NCBI RefSeq assembly: GCF_000178115.2 | Contig: NC_014828.1 | Location: 1,395,310 to 1,459,309, forward strand | Direction: 5' to 3' | Length of the DNA stretch: 64,000 nucleotides | From: Ethanoligenens harbinense YUAN-3 | GTDB lineage: Bacteria > Bacillota > Clostridia > Oscillospirales > Ethanoligenentaceae | Shown: piece by piece, positions 1-64,000 of the stretch | Layout of the letters: each line of letters opens with the position of its first letter | Position numbering within the stretch: the stretch's first letter is position 1 | Program-made: the position numbers and the translations under genes | The notes under the pieces: model-generated | Databases searched by the model: none | What the model was told of the DNA's origin: nothing | The model's input: the letters and a program-made list of their open reading frames with translations, nothing else

Positions 1-745
1 TGCCTTTAGCTTTATGAATAGTGGAAACTGTGAGTAATGATTCTCTTGTGTTCAAAAGCAATTCTGGTATTTTTACTGTTGGTTTACTGAGTTCAGCAGA
101 TAGTTTTTCAATCTCAATAAAAGGCTTTTTGTCATCATAAACCAATTCACAAAGAGCTTTATAGCAGAGCTCAGCCGTGACCTCATCATCGGCAACTCGG
201 CCGCAATATCTTGTAATAAAATCATCTTCAGTTATCCGTGAATCGGCTTGATAATCCCAAAAGCAATCTGCTATCCATCGATTTAAAGAAGCAACTTTTC
301 CAACTCCTCGCAACAAAGTATGGCTAATTCCATTCTTGAAGAGGAAGTGGCTTATGTATTCGGCTTCGCCGTTATTCCGGCAAAGTATTGCAGTTCTTTT
401 TGCAATATTGGAAAAGTCAAATGTTTCAATCGTTCCGGCGGCCTGAATACTACCAAGTTCGTCTTTGATAAACGAATTTACAACTGATGGATCGGCAAAT
501 TCAAGCAAAGCGCAACGCATATTATCTGATACACGTGCAAGGTTGGCGGTTTGCCTCTGATTCCCGGTCAATTCATATTTGAAAACATCTATCGGAAGAA
601 TTTTATCGAGCCGTTTATAGAATTCAACAGAGTTTACACTCGTTCCGTCGTGGCAATCATAATCATATATTGCTTGGCATTTATCGCCGAGCAGTAAATA
701 ACCGCCTGTTAGCGCGCTGAGAATATTTAATCTCTGAGGGTTTAA
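1..745 (-). pseudogene. UvrD/Rep-type helicase, 3' part (separated by IS insertion, cut by window edge)
   Basis: The minus strand is open without a stop from 745 to the window edge and continues the helicase that begins at 2284. Visible superfamily 1A motifs are motif III (LLLGDKCQAIYDYD, 700-660 area), a motif IV-like NQRQTAN stretch, and at the very edge the motif V-like TVSTIHKAKG. The order and spacing follow UvrD/PcrA-like 3'-5' DNA helicases. This half has no start codon of its own and is cut off from its Walker A half by the IS200-type element at 746-1336, so it is probably silent while the element is present. The C-terminal end lies outside the window. Confidence 0.85.
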
Positions 746-750
746 TTCCC

Positions 751-764
751 CGCCGCTTGCGGCG
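751..764. repeat. IS200-type left-end hairpin
   Basis: CGCCGC-TT-GCGGCG forms a perfect 6-bp stem just inside the left end. Subterminal hairpins like this are recognised by TnpA as single-stranded DNA in the IS200/IS605 family. Confidence 0.8.
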
Positions 765-816
765 TTAAATAAAAGGGTATAAAATTGGTATAACAAAAAA
801 CGAGAAGAGGGAAGAG

Positions 817-1275
817 ATGAGTGAGTATATTCATAAATCTCACAATGTCTCAGTGCTGATGTACCATTTTGTATGCCCCGCTAAATATCGCAGAGCGATA
901 TTTAGCGAAGAAGTTACCAAAACACTCGTAGAAGTGTGCGGAGGAATAAGCGAACGATTTGAGATGTACTTTGTTGAAATAGGTACAGATAAAAATCATG
1001 TGCATTTTCTAATACAATCAGTACCCAAGTACAGCCCGACGAAAATAATCACAACAGTGAAAAGTATAACAGCACGAGAAATATTTTCTAAACATCCGGA
1101 AGTAAAAAAACAATTATGGGGTGGAGAATTATGGACGGATGGATATTTTGTGAATACGGTAAGCAAATTTGGCAGTGAAGAAGTAATAAAAAGATACTTG
1201 CAGAATCAGGGTAAGACAGAGGAGTATAAACAACTTTACAAAGTTGAAACAATAGAACAACTCACGTTGTTTTAG
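817..1275 (+). CDS. tnpA: IS200/IS605-family Y1 transposase TnpA
   Basis: A 152-residue HUH single-strand transposase. The HUH metal-binding motif is H61-V-H63 in NHVHFLIQ. The catalytic tyrosine is probably Y127 in KRYLQNQG, followed by the usual Q-rich turn. The length is normal for the family. It would cut and join single-stranded DNA at the hairpin ends (peel-and-paste), leaving no footprint on excision. AGAAGAGGGAAGAG immediately upstream supplies the ribosome site. The gene looks intact, so the element may still be mobile. Confidence 0.95.
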   Translation: MSEYIHKSHNVSVLMYHFVCPAKYRRAIFSEEVTKTLVEVCGGISERFEMYFVEIGTDKNHVHFLIQSVPKYSPTKIITTVKSITAREIFSKHPEVKKQLWGGELWTDGYFVNTVSKFGSEEVIKRYLQNQGKTEEYKQLYKVETIEQLTLF

Positions 1276-2284
1276 CAAGGGTAGGGTTAGCATTGGATAC
1301 CCCGCCGCTTGCGGCGGGGTGATTCATTGTCATTAAGGCGCGTTCGTTAACAAGATCTTGTAGTTCATCTACAATTACATATTCGAAGTTTGAAAAATCT
1401 TCTTTTACGAACTTTTCATTGAACATATTAATTCTTCCATTATAATCCAATTGGACAAATTGCGCCTCAATAGTTGATAGGTAACTCGTTGCAAGGGAGT
1501 CAAATGTGCAAACATCCACATTTATTGCCGAATATGGAAGCAATCTCTGCGATACACCGGATTCCAAACGACTTGAAATCTCGTTCTTTGCAGCATTTGT
1601 ATATACAAGAACTAAGACGCTTGATAAATCCTCAACGAGTTCCTTGTTAATAATGTGTTCGAGCCTTTTTATAACAGTATAAGTTTTACCGCTTCCCGGT
1701 GCGGCATTAACGAGTATCTTGCTGTTAATTGGGGCTTCGATAATTGCGGACGGTTCCGCAATCTTTATAAATTCTTCAGGTTTAACAAATTCTTTGAAAT
1801 CTTCAATTATGGATTCTTCAGGAACTGTTTCTATTGATTCTTCATCTATTTCATTTTCTGCGAAGACTTCCTCAATATTTTCAATTCCAAGCCATTCATA
1901 TCTTAAGGCGGGACTTTTCTCTTCAGTAATATCAGCATGCTCAATTACTGCTTGTCGCGTAAATTTTGCAGCGCCTCCGCAGGACGAAAATGACTTACAA
2001 TTTGAGTATTCACAACGACCTTCCCAATTAATTAGCTTATCTTTACGCACAAGCCCATGAGTTGCCTCTCTATTTGAAGCATTACAACATGTTACATCAT
2101 TCTGCAAAATTGATTCTTGCCATTCGGTTAGGCGAAAAGAGGAAAGTGTTCCAGAACAGTATTGGCTCTTAAGTGTCTTAAGCCTTTGTTTTCCGGTGAT
2201 TTGATGAGCATATTTAATATCTCGCTGAATATCATCATTTGCACGAATATAAATATTACTGGATATTGTAATATTAGATTTCAC
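1262..2284 (-). pseudogene. UvrD/Rep-type helicase, 5' part (truncated by IS200-type element)
   Basis: The N-terminal half of a superfamily 1 helicase starts at a GTG with AGGAG about 10 nt upstream, 18 nt after the Hsp70-like gene. Residues about 1-190 are family-specific and hold a cysteine cluster, C91-x4-C96-x5-C102, which could bind zinc or an iron-sulfur cluster. Walker A is NAAPGSGKT at 193-201, and motif II is VDELQD at 305-310. Genuine helicase sequence ends at codon 316 (base 1337). The last 24 residues are translated from the IS. A truncated protein with Walker A and B but no domain 2 could still be made. Calling it inactive is an inference. Confidence 0.85.
1299..1320. repeat. IS200-type right-end hairpin
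   Basis: ACCCCGCCGC-TT-GCGGCGGGGT forms a perfect 10-bp stem with the same core as the left-end hairpin. It lies 16 nt inside the inferred right end and also covers the point where the interrupted helicase frame reads into the element. Confidence 0.8.
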
Positions 2285-2302
2285 TTCAGCGCATCTCCTT
2301 CA

Positions 2303-3766
2303 TTATTTTAAACCGGATATATCGTAATAGAAAGTAAGCTTATTCACTTCAACATTGGTAGGTTTGCTGTGTTGTAAGTCACCCATTGAATTATTATACA
2401 ACTGAATTCTTGCAATTTGGTCATCATCTATCCGCGCCGAAAGTCGAATGATTTCATTCAAATAGCCTTTCGTTGGTATTGTGGCCCGCTCAAACATGAC
2501 ACCATCTTCATTTGCAAAGTTAAAATGGGCATCTTGCGTGTCTTCGGTTAGAGAAAAACTCAGCGTTTCAATTACGGATCCAACGCCATGTTCTCCTTCT
2601 TTCAAAATCGGAAAAATTGAACCATCGCTCAAATATAGCCCAAGCGAGTTGTTTAACTTAAAATTGCCGCCGATGATTTGCATAAGAGCAGCACCCTCAG
2701 CAGTTGACCACTGAGGCTTGTCCGGCAAGATTACCTGGCTGTCTTTAAAAATGTTGGTTATCGCTTCTTCATACGAAGCGAGGTTGCTGCTGCCTCCGAC
2801 AATCACTATGGCATCAATACTTGCCGGTTTTAGATTTGCTCGCCCTAGTGCGGCATCAACAGCCTTGCGAATTCTGCTTTTTATTATAGGTTCAACAACA
2901 CCATTGAAAAGATTAACACTTACAGTGATAGACTTTGTCCCGTACATTCCGTAATTATAGATTGCAGATTCATAGTCATCTTCGGTATTTGAAATTTCGA
3001 TTTTTGCTTTTTCGCACCAAGAAATAAGATAATCTTTGCTTGCCAAATTCATATCTTCAAACGCTACAGGATTGTAAACTTCTGATTTTTTTATTATTTC
3101 TGCATGAACACGCTTTGCCAGAGCAAAATCGATGTCATCGCCTCCTACACGCTCGCCGAACACAGCGGTCTCTGTAATCGAGTTCTTTTTCAATTCCAGA
3201 ATGCTTATGTCAAAAGTGCCACCACCCCAGTCAAGAACCATAACTTTTGAAAAAGCTTGTCCCGCTTTGCGGTTAGCAAAATAAGCTGCCGTGGATTCAG
3301 ATAAAAAGGAGTTGACTTTTATACCAGCATTCTCTGCCGCAGTCCGGAGCTCTCTGCGAGCCTCCGGGGAAAAATCCACAGGGAATGAAAGCCCCGCTTT
3401 CGACAAATCAACGTCTGGATGAGTTCTTGATATGTAATCCTTTATGTATTTCAAAAACAATGTTGTAATTTCAGTGGCTGAATATCTATGATCACCAACT
3501 TTGAATTCTTTGTTGGTACCTAAAAATGATTTCATTGACGTGAATATCTCGTAATCAGAGGACAGTTCCTCGCGGTGGTTCTTAATGTCACGTCCGAATT
3601 TTAATGAACCACCATTCTGACGAGGAATAGCAACAATCGATGAGAATGGATAATCACCGCCCTCCCCAAGGTTGACGGTTTTATATCCATGCTCGTCATT
3701 AAACACCCGAACAACAGACGTGTTCGTTGTTCCAAAATCTATCCCGATAAAACTGCCCTTCTGCAT
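2303..3766 (-). CDS. Hsp70/DnaK-like ATPase of a putative defence or stress operon
   Basis: A 487-residue protein with the actin-like ATPase fold of Hsp70: phosphate-1 motif GIDFGTTNTS (8-17), phosphate-2 motif DWGGGTFD (179-186) and adenosine motif VGGSSNL (323-329). The nucleotide-binding domain fills about 370 residues and only about 120 remain, so the substrate-binding domain and lid are much shorter than in housekeeping DnaK (about 610-640 residues). No DnaJ or GrpE gene is adjacent. It sits 15 bp after the coiled-coil gene and 18 bp before the helicase, so co-transcription is likely. It is probably a dedicated chaperone or switch for the neighbouring proteins, but the actual client is unknown. 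Confidence 0.85.
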   Translation of the reverse strand: MQKGSFIGIDFGTTNTSVVRVFNDEHGYKTVNLGEGGDYPFSSIVAIPRQNGGSLKFGRDIKNHREELSSDYEIFTSMKSFLGTNKEFKVGDHRYSATEITTLFLKYIKDYISRTHPDVDLSKAGLSFPVDFSPEARRELRTAAENAGIKVNSFLSESTAAYFANRKAGQAFSKVMVLDWGGGTFDISILELKKNSITETAVFGERVGGDDIDFALAKRVHAEIIKKSEVYNPVAFEDMNLASKDYLISWCEKAKIEISNTEDDYESAIYNYGMYGTKSITVSVNLFNGVVEPIIKSRIRKAVDAALGRANLKPASIDAIVIVGGSSNLASYEEAITNIFKDSQVILPDKPQWSTAEGAALMQIIGGNFKLNNSLGLYLSDGSIFPILKEGEHGVGSVIETLSFSLTEDTQDAHFNFANEDGVMFERATIPTKGYLNEIIRLSARIDDDQIARIQLYNNSMGDLQHSKPTNVEVNKLTFYYDISGLK

Positions 3767-3781
3767 AATTCTTATCCGCCT

Positions 3782-4921
3782 TTATTCGTAAGTTATTCCA
3801 AATCTCTTTAGTAGTTTAAAGATTCGGGTAAGTGTAGACCGATATGCCTCAAACAAATCGGAACTATACTCGCTTCCCTTTGATGCCATAAAATCGGAAT
3901 AGTCCAGTTTTAGTGCTTCCGAAATATCGTTCTTCAGGGTTGCCAGTTCCTGATTCTTTGATATTTCATCCATGTTCAACGAAGTGCGGAGACGTTCGGT
4001 CAAATCGGAAACCTGCGCTTCAGATGAAGATAGGGTAGTTTTTATTTTCTTTAGTTCCAATGTTGAAAAACTTAGCTGTTGTTCCCTCTCACGAATGGTA
4101 GCTTGAGCAGTGGCAATCTCTCCATTTTTTTTCTGAATCTGCATCGAAAGGGTATCTATTGCTGCCCGGTTTTCTGTCAGCCTTCGTAATAGCAAGAGAA
4201 TTTCCGTCTGAGTAGATTCAATTTTTACAAGAGCATCTTTTGAAATCTGCGAGTCATAGTTCTTTGTCTTCTCCGCTTTTATAGAAGAAGTTTGGACTGG
4301 TTCTTCTTCTTTTGCAGTCTCTGCTTGCGCAACCTTTACAGCTGGTGGCTGAGAAACATCAATAGTTGTTGAAACAGTTCTGTCAACTACTGCATCTAGG
4401 AAACGTTCGAATCTCTGTTTTTCAAATGGGTTCGCTTTAAACGCATCCGCGTTAACTACTTCATAGAGCTTTTGAACGAAAGATAGTCCATTTACATCAA
4501 CAATAGTTTTTTTGAAGTTATTCTTACAGCCATCAGCAAACTGGCTCCCACTTTCTGAACGTATTAGAATGTAGTTAAGAATTGAAAATGCAAGCTCATA
4601 TTTTGAAGCTTTTGTCAACGACAGTACACTTCCGAACCCTTTCGGATAAAGAAAATTCTGCGGTTTGTCCTTTTGAAACTGCTCATTTGTGCGAAACTCC
4701 TCGACAATTGTGGCTAATTGCTCATTGCTGAGTTCCGTCGCTGCTCGATTAAAATAAGCAGGGCAAACAGAGTAATGAAGCTTCATTAGATAATCAGCTA
4801 CCTGCTTCGCATTATTTATCTCTTCCGACATTGTCAAAAGGATGGCAACCGCTTTCTTTCGGTTATCTTTGCTCAAGTCCTTCTTGGCACAGATTTCATC
4901 TAATACTTGTAAAGCTTCCAA
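3782..4921 (-). CDS. Uncharacterised coiled-coil protein (operon partner of Hsp70-like ATPase)
   Basis: A 379-residue soluble protein I cannot place in a named family. Residues 1-185 look like an all-helical globular domain. About 190-230 is a low-complexity linker (E/Q/P/S rich). About 230-330 is rich in heptad-like L/I/E/K/Q runs typical of a coiled coil, and 335-379 is a helical tail. No signal peptide or membrane segment is visible. It lies 13 bp after the preceding gene and 15 bp before the Hsp70-like gene. A structural or scaffolding role within the complex is a guess from the coiled coil. Confidence 0.75.
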   Translation of the reverse strand: MEALQVLDEICAKKDLSKDNRKKAVAILLTMSEEINNAKQVADYLMKLHYSVCPAYFNRAATELSNEQLATIVEEFRTNEQFQKDKPQNFLYPKGFGSVLSLTKASKYELAFSILNYILIRSESGSQFADGCKNNFKKTIVDVNGLSFVQKLYEVVNADAFKANPFEKQRFERFLDAVVDRTVSTTIDVSQPPAVKVAQAETAKEEEPVQTSSIKAEKTKNYDSQISKDALVKIESTQTEILLLLRRLTENRAAIDTLSMQIQKKNGEIATAQATIREREQQLSFSTLELKKIKTTLSSSEAQVSDLTERLRTSLNMDEISKNQELATLKNDISEALKLDYSDFMASKGSEYSSDLFEAYRSTLTRIFKLLKRFGITYE

Positions 4922-4934
4922 TGTGTTTCCTCCA

Positions 4935-6401
4935 TTAACTGATCTTTAGTTCGCTGCGGTCATATCCGCACAAGTTAAGTATACGCTCGCAGCAGGATTT
5001 TATTTCCCCGCTTGCCTTGTTTTTTGCCACAGACAGCCCGTTTGATAATATATATGATTCAGCCGAGTTGTCACGCTCGTCAAGCCAAAGGACAGGAGAC
5101 CCGCCCGATTGAACTAATTGTTTAACACCTATGACAAGAGCTTTATAGGGCTTTTTGAGAATCATTGCTTCGCATAGCTTTACGAGAACATCATCCCAAC
5201 TTTTTGTAGCATATGTTTTGCCAAGTAGTGTGAACCCCGAAGGTACCGGATTTCTTGTTTCGGCAGATTCATTAGTATCGGGAATGCTACTTGTTTCTTC
5301 TGGCGACAGAGTGATTGGGATAAGATGAGAATTTTCAATCTGTGTTTTTAAGCTGACATACCATCTATCGAAATATTCTCTGTCTGGACGATACCACTGG
5401 CTGCAAAACAGAATTGTTGTAGTACCCAGTTTAAAAGCCTCTGCCCAGTAACGATTTTTGCTGCTTTCAGATCCAGTTTGTTCTCCTAAAAAGTCTTTTT
5501 CACAGAGCAACTTAGCAAACGGATAATTAAGGTTAAGAACCCGCTTGCTCCAATTTTTATCTTGCCATAAATGTAATTCATTCTCAGTTGGCTGAAAACC
5601 AGTATCGCACAAATCTCTCAATTTCGTGCGAACATAAAAGCCAACTTTAACTTGTTCAGATGCAGTTTCTTCTAATTGCTGAGATTCGACAATAGAATTG
5701 GGAAATAGTTCTTGAATTTGTCGTTCGTCGGATGTCTTATCGAAATGCTTGTTTAGCGAATCATACCAATCGTCAAAATACGGCAAATATATCGAAGCCC
5801 ATCCACTGTAAATAAGCAGTATAACGTCACCAAATTTAAACCTGTCTTTTACCCAGTAACGACGCGGTGTTCCGGCGATAGAAGTTTGCCTGAGAATTTC
5901 CTTTGTTTCATCATATATTCTTGCAAATTGGTGAGGCAGACCAAGAATTCTTCTGCTCCAGGCTGAGTCCTGCATATTTCGCAATTGTTCCTCAGAAAAA
6001 ACAAAACCGCTTTTGCTCAATTGATATAATTTCTGCCTTACATAATCACCGGCACTGCTATATGAAGCATCTTCCGAATTCTGTTCTAGTTCCATTGGCA
6101 CGGCTTCAGCGTTTGGTGGTTCTAATTCTTTTTCTATAGCTGGCTGCGAAACAACCGTCGGTGTTATAATGATGCGATTGGATGCAAGATATGAACCCGC
6201 AATTTCTTTTTGAACCGAAGTGAGACTCTCTGACCATTTTCTCAGTTGTTGAATCTTTGTTCGGGCATCTAACATGACTTCTTTGGCTTCAGCCATATCT
6301 TCAATGTCTATAGCTGCATCGTAACGCCGTTTTTCTTCCTGCTCTTTTGTGCGTAACGCATCAATAAGAGTATTTATTTGAAGCTCTATTTCACTTGACA
6401 C
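4935..6401 (-). CDS. Uncharacterised protein with tandemly duplicated domain
   Basis: I place the start at the GTG at 6401 because AGGAGG lies 7 nt upstream (6409-6414). An upstream ATG in frame would overlap the XRE gene and has no such site. The 488-residue product has a charged helical N-terminus. It then has two copies of a domain of about 100 residues (about 120-220 and 255-355), both running YVR-KL--L---GF ... W--R-L-L---FA ... RYW ... YFD-WY-SL. A C-terminal module (about 390-488) begins F-LLGK-Y--KSWDDVL. The function is not recognised. The aromatic-rich repeats suggest ligand or partner binding, as inference only. Confidence 0.75.
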   Translation of the reverse strand: MSSEIELQINTLIDALRTKEQEEKRRYDAAIDIEDMAEAKEVMLDARTKIQQLRKWSESLTSVQKEIAGSYLASNRIIITPTVVSQPAIEKELEPPNAEAVPMELEQNSEDASYSSAGDYVRQKLYQLSKSGFVFSEEQLRNMQDSAWSRRILGLPHQFARIYDETKEILRQTSIAGTPRRYWVKDRFKFGDVILLIYSGWASIYLPYFDDWYDSLNKHFDKTSDERQIQELFPNSIVESQQLEETASEQVKVGFYVRTKLRDLCDTGFQPTENELHLWQDKNWSKRVLNLNYPFAKLLCEKDFLGEQTGSESSKNRYWAEAFKLGTTTILFCSQWYRPDREYFDRWYVSLKTQIENSHLIPITLSPEETSSIPDTNESAETRNPVPSGFTLLGKTYATKSWDDVLVKLCEAMILKKPYKALVIGVKQLVQSGGSPVLWLDERDNSAESYILSNGLSVAKNKASGEIKSCCERILNLCGYDRSELKIS

Positions 6402-6427
6402 GCCAGCACCTCCTATTGATTTGGTTA

Positions 6428-6658
6428 TTATTTCGTCAAAGACGTTTCTTTTTGAGATTTTACAAAAACGAGAATGTCTGATGTTTTGCAATCGAATAAT
6501 TCACATAGCTTATTAAGCGTATTATAATCCACGCGTGTTATACGATCATGGTACAAATCGGAAATTGTGCTCCTGCTTATTCCGGTTTTCTCAAAAACAT
6601 CCTGAATGTTATATCGTCTTTCACCCATGAGCGTTGAAAGCTTACAGTGAATGGCCAT
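6428..6658 (-). CDS. XRE-family (Cro/CI-type) regulator
   Basis: A 76-residue single-domain helix-turn-helix protein of the small YozG-like type. The HTH is at about 15-45 (YNIQDVFEKTGISRSTISDL), with a typical tail containing LNKLCELFDCKTSDIL. AGGAGA lies 9-10 nt before the ATG. It precedes the repeat-domain protein by 26 bp and is probably the transcriptional regulator of this operon. Confidence 0.9.
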   Translation of the reverse strand: MAIHCKLSTLMGERRYNIQDVFEKTGISRSTISDLYHDRITRVDYNTLNKLCELFDCKTSDILVFVKSQKETSLTK

Positions 6659-6669
6659 ATACTATCTCC

Positions 6670-6966
6670 TTATTTAACCCTTATGAAATGGCATTGCAGT
6701 GCTCTTGCCAATTCGCCGTTCCGAGGATATCGAATCTGGATGGCATCTTTTCTGACAAAACGTTCAGAAAAGTTAACATTCCGAATCTGCGCTACATATT
6801 TTTTCCCATTAAGATAGATGCTTATGGGCTTTACTTCTCCTCGTTGCAGAAATTTTCCCATATTTCGTGTAAAGATCACCTGATTTTCAACAGGTAAAGT
6901 AAGGCCTTCGTTTAGCAAAGACCAATGGACCTCAGTTTTATATACATAATTTTCGAAGTCTTCCAA
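6670..6966 (-). CDS. Small uncharacterised protein, first gene of the island operon
   Basis: A 98-residue reading frame ending 11 bp before the XRE gene. The only in-frame start that keeps the full frame is a TTG at 6966 with a weak GAGAAGA upstream, so the start is uncertain. The middle part (GEVKPISIYLNGKKYVAQIRNVNF) looks like a beta-rich domain that recurs at the front of some restriction or HNH nuclease proteins, but no nuclease motif is present here. It may be a truncated remnant or a genuine small subunit. Confidence 0.5.
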   Translation of the reverse strand: MEDFENYVYKTEVHWSLLNEGLTLPVENQVIFTRNMGKFLQRGEVKPISIYLNGKKYVAQIRNVNFSERFVRKDAIQIRYPRNGELARALQCHFIRVK

Positions 6967-7060
6967 ACCGCCATCTTCTCAAAATAATTTTATAAAAAAG
7001 TGGTTTACTGATTTGTTACTGGAGTATTGTGTTACCGGTTTTCTATGAAAATCCAATTAT

Positions 7061-7089
7061 ATTGTACTTCTTTCAATCCTATAGTGCAA
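7061..7089 (-). promoter_or_regulatory. Predicted promoter of the Hsp70/helicase operon
   Basis: On the minus strand TTGCAC (7089-7084) and TACAAT (7066-7061) are separated by exactly 17 bp. An alternative -10, TATAAT, overlaps a few bases further on. Transcription would start near 7054 and give an untranslated leader of about 90 nt before 6966. No other promoter of this quality was seen before the downstream genes, which supports one operon. Confidence 0.5.
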
Positions 7090-7190
7090 TACAGTCTGCC
7101 CGTGAATTTCATCTTAAATCTGATAACTGACTGGTCAGGATAGTTAGTAACACCGCTATACCAAATGGCATCCATAACTTAGCAAAGTAA

Positions 7191-7855
7191 TCATATAAAA
7201 TGGGTACAACCCCTCTCGCAACACCATGGTAGATGACGTAGCGGTGCGGATTTACGGCGCTTTATTTTTCCTCCGACCCCGAAGCCGACCCCAAAGGCCA
7301 AAATCCGACCCCGAAGCGAAACGTTACCCGACCCGCATTGCGGGGCGATGTGAGCCGCAGCAGGGACGCACCGCGACCCCGCTGCTTTAACCAGCATCGG
7401 AATCGACCCGGTTTTCGACCGTTTTTCAAGGGCTACCCGGCAGCCAGTCTGAGCGCATATTTCCGCCTTTGAATGATTGAACCGTCGTGGACTTTGTCTG
7501 CCAAGAGCAGGCTTTTCACTTTTTTCTGCGGGTAAATCACTTCGGAGCTCTTTCCGCACAAGGCTCCCGACACGGGCCGCAAGCCCGGTGAGGGACACGG
7601 ATGCCACCTCGCCGTGAAAACGGCACACGAGGCCACACGGCCGGTGACAGGGGCGAACGTGCCTCGAATGGGGCGATGCCTGCGCGCTTGCTTTGGGGCG
7701 TGCCAGTCGAGAGGGGATGACAAATAGCCCAACTGACGAGCGGAACTACTTTTCCGGACGAGTCGTCTTTTACCCATTTTATCACAAAAACGGACGTTTT
7801 CGTTCACGTCTTAAGATTCTACATTGGTAATCACCTCCAGAGGCAAAGGGCAAAA
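7191..7855. other. GC-rich non-coding stretch at the island boundary
   Basis: Base composition changes abruptly here from AT-rich to GC-rich. Several overlapping open frames exist on the minus strand, but they are rich in R, S, P and G without recognisable domains. They overlap each other in different frames and lack good ribosome sites, so I do not call a gene. Short repeats such as CCGACCCCGAAGC occur at 7275-7320. It is probably non-coding mobile-element DNA. Confidence 0.4.
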
Positions 7856-7977
7856 CACCCAATAAGGTGCATGCGGTGCGACCGTCATCTCAAAAGTGCA
7901 GAAGCGGACACCCTATAAGGTGCCTTACGAGAAGGAATTTGCCTCGCGTGCATCGAACGAGGCACCCTATTGGGTGC
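7856..7977. repeat. Three regularly spaced palindromes (iteron-like), set A
   Basis: CACCCAATAAGGTGC (7856-7870), CACCCTATAAGGTGC (7909-7923) and GCACCCTATTGGGTGC (7962-7977) are near-palindromes. Their starts are 53 and 54 bp apart. The intervening 38-39 bp are unrelated to each other. They lie just downstream of the RepA-like ATPase gene. They resemble replication or partition binding sites more than a CRISPR array. Confidence 0.8.
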
Positions 7978-8087
7978 ATAGATGAGCGTCGCTGATGATG
8001 CCCAAACCGCAGCCACATGGGTGCCGGTCTGAAAACAGGTGCTTGATTAAGAATGCAAGGTTGCAATACCGTAAGAACATTACACCC

Positions 8088-9053
8088 TTACATCCTTGCG
8101 CCCGGCGCCGTCCAATACCACTGATTCCCGGATTTGACGGACCCGACGCCCAGGTTTTTTTTGGCGATGTTGACCGTCCGCTCCGAAATGCCCAGTTCTT
8201 TGGCGCGGCGGAAGACCTCTTCCACAGAAACCGGCTTGGTGAGCATGGTTTTGAGCGCCTCTTCCATTCGCATGGTTTTGGTCTGCACGGTTCCTTCGCC
8301 CGCGAGCAGTTCGTTCACCGTGGTGTCGCAGAAGCCTTTCCATTGGAATCCGTTTTCCGCGTCCAAAGCGAATGCGATGGAGCGCCCTTCCGGTGCCAGG
8401 CTGCTTTTGTCGTGCGCCACCACCCGGATGTCGGGAGAATCTTTCATCCGCCCGACGAGCAGCACGCTTCTCGCCGCGGCCCGGAAATCGATGGAGCCGA
8501 GGCCGCGGTAGGAGGCTTTCAGCCCCTGCGCCTTGTTCATGTGTCCGATGAGAATAACGGCGCATCCGGTGCGCTCCGCCATGCGGCACAGTCGCTTGAA
8601 CATGGGGCGGATTTCGTTTGCCCGGTGCATATCCACCTGGTCGCCGAGATACGCCTGCATCGGGTCGAGCACGATCAGGCGTGCGCCGGTTTCGAGGATG
8701 GCCTGCTCCAGCCTGGCGTCGCAGAGCGTCAGGTCTTTCTGCGATTCATCAATCACCAGAACTTTGGAGCAATCCGCGCCCGACCGTTCCAACCGGGGCT
8801 TGATAGTATCGGCCAGCCCGTCCTCCGCCGATTGGTAGATGACATTGACCGGTTCACCGCCGGCCGCTTCCTCCGGCAGCGGCTCTCCGCGCGTCAGCAG
8901 CGCGATCATCGCCAAAACGAAAGAGGTTTTTCCTTCGCCCGGGTCGCCCTGGATGATGGTCACCTTGCCGTAGGGGATGTACGGATACCACAGCCACCGG
9001 ACTTCCTCGGCGGCGATGTCGCTCATCGCGATAATTTTGCACTCGTTTCTCAT
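8088..9053 (-). CDS. RepA-like / AAA_25 family ATPase of a mobile element
   Basis: A 321-residue RecA-fold ATPase. Walker A is GDPGEGKT (36-43), Walker B-like sequence is LIVLDPMQAYLG (about 128-139), and a RecA/DnaB-type sensor is VILIGHMNKAQG. A winged-helix-like C-terminus (about 260-315) ends the protein. This architecture matches the hexameric RepA/DnaB-like helicases encoded by plasmids, ICEs and prophages of Firmicutes. AGGAGG lies 8 nt before the ATG. Regularly spaced palindromes flank it on both sides, consistent with a replication or maintenance function. Confidence 0.85.
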   Translation of the reverse strand: MRNECKIIAMSDIAAEEVRWLWYPYIPYGKVTIIQGDPGEGKTSFVLAMIALLTRGEPLPEEAAGGEPVNVIYQSAEDGLADTIKPRLERSGADCSKVLVIDESQKDLTLCDARLEQAILETGARLIVLDPMQAYLGDQVDMHRANEIRPMFKRLCRMAERTGCAVILIGHMNKAQGLKASYRGLGSIDFRAAARSVLLVGRMKDSPDIRVVAHDKSSLAPEGRSIAFALDAENGFQWKGFCDTTVNELLAGEGTVQTKTMRMEEALKTMLTKPVSVEEVFRRAKELGISERTVNIAKKNLGVGSVKSGNQWYWTAPGARM

Positions 9054-9113
9054 ATTGGTTTCCTCCTGATTTCGTATGCGCGCCCCCGGCCGGCCTCTGC
9101 TTTTAGGGGCTGA

Positions 9114-9314
9114 CAGAGCCGTTTTGTAATTGAATTACCGCACCACAACAATTACGCTCTCTTTGTAGACGGCAGAGGAACCCAAAACGGTACGTGGAAA
9201 ACAGAAAAAGCAAAATTGAGAGAAAGAGCGGCTCTTGCAAAATTGGAGAGGATTTTGCAGAAGCTCGAGCAGGAGGAGCGCAACAGTGCCTACGGCACAC
9301 GCTGGACGGCATAA
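9114..9314 (+). pseudogene. Possible 3' remnant of a mobile-element gene
   Basis: The plus strand is open for 66 codons to a TAA at 9312-9314 with no convincing start. The C-terminal part looks coding (TEKAKLRERAALAKLERILQ, then charged residues and NSAYGTRWTA) and resembles a charged helical tail. It may be the tail of a lost mobilisation gene. The rest of 9054-9523 holds only repeat set B. Confidence 0.3.
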
Positions 9315-9379
9315 CAAAACAGGCGGGCCGGTGCTTTCCTGCCGCCGGTCTGCCTGCTCTTACAGCATTTTTTCAGATA

Positions 9380-9499
9380 GTGTCGAACTCGACGCACAGC
9401 GGGTGCGGACAAGACGAAAACCCTGCAAATGTGTCGAACTCGACGCATAACACAGCACATGGGAAACCAAATTTTCAGAAAGGTGTCGAACTCGACGCA
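9380..9499. repeat. Three regularly spaced palindromic repeats, set B
   Basis: GTGTCGAACTCGACGCA occurs identically at 9380-9396, 9431-9447 and 9483-9499, with starts 51 and 52 bp apart. Each contains the inverted repeat GTCGA-AC-TCGAC. The spacers (34-35 bp) differ. Together with set A on the other side of the ATPase this suggests paired binding arrays. Confidence 0.85.
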
Positions 9500-9523
9500 C
9501 AACGCAGTGCTACGTCTTTACGT

Positions 9524-10225
9524 TCATTCGCCAAAGGAAAACATCTGAATTTCCTGAAACAGAAACGTCAGTTTGTCAATTCGCTTGCCGGTGTGGAAAT
9601 GTCCGCAATACCACTCATCGTATTGTAGGCGGCTCTCGATTGCCCCCAGCCATTCCTCGGTGCTTTTGTCGACGGTCGACTGGTCAATGCCGGGCAGGAA
9701 AACTTCCGTGGGCTCATATTGCAGCGGGCAGGTGTGAGACAGAACCACATCGACCCGCCAGTTTTCACTTTCCAGCCGCTGTTCCACCCGCGCCTTGACG
9801 GTGTCGGACGGCTGCTCATCCGCCCACCAGTGTTTGCCAAGCGCCAGCCTATAATGTTTATCCACACTGTACGCGCCGCCGATGACAAGACAGTGCCGCC
9901 CGTCGAATTCATAAATCTCGCCGTCTTTGGCAAACAGCAGGTTTGGATACTCCGCTTCCATAAAAACGGCGCCGCCATGCCAAACGGTTTCGGCATAGCC
10001 GGAAACATTTTGCGGGCGCTCTTCGTGGTTGCCATGGATGCAGAACAGCGTGATGGGCAGACGGCTCAGCATTTGTTTGACCTGCCGGTCTTCCTTCGTT
10101 CCGAAACCATTGATTCCCGCGTCGCCGAGGATGATGAGCACGTCCTCTTTCGACGTATGAAACGTCCTGCACATCAAAACAACGCGGGAAAAATTGCGGT
10201 GTGTGTCGCCGGTGATGTAGACCAT
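9524..10225 (-). CDS. Metallophosphoesterase (calcineurin-like)
   Basis: A 233-residue phosphoesterase starting at the ATG with AGGAGG 6 nt upstream (10225). Metal-binding motifs are clear: GDTHRN near the N-terminus, LGDAG, GNHEERP, SHTCP and GHFHTG at the C-terminus. These match the GDxHG-GDxxD-GNHE-H-GHxH pattern of the superfamily. The substrate is not predictable; relatives act on phosphoproteins, nucleotides or cyclic nucleotides. It lies 13 bp after the DUF6809-like gene and probably shares its transcript. Confidence 0.9.
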   Translation of the reverse strand: MVYITGDTHRNFSRVVLMCRTFHTSKEDVLIILGDAGINGFGTKEDRQVKQMLSRLPITLFCIHGNHEERPQNVSGYAETVWHGGAVFMEAEYPNLLFAKDGEIYEFDGRHCLVIGGAYSVDKHYRLALGKHWWADEQPSDTVKARVEQRLESENWRVDVVLSHTCPLQYEPTEVFLPGIDQSTVDKSTEEWLGAIESRLQYDEWYCGHFHTGKRIDKLTFLFQEIQMFSFGE

Positions 10226-10238
10226 GGAGCACCTCCTG

Positions 10239-10502
10239 TCAGCGGGGCAAATCCGGCCGGTCGTATCTATCCAGTTCTTTTGCCAGTTTCCACGCCAGTT
10301 CAAATCCACTGATGAAGCTGTCAAAGGAAATATCGTTGATCAGCTGGTCTTTATCGTCGATGATGCGCAGCACCAGCTTGCGGTCGCCCTTGTTCAGATG
10401 CGTAATCAGCGCCCGATGGTTGGCCTCAATGCGCTGGGCCTGCGGTGTGGCGATCGGTTTGCTGTAGAACCGATGATACAGTGCCTGCAGGATGTATTTC
10501 AT
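10239..10502 (-). CDS. DUF6809-like small protein
   Basis: An 87-residue protein beginning MKYILQALYHRFY, with the later block FISGFELAWKLAKEL. This is the pattern of a small uncharacterised family common on Clostridia mobile elements. The open frame extends further upstream, but that part overlaps the divergent gene's upstream region and lacks a ribosome site. AAGGGGG precedes this ATG. The function is unknown. Confidence 0.7.
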   Translation of the reverse strand: MKYILQALYHRFYSKPIATPQAQRIEANHRALITHLNKGDRKLVLRIIDDKDQLINDISFDSFISGFELAWKLAKELDRYDRPDLPR

Positions 10503-10632
10503 CTGTGCCGCCCCCTTCGCGACACACAATACCACAAAGCGTGCGGGATAGCTACTGGATTCTGATTGCCACCGCCAGCCATTCTTTGACGGTTGCACGC
10601 GCTCCGTGGTATCATAGCGGTGGGTGATTGGA

Positions 10633-11364
10633 ATGGACAGCAACTACATCAGCAGCGTGAAGCTCACCAAACCTCTGCCGGAGGGTTCGTATCTGAACAA
10701 CCTGCAGGCAGTGCGGCATCTCATCCATCAGGGCGGGCTTGCGTTTGAAAAGCCCGTTACCTTTTTGGTCGGTGAAAACGGCACGGGAAAATCCACATTG
10801 CTTGAAGGCATCGCGGCGGCGTATGGCTTTAATCCCGAAGGCGGCACGCGGAATTTCACCTTTTCCACCCGCGCCACCCATTCGGAATTGTACCAATATC
10901 TGACCATCGCGCGGCGCGCGCATGCGAAGGATGGCTTTTTTCTGCGCGCCGAGTGCTTTTACAATCTGGCCAGCAACATCGACGATCTGGGGGTAGAGGA
11001 CAGCTACGGCGGCCGGTCGCTGCACGCGCAGTCGCACGGCGAGAGTTTTCTGGCGCTCATTGAAAACCGCTTCGGCGGAAATGGCGTCTATCTGCTCGAC
11101 GAGCCGGAGGCGGCGCTCTCGCCCAACCGTCTGATGACGCTGCTGGCGCGCATCCATGACTTAGTGCAAAGGCATTCGCAGTTTCTCATTGCCACCCATT
11201 CGCCCATCCTGATGGCGTATCCGGGCGCGGAGGTGCTGGAGCTGACAGCGGACGGCATCCGCGCGGTGAACTATCAAGAAACCGAGCATTACCAGCTCAC
11301 CCGCCGCTTTCTCGAAAACCCGGAGCGGATGTTTCACTATCTGCTGGAGGAAAATAATGACTGA
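10633..11364 (+). CDS. ABC/SMC-type AAA ATPase (single-domain)
   Basis: A 243-residue stand-alone ATPase. Walker A is GENGTGKST, the signature-like sequence is QSHGES, and Walker B with the catalytic glutamate is VYLLDEPEAALSP. The H-loop is ATHSP. This is the layout of the predicted-ATPase family (AAA_21-like) related to Rad50/OLD nucleotide-binding domains. No nuclease domain is attached. A GTG 9 nt upstream is an alternative start. It overlaps the following YjbR-like gene by 8 bp, which suggests translational coupling. Confidence 0.85.
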   Translation: MDSNYISSVKLTKPLPEGSYLNNLQAVRHLIHQGGLAFEKPVTFLVGENGTGKSTLLEGIAAAYGFNPEGGTRNFTFSTRATHSELYQYLTIARRAHAKDGFFLRAECFYNLASNIDDLGVEDSYGGRSLHAQSHGESFLALIENRFGGNGVYLLDEPEAALSPNRLMTLLARIHDLVQRHSQFLIATHSPILMAYPGAEVLELTADGIRAVNYQETEHYQLTRRFLENPERMFHYLLEENND

Positions 11365-11734
11365 AAGTAAAACGGCGGGCTCCATGACCCGCCGCGAGCT
11401 GATTGAATACTGCCTGACTTATCCAGACGCCTACGAGGACTATCCCTTTGACGAGCGCGCGGACGTTCCGGGCGCGTGGACGGTGATGCGCCATGGGCTG
11501 AACCAAAAGAGCTTCGCCTTTGTCTACGAGCGGGATGGGCTGTGTGTCAACCTCAAATGCGAGCCGGAGCAGGCCGACTTTTTCCGAAAAGTCTACGCGG
11601 GCGTGACCCCGGCCTACCATATGAATAAGCAGCACTGGAACACCGTCCACTTGAATAGCGATGTGCCGTGGGACGAGCTGCGCGATATGATTGAGCACAG
11701 CTACCGCCTGACGATGCCAAAGCGCGGCCAATAG
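11357..11734 (+). CDS. MmcQ/YjbR family protein
   Basis: A 125-residue protein with the hallmarks of the family: an N-terminal helix with YCLTYPDAYEDYPF, the central strand pair FAFVYERDGLCVNLKCEP, and the C-terminal block NKQHWNTVHLNSDVP. The fold is CyaY-like and DNA binding is suggested for the family. The physiological role is unclear. Translation is probably coupled to the upstream ATPase by the 8-bp overlap. Confidence 0.9.
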   Translation: MTESKTAGSMTRRELIEYCLTYPDAYEDYPFDERADVPGAWTVMRHGLNQKSFAFVYERDGLCVNLKCEPEQADFFRKVYAGVTPAYHMNKQHWNTVHLNSDVPWDELRDMIEHSYRLTMPKRGQ

Positions 11735-11743
11735 GCGTGCTGC

Positions 11744-12100
11744 TCACTGCCCCAGTAGCCACGCTTCCCATTCCGGCTCTTTAAAACCGACCAAAACAAA
11801 CGCTTCCGTCACCAGCAGCGGGCGCTTTACAAGCATACCGTCGGTGGATAACAGGGCAAGCTGTTCGTCCTCACTCATGGAGGGCAGCTTGTCCTTCAGC
11901 GTCAGCGCTTTGTAGGCAAGGCCGCTGGTGTTGAAGAAGCGTTTGAGCGGCAGGCCGCTGCGTGTGAAATAATCCCGCAGCTCGGCCTCGGTCGGGTTTT
12001 CGACCTTGATATCCCGGACAGTGTAGGCGACACCGTGCTCGTCCAGCCACTTTTGGGCCTTCCGGCAGGTGCTGCAGTTTGGGTAACAAATGAACAGCAT
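11744..12100 (-). CDS. ArsC/Spx-family thioredoxin-fold protein
   Basis: A 118-residue protein with the N-terminal YPNCSTCRKAQKWL motif, in which a CxxC precedes the first helix, and the family C-terminal block LVKRPLLV with the conserved RP. It fits the YffB/ArsC-like branch of the ArsC/Spx family. No ars genes are nearby, so arsenate reduction is not supported. A redox or regulatory role is as likely. Confidence 0.88.
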   Translation of the reverse strand: MLFICYPNCSTCRKAQKWLDEHGVAYTVRDIKVENPTEAELRDYFTRSGLPLKRFFNTSGLAYKALTLKDKLPSMSEDEQLALLSTDGMLVKRPLLVTEAFVLVGFKEPEWEAWLLGQ

Positions 12101-12115
12101 GGATTGGCCCTCCCA

Positions 12116-12661
12116 TTATTGCCGCATCAGCCCGATGATCTTCTCAATGGTGTTCCAGTTGCGGGAGGTCAACCGGGCTTTGTACTGCTTTGCGCCCAGC
12201 ACCTTGCCGCCAAATGCGGAGGATAGCGTTTCTCCTTTAGGCACGATCCAGAACGCGTTGCCCTCCGCCGGGTAAAACTGCTCCTGTTTGCCGTGCGGCG
12301 TGGCGGCAAACAACGCGCCCAATTCCACAGGGAGCATGGCATCATCGCAAAGCAGCAGATAAAGGTGGCAGCCCTCCGGCACCGCGAGCGCGCGGGTGGC
12401 GTTTTGCAGCTCTTCCAACTCCAAAACGCCGCGCAGGTAAATGGGCGCGTCGTAGCCGAGGGCGGATTTTAGCCCGTTTTCGATCAGCAGCTTCAACTCC
12501 TGCGCGGGCTGGTCGGATGCAAACACCACGTTTCCCGTGTTTAGCACCGTACGCGCACCGGAAAAGCCCAACCCGGTGAACGCCGTTTTCAGGGCGTCCA
12601 TAGGGATTTTGTTGCCGTTTACATTGACGCCGCGCAGAAACGCGGCAAAATATGCGGGCAT
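12116..12661 (-). CDS. DUF1697 family protein
   Basis: A 181-residue protein with the family signature at its start (AAFLRGVNVNGNKIPM) and the GNVVFAS block. The ATG at 12661 has AGGGAG 7-8 nt upstream. The frame is open further upstream, but that part antisense-overlaps the next gene. The family is uncharacterised. It forms a run of small same-strand genes with the HHH and TfoX-like proteins. Confidence 0.9.
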   Translation of the reverse strand: MPAYFAAFLRGVNVNGNKIPMDALKTAFTGLGFSGARTVLNTGNVVFASDQPAQELKLLIENGLKSALGYDAPIYLRGVLELEELQNATRALAVPEGCHLYLLLCDDAMLPVELGALFAATPHGKQEQFYPAEGNAFWIVPKGETLSSAFGGKVLGAKQYKARLTSRNWNTIEKIIGLMRQ

Positions 12662-12674
12662 GGCGCGCTCCCTT

Positions 12675-12920
12675 TCAATCCTTCCAGTTCCACCACTTGC
12701 ATTTTGGGGGTTCCGGGTCTGGTGTGGAGGCGAAATAGACCGCGCAGCGGTAAACATAAAGCTGACAGCGGTCGATATGCACGCCCCGTTCCGCGCATTC
12801 GCGCGCGTACAGTTCCTCGGGGTCCGCGCCCCGCAGGGAGGCGATGGTGGTGTCGCCCAACCGAATGAGATCCTGCTCGGTCTGTTTCCCCACGCCGGGG
12901 ATTTTACGCAGCTCGCCCAT
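12675..12920 (-). CDS. Helix-hairpin-helix (Cdd1-like) protein
   Basis: An 81-residue protein with an N-terminal HhH motif (IPGVGKQTEQDLIRLG) followed by a cysteine-containing helical part (RECAERGVHIDRCQLYVYRC). This matches the short Cdd1 'pathogenicity locus' family. It starts 3 bp after the TfoX-like gene ends and is probably co-transcribed. It may bind DNA non-specifically through the HhH. Confidence 0.85.
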   Translation of the reverse strand: MGELRKIPGVGKQTEQDLIRLGDTTIASLRGADPEELYARECAERGVHIDRCQLYVYRCAVYFASTPDPEPPKCKWWNWKD

Positions 12921-12923
12921 GTG

Positions 12924-13181
12924 TTACCCCTTGTTCGCGTGATAAAAGGCGCTCAGCTCCGCTTTTGCACCCGTGCCGAGGTTGTGCCAGCGGATGCCGC
13001 GGATAGCCCCCTCCAGCGCCGAAAGGCGCATGATGCAGGCGGAGGGGTCAATAGCCTTGATGCGCAGCCATGCCTCGTGGCTGCCCACGGTTTCCAGTTC
13101 CTGCGGCGTGGTGATGCCGACCTGCTCGAGCTGCTTTTCCAGCGTCGGGCCGATATTGACGAGTTTTGCAAGTGTGCCCAT
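12924..13181 (-). CDS. TfoX C-terminal domain protein
   Basis: An 85-residue stand-alone version of the TfoX/Sxy C-terminal domain (LVNIGPTLEKQLEQVGI, then a-LRI-A-DPSACIMRL-ALEGAI-GIRWH-L). The N-terminal TfoX domain is absent, as in many Firmicutes proteins. A competence role should not be assumed. It is the first gene of the group that includes the HhH and DUF1697 genes. Confidence 0.88.
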   Translation of the reverse strand: MGTLAKLVNIGPTLEKQLEQVGITTPQELETVGSHEAWLRIKAIDPSACIMRLSALEGAIRGIRWHNLGTGAKAELSAFYHANKG

Positions 13182-13256
13182 GCGCTAAACCTCCCATCCT
13201 GTCGATATTTCTATTGTACCATGTCCGCGTGCGTACTGAAAGGCACGCTGCCGATG

Positions 13257-13376
13257 TGAGACATGATGTCACATTTTTTAGCCGCCAGCCCTGTTTTGAG
13301 ACATCATGGTATACTTTGTCCGGCAAACCACGGCGTACAACCCCGGCGGGCCCTATTGTGTGACATCATGGTATAC
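13257..13376. promoter_or_regulatory. Operator-like repeat cluster in the 13182-13638 gap
   Basis: A perfect palindrome TGAGACATGATGTCACA (13257-13273, apart from one A/T position) is followed by direct half-site copies TGAGACATCATGGTATAC (13297-13314) and TGTGACATCATGGTATAC (13359-13376). The last two end in TATAC, which could be part of a -10 box. Otherwise the 457-bp gap between the TfoX-like gene and the phosphatidyltransferase contains no gene. An inverted repeat CAACGCAA/TTGCGTTG lies near 13475-13510. Confidence 0.5.
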
Positions 13377-13638
13377 GTTATCGGGGAAAGCATCCCGTCA
13401 AGCTGAAAAGGCCTTTGAACATCTATTGATGAAAGCGATTGGGAAGGCATCGGTGGGCATGCATTCGTTGCCGCGACAACGCAAGCATTATTGCCGGGGC
13501 CTTTGCGTTGCTTTTGCAATAAAAACCAAAATCGGTTACGGTGGGGACAATGCTGCATCAAAAACACAGACATAGAACCCTTGCCGTTTTCCGCGAAATC
13601 CGGTAAGCTGAAGGGAAGAACCACAAGGGGGGCTGCCT

Positions 13639-14181
13639 GTGAATCGAAAAGCGATCCCCAATCTTTTGACCGCCACGCACATGGTTTTGACAGTGGCGCT
13701 GCTGCTCCCGACGGTGCCGAGTGCTGCGTTCGCCGTGCTTTATCTCGCCGCCGGGCTGACGGACATGCTCGACGGCTGGCTGGCCCGCCGCCTGCTCGCC
13801 GAAAGCGTCTTTGGCGCGAGGTTGGATTCCGCCGCGGACTTCTTCTTTGTCGTTGTGGCGTTGTTCCGCCTGTGGCCAGTGGCGGCACCGGGGACGGCCG
13901 TGCTGCTGTGGGTGGGCGCCATCGCGGTTCTGCGTCTGGGCGCGGCGTTGGCCGCAAAAGTCCGGTTTGGCAGGTTCAACTTTTTGCATACCTGCGCCAA
14001 CAAATACACGGGCCTGCTGCTGTTCTGCTATCCGTTTTCGCTGTTTTTTACGCGGTCGCAGATCGTCTTATACATCCTCTGCGCGGCGGCGACACTTTCC
14101 GCAGCGGAGGAACTGCTCGTGGAACTCACCGTCAAACATTGGGACCCGAACCGCGCGGGACTTTTGATAAAAGCGAAGTGA
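13639..14181 (+). CDS. CDP-alcohol phosphatidyltransferase family membrane protein
   Basis: A 180-residue integral membrane enzyme. The family signature DxxDGxxAR(x8)GxxxDxxxD is complete in DMLDGWLARRLLAESVFGARLDSAAD, read in segments from about residue 42 to 67. About five hydrophobic segments follow. It transfers a phosphoalcohol from CDP-diacylglycerol or a CDP-alcohol (PgsA-like). The exact substrate cannot be read from the sequence. A second family member is at 22820-23419. Confidence 0.9.
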   Translation: MNRKAIPNLLTATHMVLTVALLLPTVPSAAFAVLYLAAGLTDMLDGWLARRLLAESVFGARLDSAADFFFVVVALFRLWPVAAPGTAVLLWVGAIAVLRLGAALAAKVRFGRFNFLHTCANKYTGLLLFCYPFSLFFTRSQIVLYILCAAATLSAAEELLVELTVKHWDPNRAGLLIKAK

Positions 14182-14199
14182 GATTGGTTCGATAAACGG

Positions 14200-14973
14200 T
14201 CAACGGCCACTGTCCAGGCTCTCCGCATCCTTTTTCCGCCTGCGAAACGCGTTGACATTGTAATGGTTGCGGCAGGTGACCGAGCAGAACTCACTGCGGG
14301 CGTTTGGATTGTGGTAAACGCTGCCGCAGAATTTGCATGCTTTCAGCGGCGCGGCGGGGTCGGTGACCGCGCGGGCATAGGCGGGGCGCAGCACCACCAG
14401 CAGGTTTTGTGGTTTCCAGAGAAGCTGAGGGTTTTCACCAAACGTCAGCTGAAAAGCAAGGCCGTCCGATTCTTCCGTGGTTCCGCGCGCCTAGGCCGCC
14501 CGTAGTTTCTCCTGCTTTCCGGCGGGAACGGCATTGCCCCGTGTCGCCAGAAAATGTGCGTAACCTGCCGCCAGCTTCGCCGCAAAGTGGTCGAGCGGCT
14601 CGCCGTAGTCGTGGGAGAAAACATCGTGATAAAGCGGGGATGCGCCGCTGTTTTCCGCGCGCCCGTCACTGTAGAACAGCTTTTGCGCTGGCGTGGCTGG
14701 CGTGCCAAGCCCCAGCAGGCCGTGCCGTCTTGCAAAATCCAGGCAGGCCCGCTTCGGGCTATCCTCGTTCCAGACACTTCTCCCGGCGTTGAGCGCGTCC
14801 ACCGCCAGTTCCTCGGGGCGTTCCGCGCAGTTATAGGAAATTGCCCCCGCCGTTTTTGCCGGGCGGAGATATCTCAAGCCGTTCACTTCGACAATCTCAT
14901 AGTCCGACCAGCGCACCCACGGCGTGTTCAGACTCCGAAACCAATCACTATCTGTCATATCGTAGACCTCCAT
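14200..14973 (-). pseudogene. Zinc-finger protein gene interrupted by an in-frame TAG
   Basis: Two pieces lie in the same frame: 14973-14491 (160 codons, ending QEKLRAA) and 14490-14200, separated only by an amber codon at 14493-14491. The downstream piece has no start codon of its own at its beginning. It carries CKFCG...FCSVTCRNHYNVNAFRRRKK, a four-cysteine zinc ribbon like those closing CGNR/ABATE or DUF6076-type proteins. The simplest reading is a CAG-to-TAG nonsense mutation (A-A-Q-A-R-G). A truncated 160-residue product remains possible. Readthrough cannot be excluded, but nothing nearby supports it. Confidence 0.7.
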
Positions 14974-15086
14974 TTAAAGAACGCAGGCAGCCCGGTGGTT
15001 CCTTCGCCGGGCTGCCTGCGTTGTTATGCCGCCCGACGCTTTTCCTGCCTGCTTTTCAGAATTTGCGCTTTGAGCTTTGGATAAAT

Positions 15087-15446
15087 CTAACCTGCTGCGA
15101 GCCAGCTGACCATGAACGGCCAGAGTGGCCAGCAGATAACGCCGCACGCTGCCGCAATCTTAGACGTTTTGAAGTGATGTACTACGTTTAAGAAGAGAAC
15201 TTCCTTTTGCGGGAGGGTTAGGTCCCGGATGACGTTGCTGACCGCTTCGTCGGTCACCAGTTCATGCAGGTCTTTCGCCCGGTGCGAAAAAATCAAGTCG
15301 GCCCAGTCCTCGCATTGGCTGAGCCTCAGCATTTTTACGCCGGGGATGCTTTCCTCGTCCACCGCCTGCCGGTCGGCGAGGGTTGTGTCCGCATCATCCC
15401 GATGAGCCTGGTGCCGTCGGTCATTGTTGCGTTCACCTTTGTCCAA
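15087..15446 (-). pseudogene. Truncated sigma-70-like region 4 protein (mobile-element type)
   Basis: The core VKMLRLSQCEDWADLIFSH ... DLHELVTDEAVSNVIRDL, followed by PQKEVLFLNVV and KTSKIAAACGV, matches the small sigma-like proteins of Clostridia conjugative elements. These normally continue into the recognition helix and a further 40-50 residues. Here the helix is lost and the frame runs into an unrelated hydrophobic tail (ICWPLWPFMVSWLAAG). The N-terminal 30 residues are also atypical. I read it as a decayed remnant. Confidence 0.6.
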
Positions 15447-15549
15447 TGTAACGCGAGTAAGTCGTTTGGCTGATGTTTAACAAATCGGCCAATGCCTGCT
15501 GGTTCAAATCCCGGTCTTCCCGCAAAGCTCGTATTCTTAGGCCCATCAT
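15433..15549 (-). pseudogene. Truncated XRE-family HTH gene
   Basis: A 38-codon frame, too short to be caught by routine gene calling. It encodes LRIRALREDRDLNQQALADL and then LLNISQTTYSRY, a classic XRE helix-turn-helix, before stopping at IGQR. Complete relatives run about 30 residues further. Its ATG overlaps the stop of the ribbon-helix-helix gene (ATGATG). It is probably a fragment left by a deletion that joined it to the sigma-like remnant. Confidence 0.6.
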
Positions 15550-15716
15550 TGTGTGTTCAGCTCAATTTTTCCATGTGCTTTTTCATAGCTCTCAATGCAA
15601 TCCCGAATTAAAACCAGAATTTGGCTGTTGGCAGAACGGCCTTCGTAGTCGGCCACCACATGCAGCTTGTTTAAAATTTCCTCATCAATGCGAATAGAAA
15701 GGCTTTTCACAGACAT
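15546..15716 (-). CDS. Small ribbon-helix-helix (Arc-type) DNA-binding protein
   Basis: A 56-residue protein, MSVKSLSIRIDEEILNKLHV and onward, with the RHH pattern: an N-terminal beta strand (KSLSIRID), helix A, the turn YEGRSANS, and helix B (QILVLIRDCIESYEKAH). GGGGTG lies upstream of the ATG. It probably binds the inverted repeat immediately upstream of its own start and represses this divergent promoter region. The genes behind it are broken, so it may be the last working part of a mobile-element regulatory module. Confidence 0.8.
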   Translation of the reverse strand: MSVKSLSIRIDEEILNKLHVVADYEGRSANSQILVLIRDCIESYEKAHGKIELNTQ

Positions 15717-15729
15717 AAATACACCCCAT

Positions 15730-15752
15730 AATAAATATATAATGTATTTATT
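15730..15752. promoter_or_regulatory. Inverted repeat, probable operator of the RHH protein
   Basis: AATAAATA-tataatg-TATTTATT is a perfect 8-bp inverted repeat, 14 bp upstream of the RHH start codon. It sits in an AT-rich region between divergent genes. Autoregulation by a dimer of dimers is typical of RHH proteins. The link is inferred. Confidence 0.5.
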
Positions 15753-15826
15753 TTAGATGTATTTTATGCTATACTGCTATTTATAAACGCATAATATGTT
15801 TACTTTATATTCATAGAGGTCGTAGT

Positions 15827-15991
15827 ATGGCAGATTATCAGCAGATGTATCTTAAATTGTTCAATAAAATCACAGACATCATCGAGGAATTACAGCAAAT
15901 TCAAGAAGAAGTGGAGGAGCTTTACATAAAGGGCTCAGAGCCGGATTTAACCGTGTTGAAATCGCAGAAGACAGATCGCGTCGAAAAATGA
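15827..15991 (+). CDS. Small conserved-looking helical protein
   Basis: A 54-codon gene with AGAGGT 7 nt upstream of the ATG. The product is acidic and helical (KLFNKITDIIEELQQIQEEV ... ELYIKGSEPDLTVLK). Small proteins of this look are frequent on Firmicutes mobile elements and have no known function. It is divergent from the RHH gene and may be controlled by the operator between them. Confidence 0.65.
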   Translation: MADYQQMYLKLFNKITDIIEELQQIQEEVEELYIKGSEPDLTVLKSQKTDRVEK

Positions 15992-16098
15992 ACAGGTCTG
16001 CTTTTCCAGAGCGGAGAAGCGGATTTGCCGGACGGGATGATTCACTAAAGCTTTATTGCCGCATAGCTTTCATCCCTTTGTAGGATGCGCCTTGATTC

Positions 16099-16572
16099 TT
16101 ATTGGTATTCTCCTTTGATTACAAAAAAGGAGCCTCGGATCATTCCGGCCAACTTGGATTTCTGACGGGCAAATTTGAATTTGCCTTCCAATTCTTTGGG
16201 TATCTCCATTCCCTCAGAAAGCTTGAATCCGACAGCCCGCTTTTTGGGGTCATCGACTGCATACATGACATTGACCGCAAGGCCGCTTTCATAAAAGATA
16301 TAGGCAAATTGGATGTTTTCCACTTGAAAACATGATGTTTCCAAAGGCCTGTCCGCAAACACAATGCCGCGTTCTTCTTTCAGGATCCGGTTCACATACT
16401 CCAGGCTTTCATGGCTTTCGTCAGCCGGGGTAACCGTAAATTCATGCTTGTATTTGTTCATAAAATAGCGGGACTCGTTCGCGCGTAAACCGGCAAGGGG
16501 CTCTGCCACAGGGGAAGACTCCAAACCGACCGTCGATACGTTTTTAAAATCAACAAGATACGACATTTTCAT
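16099..16572 (-). CDS. Hypothetical protein
   Basis: A 157-residue protein with no family I can name. It opens with MSYLVDFKNVSTVGLES, which resembles the first strand of PIN/NYN-type nucleases (YLVDFENV), but the expected later acidic residues are not obvious. The rest is mixed alpha/beta and lysine-rich, and its end (MIRGSFFVIKGEYQ) looks like a beta-strand edge. No signal peptide or membrane segment is visible. It is monocistronic, between mobile remnants and a tRNA. Confidence 0.6.
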   Translation of the reverse strand: MKMSYLVDFKNVSTVGLESSPVAEPLAGLRANESRYFMNKYKHEFTVTPADESHESLEYVNRILKEERGIVFADRPLETSCFQVENIQFAYIFYESGLAVNVMYAVDDPKKRAVGFKLSEGMEIPKELEGKFKFARQKSKLAGMIRGSFFVIKGEYQ

Positions 16573-16610
16573 TTCTCGCTATCCTCTAAAAGTTGCGGAA
16601 GAAAAGGCAA

Positions 16611-16634
16611 CGCGCTCACAAAACTATGAGCGCG
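16611..16634 (-). terminator. Hairpin downstream of tRNA-Ser
   Basis: CGCGCTCA (16611-16618) pairs with TGAGCGCG (16627-16634). On the minus strand it is followed by a T-rich run (TTGCCTTTTCTT). A second small hairpin, GCGGGC-act-GCCCGC, lies between it and the tRNA end. The pair is a plausible terminator for the tRNA transcript. Confidence 0.5.
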
Positions 16635-16657
16635 TCCTGACCGCGGGCACTGCCCGC

Positions 16658-16746
16658 TGGCGGAGAGGGAGGGATTCGAACCCTCGTGTGATTACTCACA
16701 AACTGATTTCGAGTCAGCCCCGTTATGACCGCTTCGATACCTCTCC
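16658..16746 (-). tRNA. tRNA-Ser (anticodon CGA)
   Basis: On the minus strand the acceptor stem GGAGAGG pairs with CCTCTCC, with discriminator G and an encoded CCA (16660-16658). The anticodon arm is CTGA-CTCGAAA-TCAG with anticodon CGA. The long variable arm (GTGAGTAATCACAC) is typical of serine tRNA, and the T arm GAGGGTTCGAATCCCTC is intact. It reads UCG codons. Length is 89 nt including CCA. Confidence 0.95.
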
Positions 16747-16897
16747 ATATATAGTTTTACCGCAAAAGCGGGAAAACGCGAGTTTGAAAAAGTGTTAGCA
16801 AACTGTTAGCGTGCGCCTGATTTTTGGGAAGCATCGACCGCCGACAAGCCCTGATTTCATGCGGGTTCGCGGCTTTTTGGGTGAAACGAAGCCCACT

Positions 16898-16940
16898 TGA
16901 TTTCGAGTCAGCCCCGTTATGACCACTTCGATACCTTTCC
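16898..16940 (-). repeat. Partial duplicate of the 5' half of tRNA-Ser (candidate att site)
   Basis: These 43 bp match tRNA-Ser from its first base through the anticodon arm, with only two differences (GGAAAGG for GGAGAGG and GTGG for GCGG), then diverge completely. The flanking upstream sequence is also similar (cgtatatta versus catatata). Such tRNA part-copies are left by integrative elements. The enclosed DNA is only about 150 bp, so any element has been deleted. Confidence 0.75.
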
Positions 16941-17230
16941 GTATATTATCCCTTTATCCACTTCCGAAATTGGAAGAAAAAATAGGGAAACTGTTGATAT
17001 GCAGTGCATCAAACACAACACATCGGCAAACAGCGCCTTAATAGTATAGCAAACCGCATGCTAAAAGTCAAATGTTTTTGTATGTCTGATCCCTTCTTTC
17101 GTTTTTTGGTTGCGGTTTTTCAGAACAAAAACCCTACTTTGCTTCTACACAACCAATGCAAAATATGATACTATAATGCATGAGCCTTATTTATTTTACC
17201 GCAGGGCGGCATGTGCAACCGAGGGGCACT

Positions 17231-17863
17231 ATGATTGTAAAATGCATTAAGAATCCTGATGTTTTTAAAATACAGGACGAACTGACAAACGCCGTCTATT
17301 ACGGTTGCAATCAGGAATGGTATCAAACAAAATGGCAGCGGCGCTCCGGTTGCGGGCCAACTACTTCCACCACTATTCTGCAGTATCTGTATGCCACACG
17401 GAAAAACAGCGCGCCGCTGTTGCTGACCAAAGGCGCCTGCCTGCAATGTATGGAAGAGGTATGGAAGTATGTTACACCCGGCCCGCAGGGCATTTCCTCT
17501 ACCCAGAAATTCTGCAAAGGGCTGGATGCGTATGCTCGGGCCAAATCTTTGCGCCTCCAGACCGATGTGCTGGATATCCCACGTTATCGCAGCAAACGCC
17601 CGCCGTTTTCAGAAACACTGGCTTTTCTTGACAACGCGCTGAAGAATGATCTGCCGATTGCTTTTTTGAACCTCCACAACGGACAGGAACCAATACTGGA
17701 CTCTTGGCATTGGGTGACCATTATTTCTGTGGAGTATGCATCGGACGCCAGTAAAGCGTTTGTCGGCATATTGGACGAGGGGATGCGCAAAAACATTGAT
17801 TTCTCCATGTGGTTTCACACGACCCTTTGGGGCGGCGGTCTGGTCGCGTTCGATATGCTGTGA
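17231..17863 (+). CDS. C39-like papain-fold cysteine peptidase
   Basis: A 210-residue protein with the ATG at 17231, preceded by GAGGGG. The likely catalytic cysteine is in RSGCGPTTSTTILQYL (about residue 41), preceded by a conserved Q/W stretch (NQEWYQTKW). The histidine is in DSWHWVTIISVEY, about 120 residues later, with an acidic/aromatic block following. This order fits papain-like C39/BtrH-type domains. There is no signal peptide, so it is likely cytoplasmic. The substrate is unknown. Confidence 0.65.
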   Translation: MIVKCIKNPDVFKIQDELTNAVYYGCNQEWYQTKWQRRSGCGPTTSTTILQYLYATRKNSAPLLLTKGACLQCMEEVWKYVTPGPQGISSTQKFCKGLDAYARAKSLRLQTDVLDIPRYRSKRPPFSETLAFLDNALKNDLPIAFLNLHNGQEPILDSWHWVTIISVEYASDASKAFVGILDEGMRKNIDFSMWFHTTLWGGGLVAFDML

Positions 17864-17928
17864 ACACGGTTCAAACAGAAATTCCCCGTTGCCTGGATGA
17901 ACCCCTAAAAGTTAGACAATAGTTTTAA

Positions 17929-18337
17929 TTAAGTTACCCAAAGGCTTGCTGCCTGCGTAGAGCAGGTGGCAAGCCCTTCCGTTTTGCCTTGATGTGGCGA
18001 TTGTTGTAATAACCCGGGTGGTCTACAAGCTCGGCTTTGAACTTGAGCCGTTCTCAATTTTTCGGAGACAAAGAAGCCGTGCAAATGTGTGTTTGTTTCA
18101 AAAGCTCCTAATAACCCTTTGCCGGCGTACTGGATACCCTGATCCGAATGATGGAGCAGGCCTGCTCTGAGTTTGTATCGCCAAATTGCCGTGTTCAGCA
18201 CTCTTTTGCAGAAATCGGTGTCGATTCGGCTGCTGGTGGCAAATCCAATGATCGCCGATCAAACAAATCGTATACGGTGCCCAGATAAAGCCCCTTCTCG
18301 TCTGTTTCTGCACAGCTGATCTTGTTGGGGCATCCAT
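17929..18337 (-). pseudogene. IS3-family transposase OrfB remnant
   Basis: The minus-strand frame KGLYLGTVYDLFDRRSLDLA, continuing to GLLHHSDQGIQYAGKG, contains the conserved HSDQG-QY block and second aspartate of IS3-family DDE integrases. The 5' half is absent. After about residue 100 the frame shifts: the tail corresponding to the usual YYNNRRIKAKLKGL block reads on only in another frame. No intact terminal repeats were found. The adjoining 18340-18587 holds nothing recognisable. Confidence 0.8.
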
Positions 18338-18587
18338 ATTTGGTAGTTTTTATAAGAAGTCATATCGCAATCAGCAAGTTTCGAAATTGTACCACGCATC
18401 ATCATTTTTCCGTTATTATGGCATACTTGTTTTATATTGGTTTCTCCAACAGTATTATACTTTACCAAGGAGAACGTATTCAAGCCTGCATTTACTCAAG
18501 GTAAATATTTTTAAAGAAAATAAGATGAAATTCTCCAATCTGTTCTAATTATGTCTGAAATTTTCAATAAGCATATATTTTTATAGT

Positions 18588-19367
18588 TCAATCTTCTTGG
18601 AAATCCCATGGGTGTGTGTGATAATGCTCATCGACAAGATTTACCTGCTTTAAAAGTTTAGGGTCTTTGAGTAAAGTTTTTACCGGCAAATCGGCAGCAA
18701 TGGTATGGTCTTCGTCAAACAGAATTGCGCGGTCGGAAACATGCGGAACCAAATCCAGATCATGTGTCGCAAAAATCAAAGTTTTGCCCGCTTTTCCCAA
18801 CGATTGAAGCAGGTGCAGTAGCCATGTCTGCGATCGTGGGTCCAGGCTGCTGGCAGGTTCATCCAGAACGAGAACATCTGGATTCAAAATGAGAACACTG
18901 CCGATAGCCACTTTCTTTTTCTCTCCGCCGCTGAGATGGAACGGCGGTTTTTCCAGCAGCTTTTCAATGTCAAGTATAGAGGAAAGTTCATCAATGCGCT
19001 TTCTTATCGTGTCTTTTGGCAGACCAAACTGGAGGGGGCCAAAGGCCAGTTCTTCGTAAACCGTACTGCAAAACAACTGAGCTTCCGAGTCCTGAAAAAC
19101 AAATCCGATTCGGCGATGGTAAACAGTGGACAGGTTTCCTTTGAAATGCTCACGCTCCACTTTCTTTCCGAATGCGGTAAATGTCCCGCTCTGTGGAAAA
19201 AGGAGCCCGGCCAGTATTTTCAATAGAGTGGATTTGCCGCAGCCGTTTGCTCCAAGGATGCTCAGCCGTTCTCCCGCGACGATTTCAAGGCTTATATTTG
19301 AAAGCACCGGTTCGCTCTGCGGGTAAGCATATGAAACTTCGTCCAGTTTGAAAACGGTCTGATTCAA
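18588..19367 (-). CDS. ECF/CbiO-type energy-coupling ATPase for Ni/Co uptake
   Basis: A 259-residue ABC ATPase with Walker A GANGCGKST, Q-loop FQDSEAQLF, signature LSGGEKKKV, Walker B VLVLDEPASSLD and H-loop ATHDL. It is the energy subunit (LarO/NikO/CbiO-like) for the adjacent CbiM- and CbiQ-like membrane proteins. Its start overlaps the upstream gene's stop by 4 bp (ATGA). The C-terminus contains HYHTHPW, a histidine cluster that could contact metal. Confidence 0.92.
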   Translation of the reverse strand: MNQTVFKLDEVSYAYPQSEPVLSNISLEIVAGERLSILGANGCGKSTLLKILAGLLFPQSGTFTAFGKKVEREHFKGNLSTVYHRRIGFVFQDSEAQLFCSTVYEELAFGPLQFGLPKDTIRKRIDELSSILDIEKLLEKPPFHLSGGEKKKVAIGSVLILNPDVLVLDEPASSLDPRSQTWLLHLLQSLGKAGKTLIFATHDLDLVPHVSDRAILFDEDHTIAADLPVKTLLKDPKLLKQVNLVDEHYHTHPWDFQED

Positions 19368-20308
19368 AACAGATGTTCACCCACAATCAATAGCATTAAG
19401 ATGACGACGCTGTTTATCAAAAAAAGGACATCAGCAGCACTTATTTTATAGCTGCGGATGCTTACGGGTTTTCCGGAAAACCCCCGGCAGACCATAGCGT
19501 CGTAAATCTCTTCGCTTAATCCTTGTGATTTTATAAAAAGATATGCAACACTGTGGCTCATGAAGCGGCGGTTGTCGGCGGTTTCCAGCTTGCCGACCGT
19601 CCGGAGAAACCGGGCCTCCATCATGTTTTTGGCCATTTCCACTGTGACAAATAGGTAGCGGTAGGCCATATTCAAAACGGAGACGACCACTAAAGGCACA
19701 TGCATCCCGGCAAGCGCATGGGTGATTTGAGACCATCTTGTTGTCAACAACAGAAGAAACGCAAACGACAAGGAAATTCCGGGATGCAGCGCGAGCCGAA
19801 ATGCCATGGCGATGCCGGAGGAAGTAAAATACAGACCGTTTTGCATACCGAAGGTTCCGGGTGGCAGCACGTAAAAGAGGGGCGCTCCCTTTGTAAACAG
19901 GCTGGAGGCGCCCGGTATGGAACAAACAAACACGGCCGGAGGAAGATACGCCCATACCCGGCGGAAATAGTCTGTCATGTTAAGCCCGGAAAGTTTTGCA
20001 TAAGCAAATGCGATCACAGCCAGTGCGAGAAGGATTACGATACTTGAAGAAAACGAAGAAAAAACCATAAACGCCAGCAATACAATGACTTTGACCCTGG
20101 GGTCAAGGCATTGCAGCAGCATGGTTTTTGACGCATACCGTTCACAATAGAATTCGTTTTCAAATACTTCTGAAAAATGATGGAGTGTTTTAATTAGAAA
20201 ATTTGTCCCGGAAGATGCCACACGGGCTTTTTCATCTCGACTCGTTTCAAGCAGCCAGGCAGGAATATCGGGCGGTATTTCCGGATGACGGGTCGTGCTA
20301 TTTGGCAT
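19364..20308 (-). CDS. CbiQ-type transmembrane T component of Ni/Co ECF transporter
   Basis: About 314 residues with five or so membrane segments in the C-terminal 230 residues and the coupling motif MMEARFLRT, with a second A-R-G-type motif MVCRGFSG. The N-terminal 75 residues are hydrophilic and longer than usual for CbiQ. The start is ATG 20308 (AAGAG 5 nt upstream); a GTG at 20314 is the alternative. It overlaps the CbiM-like gene's end, so the order M-Q-O is translationally coupled. Confidence 0.9.
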   Translation of the reverse strand: MPNSTTRHPEIPPDIPAWLLETSRDEKARVASSGTNFLIKTLHHFSEVFENEFYCERYASKTMLLQCLDPRVKVIVLLAFMVFSSFSSSIVILLALAVIAFAYAKLSGLNMTDYFRRVWAYLPPAVFVCSIPGASSLFTKGAPLFYVLPPGTFGMQNGLYFTSSGIAMAFRLALHPGISLSFAFLLLLTTRWSQITHALAGMHVPLVVVSVLNMAYRYLFVTVEMAKNMMEARFLRTVGKLETADNRRFMSHSVAYLFIKSQGLSEEIYDAMVCRGFSGKPVSIRSYKISAADVLFLINSVVILMLLIVGEHLF

Positions 20309-21350
20309 TTCCACTCTTTATTTTACCTTTCTGAGCTTTCATAACCAGTGCGGAACTGAGAAGGATCAAGCCGACAATCAATGCAATGCCGATGATTGCC
20401 GATAAAATGTAGCCTGTAATGGAGCCTGCGGCACCGTTCCCTAAAACGGGGAGGGAATAATCCGGGAGCAAAGCTTTCCACTTATCGGCCATTGCGGCAA
20501 AGCCTGCCGGTATATACCCAATGGCTTTTTTGATTTCTCCTCCGCTCCATTCACCCCAGGCAGTACCCGTTGCGAGCAGTCCGAGCGGAGCCAATAGAAT
20601 AAGAACGCCGAGCGGGATCAGCAAAGCCTTGTATCTTTTCCAAAACGAAATCTCTGGTTCTTTTATGGATTCCAACGATTCCCGGGCAAAAAGCTGGGGA
20701 GCGAATTTGGCAACATAAGCAACGGCCGCCGCCGTAATAACGGCTTCTACAGGCCCTGCCACCAGACCGTGTGCGAACATCATGGCAGGTATCGAGACGG
20801 ATAGGGGATAGGGGCAATAGAGCGCGGAACCATTGGCCGCCTTGAAAAGGAGAGGCTGGATGCCAAACTCTACAGATGCGCAAAAAGCGGCAAGGTTTAA
20901 TCCCGCATAGCTTCCGATGAGAGAACCGACAAGATTGCGGCGGCTGCCGGGCTTTGATCTGCCGGTGATCCATTTATATATAGCGTATCCGGTAAACGGC
21001 ATAACTACAGCCATATTCAGACAATTGATTCCAAACGCCATGATACCGCCGTCGCCAAACACAAAAGCCTGTATCAGCAGAGTGGTGGAAACCGAAATGG
21101 TTGCCGCCCAGGGCCCCAGCAGGATCGCAATGAAGACCGCGCCCACCGCATGAGCCGAGCTCCCTCCCGCCACCGGAACATTGAACGCCATGATTACAAA
21201 GGAAAATGCAGCACAAAGCGCAAGGGTGGGAACCCGTCTCTCACCCAGTTTCTTTTTGACTTGATTGAAAGCGACGATCCAGACAGGCACCATGCCTGCT
21301 ATGGCCGGAATCGTGGTCTGAGGTGAGAGGTAACCGTCCGGAATATGCAT
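20298..21350 (-). CDS. CbiM/NikM substrate-binding subunit fused to an N-like domain
   Basis: A 350-residue membrane protein starting exactly MHIPDGYLSP. In NikM/CbiM proteins the N-terminal Met-His pair binds the metal, so this ATG (21350) is preferred over the upstream in-frame one. The CbiM core (about 1-215) includes the histidine region SSAHAVGAV. The C-terminal part (about 235-345), with two hydrophobic segments flanking a loop, matches the fused CbiN/PDGLE-type domain (NikMN). Its position directly after larB points to nickel. Confidence 0.92.
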   Translation of the reverse strand: MHIPDGYLSPQTTIPAIAGMVPVWIVAFNQVKKKLGERRVPTLALCAAFSFVIMAFNVPVAGGSSAHAVGAVFIAILLGPWAATISVSTTLLIQAFVFGDGGIMAFGINCLNMAVVMPFTGYAIYKWITGRSKPGSRRNLVGSLIGSYAGLNLAAFCASVEFGIQPLLFKAANGSALYCPYPLSVSIPAMMFAHGLVAGPVEAVITAAAVAYVAKFAPQLFARESLESIKEPEISFWKRYKALLIPLGVLILLAPLGLLATGTAWGEWSGGEIKKAIGYIPAGFAAMADKWKALLPDYSLPVLGNGAAGSITGYILSAIIGIALIVGLILLSSALVMKAQKGKIKSGNAK

Positions 21351-21366
21351 AAATGCAACCCTCACT

Positions 21367-22113
21367 TTACAATTTATTGATCATACTTGCCAGATATCCG
21401 GCTCCAAAGCCGTTGTCGATATTTACAACGCCGATACCGCTGGCGCAGCTGTTAAGCATGGCCAGAAGTGCGGAAAGCCCTCCAAAATTGGCTCCGTATC
21501 CCACACTGGTGGGCACGGCAATGACGGGTTTGTCCACCATTCCGCCAACGACACTCGCCAGTGCGCCTTCCATTCCGGCCACGACAATGAGCACATTTGC
21601 GCGCATGAGGTGATCGGAATTGGCAAACAGGCGATGTATGCCCGCAACGCCAACATCATAAACTCTATCCACCCCGTTGCCAAGAGTTTCGGCCGTGACA
21701 GCGGCTTCTTCTGCCACCGGAATATCGGATGTGCCGGCTGTTATGACAGCAATCATTTTATCTGTGACAATGAGGTCTCTTCTTTTTACCACAACGATTC
21801 TGGCAGTTTCATAATACACTGCATCCCGGGTCAGTTCAAGTATGCCTTTATAGACGTCCTCTCCTGCTCGGGTGGCAAGGATGTTGTTGTTGTTTTCCAT
21901 AAGCTTTTGCACGATTGATTTTATCTGACCGACTGTTTTGCCCTGACAAAATATGACTTCAGGATAACCGTTACGGATACTTCTGTGATGGTCAACCTTT
22001 GCGAAGCCGAGATCTTCAAAAGGAAGATTTTTTAAATCACCAACCGCTTCTTCAACACTTACATGCCCCTCTTTTACTTGTTCCAGAAGCCTTTTCAGGC
22101 CATCTTCATTCAT
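21367..22113 (-). CDS. larB: LarB, nickel-pincer nucleotide cofactor synthesis
   Basis: A 248-residue LarB. It carboxylates and hydrolyses nicotinic acid adenine dinucleotide, the first step of the nickel-pincer cofactor of lactate racemase. Visible blocks include the N-terminal DLGFAKVDHHRSIRNGYPEV and the PurE-like core TAGTSDIPVAEEAA ... VAGMEGALASVVGG ... PTSVGYGANFGG. The start chosen is the ATG at 22113, with GGAAGGA somewhat far upstream. The gene is followed 16 bp later by a Ni transporter, matching the larB-plus-transporter grouping of lar clusters. larA, larC and larE are not in this window. Confidence 0.93.
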   Translation of the reverse strand: MNEDGLKRLLEQVKEGHVSVEEAVGDLKNLPFEDLGFAKVDHHRSIRNGYPEVIFCQGKTVGQIKSIVQKLMENNNNILATRAGEDVYKGILELTRDAVYYETARIVVVKRRDLIVTDKMIAVITAGTSDIPVAEEAAVTAETLGNGVDRVYDVGVAGIHRLFANSDHLMRANVLIVVAGMEGALASVVGGMVDKPVIAVPTSVGYGANFGGLSALLAMLNSCASGIGVVNIDNGFGAGYLASMINKL

Positions 22114-22254
22114 AATAGTGCCCATTCCTTCCGCCTCGCTCAGAGCAAAAAACGTGACAATGTCCGTCGGATCTCCCTGCCGCATTGTACCACGTAACCC
22201 CAGGTGCATTCAACCGGCATACAGATGGCATATTCGGGGATGTGCGGGCGTTTC

Positions 22255-22809
22255 CTACAAATCCGTACCCAATCGGTAGGCTTTTTGCTCTTTCTGGTTG
22301 TCCGATGTGGTCAATTTGGCTTTGGTTACCGTTCCGCCATGCAGTGCAGCCATCGCGTCGTCCAGCTCCGGCGAGGTGTCGGCCGCGCCGGTGTCGAAGA
22401 CCAGCACATGCTGCGAAGGCGTCAGGGTCACGTTCTTCATATAATCCAGCAGCACCGGCGAAAGCTTCCCGCCGTATACGGGGGAGCCGAACACAACCAC
22501 CGCGTAGCCGGAGAGGTCGGTGGAAAGATACCTGCCCGGATGGTTGACCGTGACCTGATAGCCGTTCTTGTTCAGGCCTTTTGCAATCTGGAAAACGGTT
22601 TGTTCGGTTACATCGGACAAGGCCGACGGCTGATAGATGACCAATGCCTTTTGGCCGGACGGCGTGCCGTTGAGTACCTGGGGGTGGTTGCCGGCGGAGT
22701 GGTTGACTACCGATGTCAGCCGGTTCAGGAGCACAAAACCGGTAATCATGAACGCAGCAAAGACACCCGGTATGATCAATAGAATGTTTCGGACGATATG
22801 CTTTTTCAT
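22255..22809 (-). CDS. Membrane-anchored flavodoxin-like protein
   Basis: A 184-residue protein with an N-terminal membrane anchor (about 8-28), a short linker, and a flavodoxin-like domain (KALVIYQPSALSDVTEQTVF ... VVVFGSPVYGG ... HVLVFDTG). The first loop that normally carries the T/S-x-T-x-N-T phosphate-binding pattern is altered, so FMN binding is uncertain. It is the last gene of a TetR-led operon that also contains a soluble flavodoxin-like protein. Confidence 0.7.
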   Translation of the reverse strand: MKKHIVRNILLIIPGVFAAFMITGFVLLNRLTSVVNHSAGNHPQVLNGTPSGQKALVIYQPSALSDVTEQTVFQIAKGLNKNGYQVTVNHPGRYLSTDLSGYAVVVFGSPVYGGKLSPVLLDYMKNVTLTPSQHVLVFDTGAADTSPELDDAMAALHGGTVTKAKLTTSDNQKEQKAYRLGTDL

Positions 22810-22819
22810 TCAATTTTCC

Positions 22820-23419
22820 TCACAGTCGGTTCATGTCGGGGTGGATGTGTGAACGAAGCAGCAGGATAAGGCAGGCACGAACACGGGCCGTCATGGAAAC
22901 GATAGCCAGAAACGCCGCCAGGTACAGCACGGCATACAAAACACCAGTAAAAGCGGCATGGCCGACCGTCTCGCAGGCAAGCATGGGCGCAGTATAAAAA
23001 AACATGGCGGCCAACCGCCCGAGTGTGTCGAATACAAACAGGCGTTTTGGTTCATGCGGTGTTTTTTGCAGATATCTGGATGTGAGCAGAAAGCCGGTAA
23101 AATCCAGAGCGGCGACTGCAGTGAACCAGACGGGCACGATTCCGGACAGATTGAAGAGCATCAGAGCAGGGAAGATGAACGAGCAGTCCGCCAGGATGTC
23201 CAGCCGGGCGCCCACGGCGGACTCTGTCCGCAGCGCCCGTGCCAGCCGGCCGTCGATGAAGTCGGACAGCCAGATGAAAGCCTCCAGACCATACAATACG
23301 GCGGGCATATGTAACGCGTGGCCATACAGGCTTTTGCACAGGACATACACGAAAACGGCGCTGCAAGCGATGCGCGCAAGGGTGACGGCATTCGGGAGCA
23401 GGCGCTTGAAGCGTTTCAT
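22820..23419 (-). CDS. CDP-alcohol phosphatidyltransferase family membrane protein
   Basis: A 199-residue membrane enzyme. The signature SDFIDGRLAR, then GARLDILAD, supplies the DxxDGxxAR-x8-GxxxDxxxD metal and substrate site at about residues 52-77. The substrate alcohol is unknown. Its ATG overlaps the stop of the flavodoxin-like gene upstream (4 bp), so the two are coupled. It is a paralogue of the enzyme at 13639-14181. Confidence 0.88.
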   Translation of the reverse strand: MKRFKRLLPNAVTLARIACSAVFVYVLCKSLYGHALHMPAVLYGLEAFIWLSDFIDGRLARALRTESAVGARLDILADCSFIFPALMLFNLSGIVPVWFTAVAALDFTGFLLTSRYLQKTPHEPKRLFVFDTLGRLAAMFFYTAPMLACETVGHAAFTGVLYAVLYLAAFLAIVSMTARVRACLILLLRSHIHPDMNRL

Positions 23420-23928
23420 ATCCGGGTTTTCCCCGCGGGCATGGGGTGTGGCGCTGTTTGCAGCTTGTGTATAAACTGGAGGATGTTCTGCTCAAAAAAC
23501 ACCGATTCGTTCTTGCGGTTTCCGCGCATGGCGCCTACCATAAGCCTTTCTATCCAGTTCATTTTCTGAAAATCGAAACCATACCCGAGGATGTCTTTGG
23601 CAACGGCATGTTCCAGCAGTTCGGGTGCAAAGGCGTTTTGAAGCTCCTGCTTTTGCACCTCCGGGTCGGTGACACCCGCGCAGAGGAACAGACCGGTCTT
23701 TTTGTCAAGCAACTCCGGCAAATGCCGGTCTATAAATGTGGTCAACGCTTTCTGAACATGCCCGATGTAGACGGAACCGCCCAAAATCACGGCATCGTAC
23801 GGTTCCAGAGAGGGGACTGTACCGTTTGCGTCGGCAAGCTGTGTTTCGCCGCCCAGCATGGCCTGCAAACGTTTCGCCACACTGCGTGTACAGCCGTATT
23901 TCGTGGTATAGATGATGATGGTTTTCAT
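23416..23928 (-). CDS. Soluble flavodoxin-domain protein (HemG-like)
   Basis: A 170-residue protein beginning MKTIIIYTTKYGCTRSVAKR, the FMN-phosphate loop of the flavodoxin_5/HemG type, with VILGGSVYIGHVQ and GLFLCAGVTDPEVQ later. Related proteins include menaquinone-dependent protoporphyrinogen oxidase and radiation-type flavodoxins. No haem genes are adjacent. The ATG overlaps the stop of the membrane protein upstream (ATGA). An open frame extends far upstream but is antisense-like coding there. Confidence 0.85.
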   Translation of the reverse strand: MKTIIIYTTKYGCTRSVAKRLQAMLGGETQLADANGTVPSLEPYDAVILGGSVYIGHVQKALTTFIDRHLPELLDKKTGLFLCAGVTDPEVQKQELQNAFAPELLEHAVAKDILGYGFDFQKMNWIERLMVGAMRGNRKNESVFFEQNILQFIHKLQTAPHPMPAGKTRI

Positions 23929-24812
23929 GCGGCTTTGCCTCCTTTGTTGGCCGGTTCTTTGATCGTGCGCAGCAAAACGAACAGAAATACAAACGCGATC
24001 GCGTTGGCGGCGGGAAACAGGACGCATACCGCCGCCGGCACCGCTACGCCCGCCAGCACCTGCCCGATGACCATGGCGGTCAGAGCCGTGAGCATGGTCG
24101 CGGCCTTCATACAGACCACGGTGCCCAGCAGTAGGCCGAACGGATTTTTTCGCAGCAGCAAGATGGCTGTCAGCCAGGATACCGGTACGATGAATCCAAG
24201 GTCCATCGCCTGGATGACTAGTGTGGTATATTGCTCCAAACCGGACGGTACCGTATCGTTCAAAAGCGAAGGCTCGATTTTGCCCAACCACATCAGCCCG
24301 ACCGACGTACCCAGAAACAGCAGAAAGACCGCGATCGGTTTGGCGGGGAACCGGTCTCCGATGTTTTCGGACAGCGCCCGCGTATCGAATGACATCATGG
24401 TGAGCACGAACGCAAAGAAGCTCATCGACATCAGGGCCACGTCGGCCAGGAACAGGCTGTTGTACATGGAAGTGAACGAGTACGACATATAGGTATACAG
24501 GAAATAGGCCAGAGTCCCCGCCAGCAGGAGCCGCCCTCTCAGGCTGCCCCTGCGCGCGAATACGATGGAAACGATCAGCAGCGGGACGCCCAGGCAGAGC
24601 GTCACGACATCCTGTGCGATGGCCTGCGCCGCCATGGAGACGGAATCGAACCGGTACAGCCCTTTGCCGAAAAGTATCACCTGTTCGCCGTGTATGGTCG
24701 TAAACGCATGCTTGCCGGGGCCTCCGGCGGAAAAGATGCCGATGGCGGCCGCGGCTGCCGCCAACACGGAGATGCAGATTGCCAGGATCGTAATGGATTT
24801 TTGTTGTTTCAT
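23925..24812 (-). CDS. Polytopic membrane protein, uncharacterised
   Basis: A 295-residue protein with about eight predicted membrane segments spread over its length and no motif I recognise. One extracytoplasmic stretch (about 30-55) precedes the second segment. It sits in a tight operon after the TetR gene (98 bp gap) and before the flavodoxin-like gene, with a 4-bp overlap. A role in membrane redox or transport is conceivable but not shown. Confidence 0.75.
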   Translation of the reverse strand: MKQQKSITILAICISVLAAAAAAIGIFSAGGPGKHAFTTIHGEQVILFGKGLYRFDSVSMAAQAIAQDVVTLCLGVPLLIVSIVFARRGSLRGRLLLAGTLAYFLYTYMSYSFTSMYNSLFLADVALMSMSFFAFVLTMMSFDTRALSENIGDRFPAKPIAVFLLFLGTSVGLMWLGKIEPSLLNDTVPSGLEQYTTLVIQAMDLGFIVPVSWLTAILLLRKNPFGLLLGTVVCMKAATMLTALTAMVIGQVLAGVAVPAAVCVLFPAANAIAFVFLFVLLRTIKEPANKGGKAA

Positions 24813-24910
24813 GCAATTTTTCTCGGTCTTTCCGGTCGTCCTGTTTGCTCCGTTCAGAAAGGCGTTTTCCCGAAACAGGTCGAAAATATCCGGCGGTTTC
24901 CCTGATGGGT

Positions 24911-25564
24911 TCAGAGCGTGCCGACCGCGGCGGCAATAAATTCGAGAAAATGCCGGATCAGCCGTTCCTGCTGTTCTTTGTCTATTTGTTCGGTGTTGAT
25001 CCGCATGACCAGCCCGAACATGGATGCCCAGATGATTTGAGCGGTCAGTTCCAGTTGGCTGTCGTCATAGCCGGCGCGGTCTTTCAGAATCACACGCAGG
25101 ATGTCGCGCATCATGCCGATCGCACGGCGGTCGGACGCTGCTCCCCGCTGCAGAACGGACGTGCGCGCGAGGACTGCGGGAGACTCGCCTAGCATCAGCG
25201 TTTTATAGTCTTCTTCCATGGTCAGGGCCAGCGTAATGAACCGGCGCAGGTTGTTCAACAGATACTCGACGGGATCGTTTCCGTGGCAATCGGGTGCCGA
25301 AAGCGCGTCTATAAATTGCTGGTATCTGTCGGAAATGATATGGTCGAGGATATCCTCTTTATCGCGGAAATAGTGGTAAACGTTAGCAGGAGAATACTCG
25401 ATTTTTTCGGCCAGTTTGCGGATGGAAAGTTTTTCAATGCCTTCGTTTCTCATGATCTCAATGGCGGCTTGCAGGATCTTTTCGCGCATTTCCGCTTTTT
25501 CCCGTTCTTTTCGTTCCTGTATCCCGATGATGCCATCCTCCTTTGAACATAATAAATTTTTCAA
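24911..25564 (-). CDS. TetR-family transcriptional regulator
   Basis: The HTH is IRKLAEKIEYSPANVYHYFR (about residues 48-67), followed by a helical ligand domain. It is probably the repressor of the downstream membrane protein/flavodoxin operon. The start is unclear: the TTG at 25564 has no ribosome site, a strong AAAGGAGG at 25537-25544 points to a start near 25528 where only ATC codons are in frame, and the first in-frame ATG is 25489. Inverted TTGAACA/TGTTCAA copies around 25540-25580 could be its operator. Confidence 0.85.
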   Translation of the reverse strand: MKNLLCSKEDGIIGIQERKEREKAEMREKILQAAIEIMRNEGIEKLSIRKLAEKIEYSPANVYHYFRDKEDILDHIISDRYQQFIDALSAPDCHGNDPVEYLLNNLRRFITLALTMEEDYKTLMLGESPAVLARTSVLQRGAASDRRAIGMMRDILRVILKDRAGYDDSQLELTAQIIWASMFGLVMRINTEQIDKEQQERLIRHFLEFIAAAVGTL

Positions 25565-25698
25565 ACAGTGTTCAATAAATATATACTATAAATTTTCAGG
25601 GCTGTCAAGAGGAATAAAGCAAAAAGATGAGGTTCGGTCGTGCCGGCGCCCGCATGGCGGGTGCAGCGTACCGCAGGCAACAGGATGTAAACCATCTA

Positions 25699-25748
25699 TT
25701 GACCACACCGGTCAACGGTGCTATACTGAAATTGACCGGTATGGTCAA
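25699..25748 (+). promoter_or_regulatory. Promoter with two TetR operator palindromes
   Basis: TTGACC-acacc-GGTCAA (25699-25715) and TTGACC-ggtat-GGTCAA (25732-25748) are two copies of the same 17-bp palindrome. The first TTGACC is also a -35 box: 17 bp later comes TATACT (25722-25727). The two operators therefore cover the -35 and the start point. This layout is what a self-repressing TetR protein would need. Confidence 0.85.
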
Positions 25749-25774
25749 TGAAGCGTGCCGGGGAGGTGGGACAT

Positions 25775-26404
25775 TTGAATGAAAAATTTATGAGCCTGAA
25801 CGCCGAAAAGCAAGCACGTATCCTCAATGCTGCATTGGAGGAGTTTGCAAAAAAAGGATATAAAAACGCCTCGACAAATGAGATCGTGCGAAAAGCGGGC
25901 ATTTCCAAGGGGCTGCTGTTCCATTACTTTGGCAATAAAAAACGGTTGTATCTGTTTCTCTACGATTACGCCAACGACGTTTTTACAAACGAATTTTTCA
26001 ACAGGCTGGATTATGGCAGGGCCGACCTGTTTAAACGTCTGAAACAAATGATCGAGCTGAAAATAGAGCTTAGCCGGAAACACCCCGACCTGTATGAGTT
26101 TATGGTCTGCGCGACTTTGGAGGATGTCGGCGGCATCAAGTCCGAGATTGAGACGAAGAGCCGGATCAGCATACAGGACAGCATGGCACGGGCTTTTGGA
26201 GGCCTGGACACATCCGGATTGAAGGAAGGACTGGACCTCCGCCGCGTTTTGGAGATCATCACATGGGTAGGGCAGGGGTTTGCCAATCGGCGTCTGTTGG
26301 AATATAAACGGGACCCGGCCAAGCGTGCCCGATTCGATATGCGCGCGGAAGCCGCAGAGTTCGATACCTACATCGCCATTCTGAAAGACGCCTTTTACAA
26401 ATGA
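25775..26404 (+). CDS. TetR-family regulator of the adjacent ABC exporter
   Basis: About 209 residues. The start is probably the TTG at 25775 (GGGGAGG 8 nt upstream); an ATG at 25748 would lie inside the operator and just after the -10. The HTH region is TNEIVRKAGISKGLLFHYFG. The gene's stop lies over the leader of the ATPase gene, and the four genes to 28937 look like one transcript repressed by this protein. Confidence 0.9.
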   Translation: MNEKFMSLNAEKQARILNAALEEFAKKGYKNASTNEIVRKAGISKGLLFHYFGNKKRLYLFLYDYANDVFTNEFFNRLDYGRADLFKRLKQMIELKIELSRKHPDLYEFMVCATLEDVGGIKSEIETKSRISIQDSMARAFGGLDTSGLKEGLDLRRVLEIITWVGQGFANRRLLEYKRDPAKRARFDMRAEAAEFDTYIAILKDAFYK

Positions 26405-26424
26405 ACATACGGGAGGGTACGGTC

Positions 26425-27315
26425 ATGAACGTGATCGAAATCAAAAACCTGACTAAATATTACGGCAGGTCCCGCGGCATCACCGATGTGAACCTGCGCG
26501 TGGAACAGGGGGAGATCTTTGGATTTATCGGGCCCAACGGCGCGGGCAAATCGACAACCATCCGCACGCTGCTGGGGCTGATCTATCCCACGAGCGGCAG
26601 CGCAACCGTTTTTGGAAAAAGCTGCGCAGCCTGTCCGGAAATCAAAAAGGAGATTGGCTACCTGCCTTCCGAGGTGTTCTATTACGACAACATGCGGGTG
26701 ATCGACCTGCTGCGGTATTCCGCCAGCTTTTATAAGAAAGACTGCACCAAACGCATCCACGAACTGGCCGATGCCATGAATCTGGATGTACATAAAAAGA
26801 TCGACGACCTTTCGTTCGGCAACAAGAAGAAGGTGGGCATCGTCCAGGGGCTGCTGCACGAACCAGAGCTCATCATCCTCGACGAGCCCACCAGCGGGCT
26901 CGACCCGCTGATGCAGCAGAAGTTCTTCGCCCTCATAGCGGCGGAAAACCAAAAGGGCGCGACGGTGTTCTTTTCGTCTCATATCCTCAGCGAGGTGCAG
27001 AAAATGTGCAACCGCGTGGCGTTTATCAAGGACGGTCGTATCATCCGCACGGAAAAGATGAGCGACCTGCAGGAAAACAGCTATAAACGCATCCATCTGG
27101 AGGCAAACGGGCCGGTTACGTCATCGTATTTCGCTATGGACGGCGTGCGCGACCTGAAAATGGAGGGCAATACGGCCGGCTTCCTGTTCAAGGGCAACGT
27201 CAACCCGTTGATGCAAAAGCTCGCCGCGCTCGATCTGCGCAACGTCTCCATCGAGGAACCGGATCTGGAGGAGATTTTCCTGCATGATTACGGGAGGGAG
27301 GACCGGACGGTATGA
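26425..27315 (+). CDS. ABC exporter ATP-binding protein (BcrA-like)
   Basis: A 296-residue ATPase with Walker A GPNGAGKST, signature LSFGNKKKV (a variant of LSGGQ), Walker B LIILDEPTSGLD, H-loop SSHIL, and a 75-residue C-terminal extension usual in the drug/antibiotic exporter (DrrA/BcrA) group. The ATG at 26425 has GGGAGGG 7 nt upstream. Two ABC-2-type permeases follow, the first overlapping by 4 bp. Confidence 0.92.
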   Translation: MNVIEIKNLTKYYGRSRGITDVNLRVEQGEIFGFIGPNGAGKSTTIRTLLGLIYPTSGSATVFGKSCAACPEIKKEIGYLPSEVFYYDNMRVIDLLRYSASFYKKDCTKRIHELADAMNLDVHKKIDDLSFGNKKKVGIVQGLLHEPELIILDEPTSGLDPLMQQKFFALIAAENQKGATVFFSSHILSEVQKMCNRVAFIKDGRIIRTEKMSDLQENSYKRIHLEANGPVTSSYFAMDGVRDLKMEGNTAGFLFKGNVNPLMQKLAALDLRNVSIEEPDLEEIFLHDYGREDRTV

Positions 27316-28112
27316 ATATATACCTGCACGAGTTGAAGACCCTGCGCCGCTCCACCATCGTCTGGACATGCGCCATCATCGCGCTGGCTGCACTGTATTT
27401 CTCGTTTTATCCCGGTGTCGTGCATGACGCGGGCGATTTTAAAAAGCTGATGAGCGGCTATCCGGCGCCTATTCGGGCGGCACTGGGCATCTCGCTCGAT
27501 AATGTGACGTCCGTCCTGGGCTATTACACCATGGTGTTTGCATTCGTTCCACTCTGCGGTGCAATCCAGTCCATGATTTTCGGCATGTCCGTCCTTTCGC
27601 GGGAAACAAGGGAGCGGACGGCGGATTTTCTAATGGTCAAGCCTGTTTCGCGTACGGCTATCGTGAGTGCCAAGCTGCTGGCAGCCGTAACCATGCTGAT
27701 TGGCACCAACACGCTCTATGATGCCGCAGCCTTTTTCCTTGCATTCATCGTCAAGACGTCAGACTTCAGTGGGCGGGTGCTTTTCCTCATCAACCTCACG
27801 CTTTTGTTCATCCAGCTTGTTTTTTTGGCCTTGGGGCTGTTCATTTCGGTGTTTTTCAAAAAACTCCGGTCCGTGCTTCCGGTTTCCCTCGGCGTCGTCT
27901 TGGGGCTTTATATGCTGGGAGCGCTCGCAGTCACCGGTAAAGACGCGGATGTCGTCCGGTTTTTCTTTCCGTTCAAATATTTTGACATCGCCTACGTCAC
28001 CAAACACGCAGGATATGAAATGCCTTATCTCATCACCGGAGCGGTCGTCGTGCTGGCGGCGGTTGCAGCCGCATATCTCATTTATGCCAAAAAAGATATT
28101 CACGCCGTGTGA
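27312..28112 (+). CDS. ABC-2-type permease subunit 1
   Basis: A 266-residue permease with six membrane segments. The block LSRETRERTADFLMVKPVSRTAIVSAKLL (about 95-123) is the cytoplasmic coupling region of ABC-2 permeases with the E-R-E/D-G-T-like pattern. It overlaps the ATPase gene (ATGA) and has the same layout as the next gene, so the transporter is probably a heterodimer. Confidence 0.9.
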   Translation: MNIYLHELKTLRRSTIVWTCAIIALAALYFSFYPGVVHDAGDFKKLMSGYPAPIRAALGISLDNVTSVLGYYTMVFAFVPLCGAIQSMIFGMSVLSRETRERTADFLMVKPVSRTAIVSAKLLAAVTMLIGTNTLYDAAAFFLAFIVKTSDFSGRVLFLINLTLLFIQLVFLALGLFISVFFKKLRSVLPVSLGVVLGLYMLGALAVTGKDADVVRFFFPFKYFDIAYVTKHAGYEMPYLITGAVVVLAAVAAAYLIYAKKDIHAV

Positions 28113-28142
28113 ACCGCCGGAAGAAAGGGGGGTCAGTCTGTT

Positions 28143-28937
28143 ATGAACCTGTTTATGCGGGAGCTCAGGGCCAATCGAAACGCCTTGATTATCTGGAGCG
28201 TCTGCATGGTGCTGCTGGTCATCAGCGGCATGTCGAAATACACGGCCTATTCTGCGGGTGGGGCGAACGGCCAGATTTTCAGCAATCTGCCTTATTCCAT
28301 CAAAGCGCTGCTGGGGTTCGGTTCGTTTGATGTGACCACTATGAGCGGCTATTTTGGCATGCTGTTTCTCTATATAGAGCTTGCCGCCGCCATACACGCT
28401 GTTTTGCTGGGTTCCGGCATCCTCTCAAAAGAGGAGCGCGATAAAACGACCGAATTTCTGATCGTCAAGCCGGTTTCACGTACGTCCATCCTTACGTCCA
28501 AGCTGCTGGCCGCTCTGGTGAATATTCTGGTGCTGAACCTTGTCTCGCTTGTTTTTTCCCTGACGGCGGTGTCCGCTTATAACAAGGGCAAAGGCATCTC
28601 CGGCGAAATCGTGGCATTTATGGCGAGCATGCTGTTGGTACAGTTGATTTTCCTTTCGCTCGGCTTTGCGTTGGCTGCCGTTCTCCGGCATCCGAAAACC
28701 GCGGGGTCCGTCAGTACCGGCGTGCTGCTTGGCTCGTTCGTGCTGTCCAAAGTTACGGATCTGACCGATAAGCTCGATGCGCTGAACCTGCTTTCTCCGT
28801 TCAAATATTTCAGTTATCAGGACATCGTGTTCGGACGCGGGCTCCATGCCGGCGCCGTGTTCCTTTCGCTCCTGCTTTCCGCCGCTCTCATCGCCTGCAC
28901 CTATGTTTTCTATAAAAAGCGGGATCTGAGTATCTGA
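28143..28937 (+). CDS. ABC-2-type permease subunit 2
   Basis: A 264-residue paralogue of the preceding permease, sharing the coupling block (LSKEERDKTTEFLIVKPVSR) and six hydrophobic segments. A G-rich ribosome site precedes the ATG. It is the last gene of the TetR-ABC operon. The exported substrate is unknown, and the strong twin operators suggest an inducible detoxification pump. Confidence 0.9.
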   Translation: MNLFMRELRANRNALIIWSVCMVLLVISGMSKYTAYSAGGANGQIFSNLPYSIKALLGFGSFDVTTMSGYFGMLFLYIELAAAIHAVLLGSGILSKEERDKTTEFLIVKPVSRTSILTSKLLAALVNILVLNLVSLVFSLTAVSAYNKGKGISGEIVAFMASMLLVQLIFLSLGFALAAVLRHPKTAGSVSTGVLLGSFVLSKVTDLTDKLDALNLLSPFKYFSYQDIVFGRGLHAGAVFLSLLLSAALIACTYVFYKKRDLSI

Positions 28938-29013
28938 AGCGCGGCATGCGCGGATAATTGCGCGATCTCTGCGAATGTGATATTCTGGTACGGATAATAG
29001 AGACGGAATGAGA

Positions 29014-29038
29014 CGGCAGGCTCTGTTGCAGCCTGCCG
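29014..29038. promoter_or_regulatory. 9-bp perfect hairpin between exporter operon and MOSC-MoaC gene
   Basis: CGGCAGGCT-ctgttgc-AGCCTGCCG is a perfect stem with a 7-nt loop. No T-run follows on the plus strand, so it is not a standard terminator. It lies 38 bp before the MOSC-MoaC start and could be a terminator of the upstream operon in another form, or a leader structure. Confidence 0.45.
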
Positions 29039-29076
29039 CATAGATAGGAAACTGTTTTGTACAGGCGGGAGGAACT

Positions 29077-30084
29077 ATGCAGAAAATGGGCAGGGTCGTT
29101 TCAGTCAATCGTAGCGAGGTAAAAGGCGTGGTGAAAGTGCCGGTTGCAAGCGGGGAACTGCGTGTAGACGTGGGTTTGATGGGGGATGCCCACGCGGGCA
29201 CCGGGAAGCGGCAGATCAGCCTTCTGGCGGCGGAAAGCATTGAAAAAATGCAAAAACAAGGGGCACAAGGCCTTGTGCCCGGCAGTTTCGCCGAAAACAT
29301 CACTACGCAAGGGGTGGAGCTTTACACCCTTCCGGTGGGCACGCGGCTGCAAATCGGTGAAACGCTCCATGTTGTAACCCAAATCGGGAAGGAATGCCAC
29401 AAAGGCTGCGCCATACGGGAACTGGTGGGCGATTGCGTCATGCCCCGTGAAGGGATTTTTACCAATGTGCTCAAAGGCGGCACCGTCCGTTCCGGCGACG
29501 CCGTGACGATTCTGCCGTATGCCGGCGACAAACAGGGCGACGGTGTGCCGGTGGATGATACGCCCGCTTTTTCACATCTGGATCAAGATGGGAATATCCG
29601 AATGGTGGATGTGTCGCAGAAGGATGACACGCAAAGGCGGGCGGTGGCGGTCGGACGGATCGCCATGTCTCCCGAAACGCTGTCGGCTGTTTATGACGGC
29701 AGCCTCCCCAAAGGAGATGTGCTGGCTGCCGCGCGCATTGCCGGTGCGATGGCGGCAAAGAAAACGTCCGCCCTCATTCCCATGTGCCATCTGCTGGCGC
29801 TGCACGCGGTATCGGTGGTGCTGTCGCGGAATGAGCAGGAACACTGCATCGACATCACGGCCTCCGTTTCCTGCACCGGTAAGACCGGTGTGGAGATGGA
29901 GGCGTTGACGGCCGTTTCGGTTGCCGCGCTGACGATTTACGATATGTGTAAGGCCGTTGACAAAAACATGGAGATCGGCGGGATCATGCTGATGGAAAAA
30001 TCCGGCGGCAAAAGCGGACAGTATTTCCGTTCGTCTGCCTCGGGGCCGGCGGATGAACAGAAGCGGGGCATTCCGGCTGTTTGA
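29077..30084 (+). CDS. MOSC domain - MoaC fusion protein (molybdenum cofactor)
   Basis: A 335-residue two-domain protein. Residues about 1-148 are a MOSC domain ([30 protein letters not shown], and the conserved cysteine region [11 protein letters not shown]). Residues about 162-318 are MoaC, cyclic pyranopterin monophosphate synthase ([46 protein letters not shown]). MoaC completes cPMP from the MoaA product. MOSC proteins handle sulfur or bind the finished cofactor. No other moa/moe genes are nearby. GGGAGG lies 4 nt before the ATG. Confidence 0.93.
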
Positions 30085-30296
30085 GTTCCGTATCTCCATA
30101 AGATCGCGCCTGTCCGGCCTGCTGCGCCGGATTTACAAGTAGTCGGGGGGTTCCCAGACCTTGCGGGTATTTTACCGTTTTGAGAGATGCAGGTACTGTC
30201 AAAATGCATGAAAAAGGAGTATAATAGTTCTATGCAGCAATGGAAGAATCCGGAAGTGTGACAGAAAAAGCGACATATGAAGGGAAGGAAAAGACA

Positions 30297-31592
30297 ATGT
30301 GGGCTTATAACAGTGTCTTTTATCAGATCTATCCGTTCGGCTTTTGCGGCGCGCCCAAGGAAAATGACGGCATAACGCTCAACCGCATCCGGAAAGTAAC
30401 CGAGTGGATTCCGCATATTCGGAAGACAGGGGCAAACGCCATCTATTTCTGCCCGATCTTTTCTGCGGACAGGCATGGTTATGATACCAGAGATTACCGT
30501 ACGGTGGATGGCCGCTTGGGCTCGAACGCTGATTTTGCGGCCGTCTGCGATTCGTTGCATATGGCGGGTTTCCACGTTGTGCTGGACGGTGTCTTCAATC
30601 ATGTGGGCCGCGGGTTCTGGGCTTTTCAGGACGTGCTGAAAAACCGCGAACGCTCCCTTTATAAGGACTGGTTTGTCAATCTGCGTTTCGATGGGGACAA
30701 TGGCTATCACGACGGGCTCTGGTATGAAGGCTGGGAAGGGCATTATGAACTGGTCAAGCTGAATTTGCAGAACCCGGCGGTTGTCCAGCATCTGTTCGAC
30801 GCCATCGCCGGCTGGGTGCGGGAATTCGACATCGACGGCCTGCGGCTGGATGTGGCATACAGCCTGCCGCACGATTTCCTGCGCAGTCTGCGCACGTTCT
30901 GCAATGGGCTCAAACCCGATTTCTATCTGCTGGGCGAAGTGATGCACGGGGATTACAGAACGGTGCTGAACGACGAGATGCTCAACAGCGTGACCAACTA
31001 TCAGGCATATAAAGGACTGTGGTCGAGCTTCAACAGCATGAACCTGTTTGAAATCAACAGCACCATGGAAAACCAGTATGGGCTTTATCAAGGAAAAAAC
31101 ATGCTCAATTTTGTGGATAATCACGATGTGACCCGTGTGGCCAGTATCCTGACCAATCCCGAGCATCTCAAGCTGATTTATGCGCTGCTGTTTGCCATGC
31201 CGGGTACTCCCTGCCTGTATTACGGCAGTGAATGGGGGGCCTTGGGCAAAAAAGAATCCGGAAGCGACGACGAACTGCGTCCCTGCTTTGAGGAACCCGT
31301 CGAAAACGACCTCACGGATTTCATCGCTGTGTGCAGCAAGGCATATATACAGGAAAAGGCGTTGCACGCCGGGCATTTCCGCAAAGTGCTGCTCACCAAT
31401 CGGCAGTATATTTTTGAGCGGGAGTGTGAAGGCGAGCGCATCCTCGTCGCCATCAACGCGGATGCGGAACGCTATGTGGCGCACTTTAACGCCAATGCAG
31501 GCTGTGCCGTCGATCTGCTGACAGGGAAAAAGCACGATTTCGGCGGAGGCAGCGAACTGATGCCGTACAGCGCGGCATATTGGAAGATCTAA
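30297..31592 (+). CDS. GH13 alpha-amylase family glycosidase
   Basis: A 431-residue cytoplasmic enzyme (no signal peptide). GH13 conserved regions are VVLDGVFNHVG, GLRLDVA with the nucleophile aspartate, LLGEVM with the acid/base glutamate, and FVDNHDVTR with the third carboxylate. It resembles intracellular maltodextrin-acting enzymes in length. The start is taken at 30297 with GGGAAGG upstream. An earlier ATG at 30240 would begin only a few bases after a TATAAT box (30223 area). It is monocistronic with a strong terminator after it. Confidence 0.92.
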   Translation: MWAYNSVFYQIYPFGFCGAPKENDGITLNRIRKVTEWIPHIRKTGANAIYFCPIFSADRHGYDTRDYRTVDGRLGSNADFAAVCDSLHMAGFHVVLDGVFNHVGRGFWAFQDVLKNRERSLYKDWFVNLRFDGDNGYHDGLWYEGWEGHYELVKLNLQNPAVVQHLFDAIAGWVREFDIDGLRLDVAYSLPHDFLRSLRTFCNGLKPDFYLLGEVMHGDYRTVLNDEMLNSVTNYQAYKGLWSSFNSMNLFEINSTMENQYGLYQGKNMLNFVDNHDVTRVASILTNPEHLKLIYALLFAMPGTPCLYYGSEWGALGKKESGSDDELRPCFEEPVENDLTDFIAVCSKAYIQEKALHAGHFRKVLLTNRQYIFERECEGERILVAINADAERYVAHFNANAGCAVDLLTGKKHDFGGGSELMPYSAAYWKI

Positions 31593-31610
31593 GCGCCGGT
31601 TCGGCGAAAA

Positions 31611-31650
31611 CAGCACAGCGCCGCCCGTTTGTTCGGGCGGCGCTGTGCTG
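31611..31650. terminator. 17-bp perfect hairpin between convergent genes
   Basis: CAGCACAGCGCCGCCCG (31611-31627) pairs perfectly with CGGGCGGCGCTGTGCTG (31634-31650) around TTTGTT. It lies between the ends of the GH13 gene and the UbiB gene and can stop transcription from both sides, although no clear T-run follows. Confidence 0.7.
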
Positions 31651-31688
31651 TATGCGGGGGAGCAATCGGCGGATACCGAGAGCCGCGC

Positions 31689-33263
31689 TCAGTTTGACCG
31701 GAGAATGCCGATCAGCAGAAAAATGCCGAGCACCGCGGCACAGCCATACCCTGCCATGCCGAGCCACGAAAAACCGTTCCATCGCCCCGTGGCGCCGGTG
31801 TGCAGAAGGATCGAGGCGCCGATAAGCAGGGCAGAAATGAGCACACAGAGGATCGCGCGGTTGACCATCCGGTCGACCCGGTGCAGGAACCGGTCGCGCT
31901 CGGGGTCCCGGACTTTGATGGTGAATCCGCCCGCCTGCATCTTGTCCACCAGCCGGAAGAGTTTTGCGGGAATCTTAACGCCCAGGGAACCGGACTGGTA
32001 TGCGTTGCGGAGAATCTCCGCAACCTGCTGCCGGACGTTTTCGCCGTGCAGGAACTGCCGTACCCCATAATTGGCGGAGATGGTCATCATGTTGATTTCC
32101 GGGGAAATGCTTGCCAGCACGCTTTCCATGGTCAGCAGGCCTTTGCCCAGCATTGTCACCTCTTTGGGGATGACGATGCCGTTCTTCCGGCAGATGCGGA
32201 ACATTTCTTTGGAAAGCTCCGCGATGTTCAGCGCATCGAACGAGGCCGCGATGTATTTTTCATAAAACAGCGCGATCTCATCGTGGAGTCGTTCAATGTC
32301 CACCGCGCTTTTTTGGATACCCAGGCGCATGATGGCCTCGGTCATCATGTCCACATCGTTTGCGGCAATGCCCCGAAAGAGATCATTGAGCCGTTTACGG
32401 GTCCATTTATCCAACGTGCCCATCAGCCCGAAATCCACATACACGATTTGGCCGCCGGAAACGAGAATATTGCCGGGATGCGGATCAGCGTGGAAAAAAC
32501 CATCCTCGAAAATCTGCTTCATGTAGTTGTTGGCCAGCTTGACACCAATGTCCTGCCGGTCGTACCCCTGTGCGTCCAGCGTGGCAATGTCCTTGATCTT
32601 GATGCCCTCGATGTACTGCATGACCAAAATGGTTTCGGTGGTGCAGGCATCGTACACGCCTGGTGCGGAAATGCAGCGGACATCACGGTTGTTTCTGGAA
32701 AACTGCCGGATGTTCTGTGCTTCTTTTAAAAAATCCAGCTCCAGCTGAATGTTTTTTTCCAGTTCGTTCAATACATCCTGCACGTTCACAACGTCAAACA
32801 GCGGGCCGATCTTGAAAAAACGCGACAGCAGGCGCAGAATCGCAATGTCGTTCAGGATGGTTTTTTTGGCGTTGGGCCGCTGAATCTTGACAGCGACATC
32901 TTCCCCGCCTGTGAGAGTGGCACGGTGCACCTCCGCCAGAGATGCGGCGGCGATGGCCTTGGGGTCAAAAACGGGGAACACCGATTCAAGAGGTCTGTGC
33001 AGGCTGCTTTCTATGGCCGCACGAATCTTCTCGAACGACTCGGGCTCCACCGTGTCCTGCAGTTTCTGGAATTCCTTTTGGTAGGCGGGGGGAATAATAT
33101 CCGGGCGCGTCGACAAAACCTGCCCGATTTTGACGAAAGTCGGTCCCAGTTCTTCAAAGGCACGGCGCAGGTTCGCGGGGTCTTTCAGCCCTTTCGTGAC
33201 ACCGTGCTTGATAAATACGGCGATGATCTGCCTGACCCGGTCCCGTTTACGTTCTCTTTTCAT
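31689..33263 (-). CDS. UbiB/ABC1-family atypical kinase-like protein
   Basis: A 524-residue protein with the family hallmarks: KxGQ motif in FVKIGQVLSTRPDIIP, the Ala-rich loop AAASLAEVHRA, VAVKIQRP with the ATP lysine, and catalytic-loop sequence HADPHPGN with VDFG for metal binding. Two C-terminal hydrophobic segments anchor it to the membrane. Family members support quinone or lipid metabolism. Here it follows a phasin-like gene by 18 bp, a pairing frequent in Clostridia. Confidence 0.93.
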   Translation of the reverse strand: MKRERKRDRVRQIIAVFIKHGVTKGLKDPANLRRAFEELGPTFVKIGQVLSTRPDIIPPAYQKEFQKLQDTVEPESFEKIRAAIESSLHRPLESVFPVFDPKAIAAASLAEVHRATLTGGEDVAVKIQRPNAKKTILNDIAILRLLSRFFKIGPLFDVVNVQDVLNELEKNIQLELDFLKEAQNIRQFSRNNRDVRCISAPGVYDACTTETILVMQYIEGIKIKDIATLDAQGYDRQDIGVKLANNYMKQIFEDGFFHADPHPGNILVSGGQIVYVDFGLMGTLDKWTRKRLNDLFRGIAANDVDMMTEAIMRLGIQKSAVDIERLHDEIALFYEKYIAASFDALNIAELSKEMFRICRKNGIVIPKEVTMLGKGLLTMESVLASISPEINMMTISANYGVRQFLHGENVRQQVAEILRNAYQSGSLGVKIPAKLFRLVDKMQAGGFTIKVRDPERDRFLHRVDRMVNRAILCVLISALLIGASILLHTGATGRWNGFSWLGMAGYGCAAVLGIFLLIGILRSN

Positions 33264-33281
33264 ATCTCTTTACGGTCCGCG

Positions 33282-33569
33282 TCAGCGGTTTTCCAGTTTT
33301 TCAACCCGGTCCTTCAAATCCTCGATGTCCTGTTTGGTGGCGAGGTTCAGGTCGGCCAATGCGTCTTTCAGCGACTGGACATTGAATTTTCCATCTTCGG
33401 TGCGGTATTTGTCGGTCTGCCGTTTGAGTTCCTCGTTGAGTTCTTTGCCTTCGTTGACGGCGATTTCGCCTTTTTTAACCAGTTCGCCGACGATCTCTTC
33501 GGCTTTTTCATACGTGGAGGCGACACTGCCGATGCCCGCAAGCAGCAATTTGCGCAATGTGAGTTCCAT
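33282..33569 (-). CDS. Phasin-like coiled-coil protein
   Basis: A 95-residue protein: a short hydrophobic helix (about 5-18), then a long charged amphipathic helix with heptads ending LKDRVEKLENR. It resembles phasin/PhaF-type proteins found upstream of UbiB genes. The conserved pairing suggests a partner or localisation role. The molecular function is unknown. Confidence 0.7.
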   Translation of the reverse strand: MELTLRKLLLAGIGSVASTYEKAEEIVGELVKKGEIAVNEGKELNEELKRQTDKYRTEDGKFNVQSLKDALADLNLATKQDIEDLKDRVEKLENR

Positions 33570-33914
33570 GATACATTCTCCTTTACAATCGGCTTTTGTT
33601 TGTCCAGACTCCGCTTCTATATTATACCACGTTGCGGGAAAGGATGGTAGATGGGGATTTCGGTGCGGGCTGCAGGCCCGGCGTTGGCAGAACTTGACGT
33701 CCCGATGGGGGCGTGATAGAATTTACCCGTTGACAGGCGCGGAACACGGCCGGGTTCTGCCAATACTGGCAAAACCCATGCAGGGTCCGCTCAGAGGGTG
33801 CCCGCCATGGGGGGCGGGTCGTTTCTTGCATAGCCGGGTCGGTTATCTTAAGGGGAGGGCATATCCGCTTTTCTTCTTTGGGTACTTATCTGCAAGAAGA
33901 AGCGGCGGGCGGCA

Positions 33915-33943
33915 TTGTAATCTTTTTCCTCTTGCGCTATAAT
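33915..33943 (+). promoter_or_regulatory. Promoter of the HD-GYP gene in the 33570-34061 gap
   Basis: TTGTAA (33915-33920) and TATAAT (33938-33943) with a 17-bp spacer give a good promoter about 110 nt before the HD-GYP start. The remaining 490-bp gap holds no gene I can support. It has several G/C-rich short inverted repeats (for example around 33800-33830). Confidence 0.6.
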
Positions 33944-34061
33944 CACATAATATACGGATTTTGATTTGACGGATCGCGTTGACCGGGTGGGGCAAACCGG
34001 GTCCGACAGGAAGAGGGGAGAAATCCGGCGGCGCAGAATTTAAAAACAGAGGTTGGAAGAC

Positions 34062-35333
34062 ATGCAGAAAGAGAAAGCCGCCCGCAATGTGCTGCAAGGA
34101 GAAAATCTTCGGCGGTATCCGGCAGACAGTTCCATAAAAAACACGGAGGCGCTGTTTGCAGACGGAGACTGGACCGATCGAGCCGACTGCTGGCGGAACA
34201 TCATCCCCCTGCTTGAGGGACTGAACCGTAACGTTTCGTTTAAAGAAACACTCGATTATATCTTCAATACATTCCGGGCCTATATTCCGTATACGCATAT
34301 CGGAGTGGCGTTGCTGGACGGAAAAGTGATCCGCGGTACCTATGTTGCAACCAGTCCGGAGCATGCCGGTCTGGCACAGAAACTGCGGGGATATGCGACG
34401 GATATCCGCACAACCTCTTTGTACCAGGTCATCCAGAGCGGGCAGGTGCGCGTCATCAACGATCTTGAGGCGTATCTGGAAGGCAAGCCGTTGCGTCCGT
34501 ACAACCGCTTTTTGCTGGAAGCCGGCGTAAGGTCTTCCATTACGTTCCCGCTCATGCAAAACGAAGTTCCGATCGGGCTCGTATTCTTTTCCAGCATACA
34601 AAAAAACGTTTACACCGCTCCGCATGTGCAGTTTCTCCAGATCCTGGCGGGCAGCCTGATGTTTGCGCTGGAACGGGGTATCCTGCTGGAAAATATGGTG
34701 CTTACATCCACGCTTTCGCTGGCCGCTTTAACAGAGGAGCGCGACGTAGAGACCGGAGAGCATCTGCTGCGGATCAAGCGCTATTCTCGCCTGCTGGCGG
34801 AATTGCTGTATCAAAACAAACGGTTCCAAACGATTCTGGACTTCAAGTTCATCGGCGATATTGAGCGCTTCAGCCCGCTGCACGACATCGGAAAAGTAGC
34901 CATCCGGGACGAGATCCTGCTCAAACCGGGAAAACTCACCCCCGAGGAATATCGCATCATGCAGACACATACGGTTTATGGTGCAAAAGTGCTTCGGATG
35001 GCAGACGCAAAACTGAAAAACTGGGGGCGCAGCATGTACCGAATGGGTATCGAGATTGCCGAAAGCCACCATGAAAAATGGGACGGCAGTGGATATCCAT
35101 ATGGCCTGAATGGGGAAAAGATCCCGCTTTCCGCACGCATCGTGGCGGTGTGCGATGTGTTTGACGCGCTCATGTCCCCGCGGGTGTATAAACGGGCGTA
35201 TTCGTTTGACGAAACATTTGAGATCATGCGAAAAGAAAGCGCACAACATTTTGACCCGGTTATTTTCGAACTGTTTGACAAGAATAAAGAAGCTTTCCGT
35301 AACCTATCCAATGAACTGCCCGGCAACGCATGA
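34062..35333 (+). CDS. GAF/HD-GYP domain protein, probable c-di-GMP phosphodiesterase
   Basis: A 423-residue protein. Residues about 55-215 form a GAF-like sensor. About 220-410 is HD-GYP, with the entry motif RDVETGEHLLRIKRYS, the metal motif HDIGKVAIRDEILLKPG, and HHEKWDGSGYPYGLNGEKIP, which carries a full G-Y-P. All metal ligands seem present, so c-di-GMP hydrolysis is likely. No membrane segment is visible. The start is ATG 34062; a TTG 9 nt earlier is possible. Confidence 0.9.
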   Translation: MQKEKAARNVLQGENLRRYPADSSIKNTEALFADGDWTDRADCWRNIIPLLEGLNRNVSFKETLDYIFNTFRAYIPYTHIGVALLDGKVIRGTYVATSPEHAGLAQKLRGYATDIRTTSLYQVIQSGQVRVINDLEAYLEGKPLRPYNRFLLEAGVRSSITFPLMQNEVPIGLVFFSSIQKNVYTAPHVQFLQILAGSLMFALERGILLENMVLTSTLSLAALTEERDVETGEHLLRIKRYSRLLAELLYQNKRFQTILDFKFIGDIERFSPLHDIGKVAIRDEILLKPGKLTPEEYRIMQTHTVYGAKVLRMADAKLKNWGRSMYRMGIEIAESHHEKWDGSGYPYGLNGEKIPLSARIVAVCDVFDALMSPRVYKRAYSFDETFEIMRKESAQHFDPVIFELFDKNKEAFRNLSNELPGNA

Positions 35334-35363
35334 CCGGCGGTTCATACCTCTAGGGGTGTGTGC

Positions 35364-36035
35364 ATGTTTTTTTATCAGGCGATCATTATATTGGGGGTCG
35401 TTCTGCTTCTGGGGCTGCTGGTATTTGTGATCCGGATTAAGAACCGCGGCCTGCTTGCGGCATCGGTGCTTCTGCTCTCCGTTGCGGGGGCGGGCGCGGT
35501 GTTGGGCGTGCAGAACTATTTCGGCTCGCACATTTATGTGCAGAACGTCGATGTGTCGCAGTTGCGGCGGCTGACGTTTTCCTCCAAAGTCAGGCAATCT
35601 CTGGACACGGTTTTTGCCGATTATACCCGGACCGATGCGGACGGACTGCCGACCTACCGGAAAACATACGACGAAAAAGCGGGCGGCGTCGCTTCAACCG
35701 TGACGGTCACGATCAGCGTATATCCGACCAAAGAGGAAGCCGACCGCTATTTCTCCATGAGCCAGAAATTTTACGATAACCGGAACTTCGTGCCCATTGA
35801 TTCCTCCCGTTCTTTGAAGACGGACGGGGTGACGCACCGGTATCTGACGACGTTTATCAAAACGCAATACGGCAATTATACCGATCTGATCTACCTGCCC
35901 TCACGGATGTCCAGCTATTCCTATGTCATCGTGCAGGACGATAATATCATGGTGACCCTGAGCGAACGCGCCCATAAGCCCGTGTGCACCAAAAATGCGG
36001 TGATCAAGGACCTGCTGGGCCGCCTGGGAATGTGA
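35364..36035 (+). CDS. Membrane-anchored hypothetical protein
   Basis: A 223-residue protein with two N-terminal membrane segments (about 4-22 and 28-48) and an extracytoplasmic alpha/beta domain of about 170 residues. I see no known motif. GGGGTG lies about 8 nt before the ATG, and it is 30 bp after the HD-GYP gene, so it may be its operon partner. It converges on the YpeB gene with only 4 bp between stops. Confidence 0.65.
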   Translation: MFFYQAIIILGVVLLLGLLVFVIRIKNRGLLAASVLLLSVAGAGAVLGVQNYFGSHIYVQNVDVSQLRRLTFSSKVRQSLDTVFADYTRTDADGLPTYRKTYDEKAGGVASTVTVTISVYPTKEEADRYFSMSQKFYDNRNFVPIDSSRSLKTDGVTHRYLTTFIKTQYGNYTDLIYLPSRMSSYSYVIVQDDNIMVTLSERAHKPVCTKNAVIKDLLGRLGM

Positions 36036-36039
36036 CGCC

Positions 36040-37392
36040 TTACATGGCGAGCATACCGCCCGGCGTGGGTTTGAGGATGAGAACCTGCTGTTCGGAACCG
36101 GTCTGGGTATTGAAATAGTCGATGACCTGCTGATTGTCTCGGCTGATGGTGCGGAACTCATAGCAATAGGCTTCGTTGGCTCCGCCTGTTGGAATAATGG
36201 CGAGGGCGACTTTCTGCACCGTGAGTGCCGGATTGAGTTTGGCCTGTATCTGTGCGCGGGTGAATTTGACGGCGGGCAGGTTCCTGGTATGGTGGTTCAT
36301 GAGATAGCCGGTGCTGTCAAACGAAACGATGCCGCCGTCGTCCAGTGCTACCCCCACTTTGATCAGATCGGGATAGACGACGACGCCGTTCTGCTGGTAG
36401 GCGAAATTGATGGTGCAAATATTGTTGTTGGTGAGATAATAGGTTTCCGCCACGGAGGTGATCCCCCGTGCTTGCAGGAAAGCCTGCGCTTTCTGCAGAG
36501 CGGCGTTTGTATCCAGCTTGGCCTGCGCGGGTGCACGGTTGGCGAGCATCCGCACGGTGTAACCGCCCGCCTTGCTGATAAAGATGCTGGTGTTGCCGAC
36601 GTTGAAATTCCAGGTGGGGAGGTTGCCGCCGGTCTCACCGGCCTCATGGAGCGCGGAGGCGTTCTGGCTGAGGAACCTGGCGGCGATTGAGCGCGCTTCA
36701 TCCCGGTTTACGGCAGCCTTTCCCTGTGTAAACACCGGGTCTTTTTTGAGCACGTTATCGGAAAACGGCCCGTCATAGATCAGTGACGGCAGGTTGGCAA
36801 ACGTATTTTCGATGTTGAGAAAGCCGCCCTGCAGGGAAGTGGGCGTGGCCTGATTGGGGTTGTTCCGTTTCGTCACGTTTTCCGCTTTGAACAGCGTGAT
36901 GCGCCCGGTCTGCAGATCGCTGTTGAGATCGGAAAGCTGGGTGGACAGTTTATCCGCATAGCCGTGCAGGCTGGCAATGGTGTTGCGCTGTTCGTCGGTG
37001 ATAGCCTGGTCGGTATTCAACTGCTTGGTCAGGCTGTTGGCATAGTCGCCTGACTGGGAAAGAAACTTGTTGGTGTTGCTTAAGTTGACGGTGGAAAGCG
37101 GCATCTGCGCGATATCGGTTTGCGCGGCGCCTGCGTTGGCCCAAATCTCGGCGCTTAGTCCGCTCAGTTGGGCGCTGGTGCTGGCATATTGTGCTTTTTG
37201 CAGAGCGATGTCGATGTTGTCCACATGTTCCGAAAGCTCGGTGAGTGCGCGCTGGTACCCATATTCGATGCTCATCCGGTATTTATACGCCATGACATAA
37301 CCGCTTATGCCCGCGATAACGGCAAGGCAAAAGGCCGATACTGTGTAACTGAGCACACGAATGAGCGTGCGCCTGCGTTTGATTCCAAACAT
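36040..37392 (-). CDS. ypeB: YpeB, spore germination protein
   Basis: A 450-residue protein starting MFGIKRRR with GGGAGG 7 nt upstream. It has one N-terminal membrane anchor (about 12-32), a helical region (about 35-200), and PepSY-like repeats in the C-terminal half (DEARSIAARFL, ALQKAQAFLQARG, FTRAQIQAKLNP). This is the YpeB layout. YpeB stabilises and localises the cortex-lytic enzyme SleB in spores. sleB is not next to it here. It indicates a spore-forming host. Confidence 0.92.
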   Translation of the reverse strand: MFGIKRRRTLIRVLSYTVSAFCLAVIAGISGYVMAYKYRMSIEYGYQRALTELSEHVDNIDIALQKAQYASTSAQLSGLSAEIWANAGAAQTDIAQMPLSTVNLSNTNKFLSQSGDYANSLTKQLNTDQAITDEQRNTIASLHGYADKLSTQLSDLNSDLQTGRITLFKAENVTKRNNPNQATPTSLQGGFLNIENTFANLPSLIYDGPFSDNVLKKDPVFTQGKAAVNRDEARSIAARFLSQNASALHEAGETGGNLPTWNFNVGNTSIFISKAGGYTVRMLANRAPAQAKLDTNAALQKAQAFLQARGITSVAETYYLTNNNICTINFAYQQNGVVVYPDLIKVGVALDDGGIVSFDSTGYLMNHHTRNLPAVKFTRAQIQAKLNPALTVQKVALAIIPTGGANEAYCYEFRTISRDNQQVIDYFNTQTGSEQQVLILKPTPGGMLAM

Positions 37393-37596
37393 GAGATTTC
37401 CTCCCGCTCCAAATTGCGGCCGCTTTATGCGGCCTTTGCCATTTATGGTTTCCAAAGTGTGCGGGAATATGAAAATTCTGCGCCGCTTTGGCGGATTTTT
37501 TTGTGGGAGGACTTCCTTGTTTGGCGGCGTATGGTATAATGATACAGACACAGTAAAAAAGCCGAGGACCGTAGTCAGCAGGGGAGAGCGATCAGG

Positions 37597-37752
37597 ATGC
37601 CCAGAGGAGTAGCCCGCTCGTTTGACGAGCGCATTGCGGACAAGCAGCAGAAAAAGAGCGCATATCAGATGAAGATCGATCGATGTAGGCTTGCTGTTTC
37701 CAAACTGGAAAAAGCGGAACAACGTCTTCGCGCCGGCCGGCGCACGGATTAA
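37597..37752 (+). CDS. Small basic helical protein (51 aa)
   Basis: A short gene with GGGGAG upstream and a typical terminator directly after it. The product, MPRGVARSFDERIADKQQKK followed by a charged helix, resembles small Clostridia proteins that begin with R-S-x-DE-I---K. The function is unknown. A promoter-like TATAAT lies near 37535. It overlaps nothing on either strand, which supports it being real. Confidence 0.65.
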   Translation: MPRGVARSFDERIADKQQKKSAYQMKIDRCRLAVSKLEKAEQRLRAGRRTD

Positions 37753-37769
37753 GAACGTGCATATGAAAA

Positions 37770-37803
37770 AACCGCCTCTGTTTGCAACAGAGGCGGTTTT
37801 TAA
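37770..37803. terminator. Bidirectional intrinsic terminator
   Basis: AACCGCCTCTGTT-tgc-AACAGAGGCGGTT, flanked by A-run and T-run (TTTTTAAAAA), gives a 13-bp stem with T-tracts on both strands. It separates the 51-aa gene from the convergent lysozyme gene. Confidence 0.92.
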
Positions 37804-37814
37804 AAATCGAAATG

Positions 37815-38549
37815 TTACACAGATTGTCCTTCAAACAGACGGAACTCATCCAACCGGCGGTTGACCAACCCTTGTACCTGGTGGCCGTTGCAATAGCTGA
37901 TGCGCTCAAAATCAGCTTTCAGCACATCGGCCGACGCGCCGTTCTTCACATCGCTGGTGAATTGCGGCGCTTTGCTCCAGATATTGGCACCGAGATTGTA
38001 CGAAAAACTCACCAGCGCATCGAATTGGTTCTGTGTCAGTTTTGTGCCGGAAAATTCACGGTTGACCGCGTCCTCATAAGTGGAAAGGTCGCTTTTAAGC
38101 AGCCCCATTGCCTGCGGTTGTGTCAGGTCGGAATAGGTTTCTTCCGGCTGCAGGACATGTCCATATCCGATGGTTAGGTTCTGTGTGTCCACGCCGCGGT
38201 AAGCGGTGGCCGAATAGCCTTCGTGTTCGGCGACGAACTGCAGGCCCGTATCCGAGATGCGCATTTCTCCGCAGGACGATGCGGGGCTGCCTGCGGCAGA
38301 TACCTGCCCGGCATCTGAGACGGCCGCAGCCGGTGCGGATGATGCGGATGCTGCCGGAAGCGAGCTCGTGCCGCCGGAAGCCATGCAGGCATTCAGCAGG
38401 TCGTCAAAACTGACGGAACCGTCCGGATCGTCAAAGCCGGCGGTCCGTTCCTGGAGGGCCGCTCCGTTATCCATCGCTTCAAGCAGTCTGGCCTGCATTT
38501 GAAGCGTATAGAGGTTTACATTGGTCACGATCTCACCGTCCTTTTTCAT
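37815..38549 (-). CDS. GH24 (T4-type) lysozyme with N-terminal extension
   Basis: A 244-residue protein. The C-terminal 145 residues are a GH24 muramidase: catalytic glutamate in FVAEHEGYSATAYRG, TIGYGHVL, VSFSYNLG and GLVNRRLDEFRLF. The N-terminal 95 residues include an Ala/Ser-rich linker (about 58-90). A GTG at 38528 is an alternative start. No signal peptide is present. Without holin or phage genes nearby it may be a sporulation or mother-cell enzyme or a domesticated endolysin. Confidence 0.88.
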   Translation of the reverse strand: MKKDGEIVTNVNLYTLQMQARLLEAMDNGAALQERTAGFDDPDGSVSFDDLLNACMASGGTSSLPAASASSAPAAAVSDAGQVSAAGSPASSCGEMRISDTGLQFVAEHEGYSATAYRGVDTQNLTIGYGHVLQPEETYSDLTQPQAMGLLKSDLSTYEDAVNREFSGTKLTQNQFDALVSFSYNLGANIWSKAPQFTSDVKNGASADVLKADFERISYCNGHQVQGLVNRRLDEFRLFEGQSV

Positions 38550-38588
38550 TCACACACGGTTTATTATATCGGACGGCGCCGTTCGCTG

Positions 38589-39044
38589 TCAACTCTGGCA
38601 GCGGGGCGAAGCGGCTTTTTCGGCGGCGGTCTTCGTTTGGCCGGGCATCCATTTTTCAAAGAAATAGTGCAGGATGTCGCTACGTTTGATGATCCCGATG
38701 AAGCGATCGTCGTCGTCCAGCACAGGGACGAAATTTTGGGCGGTCACCGTCTGCACCAAGTCCTCTATGTCACAACTGATGTGAACCGGCTTGTTCTGCA
38801 CCCGCATGGGGATATCCGTCACGGGAATCCGGCTGGTTTCGCGAATATCCAGCCCCGGCGTGGTTTTCAGTTTACGCAGCAAATCACCCTCGGTCAGTGT
38901 GCCGACATAACCGCCCTCCTCATCCAGAATAGGGATGGCGGTATACCGGTGGTAGTCCATCCGTTCAATGACCTGCCGCATGGTTGCATCTGTGGTTTCA
39001 AAAACCACATCTTTTTTGGGGGTGATGAAAAATGCGATGTTCAT
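38589..39044 (-). CDS. Two-CBS-domain protein
   Basis: A 151-residue stand-alone CBS pair (about 12-60 and 78-130), with YTAIPILDEEGGYVGTLTEGDLL and FVPVLDDDDRFIGIIKRSDIL as the two halves. Such proteins bind adenine nucleotides and regulate partners. The partner is not evident. It lies between the lysozyme gene and a divergent DUF2461 gene. Confidence 0.9.
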   Translation of the reverse strand: MNIAFFITPKKDVVFETTDATMRQVIERMDYHRYTAIPILDEEGGYVGTLTEGDLLRKLKTTPGLDIRETSRIPVTDIPMRVQNKPVHISCDIEDLVQTVTAQNFVPVLDDDDRFIGIIKRSDILHYFFEKWMPGQTKTAAEKAASPRCQS

Positions 39045-39188
39045 GACTGCCCACCTGTTTCTTAGAGCTTATCCATAGATCGGGAAAAGGAAGGTGTTCC
39101 GGCTTTTGACGCAAGTAGCGCCCGGCACCGGTTCGTGTTATAATAGGACACCAATAGATATCGTACAGGCCGTGAGGTGAAACATACG

Positions 39189-39899
39189 ATGGCATTTGAA
39201 GGATTCTGCGCACAAGCGATGGATTTTCTCATCGAAAACCGCCTGCAGAACAGCAAAGAATGGTTTGAAGAGCATCGGGAGCGCTATGAAGCATGGGTAC
39301 TTCGTCCGATGCGGGCGATGGTGGAAGAACTGACGCCCACGATGCTGGATATTGACCCGGAATTCACGGTGGAACCGAAAGTCGGGCGGACGATTTCCCG
39401 TATTTTCCGTGATGTGCGGCGTGTAAAAGACGGCTTTTTGTTTCGGGATGAAATGTGGATCACATTCATGCGCCGCAAGCGGTGCTGGGAAGGGCAGCCT
39501 GGGTTCTATTTCGGTTTTGGGCCGGACGGCCTCGCTTACGGCTATGGATATTATCAGGCGACGCCCGCCGCAATGGAAGCCATGCGCGGCATGATCTTGC
39601 GCAAAGAGCCGCTGTTTGTGCAGGCAATGGACGCATTTTCACGGCAGACATGCTTTTGCATGAACGGGGAGCGCTACAAGCGCAGCCGTTTTCCCGACCA
39701 GCCGCCGGACTTGAGGGATTGGCTTGACCGCAAAACGCTCAGTTTTGACTGTCGCTCAACGGATATGGACACCTTTTGTTCCCCGCGGCTGGTGCCCCTG
39801 CTGGCCGATGGATTCCGACAGCTGGCGCCCCTGCATGCGTTTTTCAGCGCGGTGGAGGAGCGCCGCCCGCACCGGCAGCCGGCCGTGTCGCAGGGATGA
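39189..39899 (+). CDS. DUF2461 family protein
   Basis: A 236-residue protein with the family blocks FLIENRLQNSKEWFEEHRERYE, ISRIFRDVRRVKD and GFYFGFGPDGLAYGYGYY. The function is unknown. The ATG at 39189 has GTGAGG about 10 nt upstream; a GTG at 39177 is less well placed. It is followed 28 bp later by an aldose-epimerase-like gene. Confidence 0.88.
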   Translation: MAFEGFCAQAMDFLIENRLQNSKEWFEEHRERYEAWVLRPMRAMVEELTPTMLDIDPEFTVEPKVGRTISRIFRDVRRVKDGFLFRDEMWITFMRRKRCWEGQPGFYFGFGPDGLAYGYGYYQATPAAMEAMRGMILRKEPLFVQAMDAFSRQTCFCMNGERYKRSRFPDQPPDLRDWLDRKTLSFDCRSTDMDTFCSPRLVPLLADGFRQLAPLHAFFSAVEERRPHRQPAVSQG

Positions 39900-39927
39900 C
39901 CCAATATATGGAGAGGATGATTTCAAT

Positions 39928-40584
39928 ATGGAACTGATTTCGGATGGCGCCATCGCCGTGATCGATACCGAACACGCCGCTGTGACGGCGCTGCGCGATT
40001 TATTTGAGGGCGACTATTTGCGGGAAGGGGGGCTTTCCGTTTGCTTTCCGTTTGAAGACAGGGAAAAGAGCGCCCGTTTCCTGACGGAACAGGCGACCGC
40101 CCGTACGCTGGTGCAACGAAAAGAGAGCCTGCACCTTGCATTCTCCTCCAACGCGGATACCAAAGCCGTGTTTGCCCCGTCGTTCCAACTGCTGATGGTC
40201 TACACGGTGGAAGGCGCGGGGCTGTATGTGGAGTGCACGCTGAACAATATTGGGGCGGATGAACCGCTGCCGTTTTATCTGGGGGTGGATGTACATCTGC
40301 GTCACCCGCTGTTCGACTGGGAGAATGCCAACGACTACGCTTTGCAGGCGGCGCCCGGCACACCGCGGGCCGCGTCCGCGCAGTTGGCCAGCCGCAAGAC
40401 CGGCCGTGGCGTCGAATTCGACTGGGAAGAACTCACGTTCCGGTGCCCGGAAGATCTCGCGCGGGGTGATGGCGCGCATCTGGTGTTCGACGCGCAGGCG
40501 GTACAGCCGGCAGGCTCTTCCGCTTTTGTCCCCATCGCGCCGATGGAGTCGTGGCGCGCCGGGCTGCGTATCGCTTTCCTCTAA
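39928..40584 (+). CDS. Aldose 1-epimerase-like protein (short)
   Basis: A 218-residue protein with galactose-mutarotase-like beta-sandwich features (YVECTLNNIGADEPLPFYLG, VDVHLRHPLFDW). It is shorter than typical epimerases (about 290-340) and begins directly at the middle strands, so the N-terminal third is missing or replaced. The catalytic histidine/glutamate pair is not certain. Enzyme activity should be regarded as unproven. Confidence 0.6.
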   Translation: MELISDGAIAVIDTEHAAVTALRDLFEGDYLREGGLSVCFPFEDREKSARFLTEQATARTLVQRKESLHLAFSSNADTKAVFAPSFQLLMVYTVEGAGLYVECTLNNIGADEPLPFYLGVDVHLRHPLFDWENANDYALQAAPGTPRAASAQLASRKTGRGVEFDWEELTFRCPEDLARGDGAHLVFDAQAVQPAGSSAFVPIAPMESWRAGLRIAFL

Positions 40585-40605
40585 TAACGCGCCCGAGGCG
40601 TTATT
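40583..40605. terminator. Hairpin spanning the stops of convergent genes
   Basis: AATAACGC-gcccgag-GCGTTATT is a perfect 8-bp stem that includes the stop codons of both the epimerase-like gene (ending 40584) and the HD-domain gene (ending 40601). It has no long T-run. Confidence 0.5.
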
Positions 40606-41206
40606 GCCCGAGGATGTGGGTGACATACATATCCGCGATGTTGAGCGCGGCCGCCACGGGATAATCGTGGAAGGCGCTGCTTTGCGCTTTCCCGCCTGCA
40701 TAGGCGCGGGCCGCATCGTCAAAGCCGCCCATATGCCAACGAATGGCAAGCGCTTCCTCATTGGTCAGCGGTATGTATTTCATGGCGAGATAGACGGATT
40801 TTTCTCCATGCCCCATGGGAAGCTGGTCGTTGATGGCGTAGGACTCCTGCTCTTCCCAGCGCCGTTCGCCCGGAATCTTGACATTGCGGACCGTTTTGAT
40901 GAAGAAATTGGCTTTGCATAGATCGTGCAGGAGCCCCATGATGACCAGAGAGTCCTCCTTGACATCCGAAAGCGCTTTGGTGAAGTTTTTCAGATATCTG
41001 TAAACGGCCAGGCTGTGGTTGAGCAGACCGCCTTCAAATGCGCCGTGAAACTGGGTACTGGCGGGCGCGGTGTAAAAATCCGTATCGTTTTCCAACCATG
41101 CCAGCAGGTCTTCCATACCGGGCCGATCGGTGCCGCGCAGCAGGTCGATGAATTCCGCCTTGCGCTGTGTGTGCTGTTCGGGGTCCATTGCCTGAATGGC
41201 TTTCAT
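40601..41206 (-). CDS. HD-domain hydrolase
   Basis: A 201-residue protein with metal ligands in GLLNHSLAVYRYL (first His), LLHDLCKANFF (the HD) and later His/Asp in RWHMGGFDD and NIADMYVTH. This is the H-HD-D arrangement of metal-dependent phosphohydrolases. AAAGGAG lies 8 nt before the ATG. The substrate (nucleotide or nucleic acid) is unknown. It is divergent from mscS. Confidence 0.88.
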   Translation of the reverse strand: MKAIQAMDPEQHTQRKAEFIDLLRGTDRPGMEDLLAWLENDTDFYTAPASTQFHGAFEGGLLNHSLAVYRYLKNFTKALSDVKEDSLVIMGLLHDLCKANFFIKTVRNVKIPGERRWEEQESYAINDQLPMGHGEKSVYLAMKYIPLTNEEALAIRWHMGGFDDAARAYAGGKAQSSAFHDYPVAAALNIADMYVTHILGQ

Positions 41207-41307
41207 GGCGGTTTCTCCTTTATCGATCTGCCCTTATTGTAACGTTTTGCTGTCCAAATTGCAAGTTGCGCCGCGCACATGCGGCACGTGGAAACGGAGG
41301 AAATCGG

Positions 41308-42459
41308 ATGATGATCTGGCAGGATGTGACGACGCTGGCCGGCAATCTGGCGCGGTTGGGCGTGGTGCGCTATCTGGTGCCGCCGATCGTTTTTCTGGCG
41401 GTGCTGGCAGGGGGATGGATCGTAAGCCGGGTGTGGAAAGCACTCGGCCGAAAACTCGACGGCGCCGGCATCGCGTGGGGGAGGACGGTCGTGCCCGCCT
41501 GTCTGCGCCCGCTGCATGTCTTTTTTCTCATCACGGGTCTGTATGCGGCGCTGTCGCTTTTTCCGGGTTTTGCACAGCATGCCGCTTTTGTCACGTTCTT
41601 TACAAAAATATACCGTTCCCTGATGATCGTGCTGGTGGCGTGGGTGTTTTGGAACCTTGAGTCCGCGCCCAACCTGGAGCAGTCGGCGCTGGCCAAACAG
41701 ATGGACATTCAGAGCAACCAGGCGGTGCTGCCCATCCTATCGAAAGCGCTGCGCTTCATCACGGTGGCACTGGCTGTGCTCATCATCGCGCAGGAGTGGA
41801 ATTTCAGTATCAGCGGGCTGCTGGCGGGCCTGGGTCTGGGCGGCCTTGCCCTTTCGCTCGCCGCCAAAGACATGCTCGCCAGCATTTTCGGCGGGCTCAT
41901 CATCCTGCTGGATAAACCGTTCAAGATCGGCGACTGGATCGAGGCGGCATCCATCGAAGGAACGGTGGAAGATATCACGTTTCGGAGTGTAAAGATCAGA
42001 ACCTTTACACAGGCGCTTGTTACGGTTCCCAACGCAAACGTGGTGGATAGCGCCGTTACCAACTGGAGCCGCATGGGGAAGCGACGTGTGGTGCTCAAGC
42101 TGGAGCTGAGCGTGCAGACACCGCCTGCCGTCCTGCGCACGGCAAAGAGTGCGGTGCTCCATTTTGTGAAGGGGCACAAGGGCGTCCATCCCGAAACAGC
42201 AACCGCTTCGTTCGATGATTTGTCCGGTGCAAGATTGCTCTTTACGGTCATTTATTACACCAGAACAACCAAGTGGGAAACGTTTCTGAACATTCGCGAG
42301 GACATTTTGCTGAATACCATGCAACTGCTGGAAAAACACCGCGTGGCCCTTGCGGTGCCGGCGCAGGAGGTGCGGCTGGTATGCGGGCAGGAGCCTTTGG
42401 CTCAAGAGCCGGAAACGGGCGTCGTGAAAAAATCCCTTGACAAACCGGCGCAGCCATGA
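41308..42459 (+). CDS. MscS-type mechanosensitive channel
   Basis: A 383-residue protein with three to four membrane segments. The pore-lining TM3 is GLLAGLGLGGLALSLAAKDMLAS, with typical Gly/Ala packing, followed by the beta domain start FGGLIILLDKPFKIGDWIEAASIEGTVEDI and a C-terminal alpha/beta domain. GGAGG is 8 nt upstream of ATG 41308; an open frame extends upstream but has no ribosome site. It releases solutes on osmotic downshock. Confidence 0.93.
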   Translation: MMIWQDVTTLAGNLARLGVVRYLVPPIVFLAVLAGGWIVSRVWKALGRKLDGAGIAWGRTVVPACLRPLHVFFLITGLYAALSLFPGFAQHAAFVTFFTKIYRSLMIVLVAWVFWNLESAPNLEQSALAKQMDIQSNQAVLPILSKALRFITVALAVLIIAQEWNFSISGLLAGLGLGGLALSLAAKDMLASIFGGLIILLDKPFKIGDWIEAASIEGTVEDITFRSVKIRTFTQALVTVPNANVVDSAVTNWSRMGKRRVVLKLELSVQTPPAVLRTAKSAVLHFVKGHKGVHPETATASFDDLSGARLLFTVIYYTRTTKWETFLNIREDILLNTMQLLEKHRVALAVPAQEVRLVCGQEPLAQEPETGVVKKSLDKPAQP

Positions 42460-42466
42460 TAAGGTA
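42438..42466 (+). promoter_or_regulatory. Promoter of the trp operon
   Basis: TTGACA (42438-42443), 17 bp, TAAGGT (42461-42466). It overlaps the last codons of mscS and places the start near 42473, directly before the T-box leader. Confidence 0.7.
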
Positions 42467-42473
42467 AAAATAG

Positions 42474-42745
42474 TGAAACCGAAGACGGGGAAGTCAAACT
42501 GTGTACGGCATTCCAGAGAGCCGGGGGAGCTGCGAGCCCGGTATGTGACGGCATGGCAAATGGGCCCCGGAGGGCGGTGCGAAAGGCATTTTGCCGAGTA
42601 GCTTCCGACGCAGCGCCAGCGTTATCAAAGGCGGGGAATGTGTTGGCATTCCGTATGAGAGCGTACTGCTTTTGCAGTGCGAATCAAGGTGGCATCGCGA
42701 GCGTACCGCTCGTCCTTGTGAAGAACAGGGACGGGCGTTTTTGTT
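42474..42745 (+). ncRNA. T-box leader (tRNA-sensing riboswitch) of the trp operon
   Basis: The T-box sequence AAGGTGGCATCGCG (42686-42699) matches the conserved AGGGTGGNACCGCG. It sits in an antiterminator (CAAGG ... CCTTG) that overlaps a terminator: GCTCGTCC (42708-42715) pairs with GGACGGGC (42729-42736), followed by GTTTTTG. A stem I with the AGAGA and GCTG-GA features lies near 42520-42545. The candidate specifier TGG (42554-42556) would read tryptophan, but I could not fold stem I with certainty. Uncharged tRNA-Trp should allow readthrough into trpE. Confidence 0.85.
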
Positions 42746-42835
42746 TGTCCAAAAACGGTTTGAATGGGCCTTATCCGTGCGGCGGGAGCCAACACTCTCC
42801 CACCGGAAGAAAGGCGAGAGGAGTGAATACAAAAC

Positions 42836-44302
42836 ATGGTTACACCTTCTTATGAGGAGGCCGCAAAACTGGCCGGAGGGTATGGGCGCATCCCGCTTTC
42901 CATGGAGATCTATGCGGACATGGAGACGCCCGTGCGCCTGCTTGCAAGACTGGCGGCGCGGGGCAGCCACTACTTTCTGCTTGAAAGCGCAGACGGCGGC
43001 GAAAAATGGGGGCGGTATTCGTTTTTGGGGTTCGACCCAATTCTGACCGTCACGGTGGAAAAAGGCAAAACGACGTTCGTTTCGGCGGACGGTTTGTCCG
43101 AAACGCTGGACGGTGATCCTTACGCACGCATCCGGGAAAAACTGGCGCCGTTCAAAGCGCCGGTGCTGCCGGGCCTGCCGCGTTTCACCGGCGGAGCCGT
43201 GGGCTATTTCGCCTACGACATGGTACGCTATGCCGAAGATCTGCCTGATGAAAATCCGGACGATATGCATTGCCCAGACTGCAGCCTGATGGTAGCGGAA
43301 AAACTTATTGCCTACGACAACGTGAAGCAGAAGATCATCCTCATCGTCAACGTGGATACGCGGGGAGATTTCAAAGCCAATTATGAGAAAGCGGCGGCGG
43401 AGATCGAAGCAATCCATCAGCGCATTCGTACCCAGTCCGCGCCGGAGCCTGCCTACGGTCACACAAAGCCGCAGTGGGAAAGCAACATGACCAAAGAAGC
43501 CTTTATGGATATGGTGGAAAAGGCCAAAGTGCATATCCGCGACGGCGACATCTTCCAGGTGGTGCTTTCCCAGCGTTTTTCCGCCAGAATCGACGGCGGC
43601 CTGTTCGACCTCTATCGTGTGCTGCGGGTGAGCAACCCCTCGCCCTATCTCTACTATTTAAAGCTGGGGGATGTGGAGGTGGCCGGCGCGTCGCCCGAAA
43701 CGCTGGTGCGGCTGGAAAACGGCCTGCTGGAAACCTGCCCCATCGCCGGTTCCCGCCCACGAGGCAAAACGCTTGAAGAAGACGCGGCGCTGGAAAAAGA
43801 ACTGCTTGCGGACGCCAAGGAGCTCTCCGAGCACAACATGCTGGTGGACCTCGGTCGCAATGACATCGGCCGGGTAAGCAGTTTCGGCAGCGTGAACGTG
43901 GCGGAGCACGCCAAAGTGATGCGCTATTCGCAGATCATGCACATCACCTCGTTGGTGACGGGCAGGCTGCGCGCAGACCTCGATGCGTTTGAAGCGCTGC
44001 GCTCCATTCTGCCGGCGGGCACCCTTTCAGGTGCGCCTAAGGTCAAGGCGATGGAACTGATCGACAAATATGAAAACCGACGGCGCGGGCTGTACGGCGG
44101 CGCCGTCGGCTATGTGGGGTTCGACGGCAATATGGATGCCTGCATCGCCATCCGCACCGCCATTGCCAAGGGCGGCATGGCCTATGTGCAGTCCGGCGCG
44201 GGCATCGTGGCCGACAGCGTACCCGAAACCGAATATCAAGAGAGCCTGAATAAAGCCAGAGCCGTACTGCTCGCGGCGGAAAGGGCGGGTGAAATCCAAT
44301 GA
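42836..44302 (+). CDS. trpE: Anthranilate synthase component I
   Basis: A 488-residue enzyme converting chorismate to anthranilate with TrpG. Blocks seen include the N-terminal feedback-binding region (LLESADGGEKWGRYSFLGFDP), FTGGAVGYFAYDMVR, QVVLSQRFS, GASPETLVRL, PIAGSRPRG, LVDLGRNDIG and LPAGTLSGAPKVKAMELID. GAGGAG lies about 12 nt before the ATG. First gene of trpEGDCFBA. Confidence 0.96.
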   Translation: MVTPSYEEAAKLAGGYGRIPLSMEIYADMETPVRLLARLAARGSHYFLLESADGGEKWGRYSFLGFDPILTVTVEKGKTTFVSADGLSETLDGDPYARIREKLAPFKAPVLPGLPRFTGGAVGYFAYDMVRYAEDLPDENPDDMHCPDCSLMVAEKLIAYDNVKQKIILIVNVDTRGDFKANYEKAAAEIEAIHQRIRTQSAPEPAYGHTKPQWESNMTKEAFMDMVEKAKVHIRDGDIFQVVLSQRFSARIDGGLFDLYRVLRVSNPSPYLYYLKLGDVEVAGASPETLVRLENGLLETCPIAGSRPRGKTLEEDAALEKELLADAKELSEHNMLVDLGRNDIGRVSSFGSVNVAEHAKVMRYSQIMHITSLVTGRLRADLDAFEALRSILPAGTLSGAPKVKAMELIDKYENRRRGLYGGAVGYVGFDGNMDACIAIRTAIAKGGMAYVQSGAGIVADSVPETEYQESLNKARAVLLAAERAGEIQ

Positions 44303-44871
44303 TCCTGATTCTTGATAATTATGATAGTTTCTCCTATAATTTATATCAGGTGTTCGGCACCATCACGCCCGATGTGCGCGTGGTGCGCAGCGACAAGATC
44401 ACGGTGGACGGGGTGCGCTCGCTGCACCCCTCTCATCTGGTACTTTCGCCCGGCCCCGGTTTTCCTAAAGACGCGGGCATCTGCATAGACACCGTCCACG
44501 CCTTGAAGGGAGAGCTGCCGATCTTGGGCGTCTGCCTGGGGCACCAGGCCATTGGGGAAGCGTTCGGCGGCAAAGTGGTGCATGCGCCGCAGTTGATGCA
44601 CGGCAAGACCAGCACCGTCACGCTCGATAGGGACTGCCCGCTGTTCAAAGGGCTGCCTGAAACGGTGAACGTCATGCGTTACCATTCTCTGGTGGTGGAA
44701 AAGGCTACGCTGCCGTCCTGCCTGCGGGTGACGGCCGCCGAGCCGCAGGGCGAGGTCATGGCGTTTATGCACAAAGAGTATCCCGTTTTTGGGTTGCAGT
44801 TTCATCCAGAGTCGTTCATGACCGAGCATGGGGTCGACATGCTGCGGAATTTTTATTCGATACAGGTGTGA
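44299..44871 (+). CDS. trpG: Anthranilate synthase component II (glutamine amidotransferase)
   Basis: A 190-residue class I amidotransferase. The catalytic triad is visible: cysteine in LGVCLGHQAIGEAFGG (about 76), and histidine with glutamate in FHPESFMTEHG near the C-terminus. It overlaps trpE by 4 bp (ATGA). It may also serve p-aminobenzoate synthesis, but its place in the trp operon favours TrpG. Confidence 0.95.
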   Translation: MILILDNYDSFSYNLYQVFGTITPDVRVVRSDKITVDGVRSLHPSHLVLSPGPGFPKDAGICIDTVHALKGELPILGVCLGHQAIGEAFGGKVVHAPQLMHGKTSTVTLDRDCPLFKGLPETVNVMRYHSLVVEKATLPSCLRVTAAEPQGEVMAFMHKEYPVFGLQFHPESFMTEHGVDMLRNFYSIQV

Positions 44872-44881
44872 GGTGTGCAGA

Positions 44882-45895
44882 ATGATAAAAGAAGCCATTG
44901 GGCAGGTGGTGGAAGGGAAGGACCTTTCACCCGAACAGGCCAGAGGCGCGATGGATGAGATCATGAGCGGAGGCGCCACCCCCGCGCAGATCGGTGCCTA
45001 TATCACGGCGCTGCGAATGAAGGGCGAGAGCATCGATGAGATCACCGCCAGCGCGCAGGTGATGCGCGAGAAAGCGCCGCTGGTGCGGGCCGAGGGTGAT
45101 GTGCTGGATATTGTGGGCACCGGTGGGGACCGCTCCTTCACGTTTAATGTGTCCACCGTCAGTTCGCTGGTGGTAGCTGCGGCGGGCGTACAGGTGGCCA
45201 AGCACGGCAATCGCTCCGCTTCCAGCAAATGCGGCAGTGCCGATGTGCTGGAAGCATTGGGCGTTAAACTCAACCTTACGGCGGAGCAGGCCGCCGGCCT
45301 GCTCCGGACCGCAGGCATCTGCTTCATGTTCGCGCAGGCGTTTCACGGTTCCATGAAATACGCCGCCGGGCCGCGCCGTGAACTTGGCATCCGCACCATC
45401 TTCAATATCCTCGGGCCGCTTGCCAACCCAGCCCGCGCCAATCTGCAGTTGCTGGGCGTCTACGACGCGGCGCTCTGCCAGCCTCTGGCGCAGGTGCTTG
45501 CCAATCTGGGGGTGCGGCGAGCCATGGTGGTCTATGGGCTGGACGGTCTGGATGAAGTCTCGCTCTGCGGGCAGACCCAAGTGAGCGAACTGATCGACCA
45601 GCGGGTGAGCAACTATTTGCTTTCGCCGGAAGATTTCGGCCTCACGCCCTGCGCGCTGGAAGACTTACGCGGCGGGGACGCACAGGAAAACGCGCAGATT
45701 GCCCGGAATATCCTTTCGGGAGAAACCGGCCCCAAGCGGGACATGGTGCTGCTCAACAGTGCCGCCGCGCTTTACATGGCCGGCAAGGCCGACGGTCTGA
45801 AAGCCGGTGTGGAGATGGCACGGGAACTGATCGATTCCGGTAAAGCGGCGGAAAAGCTCGAAGAACTGGTGCGCGTGTCCAACAGCATCGCCTGA
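44882..45895 (+). CDS. trpD: Anthranilate phosphoribosyltransferase
   Basis: A 337-residue enzyme transferring phosphoribose from PRPP to anthranilate. The PRPP/Mg loop is DIVGTGGDRSFTFNVST, with KHGNRSASSKCGSADVLEALG following, and GPLANPA in the second half. The ATG chosen at 44882 follows the trpG stop by 10 bp with AGGTG upstream. Confidence 0.95.
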   Translation: MIKEAIGQVVEGKDLSPEQARGAMDEIMSGGATPAQIGAYITALRMKGESIDEITASAQVMREKAPLVRAEGDVLDIVGTGGDRSFTFNVSTVSSLVVAAAGVQVAKHGNRSASSKCGSADVLEALGVKLNLTAEQAAGLLRTAGICFMFAQAFHGSMKYAAGPRRELGIRTIFNILGPLANPARANLQLLGVYDAALCQPLAQVLANLGVRRAMVVYGLDGLDEVSLCGQTQVSELIDQRVSNYLLSPEDFGLTPCALEDLRGGDAQENAQIARNILSGETGPKRDMVLLNSAAALYMAGKADGLKAGVEMARELIDSGKAAEKLEELVRVSNSIA

Positions 45896-45968
45896 ACCGC
45901 CGCGCCCCCTCTTTGCTCCCGGAAGGGAGCGGCAGGCTGATTTCCCACACATAAAGGAGCCAAACCGC

Positions 45969-46772
45969 ATGAGCAGTGAAACGATTTTGGATACCATCAT
46001 GGCCAACCGCAGGCAGCAAATCGCCGCGCTGAAAGAGAAACGGCCGCTGCATGCCCTGGCTGAGCAGGCGTTTTCCGCGCGTGAAAAACGCACGGCGGTG
46101 GATTTTGCCGCAACGCTGAAAAAGCCCGGCCTGTCGGTGATCGCGGAGGTCAAAAAGGCGTCGCCGTCGAAAGGGGTCATTCAGCCGGACTTCCACCCGG
46201 TAGAAATTGCCCGTGCATACGAGGCGGCCGGAGCAGATGCGGTTTCCGTGCTCACCGAGGAGACATATTTCCAAGGCGGCGCGGATACCTTAACACAGGT
46301 ACGCGGAGCCGTTTCGCTCCCGGTCCTGCGGAAAGATTTCATTTTTGACGAGTGGCAAATCGCCGAGGCGTGCGTGCTGGGAGCGGATGCGATTTTGCTC
46401 ATTGCCTCCGTGCTGGATGTGTTCGCACTGAAAAAACTGATGGCGGTGGCGGAGATGTTCGGGTTGCAATGCCTGGTGGAGGTACGCAGCGAGTCGCAGG
46501 TGCGCGATGCATTGCGCGCGGGCGCGCGCGTGGTGGGGGTAAACAACCGCAACCTCGCCACGTTCGATGTCGATCTGTCCACGTCCGCGCGCTTCCGGCA
46601 CCTTTTCCCAGAGGATGTGGTTTTCGTTTCCGAAAGCGGCATTGCCACGGCGGAAGATATGAAACAGGCCGCAGATCTGGGGGCGGATGCGGTACTCATC
46701 GGCGAAACGCTGATGCGTGCCCCCGACATTCACGCGAAACTGAAGGAATTACGGTCATTAACGCATGGTTAA
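45969..46772 (+). CDS. trpC: Indole-3-glycerol phosphate synthase
   Basis: A 267-residue TIM barrel with VIAEVKKASPSKG (catalytic Lys and phosphate-binding), LTEETYFQGG, VLRKDFIFDEWQ, AILLIASVL, VGVNNRNLATFDVD and SESGIATAED. It closes the pyrrole ring of indole-glycerol phosphate. AAAGGAG precedes the ATG. A 73-bp spacer separates it from trpD, and it overlaps trpF by 8 bp. Confidence 0.95.
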   Translation: MSSETILDTIMANRRQQIAALKEKRPLHALAEQAFSAREKRTAVDFAATLKKPGLSVIAEVKKASPSKGVIQPDFHPVEIARAYEAAGADAVSVLTEETYFQGGADTLTQVRGAVSLPVLRKDFIFDEWQIAEACVLGADAILLIASVLDVFALKKLMAVAEMFGLQCLVEVRSESQVRDALRAGARVVGVNNRNLATFDVDLSTSARFRHLFPEDVVFVSESGIATAEDMKQAADLGADAVLIGETLMRAPDIHAKLKELRSLTHG

Positions 46773-47415
46773 AGTGAAGCTTTGCGGCTTGCGCCGCGTG
46801 GAAGATATCATTTCCGTCAACCGGCTGGCAGCGGATTACGCAGGGTTTGTGTTTGCGCCCTGCAAGCGGAAAGTCACACCGGAACTGGCGCGGGCACTGC
46901 GGAAATCCCTCAAAAGCCCTACCAAGGCGGTAGGGGTGTTTGTTGATACGCCGGCCCCGGAAGTTGCCGCTATTGCGGAATGGTGCGGAATGGATGTGGT
47001 GCAGATGCACGGGAATGAGGATGCCGAGACCGTGCAGACGCTGCGCATGCTGCTGCCGTCGGGCTGTGAAATCTGGAAAGCGGCCCATGTGCGCACGGCG
47101 GATGATATCCGCAAGGCAGCGGAAACCGGCGCGGACCGTTTGCTGCTGGATGCCTATTCACCCGATGCGGCCGGTGGGACCGGAGCCACGTTTAATTGGG
47201 AGATTATCCCGCAATGCGATATCCCTGTGCCGTATTTCGTGGCCGGGGGGCTGTCGGCGGAGAACGTGGCGGATGCGGTACGTGTCGCGCAGCCGTATGG
47301 TGTGGACGTCAGCAGCGGGGTGGAGACCGACGGCTTCAAGGACGCCGGGAAAATGGCACAGTTTGTCTGGGCCGCGCGCGGGGAGGCTTCCCAAGCGGGG
47401 CAGGGCATCGAATAA
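46765..47415 (+). CDS. trpF: Phosphoribosylanthranilate isomerase
   Basis: A 216-residue TIM-barrel isomerase with [11 protein letters not shown] (catalytic Cys), [41 protein letters not shown] (catalytic Asp), and [15 protein letters not shown] with [10 protein letters not shown]. Its start overlaps the end of trpC by 8 bp. Confidence 0.94.
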
Positions 47416-47434
47416 GAAAGCGAAGGTGAGCGCA

Positions 47435-48622
47435 ATGGCGCAAAAAGGGCGGTATGGCGTCCATGGCGGGCAGTATGTGCCCGAAACATTGATGAACGCG
47501 CTGGAAGAACTGGAACAGGCGTATGCCCGGTTCCAAAACGACGCGACGTTCCAAGCGGAGTTGCAGGATTTATATCAGAACTATGCGGGCCGTCCGTCTT
47601 TGTTATATGAAGCAAAGCGGATGACGGAAGACCTCGGAGGCGCGCGGATTTTTCTCAAGCGCGAAGACCTCAACCACACCGGCTCGCACAAGATCAACAA
47701 CGTGCTGGGTCAGGTGCTTATGGCCAAAAAGATGGGTAAAAAGCGTGTGATCGCCGAGACCGGTGCGGGCCAACACGGCGTGGCTACAGCAACGGTCGCC
47801 ACACTGATGGGTCTGGAATGCGAGATCTTCATGGGGCGGGAGGATACCGACCGCCAGGCGCTGAACGTGTTTCGCATGGAAATGCTCGGCGCGAAGGTGC
47901 ACCCGGTAGACTCCGGAACGAAAACGCTTAAAGATGCCGTCAACGAGGCTCTGCGCAACTGGACCTCCCGCGTGGACGATACGTTCTATGTGATGGGTTC
48001 GGTAATGGGGCCGCATCCCTACCCAATGATCGTGCGTGATTTCCAGAGCATCATCGGCAAAGAGATCAAAGCGCAGTGCATGGAACAGATCGGCCGCCTG
48101 CCCGATGTGGTGATGGCCTGTGTGGGCGGCGGCAGCAACGCCATGGGCGCGTTTTATGATTTCATCGGGGATAAAACGGTGCATCTCATCGGCGTGGAGG
48201 CTGCGGGCGAAGGCGTGGACACGCCCCGCACCGCCGCCACCATCGAGCGCGGTACGCTTGGCGTGTTCCACGGGATGAAATCGTATTTTTTGCAGGACGA
48301 AGAAGGGCAGATTGCGCCCGTCTACTCCATTTCGGCAGGTTTGGACTATCCGGGCATCGGGCCGGAGCATGCCTGGCTGCATGACAACGGCCGTGCGGAA
48401 TATGTCGGCGCGACCGACAAGGAAGCCGTGGACGCGTTTCTTTATCTCTCCAAGCTGGAGGGTATCATCCCGGCCATCGAGAGCGCCCATGCGGTCGCCT
48501 ATGCCCGCAAGCTGGCGCCCACGCTGCAGAAAGACGCTGTGATCGTTATCAATATTTCCGGGCGCGGTGACAAGGACGTTGCCGCCATCGCTCGTTATCT
48601 GGGGGTGCAGCTCCATGACTGA
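47435..48622 (+). CDS. trpB: Tryptophan synthase beta chain
   Basis: A 395-residue PLP enzyme condensing indole with serine. The PLP lysine is in [30 protein letters not shown] and the phosphate loop [10 protein letters not shown] are present. The start is ATG 47435 with AAGGTGAG upstream. The frame is open 165 codons further upstream only because it shadows trpF. It overlaps trpA by 8 bp. Confidence 0.96.
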
Positions 48623-49412
48623 CCGTATCGGCGAAATGTTCGCCAAACAGAAGCAGGCAGGCAAAAAAGCGCTGATCACATTCGTGACAGCCGGGGACCC
48701 CGATATCGCCGCCACTGAAAAGCTGGTGCTGGCAATGGAACAGGCGGGAGCCGATCTGGTGGAATTGGGCGTGCCGTTTTCCGACCCGGTGGCGGAGGGG
48801 CCGGTCATTCAGGCTGCCAACATCCGCGCGCTCTCCAACGGATTGAAGATCGACGGCGTGTTCGACGCGGTGGCGCGCCTGCGTGAAAAAACGCAGGTCC
48901 CGCTTGTATTTTTGATGTACATCAACAGCATCTTCAATTATGGAAAAGAAAATTTCTTCAAACGGTGCCGCGAGACCGGCGTGGACGGCGTCATCATCCC
49001 CGATCTGCCCTATGAGGAGAAGGATGAAGTGGCTGATCCGGCCGCGAAGAACGGGATCAAGCTGATCTCGCTGGTGGCGCCTACCTCACACGAGCGCATC
49101 CAGAAGATCGCGGAGCAGGCGGAGGGGTTCCTCTATTGCGTGTCCTCTCTTGGTGTGACGGGCACTCGCAGTTCGTTTCACACCGATTTTGAATCGTTCT
49201 TCTCACTCATCAACCGTTACACCGCCGCGCCCACCGCACTGGGCTTCGGCATCTCGTCGCCGGAGCAGGCGCGCGAACTCAAACGCTATGCGGACGGTAT
49301 CATCGTAGGCAGCGCCATCGTGCGACTGGTGGGTGCCGCGGCCACACCGGAAGATGCCGTGAAAAGCGTCGCAGACTTTACCGCATCGCTGCGTGCGGGA
49401 CTGGACAGCTGA
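48615..49412 (+). CDS. trpA: Tryptophan synthase alpha chain
   Basis: A 265-residue TIM barrel that releases indole from indole-glycerol phosphate. Catalytic glutamate is in [19 protein letters not shown], catalytic aspartate in [10 protein letters not shown], and phosphate binding is in [10 protein letters not shown] and IVGSAIV. Last gene of the trp operon, followed by a terminator. Confidence 0.95.
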
Positions 49413-49437
49413 GTATTCTTATATATGGGCATGAAGA

Positions 49438-49465
49438 GGCGCGCCGACAGACGCGCCCCTTTTTG
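49438..49465 (+). terminator. Terminator of the trp operon
   Basis: GGCGCG (49438-49443) pairs with CGCGCC (49452-49457) and is followed by CCTTTTTGTTTTG. It lies 25 bp after trpA. Confidence 0.8.
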
Positions 49466-49568
49466 TTTTGTCTGCCCGCACTTTTCGTTCATGCCCTCTT
49501 GTCCGTTCACATACCATGTAGCAATACCGCGTGCTGTTGCGCGGAGGTGGAAACATGAGGGTGATGAC

Positions 49569-50759
49569 ATGGGGCTGCAAAAACCAAAATGGGTCGGTGG
49601 GCTTTTCGGGCGCAGAGAAAAGGGGAATCCGCAAGATGGGACAAAAGGGCGCCGTTCGCTGCAGGTGCTTAATATCGCGGTGTTTGGGCTATGTGCGGTG
49701 TTGGTCGTTTCTCTCTTTCTCACCCATACGCAGGCGGGAGGGATGCTGCTGGTCAAGTTTTATAAGGCAGACACCTCTTCGTCTCGCACGCTGGTTCTGG
49801 AAAGCCGGCCGGGCGGTGGACAGCTCTCTGCCGAGCAGGTGGCATCCCGTATCCTGCCTGCCGTGGTGGGCGTCGTGCAGTACCAGAAAGGTTCGCTGAG
49901 CGAGACAGGGGAAGGGTCCGGCATTCTGATGAGCGCCGACGGCCGTATCGTTACCAACAACCATGTGGTGGAGGGTGCCAACCGTCTGGATGTGGTGCTG
50001 CACAACGGCAAACATTATGCGGCTGCGCTGGTGGGAACCGATGCGCGCACCGATCTTGCCGTCCTCAAAATCAACGCGCAGAAGCTGCCGTATGCCCAGT
50101 TTGGCGATTCAGACCAATGCCATGTGGGCGAGCAGGTGCTTGCGGTGGGCAATCCGTCCGGGCTGGAACTGGCCGGCTCGGTCACACAGGGCATCATTTC
50201 CGCGCTCAACCGCAATGTGGATGTCGGCAACGGCCCCATGAACCTCATTCAGACCGACGCCGCCATCAATCCCGGCAATTCGGGTGGCGCGCTGGTCAAT
50301 ATGTACGGGCAAGTGGTGGGCATCAACTCGGCGAAAATCGCGCAGACGGGCTATGAGGGTCTTGGGTTTTCCATCCCCATTCGCACCGCGCAGCCGATTG
50401 TAGACTCCATTCTCAAATACGGATATGTGAAGGGTCGTGTCAAATTCGGCCTGAACTGCCGTGAAATCGACACCGTCACCGCGCAGATCAATCATATTCC
50501 ACAGGGCATCTACATTGGCTATGTGGAACCGGGCAGCAGCGCCGCGCAAAACGGAGTGAAAGCCGATGACATCATCACGGCGGTGGACGGCCAGTCCGTC
50601 AAGAATACCAACGATCTTATCACGCTGCGCGACAAGCACAAGCCGGGCGATACGCTTGAGCTGACGCTCTTCCGCCGTGGGGACGGCAAAACCTATGAGA
50701 TTCCCGTCGCCCTGATGGAAGACAAGGGGGCCGCGGGTGCAACCGACGGAGATTGGTAA
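49569..50759 (+). CDS. HtrA/DegP-type membrane-anchored serine protease
   Basis: A 396-residue protein with an N-terminal anchor (about 33-53). The trypsin-like domain has its triad in VTNNHVVEG (His), DARTDLAVLKI (Asp) and NPGNSGGALVN (Ser). A C-terminal PDZ domain (about 300-385) includes IGYVEPGSSAAQNGVKADDIITAVDG. It degrades misfolded proteins outside the membrane. The ATG at 49569 is preceded by GAGGGTGA. Another ATG 15 nt earlier is in the wrong frame. Confidence 0.94.
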   Translation: MGLQKPKWVGGLFGRREKGNPQDGTKGRRSLQVLNIAVFGLCAVLVVSLFLTHTQAGGMLLVKFYKADTSSSRTLVLESRPGGGQLSAEQVASRILPAVVGVVQYQKGSLSETGEGSGILMSADGRIVTNNHVVEGANRLDVVLHNGKHYAAALVGTDARTDLAVLKINAQKLPYAQFGDSDQCHVGEQVLAVGNPSGLELAGSVTQGIISALNRNVDVGNGPMNLIQTDAAINPGNSGGALVNMYGQVVGINSAKIAQTGYEGLGFSIPIRTAQPIVDSILKYGYVKGRVKFGLNCREIDTVTAQINHIPQGIYIGYVEPGSSAAQNGVKADDIITAVDGQSVKNTNDLITLRDKHKPGDTLELTLFRRGDGKTYEIPVALMEDKGAAGATDGDW

Positions 50760-50866
50760 AGGGAATACCTGTTGGTTTTTTCAATAAATTAGAAAATCGT
50801 TTGCATTTACCGATCAAAAAGCTGTATACTATAAAAAGCCGATTCGGCAATATTTGCATCGCTGAT

Positions 50867-50909
50867 TGTGATAAAAGTCACATTCAAACAGGCATGATAG
50901 TGGTATACT
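50867..50909 (+). promoter_or_regulatory. Crp/Fnr-type site and promoter for trx-crp
   Basis: TGTGATAAAAGTCACA (50867-50882) is a perfect TGTGA-N6-TCACA palindrome. TATACT (50904-50909) follows with no good -35 box. A start at about 50916 puts the palindrome centre at -41.5, the class II activator position. A second, unaided promoter (TTGCAT-18-TATACT) lies about 50 bp upstream, near 50799-50830. The Crp-like gene two genes on may bind here. Confidence 0.7.
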
Positions 50910-50992
50910 ATGGGCAGATGAAATAAAGTGTCTCCAAGGCCGGTATGGATTCCGGCTGTGGGGATGCAGTTTCAAAAAAGGGAGTGTTCAAA

Positions 50993-51307
50993 ATGGCGGC
51001 AATCACCGTTACAAAGGATAATTTCAATACGATCGTTCTGCAAGCCGACAAACCGGTTCTGATCGATTTCTGGGCAACATGGTGCGGCCCGTGCCGGATG
51101 GTTTCACCTATTGTGGATGAGCTTTCCGAAGAATTGAGCGGTACCATCGAGGTAGCCAAAGTCAATGTAGATGAGGAACCGGAACTTGCTTCCAAGTTTG
51201 GTGTGATGAGTATCCCCACATTGGTGCTGGTCAAGGGCGGAACAGTGGCCGCCACTTCGGTGGGCGCCAGGCCTAAGGAAGATATCCGCCAGCAGCTGGG
51301 TATTTGA
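50993..51307 (+). CDS. trxA: Thioredoxin
   Basis: A 104-residue thioredoxin with active site WATWCGPCRM, cis-proline block MSIPTLVLVKGG and the buried aspartate in VLIDFWA. GGGAGTG precedes the ATG at 50993. It is followed by a Crp/Fnr-type regulator on the same strand; shared control by the palindrome upstream links redox and regulator. Confidence 0.94.
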   Translation: MAAITVTKDNFNTIVLQADKPVLIDFWATWCGPCRMVSPIVDELSEELSGTIEVAKVNVDEEPELASKFGVMSIPTLVLVKGGTVAATSVGARPKEDIRQQLGI

Positions 51308-51396
51308 CAGCACCACGTTTTCAGGGCCGCGCGCTTCGCAGGACGAGGCACGCGGCTTTTGCTGTGCGCAGCGTGGAAGAAGAAAGAGGGGATGGT

Positions 51397-52047
51397 ATGA
51401 CGCAACAAGAATGGACAATCCACTTCCCGTTTCTCAGGCAGATGCCGGAGGATGAACGCAGGCATTTTTTGCAGTCTGCCGTTCTGTACCATCTGCGCGC
51501 GGGCGAGGTCGTGGTGCGGGAGCACTCCAACTGCATCGGGGTTATCTTTGTTCTTTCGGGCGAACTGAAAGTGTACAAGGTTTCCGAAAGCGGCCGGGAA
51601 CTTGCACTTTACAGCGTTTTTCCGGGTGAGGCCGCTCTGCTGACAATCAGCAGCCTGACCGCACAGGTGTCCGCTTCTGAAGTTTCGCTGGCCGCCTTGC
51701 AGGACAGTGTGGTTGCCATCGTGCCGTTCAGCACGTTCTGTTATCTAATCAGTACATCCCCACAGCTTCAGCAGTTTGTTTTTTCCTGTATGTATAACAA
51801 ATATACGGCCATCATCACGCTCATTGAGAAACTGACGTTCAAAAGTGTCAACGACCGGCTGTATGATTACATCTGCGAAAACACCGACGGCGGACGCATG
51901 CCGCTTTACACCACCCACGCGCAGGTGGCCGCAAGGCTGGGGACGTCCCGCGAGGTGGTCACCCGCTGCCTTCGGAAAATGAAACGGGACGGTATCATCC
52001 AAACCGAGCGCGGGAAAATTTCTCTGATAAAGAAAAAAGATACATAG
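51397..52047 (+). CDS. Crp/Fnr-family transcriptional regulator
   Basis: A 216-residue regulator: cyclic-nucleotide-binding-like domain (about 10-125, with LRAGEVVVREHSNCIGVIFVLSGELKVYK), dimer helix, then winged HTH THAQVAARLGTSREVVTRCLRKM. No N-terminal Fnr iron-sulfur cysteine set is present. The recognition helix S-R-E-x-x-x-R matches the Crp residues that read TGTGA, which agrees with the palindrome upstream of the preceding gene. The effector is unknown. Confidence 0.92.
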   Translation: MTQQEWTIHFPFLRQMPEDERRHFLQSAVLYHLRAGEVVVREHSNCIGVIFVLSGELKVYKVSESGRELALYSVFPGEAALLTISSLTAQVSASEVSLAALQDSVVAIVPFSTFCYLISTSPQLQQFVFSCMYNKYTAIITLIEKLTFKSVNDRLYDYICENTDGGRMPLYTTHAQVAARLGTSREVVTRCLRKMKRDGIIQTERGKISLIKKKDT

Positions 52048-52106
52048 CAAAGCGGGGTAGTTGCCGGCGTTGCCGTTTGGTCAAAAAGAAAAGGAAGGAC
52101 ATGAAC

Positions 52107-52805
52107 ATGAGTACACAAGCGGAGCCGTCTGTGACGGCCGTCATTGTGGCCGCGGGGAACGGACGGCGGATGGGAGGCGCAGCCAAACCGTTTTTGCCGC
52201 TTTGCGGCCGGCCGGTGCTGGCGTATGTTCTGGATGCGTTTGCACACTGTCCGCTGGTGACGGAGATCGTCGTGGTCACGCGCCCGAATGAGATGGCCGA
52301 AGCCGGGAAAATCGGCCGGGCATACAAGAAATTTGCGGGTGTGGTACCCGGCGGCTCAACCAGACAGCTTTCCGTGCGGGCTGGGCTGGAACGGGCGTCC
52401 GGAGATTATCTGGCCATCCACGACGGCGCCCGGCCGCTGGTATCGCTTGCCTGCATTGAACGGGCAATCCGCGCCGCTTTCGTTTGCGGGGCGGCTGCGG
52501 CGGCTGTGAAAGTCAAAGATACCATCAAAGTGACCGACGACTGGGGGTATGTGATGCAGACGCCCGAGCGGGCGCGCCTTTGGGCTGTGCAAACGCCTCA
52601 GGTTTTTAAGAAAGCACTGCTGCTGCGCGCATTTGCGGCGGCCGAGGCCGTGGATGCGGATTATACGGACGACTGCCAACTGGTGGAGGCAATCGGTGGG
52701 AGAGTGCGGCTGGTGGAAGGAGACTACGCCAACCTGAAGATCACCACGCCGGAGGACATGGATGCGGCAGCGGCGCTGCTCCGGAAAAAGGGGACACAGG
52801 CATGA
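52107..52805 (+). CDS. ispD: 2-C-methyl-D-erythritol 4-phosphate cytidylyltransferase
   Basis: A 232-residue nucleotidyltransferase of the MEP isoprenoid pathway. The N-terminal [24 protein letters not shown] is the CTP-binding loop, with [22 protein letters not shown] and [10 protein letters not shown] following, all typical of IspD. It overlaps ispF by 4 bp. Confidence 0.95.
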
Positions 52806-53275
52806 GGATCGGACATGGATATGATGCACACCGTTTTGCAGACGGACGTAGGTTGGTGCTGGGCGGTGTGGAAATTCCCTGCCCCCGCGGGCTGGACGGG
52901 CATTCGGATGCCGATGTGCTGCTGCACGCCGTGATGGATGCCTTGCTTGGAGCCGCTGCGCTGGGGGATATCGGCAAGCTGTTTCCAGACACGGATATGC
53001 GATTCAAGGGCGCGGACAGCCTGGTTATGCTGCGCGAGGTGCATGCACGGATCGCGGCCGCGGGTTTCCGCGTGGGGAACATCGATGCCACCGTTATCGC
53101 GCAGGCTCCCAGGCTCGCGGCTTATATTCCCCGAATGCGGGAACGGATCGCCCAAACATGCGGGGTGGATACGGCAGATGTGAATGTCAAAGCCACCACG
53201 GAAGAACACATGGGGTTCACCGGGCGGCTTGAGGGCATCAGCGCACACGCGGTCTGCCTGTTGGAGTCCCTTTGA
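52802..53275 (+). CDS. ispF: 2-C-methyl-D-erythritol 2,4-cyclodiphosphate synthase
   Basis: A 157-residue enzyme with the family start [11 protein letters not shown], metal ligands in the [22 protein letters not shown] block, [10 protein letters not shown], and [11 protein letters not shown]. It makes the cyclic diphosphate in the MEP pathway. The ATGA overlap with ispD indicates coupled translation. Confidence 0.96.
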
Positions 53276-53300
53276 AAAGAATGGCATTGTAGACCGGCGT

Positions 53301-53327
53301 GTGCGGCAAGGCATGCGCCGCCTTTTT
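53301..53327 (+). terminator. Terminator after ispF
   Basis: GCGGC (53303-53307) pairs with GCCGC (53317-53321) and is followed by CTTTTTG, 28 bp after the ispF stop. Confidence 0.65.
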
Positions 53328-53688
53328 GATGCATAATATGAAGGGTCTATCCATGACTGGATTCTGAACCCTCATTGGGCGCGGTTTCGCGTTACGTCGG
53401 CCGGAATGCATTCGCTCGTTCGTTTTGATCCGCCTTTATGCGCATGAAATTTTCCAAATTTCTCCCGTTTTCCAAGTTTGCGGATAGGCACTTTATACGG
53501 TTCTGCCCTTTAATGGGGATACGCTATCCGGTAAAGGGGAAACGGGCGGGCGCAATGCGCGTAAAGTTTCCCTGCGGCATACACTGGTAGTACCGGACAA
53601 TCACGCGCTCCAAAAGGAGGTACAGCCTGTTCGGCAACTATTTTTGACGGCAGCTTTCTGTTGCCGGCAAAACCGTGAGGTGAAACAC
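53328..53688. other. Non-coding gap before the DUF3343 gene
   Basis: Some 360 bp with no gene or RNA I can identify. It is more AT-rich than its surroundings in places (ATGAAATTTTCCAAATTTCT) and ends with an AAAAGGAGG at 53613-53621 that does not lead to a good frame. Short inverted repeats suggest a structured leader, but no riboswitch consensus was recognised. Confidence 0.4.
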
Positions 53689-53925
53689 ATGGGCGGCTAT
53701 ATTGTCGTCAGTTCAATCACATATGCCTATAAAGCCCGGGATCTGCTTGAACGGAAAGGCTGCAGGGTACAGGTGGAACGTGCTCCGAAAGATCTATCCC
53801 GGTGCGGTTGTCATTTTCTTTTATTAATCCGAAATTGTCCGCTGCAACAGGCGATTGCGGTTTTGGATGCGGCGCATATCCGTATTATCAAATCAGGCGG
53901 TGATCATTATGGTCTATCTGGATAA
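53689..53925 (+). CDS. DUF3343 family protein (putative Se/S carrier-like)
   Basis: A 78-residue protein with the pattern VVSSITYAYKARDLLERKGC then HFLLLIRNCPLQQAIAVLDAA, typical of DUF3343. This family is usually encoded beside a class V aminotransferase/cysteine desulfurase and often in selenium or sulfur-handling loci. Conserved cysteines in both halves could carry sulfur. It overlaps the desulfurase gene by 17 bp. Confidence 0.85.
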   Translation: MGGYIVVSSITYAYKARDLLERKGCRVQVERAPKDLSRCGCHFLLLIRNCPLQQAIAVLDAAHIRIIKSGGDHYGLSG

Positions 53926-55057
53926 TGCCGCCACCAGTTTTCCCAAGCCACAGCAGGTGGGTGCGGCCGTTGCACGCTTTATCCATGAGATCGGCGCGAA
54001 CCCCGGCCGCAGTGGGCATAAACTATCCATGGAAGCGGCGGAATCAGTCTATGCCTGCCGCAAAGCCGTGGCATCCTATTTCCATGCGCCGGGTGCGGAA
54101 TGCGTTTCATTCACGCTCAACGCCACCTATGCGATCAATTTTGCGCTGAAAGGCGTGCTGGCCGAACGGAGTGGCAGTGCGCATGTCGTCACGTCTAATC
54201 TGGAACACAATGCCGTGATGCGCCCGCTTTATACGCTGAAGCGGCCATATACGGCGGCGGTGGTGGATTTGGCGGACGATGCATGCACACTGCGGAATTT
54301 TGAAGCCTCTTTGCGGCCGGATACGTCGTTGGTGGCCTGCACCCACGCCTCCAATCTGTGTGGACGCGTGCTGCCGATTGCGGAAATCGGCGCGCTCTGC
54401 CATAAAAGGGGCATCCCGTTCCTGGTGGACGCTTCGCAGTCGGCGGGCATGCTGCCCATCGACATGCAGGCTGCCCATATCGATTTTCTCTGTATGCCCG
54501 GGCATAAAAGCCTGTACGGTCCGATGGGCACGGGAATTTTGATCGCGGCACATGGTGAAACGCTGGCCACGCTCATCGAGGGCGGCACCGGAAGCAATTC
54601 CGTCGATTTTGCGCAGCCCGATCTGATGCCGGACCGTTTTGAGAGCGGAACGTTGAACGCACCGGGAATCGTGGGGCTGCATGCGGGCATCCGGTTTGTG
54701 CGCGCCAGAGGGCAGGAATCCTACGTGAAAGAGATGCGGCTGGCCCGCATGCTTTACGATGGATTGCATCGCATTCCCGGCATTCGGCTTTATACACCCC
54801 GCCCGTGGGGCAACGGCTATGTGCCGGTGGTCTCTTTCAATATTGCAAGCCGTTCCAGTGTGGAAGTGACATCCCGGCTGGACAAGATGGGGTTTGCACT
54901 GCGCGGCGGGCTGCATTGTGCTCCTGCCGCGCACATCGCGTTTGGCACCATCGACCAGGGCATGGTGCGCGCAAGCATCGGCGCGTTCAACACACCGGAG
55001 CACATCACCGCCCTGCTGGCGGCAGTCAAAAAGCTCGCGGAGGAAAAAGACACATGA
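53909..55057 (+). CDS. Cysteine desulfurase family (class V aminotransferase)
   Basis: A 382-residue PLP enzyme starting MVYLDNAATSFPKP. Substrate/PLP region: SNLEHNAVMRPL, DASQSAGMLPIDM. The PLP lysine is probably in MPGHKSLYGPMG. The mobile-loop cysteine is in LRGGLHCAPAAH, the position of the persulfide cysteine. It is likely to supply sulfur or selenium together with the DUF3343 partner. Confidence 0.93.
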   Translation: MVYLDNAATSFPKPQQVGAAVARFIHEIGANPGRSGHKLSMEAAESVYACRKAVASYFHAPGAECVSFTLNATYAINFALKGVLAERSGSAHVVTSNLEHNAVMRPLYTLKRPYTAAVVDLADDACTLRNFEASLRPDTSLVACTHASNLCGRVLPIAEIGALCHKRGIPFLVDASQSAGMLPIDMQAAHIDFLCMPGHKSLYGPMGTGILIAAHGETLATLIEGGTGSNSVDFAQPDLMPDRFESGTLNAPGIVGLHAGIRFVRARGQESYVKEMRLARMLYDGLHRIPGIRLYTPRPWGNGYVPVVSFNIASRSSVEVTSRLDKMGFALRGGLHCAPAAHIAFGTIDQGMVRASIGAFNTPEHITALLAAVKKLAEEKDT

Positions 55058-55108
55058 TTATTTGCCGGACCAAACAGGTCGTGTCTCCGCTTTTCCGTCT
55101 AAACTGCG

Positions 55109-55137
55109 TTGACAAATTGGACGTGTTTTGCTAAAAT
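55109..55137 (+). promoter_or_regulatory. Promoter of the acyl-CoA synthetase gene
   Basis: TTGACA (55109-55114), 17 bp, TAAAAT (55132-55137). A near-consensus promoter with a leader of about 210 nt before the start codon. Confidence 0.8.
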
Positions 55138-55246
55138 AAGACTGTTTTGATAAGGGCGCGCGGTGCGTTTGACGTCTCTTCTGTTCCAGAATATAGGGCA
55201 ATCGTTATGTTCGCTTTGGTTGACCGTACGGATGTACGCATACTTT

Positions 55247-55287
55247 AAGAGCCGTTCCGTATAACTGACGGTGCGGTTCTTTTTTTG
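55247..55287 (+). terminator. Intrinsic terminator inside the acyl-CoA synthetase leader (attenuator)
   Basis: AAGAGCCG (55247-55254) pairs with CGGTTCTT (55274-55281, one G-T pair), with an inner CCGT/ACGG extension, followed by a run of seven T. It lies between the promoter and the coding region, so it would stop most transcripts unless opened. CCGTACGGATGTACG upstream could form a competing structure. The inducing signal is unknown. Confidence 0.7.
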
Positions 55288-55357
55288 CGCGCCGCGTTCT
55301 GTAAGCAGGGCAAATTCCCCGAACGCCATGTGTTTGGGAAGAGTAAGAGGAATGAAC

Positions 55358-57007
55358 ATGCAGAATATTCATCAGGACTATGTAGAGGAAACATACGGCG
55401 AGGACGGATTGCTGAAGACGTTTCAGGTTCATGTCCCGGAGACATTTCATTTCGCTTATGACATTGTGGACAGGCTGGCCAGGCTGGAGCCCGACAAGCG
55501 TGCGCTGGTCTGGTGCGACGATTCCGGCAGTGAAAAGATCTTCACATTCGGGCAGCTCCACGTGCTGAGCGAGAAAGCAGCCAATTTTCTTTCCGGCGCA
55601 GGCATCCGGAAAGGTGATATGGTTATGCTGATCCTCAAACGCCATTACGAGTATTGGATCGCCATGCTGGCACTGCACAAAATCGGGGCAGTCGCCATCC
55701 CCGCTACGGCACAGCTGACTAAAAAAGACCTCGTCTACCGGTTCCGGGCCGCTAAGGTCAAAGCCATCCTTTGCACGGCGGACGGAGAAACCGCCGATTT
55801 TGTGGATAAGGCACAAAAAGAAGTGCCCGCAATGGATATCAAGATCATTGCGCGCGGCACCCGTCCGGACTGGCTCTCGTTTGCCGATGGCGTAGAGCGG
55901 GCGGAGAGCCATTTTCCCCGCCCGACGGACCACTCCGTACATGATCCGCTGCTGATGTATTTCACCTCCGGCACCACGGCCATGCCCAAAATGGTGCTGC
56001 ATGACCATTCTTATCCGCTTGGCCATATCATCACCGCAAAACACTGGCAGTGCGTCAATCCGGATGGCCTGCATCTGACCGTTGCAGAGACCGGCTGGGC
56101 CAAGGCATCCTGGGGCAAACTCTATGGACAGTGGATTATGGAGGCTCCCATTTTTGTTTACGATTTTGATAAGTTCGATCCGGACAAGCTGCTCGGCAAG
56201 ATCGAGCAGTACCACATCACCACGTTCTGCGCACCGCCCACTGTTTATCGTTTCTTCATCAAAGAAGGCATGGCCGGGCACGACCTCTCGTCCATTGAAC
56301 ATGCCACCATTGCGGGTGAAGCGCTCAACGCCGAGGTTTACAACCGTTTTGTGGAAGCCACCGGTGTGCCGCTGATGGAGGGGTTCGGCCAGAGTGAAAG
56401 CACGGTCATGCTGGCCAATCTCAAAGGTATGACGCCGAAACCGGGTTCTATGGGCCGGCCCACGCCGCTCTACCACATCGAGCTGATCCACGAAAGCGGC
56501 GAACCCGTACAAACCGGGGAAGTAGGGGAGATTGTGGTCGATATCCGCAACGGCCGCCCGGCCGGTCTGTTCTGCGAATATTATCAGGCGCCCGAACGCA
56601 ACGCCCAAGCCTGTCACGACGGGTATTATCACACCGGCGACACCGCCTGGCGCGATGAAGACGGATATTACTGGTATGTCGGGCGTACTGACGACCTTAT
56701 CAAGTCCTCCGGTTACCGTATTGGGCCGTTTGAAATCGAGAGCGTACTGATGGAGCATCCCGCCGTGCTGGAGTGTGCCGTGACCGGCGTGCCCGATCCG
56801 GTGCGCGGGCAGGTGGTGAAGGCCAGCATTGTGCTCACCAGCAGTTTTGAACCTTCAGAGAAGCTGGAAAAAGAACTGAAAGACTATGTCAAACGGCAGA
56901 CCGCGCCGTATAAATACCCACGCGTCATCGAATTTATCAAAGAACTGCCGAAAACCACCAGCGGCAAGATCCGCCGCGTGGAGATCCGGGAAAAAGACAG
57001 CCAGTAA
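55358..57007 (+). CDS. Medium-chain acyl-CoA synthetase-like (AMP-binding enzyme)
   Basis: A 549-residue ANL enzyme. Motifs: YFTSGTTAMPKM (ATP P-loop), GFGQSEST, DGYYHTGDTAWRDEDGYY, GRTDDLIKSSGYRIGPFEIES, and the catalytic lysine in TTSGKIRRVEIR. The layout matches acetyl/medium-chain (ACSM-like) synthetases, which make acyl-CoA via acyl-AMP. AGAGG 7 nt upstream favours the ATG at 55358 over 55352. It is controlled by an attenuator in its leader. Confidence 0.92.
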   Translation: MQNIHQDYVEETYGEDGLLKTFQVHVPETFHFAYDIVDRLARLEPDKRALVWCDDSGSEKIFTFGQLHVLSEKAANFLSGAGIRKGDMVMLILKRHYEYWIAMLALHKIGAVAIPATAQLTKKDLVYRFRAAKVKAILCTADGETADFVDKAQKEVPAMDIKIIARGTRPDWLSFADGVERAESHFPRPTDHSVHDPLLMYFTSGTTAMPKMVLHDHSYPLGHIITAKHWQCVNPDGLHLTVAETGWAKASWGKLYGQWIMEAPIFVYDFDKFDPDKLLGKIEQYHITTFCAPPTVYRFFIKEGMAGHDLSSIEHATIAGEALNAEVYNRFVEATGVPLMEGFGQSESTVMLANLKGMTPKPGSMGRPTPLYHIELIHESGEPVQTGEVGEIVVDIRNGRPAGLFCEYYQAPERNAQACHDGYYHTGDTAWRDEDGYYWYVGRTDDLIKSSGYRIGPFEIESVLMEHPAVLECAVTGVPDPVRGQVVKASIVLTSSFEPSEKLEKELKDYVKRQTAPYKYPRVIEFIKELPKTTSGKIRRVEIREKDSQ

Positions 57008-57026
57008 ACCGTCCGCCCGCACATGC

Positions 57027-57063
57027 AAAACAGCTTCCCTCAATATAGAGGGAAGCTGTTTTT
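57027..57063. terminator. Strong bidirectional terminator
   Basis: AAAACAGCTTCCCTC-aatata-GAGGGAAGCTGTTTTT is a perfect 15-bp stem with A- and T-tracts, between the acyl-CoA synthetase gene and the convergent Nramp-related gene. Confidence 0.95.
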
Positions 57064-57105
57064 ATGTTAAAATGGCCTGTGTTCCGCCGGTTTTTTACAG
57101 AGTAT

Positions 57106-58365
57106 TCAGTGCATCAGCGGCAGCACAACGAACAGGATGAACGTGAGGATAACAATGAATCCTACAGTTCCAATGGACAGGATGTTTTGCAGTTTCGTGT
57201 TCACATATTTTCCCATGATGCGCTTGTTATTGACCAGGCAGACCATGAAGATCAGGATGACCGGGGAAAGAATACCGGCAATCTGCTGGGAGAGTATGGA
57301 GATTCCCACCAATGAAAGACCGGGAATGAGGATAATGGCGGCGCCTGCCGCGATGATGACGGTGTAGATACCATAAAAAACAGGGGCATCCTTCGGTTTG
57401 TTGTCCACGCCGCTTTCAAACCCGAACGCCTCGCAGATGGCATAGGAGGTGGAGAGCGGGATGACGGAGCAGGCGAGGATGGAAGCCCCCAGCAGTCCGA
57501 TGCCAAACAGGACGGAGGCATACTGCCCCGCAAGCGGCGCGAGCGCTCCTGCGGCCTGCGCCGCGGAACTGATGGAAATGCCCTTTTTGAACAGGGTGCC
57601 CGCCGTGCAGACAATGATGAAAAATGCAATGGCCATTCCCCAGATGGAGCCGAACCATACATCGACCTTTTCATATTTCAGTTCGGAGAGCTTCATGCGC
57701 TTGTCTACAATGGAAGACTGCAGGTAAAACTGCATGTATGGCGTGATGGTCGTACCGATCATGCCGATAAAGGTCAGAAGGAAGCTGTTGTTTATTTTCA
57801 GGGTAGGGGTGACAAATGCATGCATGACCTGCAGCCAATCCGGTTTGATGAGAAAGCAGGTGACGATATATCCGAAAAAGACAAAGGTGAGCGCCAGAAA
57901 AATCTTTTCCACGTTTTTATAAGAGCCTTTGGATACCAGCGCCCAGATGAGCACGGCGGCTATGGGCACCGAGATGTACCGGCTTACATGAAAGAGCTCC
58001 AAACTGGCCGCGATACCGGCGAAATCGGCTATTACCACGCCGAAGTTGGCGATTAGCAAAATCGTCATGGCAAATAGAGTCAGCTTTACCCCGAAATTTT
58101 CGCGGATGAGGTCGGAAAGCCCTTTGCCCGTCACGACGGCCATGCGGGCATTCATTTCCTGCACCACGCCAAGGCTGATCGTGATGATTGCCAGCCCCCA
58201 GATCATGGAATAGCCGTAAGAAGCGCCGATGGACGCATAGGTGAAAATGCCGCCGGCGTCGTTTCCGGCATTTGCCGTGATAAGCCCCGGCCCGATGATG
58301 CCGAGCAGAAGCAAAAAATTGAATTTTCCAGGGGACTTTGTCCTGGATTTGAGCGTATCGCGCAT
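57106..58365 (-). CDS. Nramp-related divalent metal transporter lacking the canonical metal motifs
   Basis: A 419-residue protein with 11 membrane segments of the Nramp/LeuT fold. The TM1 motif DPGN of true Nramp Mn/Fe transporters is replaced by ANAGNDAGG, and the TM6 MPH motif by ITPYMQFYLQS. These changes are those of the Nramp-related magnesium transporter (NRMT) group. It follows, on the same strand with 33 bp between, a soluble MgtE-like sensor protein, which supports Mg2+ as the ion. No Mn-type regulator is nearby. Confidence 0.88.
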   Translation of the reverse strand: MRDTLKSRTKSPGKFNFLLLLGIIGPGLITANAGNDAGGIFTYASIGASYGYSMIWGLAIITISLGVVQEMNARMAVVTGKGLSDLIRENFGVKLTLFAMTILLIANFGVVIADFAGIAASLELFHVSRYISVPIAAVLIWALVSKGSYKNVEKIFLALTFVFFGYIVTCFLIKPDWLQVMHAFVTPTLKINNSFLLTFIGMIGTTITPYMQFYLQSSIVDKRMKLSELKYEKVDVWFGSIWGMAIAFFIIVCTAGTLFKKGISISSAAQAAGALAPLAGQYASVLFGIGLLGASILACSVIPLSTSYAICEAFGFESGVDNKPKDAPVFYGIYTVIIAAGAAIILIPGLSLVGISILSQQIAGILSPVILIFMVCLVNNKRIMGKYVNTKLQNILSIGTVGFIVILTFILFVVLPLMH

Positions 58366-58398
58366 GGTGTTCGCCGCCTTTCCTCAATATCTGTCTGT

Positions 58399-59634
58399 TC
58401 AGCGGCGGTGCAGCATGTGGTACAGCACGTCGCTGACGATGACGGTTCCAAGCAGCACGCGGTCGTCATCCACGACCGCCACAGCCGGCAGGTTGTATTT
58501 AGAGATCACATCGGTGAGGTCGCTCAGTATGTCATCGTCATGCACGGTCTGGTAGTCTTCGTCCATGATGTCTTCAAGTTTGTCGGCCGGGTCAGCCACT
58601 GCCAGGTCACGCAGCGAGACCGTGCCGGTGAGCCGGCCGCTTTCGCTGACCACATACAGGTAGAACACCGTATCCATCTCGGGTTTTTCTTTTTGCAGCA
58701 GCTTGAACGCATCGCTGACGGTCATGTCTTCGTTCACGGTGATAAAGTCGGTGGACATCAGGCTGCCGACCGTGTTTTCCGGATATTCCATCAGTTCGCG
58801 CACTTCTTCGGAGGTTTCTTTGTCCATGGCGGTGAGAAGCTCTTCCACCACATGCTCGTCCAGCACGTCGAGGATATCCGCCACTTCGTCGGAGGGCATT
58901 TTTTCCAGCACATCGGCGGCTTTGGCAATGGACAGGCTGTCGATCATATTGGCCTGGGCTTCCGGCTCCATTTCTTCGAGGACGTCGGCTGCCTTTTCTT
59001 CGTCCAGTGCAGCGAAAACGGATGCCTGCGTGTCTTTGTCCAGATCCTCGATAATATCCGCCACGTCGGACGGGTGCAGCATTGAGATTTTTTCCGCCTG
59101 GGCGGCCAGTTTCAGCCCATTATCTCCGGCTTCCACGGTTTGCACGTCGTCCCACAGAATCAGGCGGCTTGGGATGCTTTTGTGCAGCGGCTTGAGCAGT
59201 GCCTTGAGCTGCTTGGCCACGCCAAGCCGGCGAAGCAGCCCTTCCAGCCCCACGTCCACTGCGATGAGGAAGATGCCGGTGGACACGACGGCCAGCCGCA
59301 GATCGTTCACCCGCACGACTTTGTGGCCGTCGAGGTCGACGATCTGTTTGTCCAGCATGGTTTCAGCCAGCGAAAGGACCTTGTCCGCTCCGGTCACGTC
59401 CTTGTCACGCAGGCTGTTGCAGAAAAACGCATACTGCGGGCCGTCCTTGACGATATCTATGGAAGAGATGTCCAGCGTGACACCGCCGCGCAGCTTCAGC
59501 GCCACCACTTTCGGGCGGTCAAAACCGGTGTCCACATACAGATCGGAAATGCGGCCCACGACGCGGTTTTCCCTTGCCATGTAGACCGGCCTGCCGAGGA
59601 TGCGGCTGAGATAAAATTTGGAAGCCAGATACAT
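58399..59634 (-). CDS. MgtE-like sensor protein without channel (PRC-barrel, MgtE_N, CBS)
   Basis: A 411-residue soluble protein. Residues about 10-140 hold two PRC-barrel-like halves (GRPVYMARENRVVGRISDLYV and DLDGHKVVRVNDLRL). About 170-280 is the MgtE N superhelix (LHPSDVADIIEDL, EEKAADVLEEMEPE, MPSDEVADILDVLDE). About 285-410 is a CBS pair. The MgtE transmembrane domain is completely absent. In MgtE these cytosolic parts bind Mg2+ and gate the pore. Here they probably gate or regulate the following Nramp-related transporter. Confidence 0.92.
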   Translation of the reverse strand: MYLASKFYLSRILGRPVYMARENRVVGRISDLYVDTGFDRPKVVALKLRGGVTLDISSIDIVKDGPQYAFFCNSLRDKDVTGADKVLSLAETMLDKQIVDLDGHKVVRVNDLRLAVVSTGIFLIAVDVGLEGLLRRLGVAKQLKALLKPLHKSIPSRLILWDDVQTVEAGDNGLKLAAQAEKISMLHPSDVADIIEDLDKDTQASVFAALDEEKAADVLEEMEPEAQANMIDSLSIAKAADVLEKMPSDEVADILDVLDEHVVEELLTAMDKETSEEVRELMEYPENTVGSLMSTDFITVNEDMTVSDAFKLLQKEKPEMDTVFYLYVVSESGRLTGTVSLRDLAVADPADKLEDIMDEDYQTVHDDDILSDLTDVISKYNLPAVAVVDDDRVLLGTVIVSDVLYHMLHRR

Positions 59635-59927
59635 GCATATCCCTCCCTATCAATGATCTTGTTTTATGTTCCTGCAAACAGGCATGGGTACCCGGCACAA
59701 ACCGAAACGGGGCGGGGAAAACACATTTCCGGGCAGGCGCCCCTGTTGGATGGAACAGCCGTTAGGAGAGAAACGGCTCACCGATTGCCCGTTCGTCCGG
59801 GTTTATGAAAAGGCTGCAGGTATAGGCCTGCTTTTTATATAAAAACACAAGAAAACGTGTGAAAACACCAGCGCGACCACAAAACAAAGACATGAACCGC
59901 AAAAAAAAAGCGTAAAACGCCTCTCAT
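59635..59927 (-). promoter_or_regulatory. Long structured 5' leader of the Mg transport operon
   Basis: About 293 nt lie between the predicted start and the coding region. Hairpins seen on the minus strand: AGCCGTT-tctctcct-AACGGCT, GGGGCG ... CGCCCC around GCCTGCCCGGAAATG, and CCTG-tttg-CAGG. This fits a cis-acting RNA. The M-box Mg2+ riboswitch is an obvious idea for this gene, but I could not match its full consensus. Confidence 0.45.
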
Positions 59928-59933
59928 GCCTTT

Positions 59934-59962
59934 ATCATAAAATTTTAGGGCCCGTTTGTCAA
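59934..59962 (-). promoter_or_regulatory. Consensus promoter of the Mg transport operon
   Basis: On the minus strand TTGACA (59962-59957), 17 bp, TATGAT (59939-59934). Overlapping it upstream is an inverted repeat AAGACAA/TTGTCTT (about 59958-59984), a possible operator. Confidence 0.8.
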
Positions 59963-60119
59963 GACAACTTTGCCCCTCTTGTCTTAATCTGTCAAAAAAG
60001 GCGGTCGGCCGGCGGATGCCTGCGCGGGCCCGTGTTTCCGCTGCGGGCCTGCGTATATTGCATCCGCCGTCTGAATAGAATGCATTGTTCCAAGAATTGT
60101 GCGGGGAGGCATTCGGCTG

Positions 60120-62780
60120 ATGGTTTCAAGTTTAAAGGCGGATACCGCGGCGCGTGTGCGCGGCCTGAGCGGGCGGGAAGCGAAAAAGCGGCTGGCGCGA
60201 TATGGGCCGAATGTGTTTGCACTGGGCAAAAAAGTGCGGCCGCTCGGCATTTTTTTGGCGCAGTTTCAGGATATCCTCATCATCATCCTGCTTGTATCCA
60301 CTGCCCTTTCGGTGTTTATGGGCGAGATGACCGAAGCCATCGCCATTCTGCTCATCGTGATCCTCAACGCAGTTATGGGATTCGTGCAGGAATACCGCAC
60401 GGAAAAAACGCTGGATGCCCTGAAAAACATGGCGGCTCCTATGGCACGCGTGGTGCGGGACGGGGAAAGCGTGCAGGTGCCGGCGGCGGAGGTGGTGCCG
60501 GGCGATCTGCTGGAACTGGAAGCGGGCGACCGTGTGGCGGCGGACGCGGCTTTGCTGAACGGCTCCGGTGTGCAGGTGGATGAATCCCTGTTGACCGGGG
60601 AATCGGTTCCGGTGGAAAAGCGGCCGGAAAAGGCCGAAAAGGTATTCATGGGCACCATGATGACCAAAGGGCGGGCGTTTGCCAGCGTGACTGCTACTGG
60701 GATGCAGACGGAGATGGGCCGGATTGCGGGCATGATCTCCGATATCAAGGACGAGCAGACTCCGCTGCAGAAGCGGCTGGCGGAGCTGGGCAAGTTTATT
60801 GCCATCGCCTGCCTGGTTATTTGTGCGGTGGTCACAGTTACCGGTATCCTGCGCGGCGAACAGGTTATCAATATGATCATCATCGGCATCTCGCTGGCGG
60901 TGGCGGCCGTGCCGGAGGGTCTGCCCGCCATCGTGACCATCGCGCTTGCGCTGGGTGTGGGGCGAATGCTCAAACGCAACGCACTCATCCGCAAACTCAC
61001 CGCCGTGGAAACACTGGGCTGCGCCAGCGTGATCTGCTCGGATAAGACCGGCACGCTGACGGAAAACAAGATGACGGTGCGGCGCGTGTATACTCCTGTG
61101 CATGACCTGATGGTGACCGGCAGCGGATTCGGCACCGCCGGGGATTTTCTGCTGGAGGGCCGGAAGGCGCGCGCACAGGAACTGGAGGATGTCGCCCGCA
61201 CACTGAAGATCGCCGCCTGCTGCAACAACGCTGAACTGCATTTCTCACACGGTCTGTTCCACAAAGGAAAGGTGGAAGTCGTGGGCGACCCGACCGAGGC
61301 CGCTCTGCTGGTGGCGGCGGCCAAAGCGGGTATTACCCGGGAAAGTATGGGCAGGGAATATGAGACCCTGCTGGAATTGCCGTTCGATTCAGAGCGCAAA
61401 TGCATGTCGGTGGTGGTGCGCGCGCACGGGCGCCGGTTCCTGTTCGTCAAAGGCGCGCCGGATGTGATTTTGAACAAATGCCGCTGCGTGCACACGGATA
61501 AAGTCGACGAGCCGCTGACCAACGCGATGCGGGCGCGCATCCAACGGGCAAACGATGATATGGCGGACAGCGCTTTGCGCGTGTTGGCCATGGCGTGGCG
61601 CGAGCTGACCGGGCAGACTGGAAATGCGCCGGAAACACTGGAAACCGGTCTGACGTTTGCGGGCCTGATGGGTATGATCGACCCGCCGCGCAAAGAAGCG
61701 TTCACCGCGGTGCGCAAATGCATCCGGGCTGGCATCCGCCCGGTGATGATCACCGGCGACCACAAAAAAACCGCCGCCGCCATTGCACGGGAACTGGGCA
61801 TCCTGCACGGCTCGGACGGAGTGCTCACCGGCACGGAGCTAGATGCCATGAGCGATGCGGAGCTGCTGCGCGCGGTCAAGCATACGGTGGTGTTCGCGCG
61901 GGTGTCGCCGGGACACAAGCTGCGCATCGTGCGCAGTTTCAAACGCGGCGGCAATGTTGTGGCCATGACGGGTGACGGCGTGAACGACGCGCCTGCAGTC
62001 AAGGAGGCAGACATAGGCGTGAGCATGGGCAAGACCGGCACCGATGTGACCAAGGAGGCCTCGTCCATCATCCTGCTGGACGACAATTTTGCTTCCATGG
62101 TCGCCGCTGTGGAAGAGGGCCGGGTGATCTACAGCAACATCCGCAAATTCATCCGCTACCTGCTTTCCTGCAACATCGGTGAGATTCTCACCATGTTTGT
62201 CGGCATGCTGATGGGCCTGCCGATCGTGCTGCAGCCCATCCAGATCCTCTGGGTGAACCTGGTGACCGACGGGCTGCCCGCCATCGCGCTCGGGCTGGAA
62301 CCTCCGGAGGACGATGTGATGGAGCAAAAGCCCCGCGGTATCGACGAAAGCGTGTTTTCTGGCGGTCTGCTCGGCATGATGATTTTCCGCGGCTGCCTCA
62401 TCGGTCTGAGCACGCTCGGTGCGTTTATCAGCGTGATGCGCCTGAGCGGCGACCTGACGGCGGCGCGTACAGCGGCGTTCCTCACGCTGGTGGCCGTGCA
62501 GCTTATCCATGTGTTCGAGTGCAAGTCCGAGCGGCTCACGCTGCCGCACATCCCGCTGTTCAACAATGTCTGGCTGGTGCTGGCCGCGCTCGTTTCCGGG
62601 GCGCTGATGCTGGCGGTGGTCTGCGTGCCGCTGCTGCGTCCGGTGTTCGGCACCGTGCCGCTGAATCTGGCCGCGTCTTTGCGGGTGGCGGGGTATACGC
62701 TCATCGGCCCGGTGCTCTCCAGCATCCTGTTCGGCGGAAAAAACCGCAGACACGCCCGCGCGCACGGCAGCGTATCTTGA
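60120..62780 (+). CDS. P-type ATPase, P2A calcium-transporting type
   Basis: An 886-residue cation pump. Actuator motif [13 protein letters not shown]4 ion-site motif [13 protein letters not shown], phosphorylation loop [12 protein letters not shown], nucleotide-binding KGAPDVIL, hinge [10 protein letters not shown] and [11 protein letters not shown], and ten membrane segments. The PEGLPA and TM6 [13 protein letters not shown] motifs are those of SERCA/PMR1-type Ca2+ (or Mn2+) pumps. GGGGAGG lies 9 nt before ATG 60120. Confidence 0.94.
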
Positions 62781-62870
62781 CATTTGCTGACACGCATTTT
62801 ATAATAAAAACGGTTTTGACCGGGTCGTGTCACATCCGGCCAAAAAATGATCTATAAAGGAGAATGCTTT

Positions 62871-62912
62871 TTGTCATCCGGGCCTTGGTTTACTGCGAAC
62901 AAGCGGCATTAA
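62871..62912 (+). CDS. Possible leader peptide of the ABC-F gene
   Basis: AAAGGAG (62856-62862) is followed 8 nt later by TTG, opening a 13-codon frame (MSSGPWFTANKRH). A second option, ATG at 62864 with very short spacing, opens 26 codons (to 62944). Upstream peptides with nearby terminators control many ABC-F and ribosome-protection genes by ribosome-mediated attenuation. This is an inference from position. Confidence 0.4.
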   Translation: MSSGPWFTANKRH

Positions 62913-62987
62913 AGGGGAGAAGTGCGCCCTTTTGGCCTGTTTGACCGCAAAACCACCCGATGGCAGGAGGCTTTTTGCACCGCAAGA

Positions 62988-63014
62988 GGTTGTCCGGCCT
63001 GTGCGGTGTTTTTT
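62988..63014 (+). terminator. Attenuator terminator upstream of the ABC-F gene
   Basis: CACCGCA (62988-62994) pairs with TGCGGTG (63002-63008) and is followed by six T. It stands 107 bp before the ABC-F start and after the possible leader peptide. It would cut transcription short unless translation of the leader opens it. Confidence 0.75.
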
Positions 63015-63121
63015 GTTGTTTCCTGACGGAAAAACATGGCCGGGGCGCAGTTTTCCGGCGCGGCCGTTATGCAAACAACAGAGGAGCGGCGTAAAGCCGC
63101 ATCGCAAAGGAGAGACGGACT

Positions 63122-64000
63122 GTGAGTTTATTGGAAGTGACCAACCTGTCCCATACGTTTGGGGACAAGGTTGTTTTTAAAGATACGGGGCTTTCTCTGT
63201 TTCGAGGAGACAAAATGGGCCTGACCGGCTATAACGGCGCGGGTAAGAGCACGCTGCTGACGATGCTGGCGGGCACCACCATACCGGACGGCGGGCGCAT
63301 CGCCTGGAACCCCAAAATACGGGTGGGCTATCTCGACCAGCAGGCACAGATCAAAGGCGCCGATTCGGTGGGCGCCTATCTAAAGACGGCATTTCAATAT
63401 TTGTATGATGCCGCCGACGCGATTTCCAAACTGAATGATGAAATCGCCGGCTGCAAGGACGAGATGCGTTTGCAGGAACTGCTCACCCGGATGGGCGAGG
63501 CGCAGGATGTGCTGGACAGCGGCAATTTTTACGCCATCGACAGCGAGGTGGAGAAGGTGGCGGCGGGTCTGGGTATCAAGGCATTTGGGCTGGACACGCC
63601 GGTGGGGCGGCTCAGCGGTGGGCAGCGCGCCAAAGTCATGCTGGCCAAGCTGCTGCTGCAAACGCCGGACGTGCTGTTGCTGGACGAGCCGACCAACTTT
63701 CTAGACCATGCGCATATCGAGTGGCTGGCAAAATATCTGGCGGCGTTCAAAGGCTCCTTTATTTTGGTTTCGCACGATTTCACGTTTCTCAACCGGGTGG
63801 TCAACTGCATCTGCGATATCCAGAACTATGCCGTCACGCGGTACAACGGCACCTATGAGAGCTTTGTGCGGCAGAAAGAGCAGCGCGCGGAGGAATATGC
63901 GCGCACTTATCACCGCCAGCAAAAAGAGATCGCCAAGCTGGAAGATTATATCAGCCGCAACCTGGCGCGGGCGTCCACTACAGCCATGGCGCAGAGCCGC
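63122..64000 (+). CDS. ABC-F family ATPase (5' part, cut by window end)
   Basis: The first 293 codons of a soluble twin-ATPase protein starting at GTG with AAAGGAG 9 nt upstream. First cassette: Walker A GYNGAGKST, signature RLSGGQRAKV, Walker B VLLLDEPTNFLD, H-loop VSHDF. The linker with charged helices (QRAEEYARTYHRQQKEIAKL) begins near the edge. ABC-F proteins act on ribosomes as translation factors or antibiotic-resistance proteins. The leader suggests the latter, but the linker tip that would tell is outside the window. Confidence 0.93.
   Translation, partial: MSLLEVTNLSHTFGDKVVFKDTGLSLFRGDKMGLTGYNGAGKSTLLTMLAGTTIPDGGRIAWNPKIRVGYLDQQAQIKGADSVGAYLKTAFQYLYDAADAISKLNDEIAGCKDEMRLQELLTRMGEAQDVLDSGNFYAIDSEVEKVAAGLGIKAFGLDTPVGRLSGGQRAKVMLAKLLLQTPDVLLLDEPTNFLDHAHIEWLAKYLAAFKGSFILVSHDFTFLNRVVNCICDIQNYAVTRYNGTYESFVRQKEQRAEEYARTYHRQQKEIAKLEDYISRNLARASTTAMAQSR

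What the first reader, a model, noticed from the sequence alone, without database searches (positions are those of the whole stretch)
1..7089. Candidate undescribed operon: XRE, repeat-domain protein, coiled-coil protein, Hsp70-like ATPase and UvrD-type helicase
Seen: six minus-strand genes with gaps of 11-33 bp, one predicted promoter upstream, and AT-rich composition unlike the rest of the window. The Hsp70 has an intact ATPase core but a short substrate domain. The two large partners (488 and 379 residues) match no family I know. Established: small XRE genes and SF1 helicases are typical of defence or genome-maintenance islands, and chaperones acting with helicases are rare. Inference: a chaperone-gated helicase complex that may act on invading or damaged DNA. 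I cannot name a known system with this gene set.
Basis: partly seen in the sequence, partly recalled or inferred. Interest (0 to 1): 0.85.

Follow-up and report, generated by a model that had tools for sequence, protein, structure and literature searches.

The report
Hsp70-bearing DISARM-type defence operon, IS-broken
The genes are the front half of a virus-defence operon of the DISARM kind that carries its own Hsp70-type chaperone, a variant I found in at least ten other bacterial sequences and in no paper I could search, but the helicase gene of this particular copy is cut in two by a jumping gene.

Summary
The gene set is real, but two things change its meaning. First, the operon continues left of the window: the helicase is followed by drmA (PADLOC DrmA, 4e-227) and drmB (2.5e-70), the core of the DISARM anti-phage system. 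A Wadjet type II system lies next door. Second, the UvrD-like helicase gene is interrupted by an IS200/IS605-type element (about 726-1328), identical to three other copies in the genome. This copy therefore probably lacks a working helicase.

The set recurs. Coiled-coil protein, Hsp70-like ATPase, UvrD-like helicase, DrmA and DrmB occur in that order in 11 other loci (Bacillota, Synergistaceae, Gastranaerophilales, a viral contig). Their DrmA proteins fall in one well-supported clade, and divergence of the genes is congruent (Hsp70 against DrmA, Mantel r=0.94). Some members carry a DrmMII methyltransferase; the window operon has none.

The Hsp70 keeps every ATPase motif but lacks the lid. Its coiled-coil partner is predicted to be a HEAT-like domain with a 120-residue helix. 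Two distant genomes encode such an Hsp70 beside only the helicase's zinc-binding N-domain, suggesting where it docks.

Verdict: a new variant of a known kind (DISARM). Chaperone gating is a plausible, untested inference.

The parts
6670..6966 (-). small protein, 98 aa, first gene of the cluster, no family
   Evidence: no counterpart of this size seen in the closest relative L035
6428..6658 (-). XRE/Cro-type regulator, 76 aa (HTH_26 5e-19)
   Evidence: L035 has a 71-aa HTH-like ORF in the same place
4935..6401 (-). 488-aa protein: two ~105-residue repeats plus a C-terminal domain shared with the DUF4357 protein encoded after drmB in L035; variable 5' module, possible sensor or adaptor
   Evidence: homologues only in L035 (465 aa) and a fragment in L036
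3782..4921 (-). 379-aa HEAT/ARM-like helical domain plus 120-residue helix (coiled coil); core gene of the clade
   Evidence: alignment A2 of 12 homologues, AlphaFold2 pLDDT 78, no PDB fold match at E<0.001
2303..3766 (-). Hsp70-like ATPase, 487 aa; intact nucleotide-binding domain, SBD-beta-like C-terminus, no lid
1262..2284 (-). 5' part of the UvrD-like SF1 helicase gene: zinc-binding N-domain, motifs I and II; cut by the insertion (frame runs about 20 codons into the IS before a stop)
726..1328 (+). IS200/IS605-type insertion element (tnpA 817-1275 +, hairpins near both ends), 4 identical copies in the genome
1..725 (-). 3' part of the helicase gene (motif III onward); continues 683 bp left of the window to C1:1394627, then drmA (C1:1391428-1394613), drmB (C1:1389566-1391422) and a DUF4357 gene (C1:1388991-1389569)

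Best explanation
This is the 5' part of a DISARM-type anti-phage operon of a distinct, Hsp70-bearing class: [XRE - variable 5' module] - HEAT/coiled-coil protein - Hsp70-like ATPase - UvrD-like SF1 helicase with a zinc-binding N-domain - DrmA - DrmB - [variable 3' gene, often a NERD-nuclease helicase; sometimes a DrmMII methyltransferase nearby]. Shown: gene content, order, intact catalytic motifs, recurrence and joint inheritance. Inferred mechanism: the Hsp70 with its HEAT/coiled-coil partner is an ATP-driven switch docked on the N-domain of the UvrD helicase. When the coiled-coil partner (or the 5' module) meets an infection cue, such as a phage protein or an abnormal replication complex, the Hsp70 cycle loads or releases the helicase on invading DNA. 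The helicase then exposes single-stranded DNA that DrmAB binds and clears. Cleavage would be left to the accessory NERD-type protein where present, or to a host nuclease. Where DrmMII is present, methylation probably adds self/non-self discrimination. The window copy has no methyltransferase in its operon, so it would rely on DNA structure and the Hsp70 gate. In this strain the helicase is cut by an IS element, so the system is probably inactive or reduced to DrmAB.
For: DISARM core: PADLOC DrmA 4e-227 and DrmB 2.5e-70 directly downstream in the same direction. Conserved unit: cc-Hsp70-UvrD-DrmA-DrmB in 11 other loci, all in one DrmA clade of 14 rows with SH-aLRT 100; the two rows without a seen Hsp70 are a contig starting inside drmA and a Zorya hybrid. 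Congruent divergence: Mantel r 0.94 (Hsp70-DrmA), 0.84 (cc-DrmA), 0.81 (UvrD-DrmA), all p=0.0002. Reverse search anchored on the Hsp70, not on DrmA: all five strong non-own hits among 398 genomes have cc-Hsp70-UvrD, two of them followed by DrmA. Hsp70 ATPase residues are invariant across the family. Docking clue: G821 and G862 encode a related Hsp70 beside a stand-alone homologue of the UvrD N-domain (E 1e-21 to 2e-23) without any helicase. Defence context: Wadjet II next door, DrmMII in three relatives, NERD-helicase genes after drmB. DrmAB binds ssDNA with a 5' overhang (PMC9142583). A chaperone can carry the phage signal to a defence protein: bNACHT25 needs DnaJ and its DnaK-coupled activity (PMC12169576). 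IS interruption.
Against: Nothing functional was tested. No J-domain or GrpE-like partner was found: Pfam gives none for the cc or 488-aa proteins, and the HPD motif is absent from the cc, 488-aa and UvrD 5' parts. How the Hsp70 would be driven is therefore open. The cc model has pTM 0.46 and no fold match. No complex was predicted. The docking clue comes from two genomes of one genus, whose Hsp70 has altered phosphate loops. In G680 the triad sits with a phosphorothioation-type cluster rather than DrmAB, and its UvrD lacks the first motor domain, so helicase gating cannot be its only role.
Confidence: 0.5

Rival explanations
1. The Hsp70 and its partner are a dedicated assembly or folding chaperone: they keep the large helicase complex soluble and assembled and take no part in sensing or gating.
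For: An Hsp70 with intact ATPase motifs and an SBD-beta-like domain fits a client-folding role; strict co-inheritance with the helicase and DrmAB fits a dedicated client.
Against: DISARM core proteins co-express and purify without a dedicated chaperone (Serratia DrmAB in E. coli, PMC9142583), and other UvrD-DrmA-DrmB loci have no Hsp70. A HEAT-like domain with a 120-residue helix is unusual for a plain folding factor. A related Hsp70 persists without helicase or DrmAB in G821 and G862.
Confidence: 0.22
2. The Hsp70-like protein mainly binds nucleic acid (RNA), as proposed for CnuD in type III CoCoNuT systems, and brings the complex to phage transcripts or R-loops.
For: CoCoNuT systems combine an Hsp70-like NBD/SBD with HEAT-like repeats and coiled coils (PMC11090510), the same domain mix as Hsp70 plus cc here.
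Against: CnuD is reported to have degenerate Walker A-like motifs and to be nearly inactive; here every ATPase motif is conserved. No McrB-like GTPase or HEPN gene is in the core. Homology of the two Hsp70 groups was not tested.
Confidence: 0.13
3. The operon is a DNA-repair or genome-maintenance module rather than a defence system.
For: DrmA belongs to the YprA helicase family, one branch of which (MrfA/MrfB) is repair-related (PMC12458937); UvrD/PcrA-type helicases act in repair.
Against: Patchy presence: the cc protein was found in none of 146 relatives, and DrmA in 7 of 390 other genomes of the class. A+T-rich island beside Wadjet II and a type II restriction system, DrmMII in relatives, best matches to the DISARM DrmA/DrmB profiles.
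Confidence: 0.07
4. Unrelated defence genes happen to be neighbours in a defence island.
For: Wadjet and a type II restriction system lie close by, so mixing is expected.
Against: Same gene order in 11 other loci across several phyla, one DrmA clade, and Mantel r 0.62-0.95 between all pairs of the five genes.
Confidence: 0.02

Closest known systems
DISARM (Ofir et al. 2018; structure of DrmAB in PMC9142583)
   Same: drmA and drmB adjacent and in the same order; separate DUF1998 gene; defence island; DrmMII C5-methyltransferase in some relatives
   Different: UvrD-like helicase in the place of DrmE or DrmD; dedicated Hsp70-like ATPase and HEAT/coiled-coil protein; no drmC in the window copy; no methyltransferase in the window operon
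ARMADA, BRIGADE and TALON (YprA-family systems, PMC12458937)
   Same: YprA-family helicase in an operon; ARMADA type II also has a GajB-like UvrD helicase
   Different: No BrxHII-like helicase or PglX-like methyltransferase here; the DUF1998 part is a separate gene; the paper's text contains no mention of Hsp70, DnaK or chaperone
CoCoNuT types III-A to III-C (CnuD, PMC11090510)
   Same: Hsp70-like NBD/SBD together with HEAT-like repeats and coiled coils in a defence operon
   Different: There with McrB/McrC homologues and Hsp70 with degenerate ATPase motifs; here with UvrD-DrmA-DrmB and an intact Hsp70
Gabija GajB and other UvrD-like defence helicases
   Same: SF1 helicase of the UvrD/PcrA fold; GajB profiles match
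   Different: No GajA; extra zinc-binding N-domain and conserved C-terminal domain
Actinobacterial sister loci: sacsin-type ATPase/RadD-like helicase - UvrD - DrmA - DrmB (this work)
   Same: UvrD-DrmA-DrmB core, preceded by an ATPase of a chaperone-related fold
   Different: Sacsin-type (Hsp90-like) ATPase domain fused to an SF2 helicase instead of Hsp70 plus cc

Membership tests
DISARM | drmA helicase present | tested here: met
   1061 aa, PADLOC DrmA 4e-227; helicase motifs aligned and intact
DISARM | drmB, separate DUF1998-type gene | tested here: met
   618 aa, PADLOC DrmB 2.5e-70, MZB zinc-binding domain 1.9e-6
DISARM | own DNA methyltransferase (DrmMI or DrmMII) in the operon | tested here: not met
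   Motif scan finds none in 40 kb around the window copy; the only two C5 methyltransferases found in the genome belong to a type II RM about 25 kb away and match MTase_II better than DrmMII. DrmMII is present in relatives L115, L165 and L168
DISARM | drmC (PLD nuclease) | tested here: not met
   The gene after drmB encodes a DUF4357 protein; drmC is reported non-essential (PMC9142583)
DISARM class 2 | drmE | tested here: not met
   UvrD family against the DrmE-position family: hhalign probability 0.1%
DISARM class 1 | drmD (SNF2-type helicase) | tested here: not met
   No DrmD match among the PADLOC-scanned operon proteins
[quoted passage not shown]
   Neither matched among the operon proteins; no N6-methyltransferase motif ORF in 40 kb
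CoCoNuT | McrB-like GTPase with coiled coil (CnuB) | tested here: not met
   No such match in the operon; one relative (L045) has an AAA_5 protein plus LlaJI nuclease upstream
CoCoNuT CnuD | homologous Hsp70 with degenerate Walker A | tested here: not met
   ATPase motifs intact; direct homology to CnuD not tested, no sequence at hand
Hsp70 superfamily | Hsp70 nucleotide-binding domain with catalytic motifs | tested here: met
   Pfam HSP70 2.3e-30; GIDFGTTN, K79, E157, DWGGGT, VGGS conserved
Hsp70 superfamily (canonical DnaK-like chaperone) | peptide-binding SBD-beta plus alpha-helical lid | tested here: inconclusive
   hhalign to the genome's own DnaK runs to residue 467 of 627, covering SBD-beta, but the C-terminal part alone is not significant (probability 1%); lid absent by length
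Gabija | GajA next to GajB | tested here: not met
   No GajA match in the operon
IS200/IS605 element | Y1 HUH transposase (TnpA), terminal hairpins, precise repeated boundaries | tested here: met
   NF033573 135.6 bits against a cut-off of 55; four copies share ends TTTAATC...GATTCATT with different flanks

The most novel reading that the evidence does not exclude
A chaperone-gated class of DISARM: a dedicated Hsp70, held by a HEAT/coiled-coil partner on the zinc N-domain of a UvrD helicase, acts as a nucleotide switch that arms a DrmAB DNA-clearing machine. Chaperone-type ATPases (Hsp70 in this clade, a sacsin/Hsp90-like domain in the sister clade) would then be interchangeable front ends of one UvrD-DrmA-DrmB core.
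Probability: 0.3. Interest if true: 0.87.

Novelty: new variant of a known kind. Interest (0 to 1): 0.64.

Why it matters
How DISARM tells invading DNA from its own, especially where no methyltransferase is encoded, is open. A conserved class with a dedicated Hsp70 on its helicase gives a concrete, testable answer: an ATP-driven protein switch. It would also add a case of chaperone machinery used as a phage sensor or gate, alongside the DnaJ-dependent bNACHT25. The front ends seen on related UvrD-DrmA-DrmB cores (Hsp70 plus coiled coil, sacsin-type ATPase, Zorya ZorAB) point to a modular architecture that the PADLOC profiles used here recognise only through DrmA, DrmB and generic UvrD matches.

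Tried and rejected
Searching with the 379-aa protein alone: no match in 146 relatives, 390 class genomes or plasmids; it evolves too fast, so DrmA was used as the anchor. The 488-aa protein found nothing in plasmids or the PDB. Hsp70 alone in plasmids gave mostly DnaK/HscC-type matches and an unrelated haloarchaeal Hsp70-DnaJ pair. UvrD as a disguised DrmE: rejected (hhalign 0.1%). cc protein as GrpE or J-protein: no Pfam support, no HPD motif. Nearby C5 methyltransferases as the system's DrmMII: rejected, they belong to a type II RM with two restriction enzymes and Vsr. Chance clustering: rejected. Foldseek of the cc model gave only weak ARM/HEAT/TPR-like matches (best E 0.05). Papers: none on Hsp70 in DISARM, but the 2018 DISARM paper and most subscription journals are not held.
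Full report
WHAT IS THERE. The window is bases 1395310-1459309 of a 3.0 Mb single-contig genome. Two corrections follow from looking closer and further left.

THE HELICASE IS BROKEN. A + strand ORF at 817-1275 is an IS200/IS605 TnpA (Y1_Tnp 3.9e-37; NF033573 135.6 bits, cut-off 55). The element, about 726-1328, is 100% identical to three other copies in the genome, with the same ends and different flanks. It splits the UvrD-like gene between motif II and motif III. The two halves align end to end with the intact 767-aa homologue of locus L035 (residues 1-322 and 321-766). Intact copies exist in relatives; this one is interrupted.

THE OPERON CONTINUES OUTSIDE THE WINDOW. Directly after the helicase, on the same strand, come a 1061-aa DrmA (C1:1391428-1394613; PADLOC 4e-227), a 618-aa DrmB (C1:1389566-1391422; 2.5e-70, MZB zinc domain) and a 192-aa DUF4357 protein. 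Next are jetA, jetB, jetC and jetD of a Wadjet type II system.

IT RECURS. A scan of 84,980 species genomes with a DrmA alignment, and of viral contigs, returned 96 loci. In 11 of them the order is coiled-coil protein - Hsp70 - UvrD - DrmA - DrmB where the contig allows (L036 ends after drmA): L035 (Oscillospiraceae, 70% Hsp70 and 75% DrmA identity, with an HTH-like ORF, the 488-aa-type gene and the DUF4357 gene in the same places), L036 (Synergistaceae), L037, L038, L041 (Gastranaerophilales), L042 (Anaerosalibacter), L043, L044 (Eubacterium coprostanoligenes), L045, L062, and L115 (IMG/VR). The middle part of this protein family, the coiled-coil protein, is recognised in the more distant loci by its place and by a network of significant pairwise matches rather than by direct similarity to the window protein. 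In a DrmA tree of 103 sequences all 12 Hsp70-bearing loci fall in one 14-row clade (SH-aLRT 100). The other two rows are L039, whose contig begins inside drmA, and L046, where ZorA-ZorB-ZorC-like genes take the Hsp70 place. Divergence of the five genes is congruent (Mantel r 0.62-0.95, all p=0.0002; Hsp70-DrmA 0.94). Congruence shows joint inheritance, not physical contact.

REVERSE TEST. Searching 398 genomes of the phylum with the Hsp70 profile (anchored on Hsp70, not DrmA) gave five strong non-own hits (E<=1e-159). All five carry cc-Hsp70-UvrD. G597 (the same locus as L043, so not independent) and G551 continue into DrmA and carry a DrmMII gene (5e-156 or better). G594's contig ends in UvrD. 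G626's UvrD lacks the first motor domain and is followed by a metabolic gene. In G680 the triad (again with a UvrD missing that domain) precedes a PLD nuclease, a second UvrD, a BrxP-type PAPS reductase and SspB, a phosphorothioation-type cluster. The triad is thus a module that is usually, not always, joined to DrmAB.

THE PARTS. Hsp70: invariant or nearly invariant GIDFGTTN, K79, E157, DWGGGT and VGGS motifs in 12 sequences; closest solved structures are DnaK; alignment to the genome's own DnaK reaches the end of SBD-beta but the lid is missing. cc: AlphaFold2 (pLDDT 78, pTM 0.46) gives an 11-helix HEAT/ARM-like domain, a disordered linker, one 120-residue helix and a C-terminal helix; no solved fold matches at E<0.001; its most conserved part is the C-terminal 50 residues. 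UvrD: four invariant N-terminal cysteines, all SF1 motifs, a conserved C-terminal domain, PcrA/UvrD fold, not DrmE. The 488-aa protein has two repeats and is a variable 5' module. After drmB, relatives carry a NERD-helicase (L041, L044; L043, L045 and L115 have a gene of similar size and place), an RT of the UG19 type (L042) or nothing. No core protein is a recognisable nuclease.

HOW IT MAY WORK. Known: DrmAB is autoinhibited and activated by DNA with a 5' single-stranded tail; DrmC is dispensable (PMC9142583). Inferred: UvrD supplies or extends single-stranded DNA and DrmAB engages it. The Hsp70 with its cc partner decides when, through its ATP cycle. The best hint for contact is in G821 and G862, where a related Hsp70 gene sits beside a stand-alone homologue of the UvrD zinc N-domain and no helicase. 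That those Hsp70s have altered phosphate loops limits the weight of this clue. A chaperone relaying a phage-protein signal has precedent in bNACHT25, which needs DnaJ (PMC12169576). In the sister DrmA group a sacsin-type (Hsp90-like) ATPase domain fused to a RadD-like helicase precedes UvrD-DrmA-DrmB, so chaperone-fold ATPases may be repeated front ends of this core. I put identity as a DISARM-related system at about 0.95 and the gating mechanism at about 0.4.

WHAT IS KNOWN. The YprA-family survey (PMC12458937) names ARMADA, BRIGADE and TALON and does not mention Hsp70 in its text. The CoCoNuT paper (PMC11090510) describes Hsp70-like CnuD with HEAT repeats and coiled coils, but with McrBC partners and degenerate ATPase motifs, and reports a DISARM-like system beside some McrBC genes without describing an Hsp70 there in the passages read. 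No paper found links Hsp70 to DISARM; the library lacks most subscription journals, and supplements and figures were not readable, so a prior listing cannot be excluded. The window operon fails the methyltransferase, DrmC, DrmD and DrmE tests for canonical DISARM classes, so I file it as a new variant rather than as a class 1 or class 2 member.

Noticed in passing
L046:3616-14872 (Acetatifactor sp. Tb.RUG.447): ZorA - ZorB - ZorC-like - UvrD (without the zinc N-domain) - DrmA - DrmB in one direction: a Zorya/DISARM hybrid nested inside the Hsp70 DrmA clade.
   Followed up: partly
L167:485-15000 (G680:C48): cc - Hsp70 - UvrD lacking its first RecA domain, followed by a DrmC-like PLD protein, a 1019-aa unknown, a second UvrD, a BrxP-type PAPS reductase and SspB: the Hsp70 module joined to a phosphorothioation-type cluster.
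   Followed up: partly
L170:8470-10698 and L171:8295-10448 (G862, G821): Hsp70-like protein with altered phosphate loops next to a stand-alone homologue of the UvrD zinc N-domain with a coiled-coil tail, in a metabolic neighbourhood, with no helicase or DrmAB.
   Followed up: partly
L049:3456-8168, L053:2048-7555, L114:2823-7586: About 1600-1800-aa proteins with a sacsin-type ATPase domain (NF047352, 65-73 bits, cut-off 50) and a RadD-like SF2 helicase precede UvrD-DrmA-DrmB in Actinobacteria and others.
   Followed up: partly
L005:4484-12432 (C1:1380983-1388931): Complete Wadjet type II system (JetA2, JetB2, JetC2, JetD2) directly after the DrmAB operon.
   Followed up: yes
L175:8921-14736 (C1:1358920-1364735): Type II restriction system with two C5 methyltransferases, two REase-like genes and Vsr, right beside another copy of the same IS200/IS605 element.
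   Followed up: yes
L005:493-4394 and L006:9892-11121: By eye from the sequences: a Ro60/TROVE-like protein, two WYL-type regulators and an RtcB-like ligase, resembling an RNA-repair operon beside Wadjet.
   Followed up: no
L042:15014-17125 (Anaerosalibacter bizertensis): A UG19-type reverse transcriptase (PADLOC 2.7e-169) directly after drmB in an Hsp70-type operon, in the slot where other loci have a NERD-helicase.
   Followed up: no
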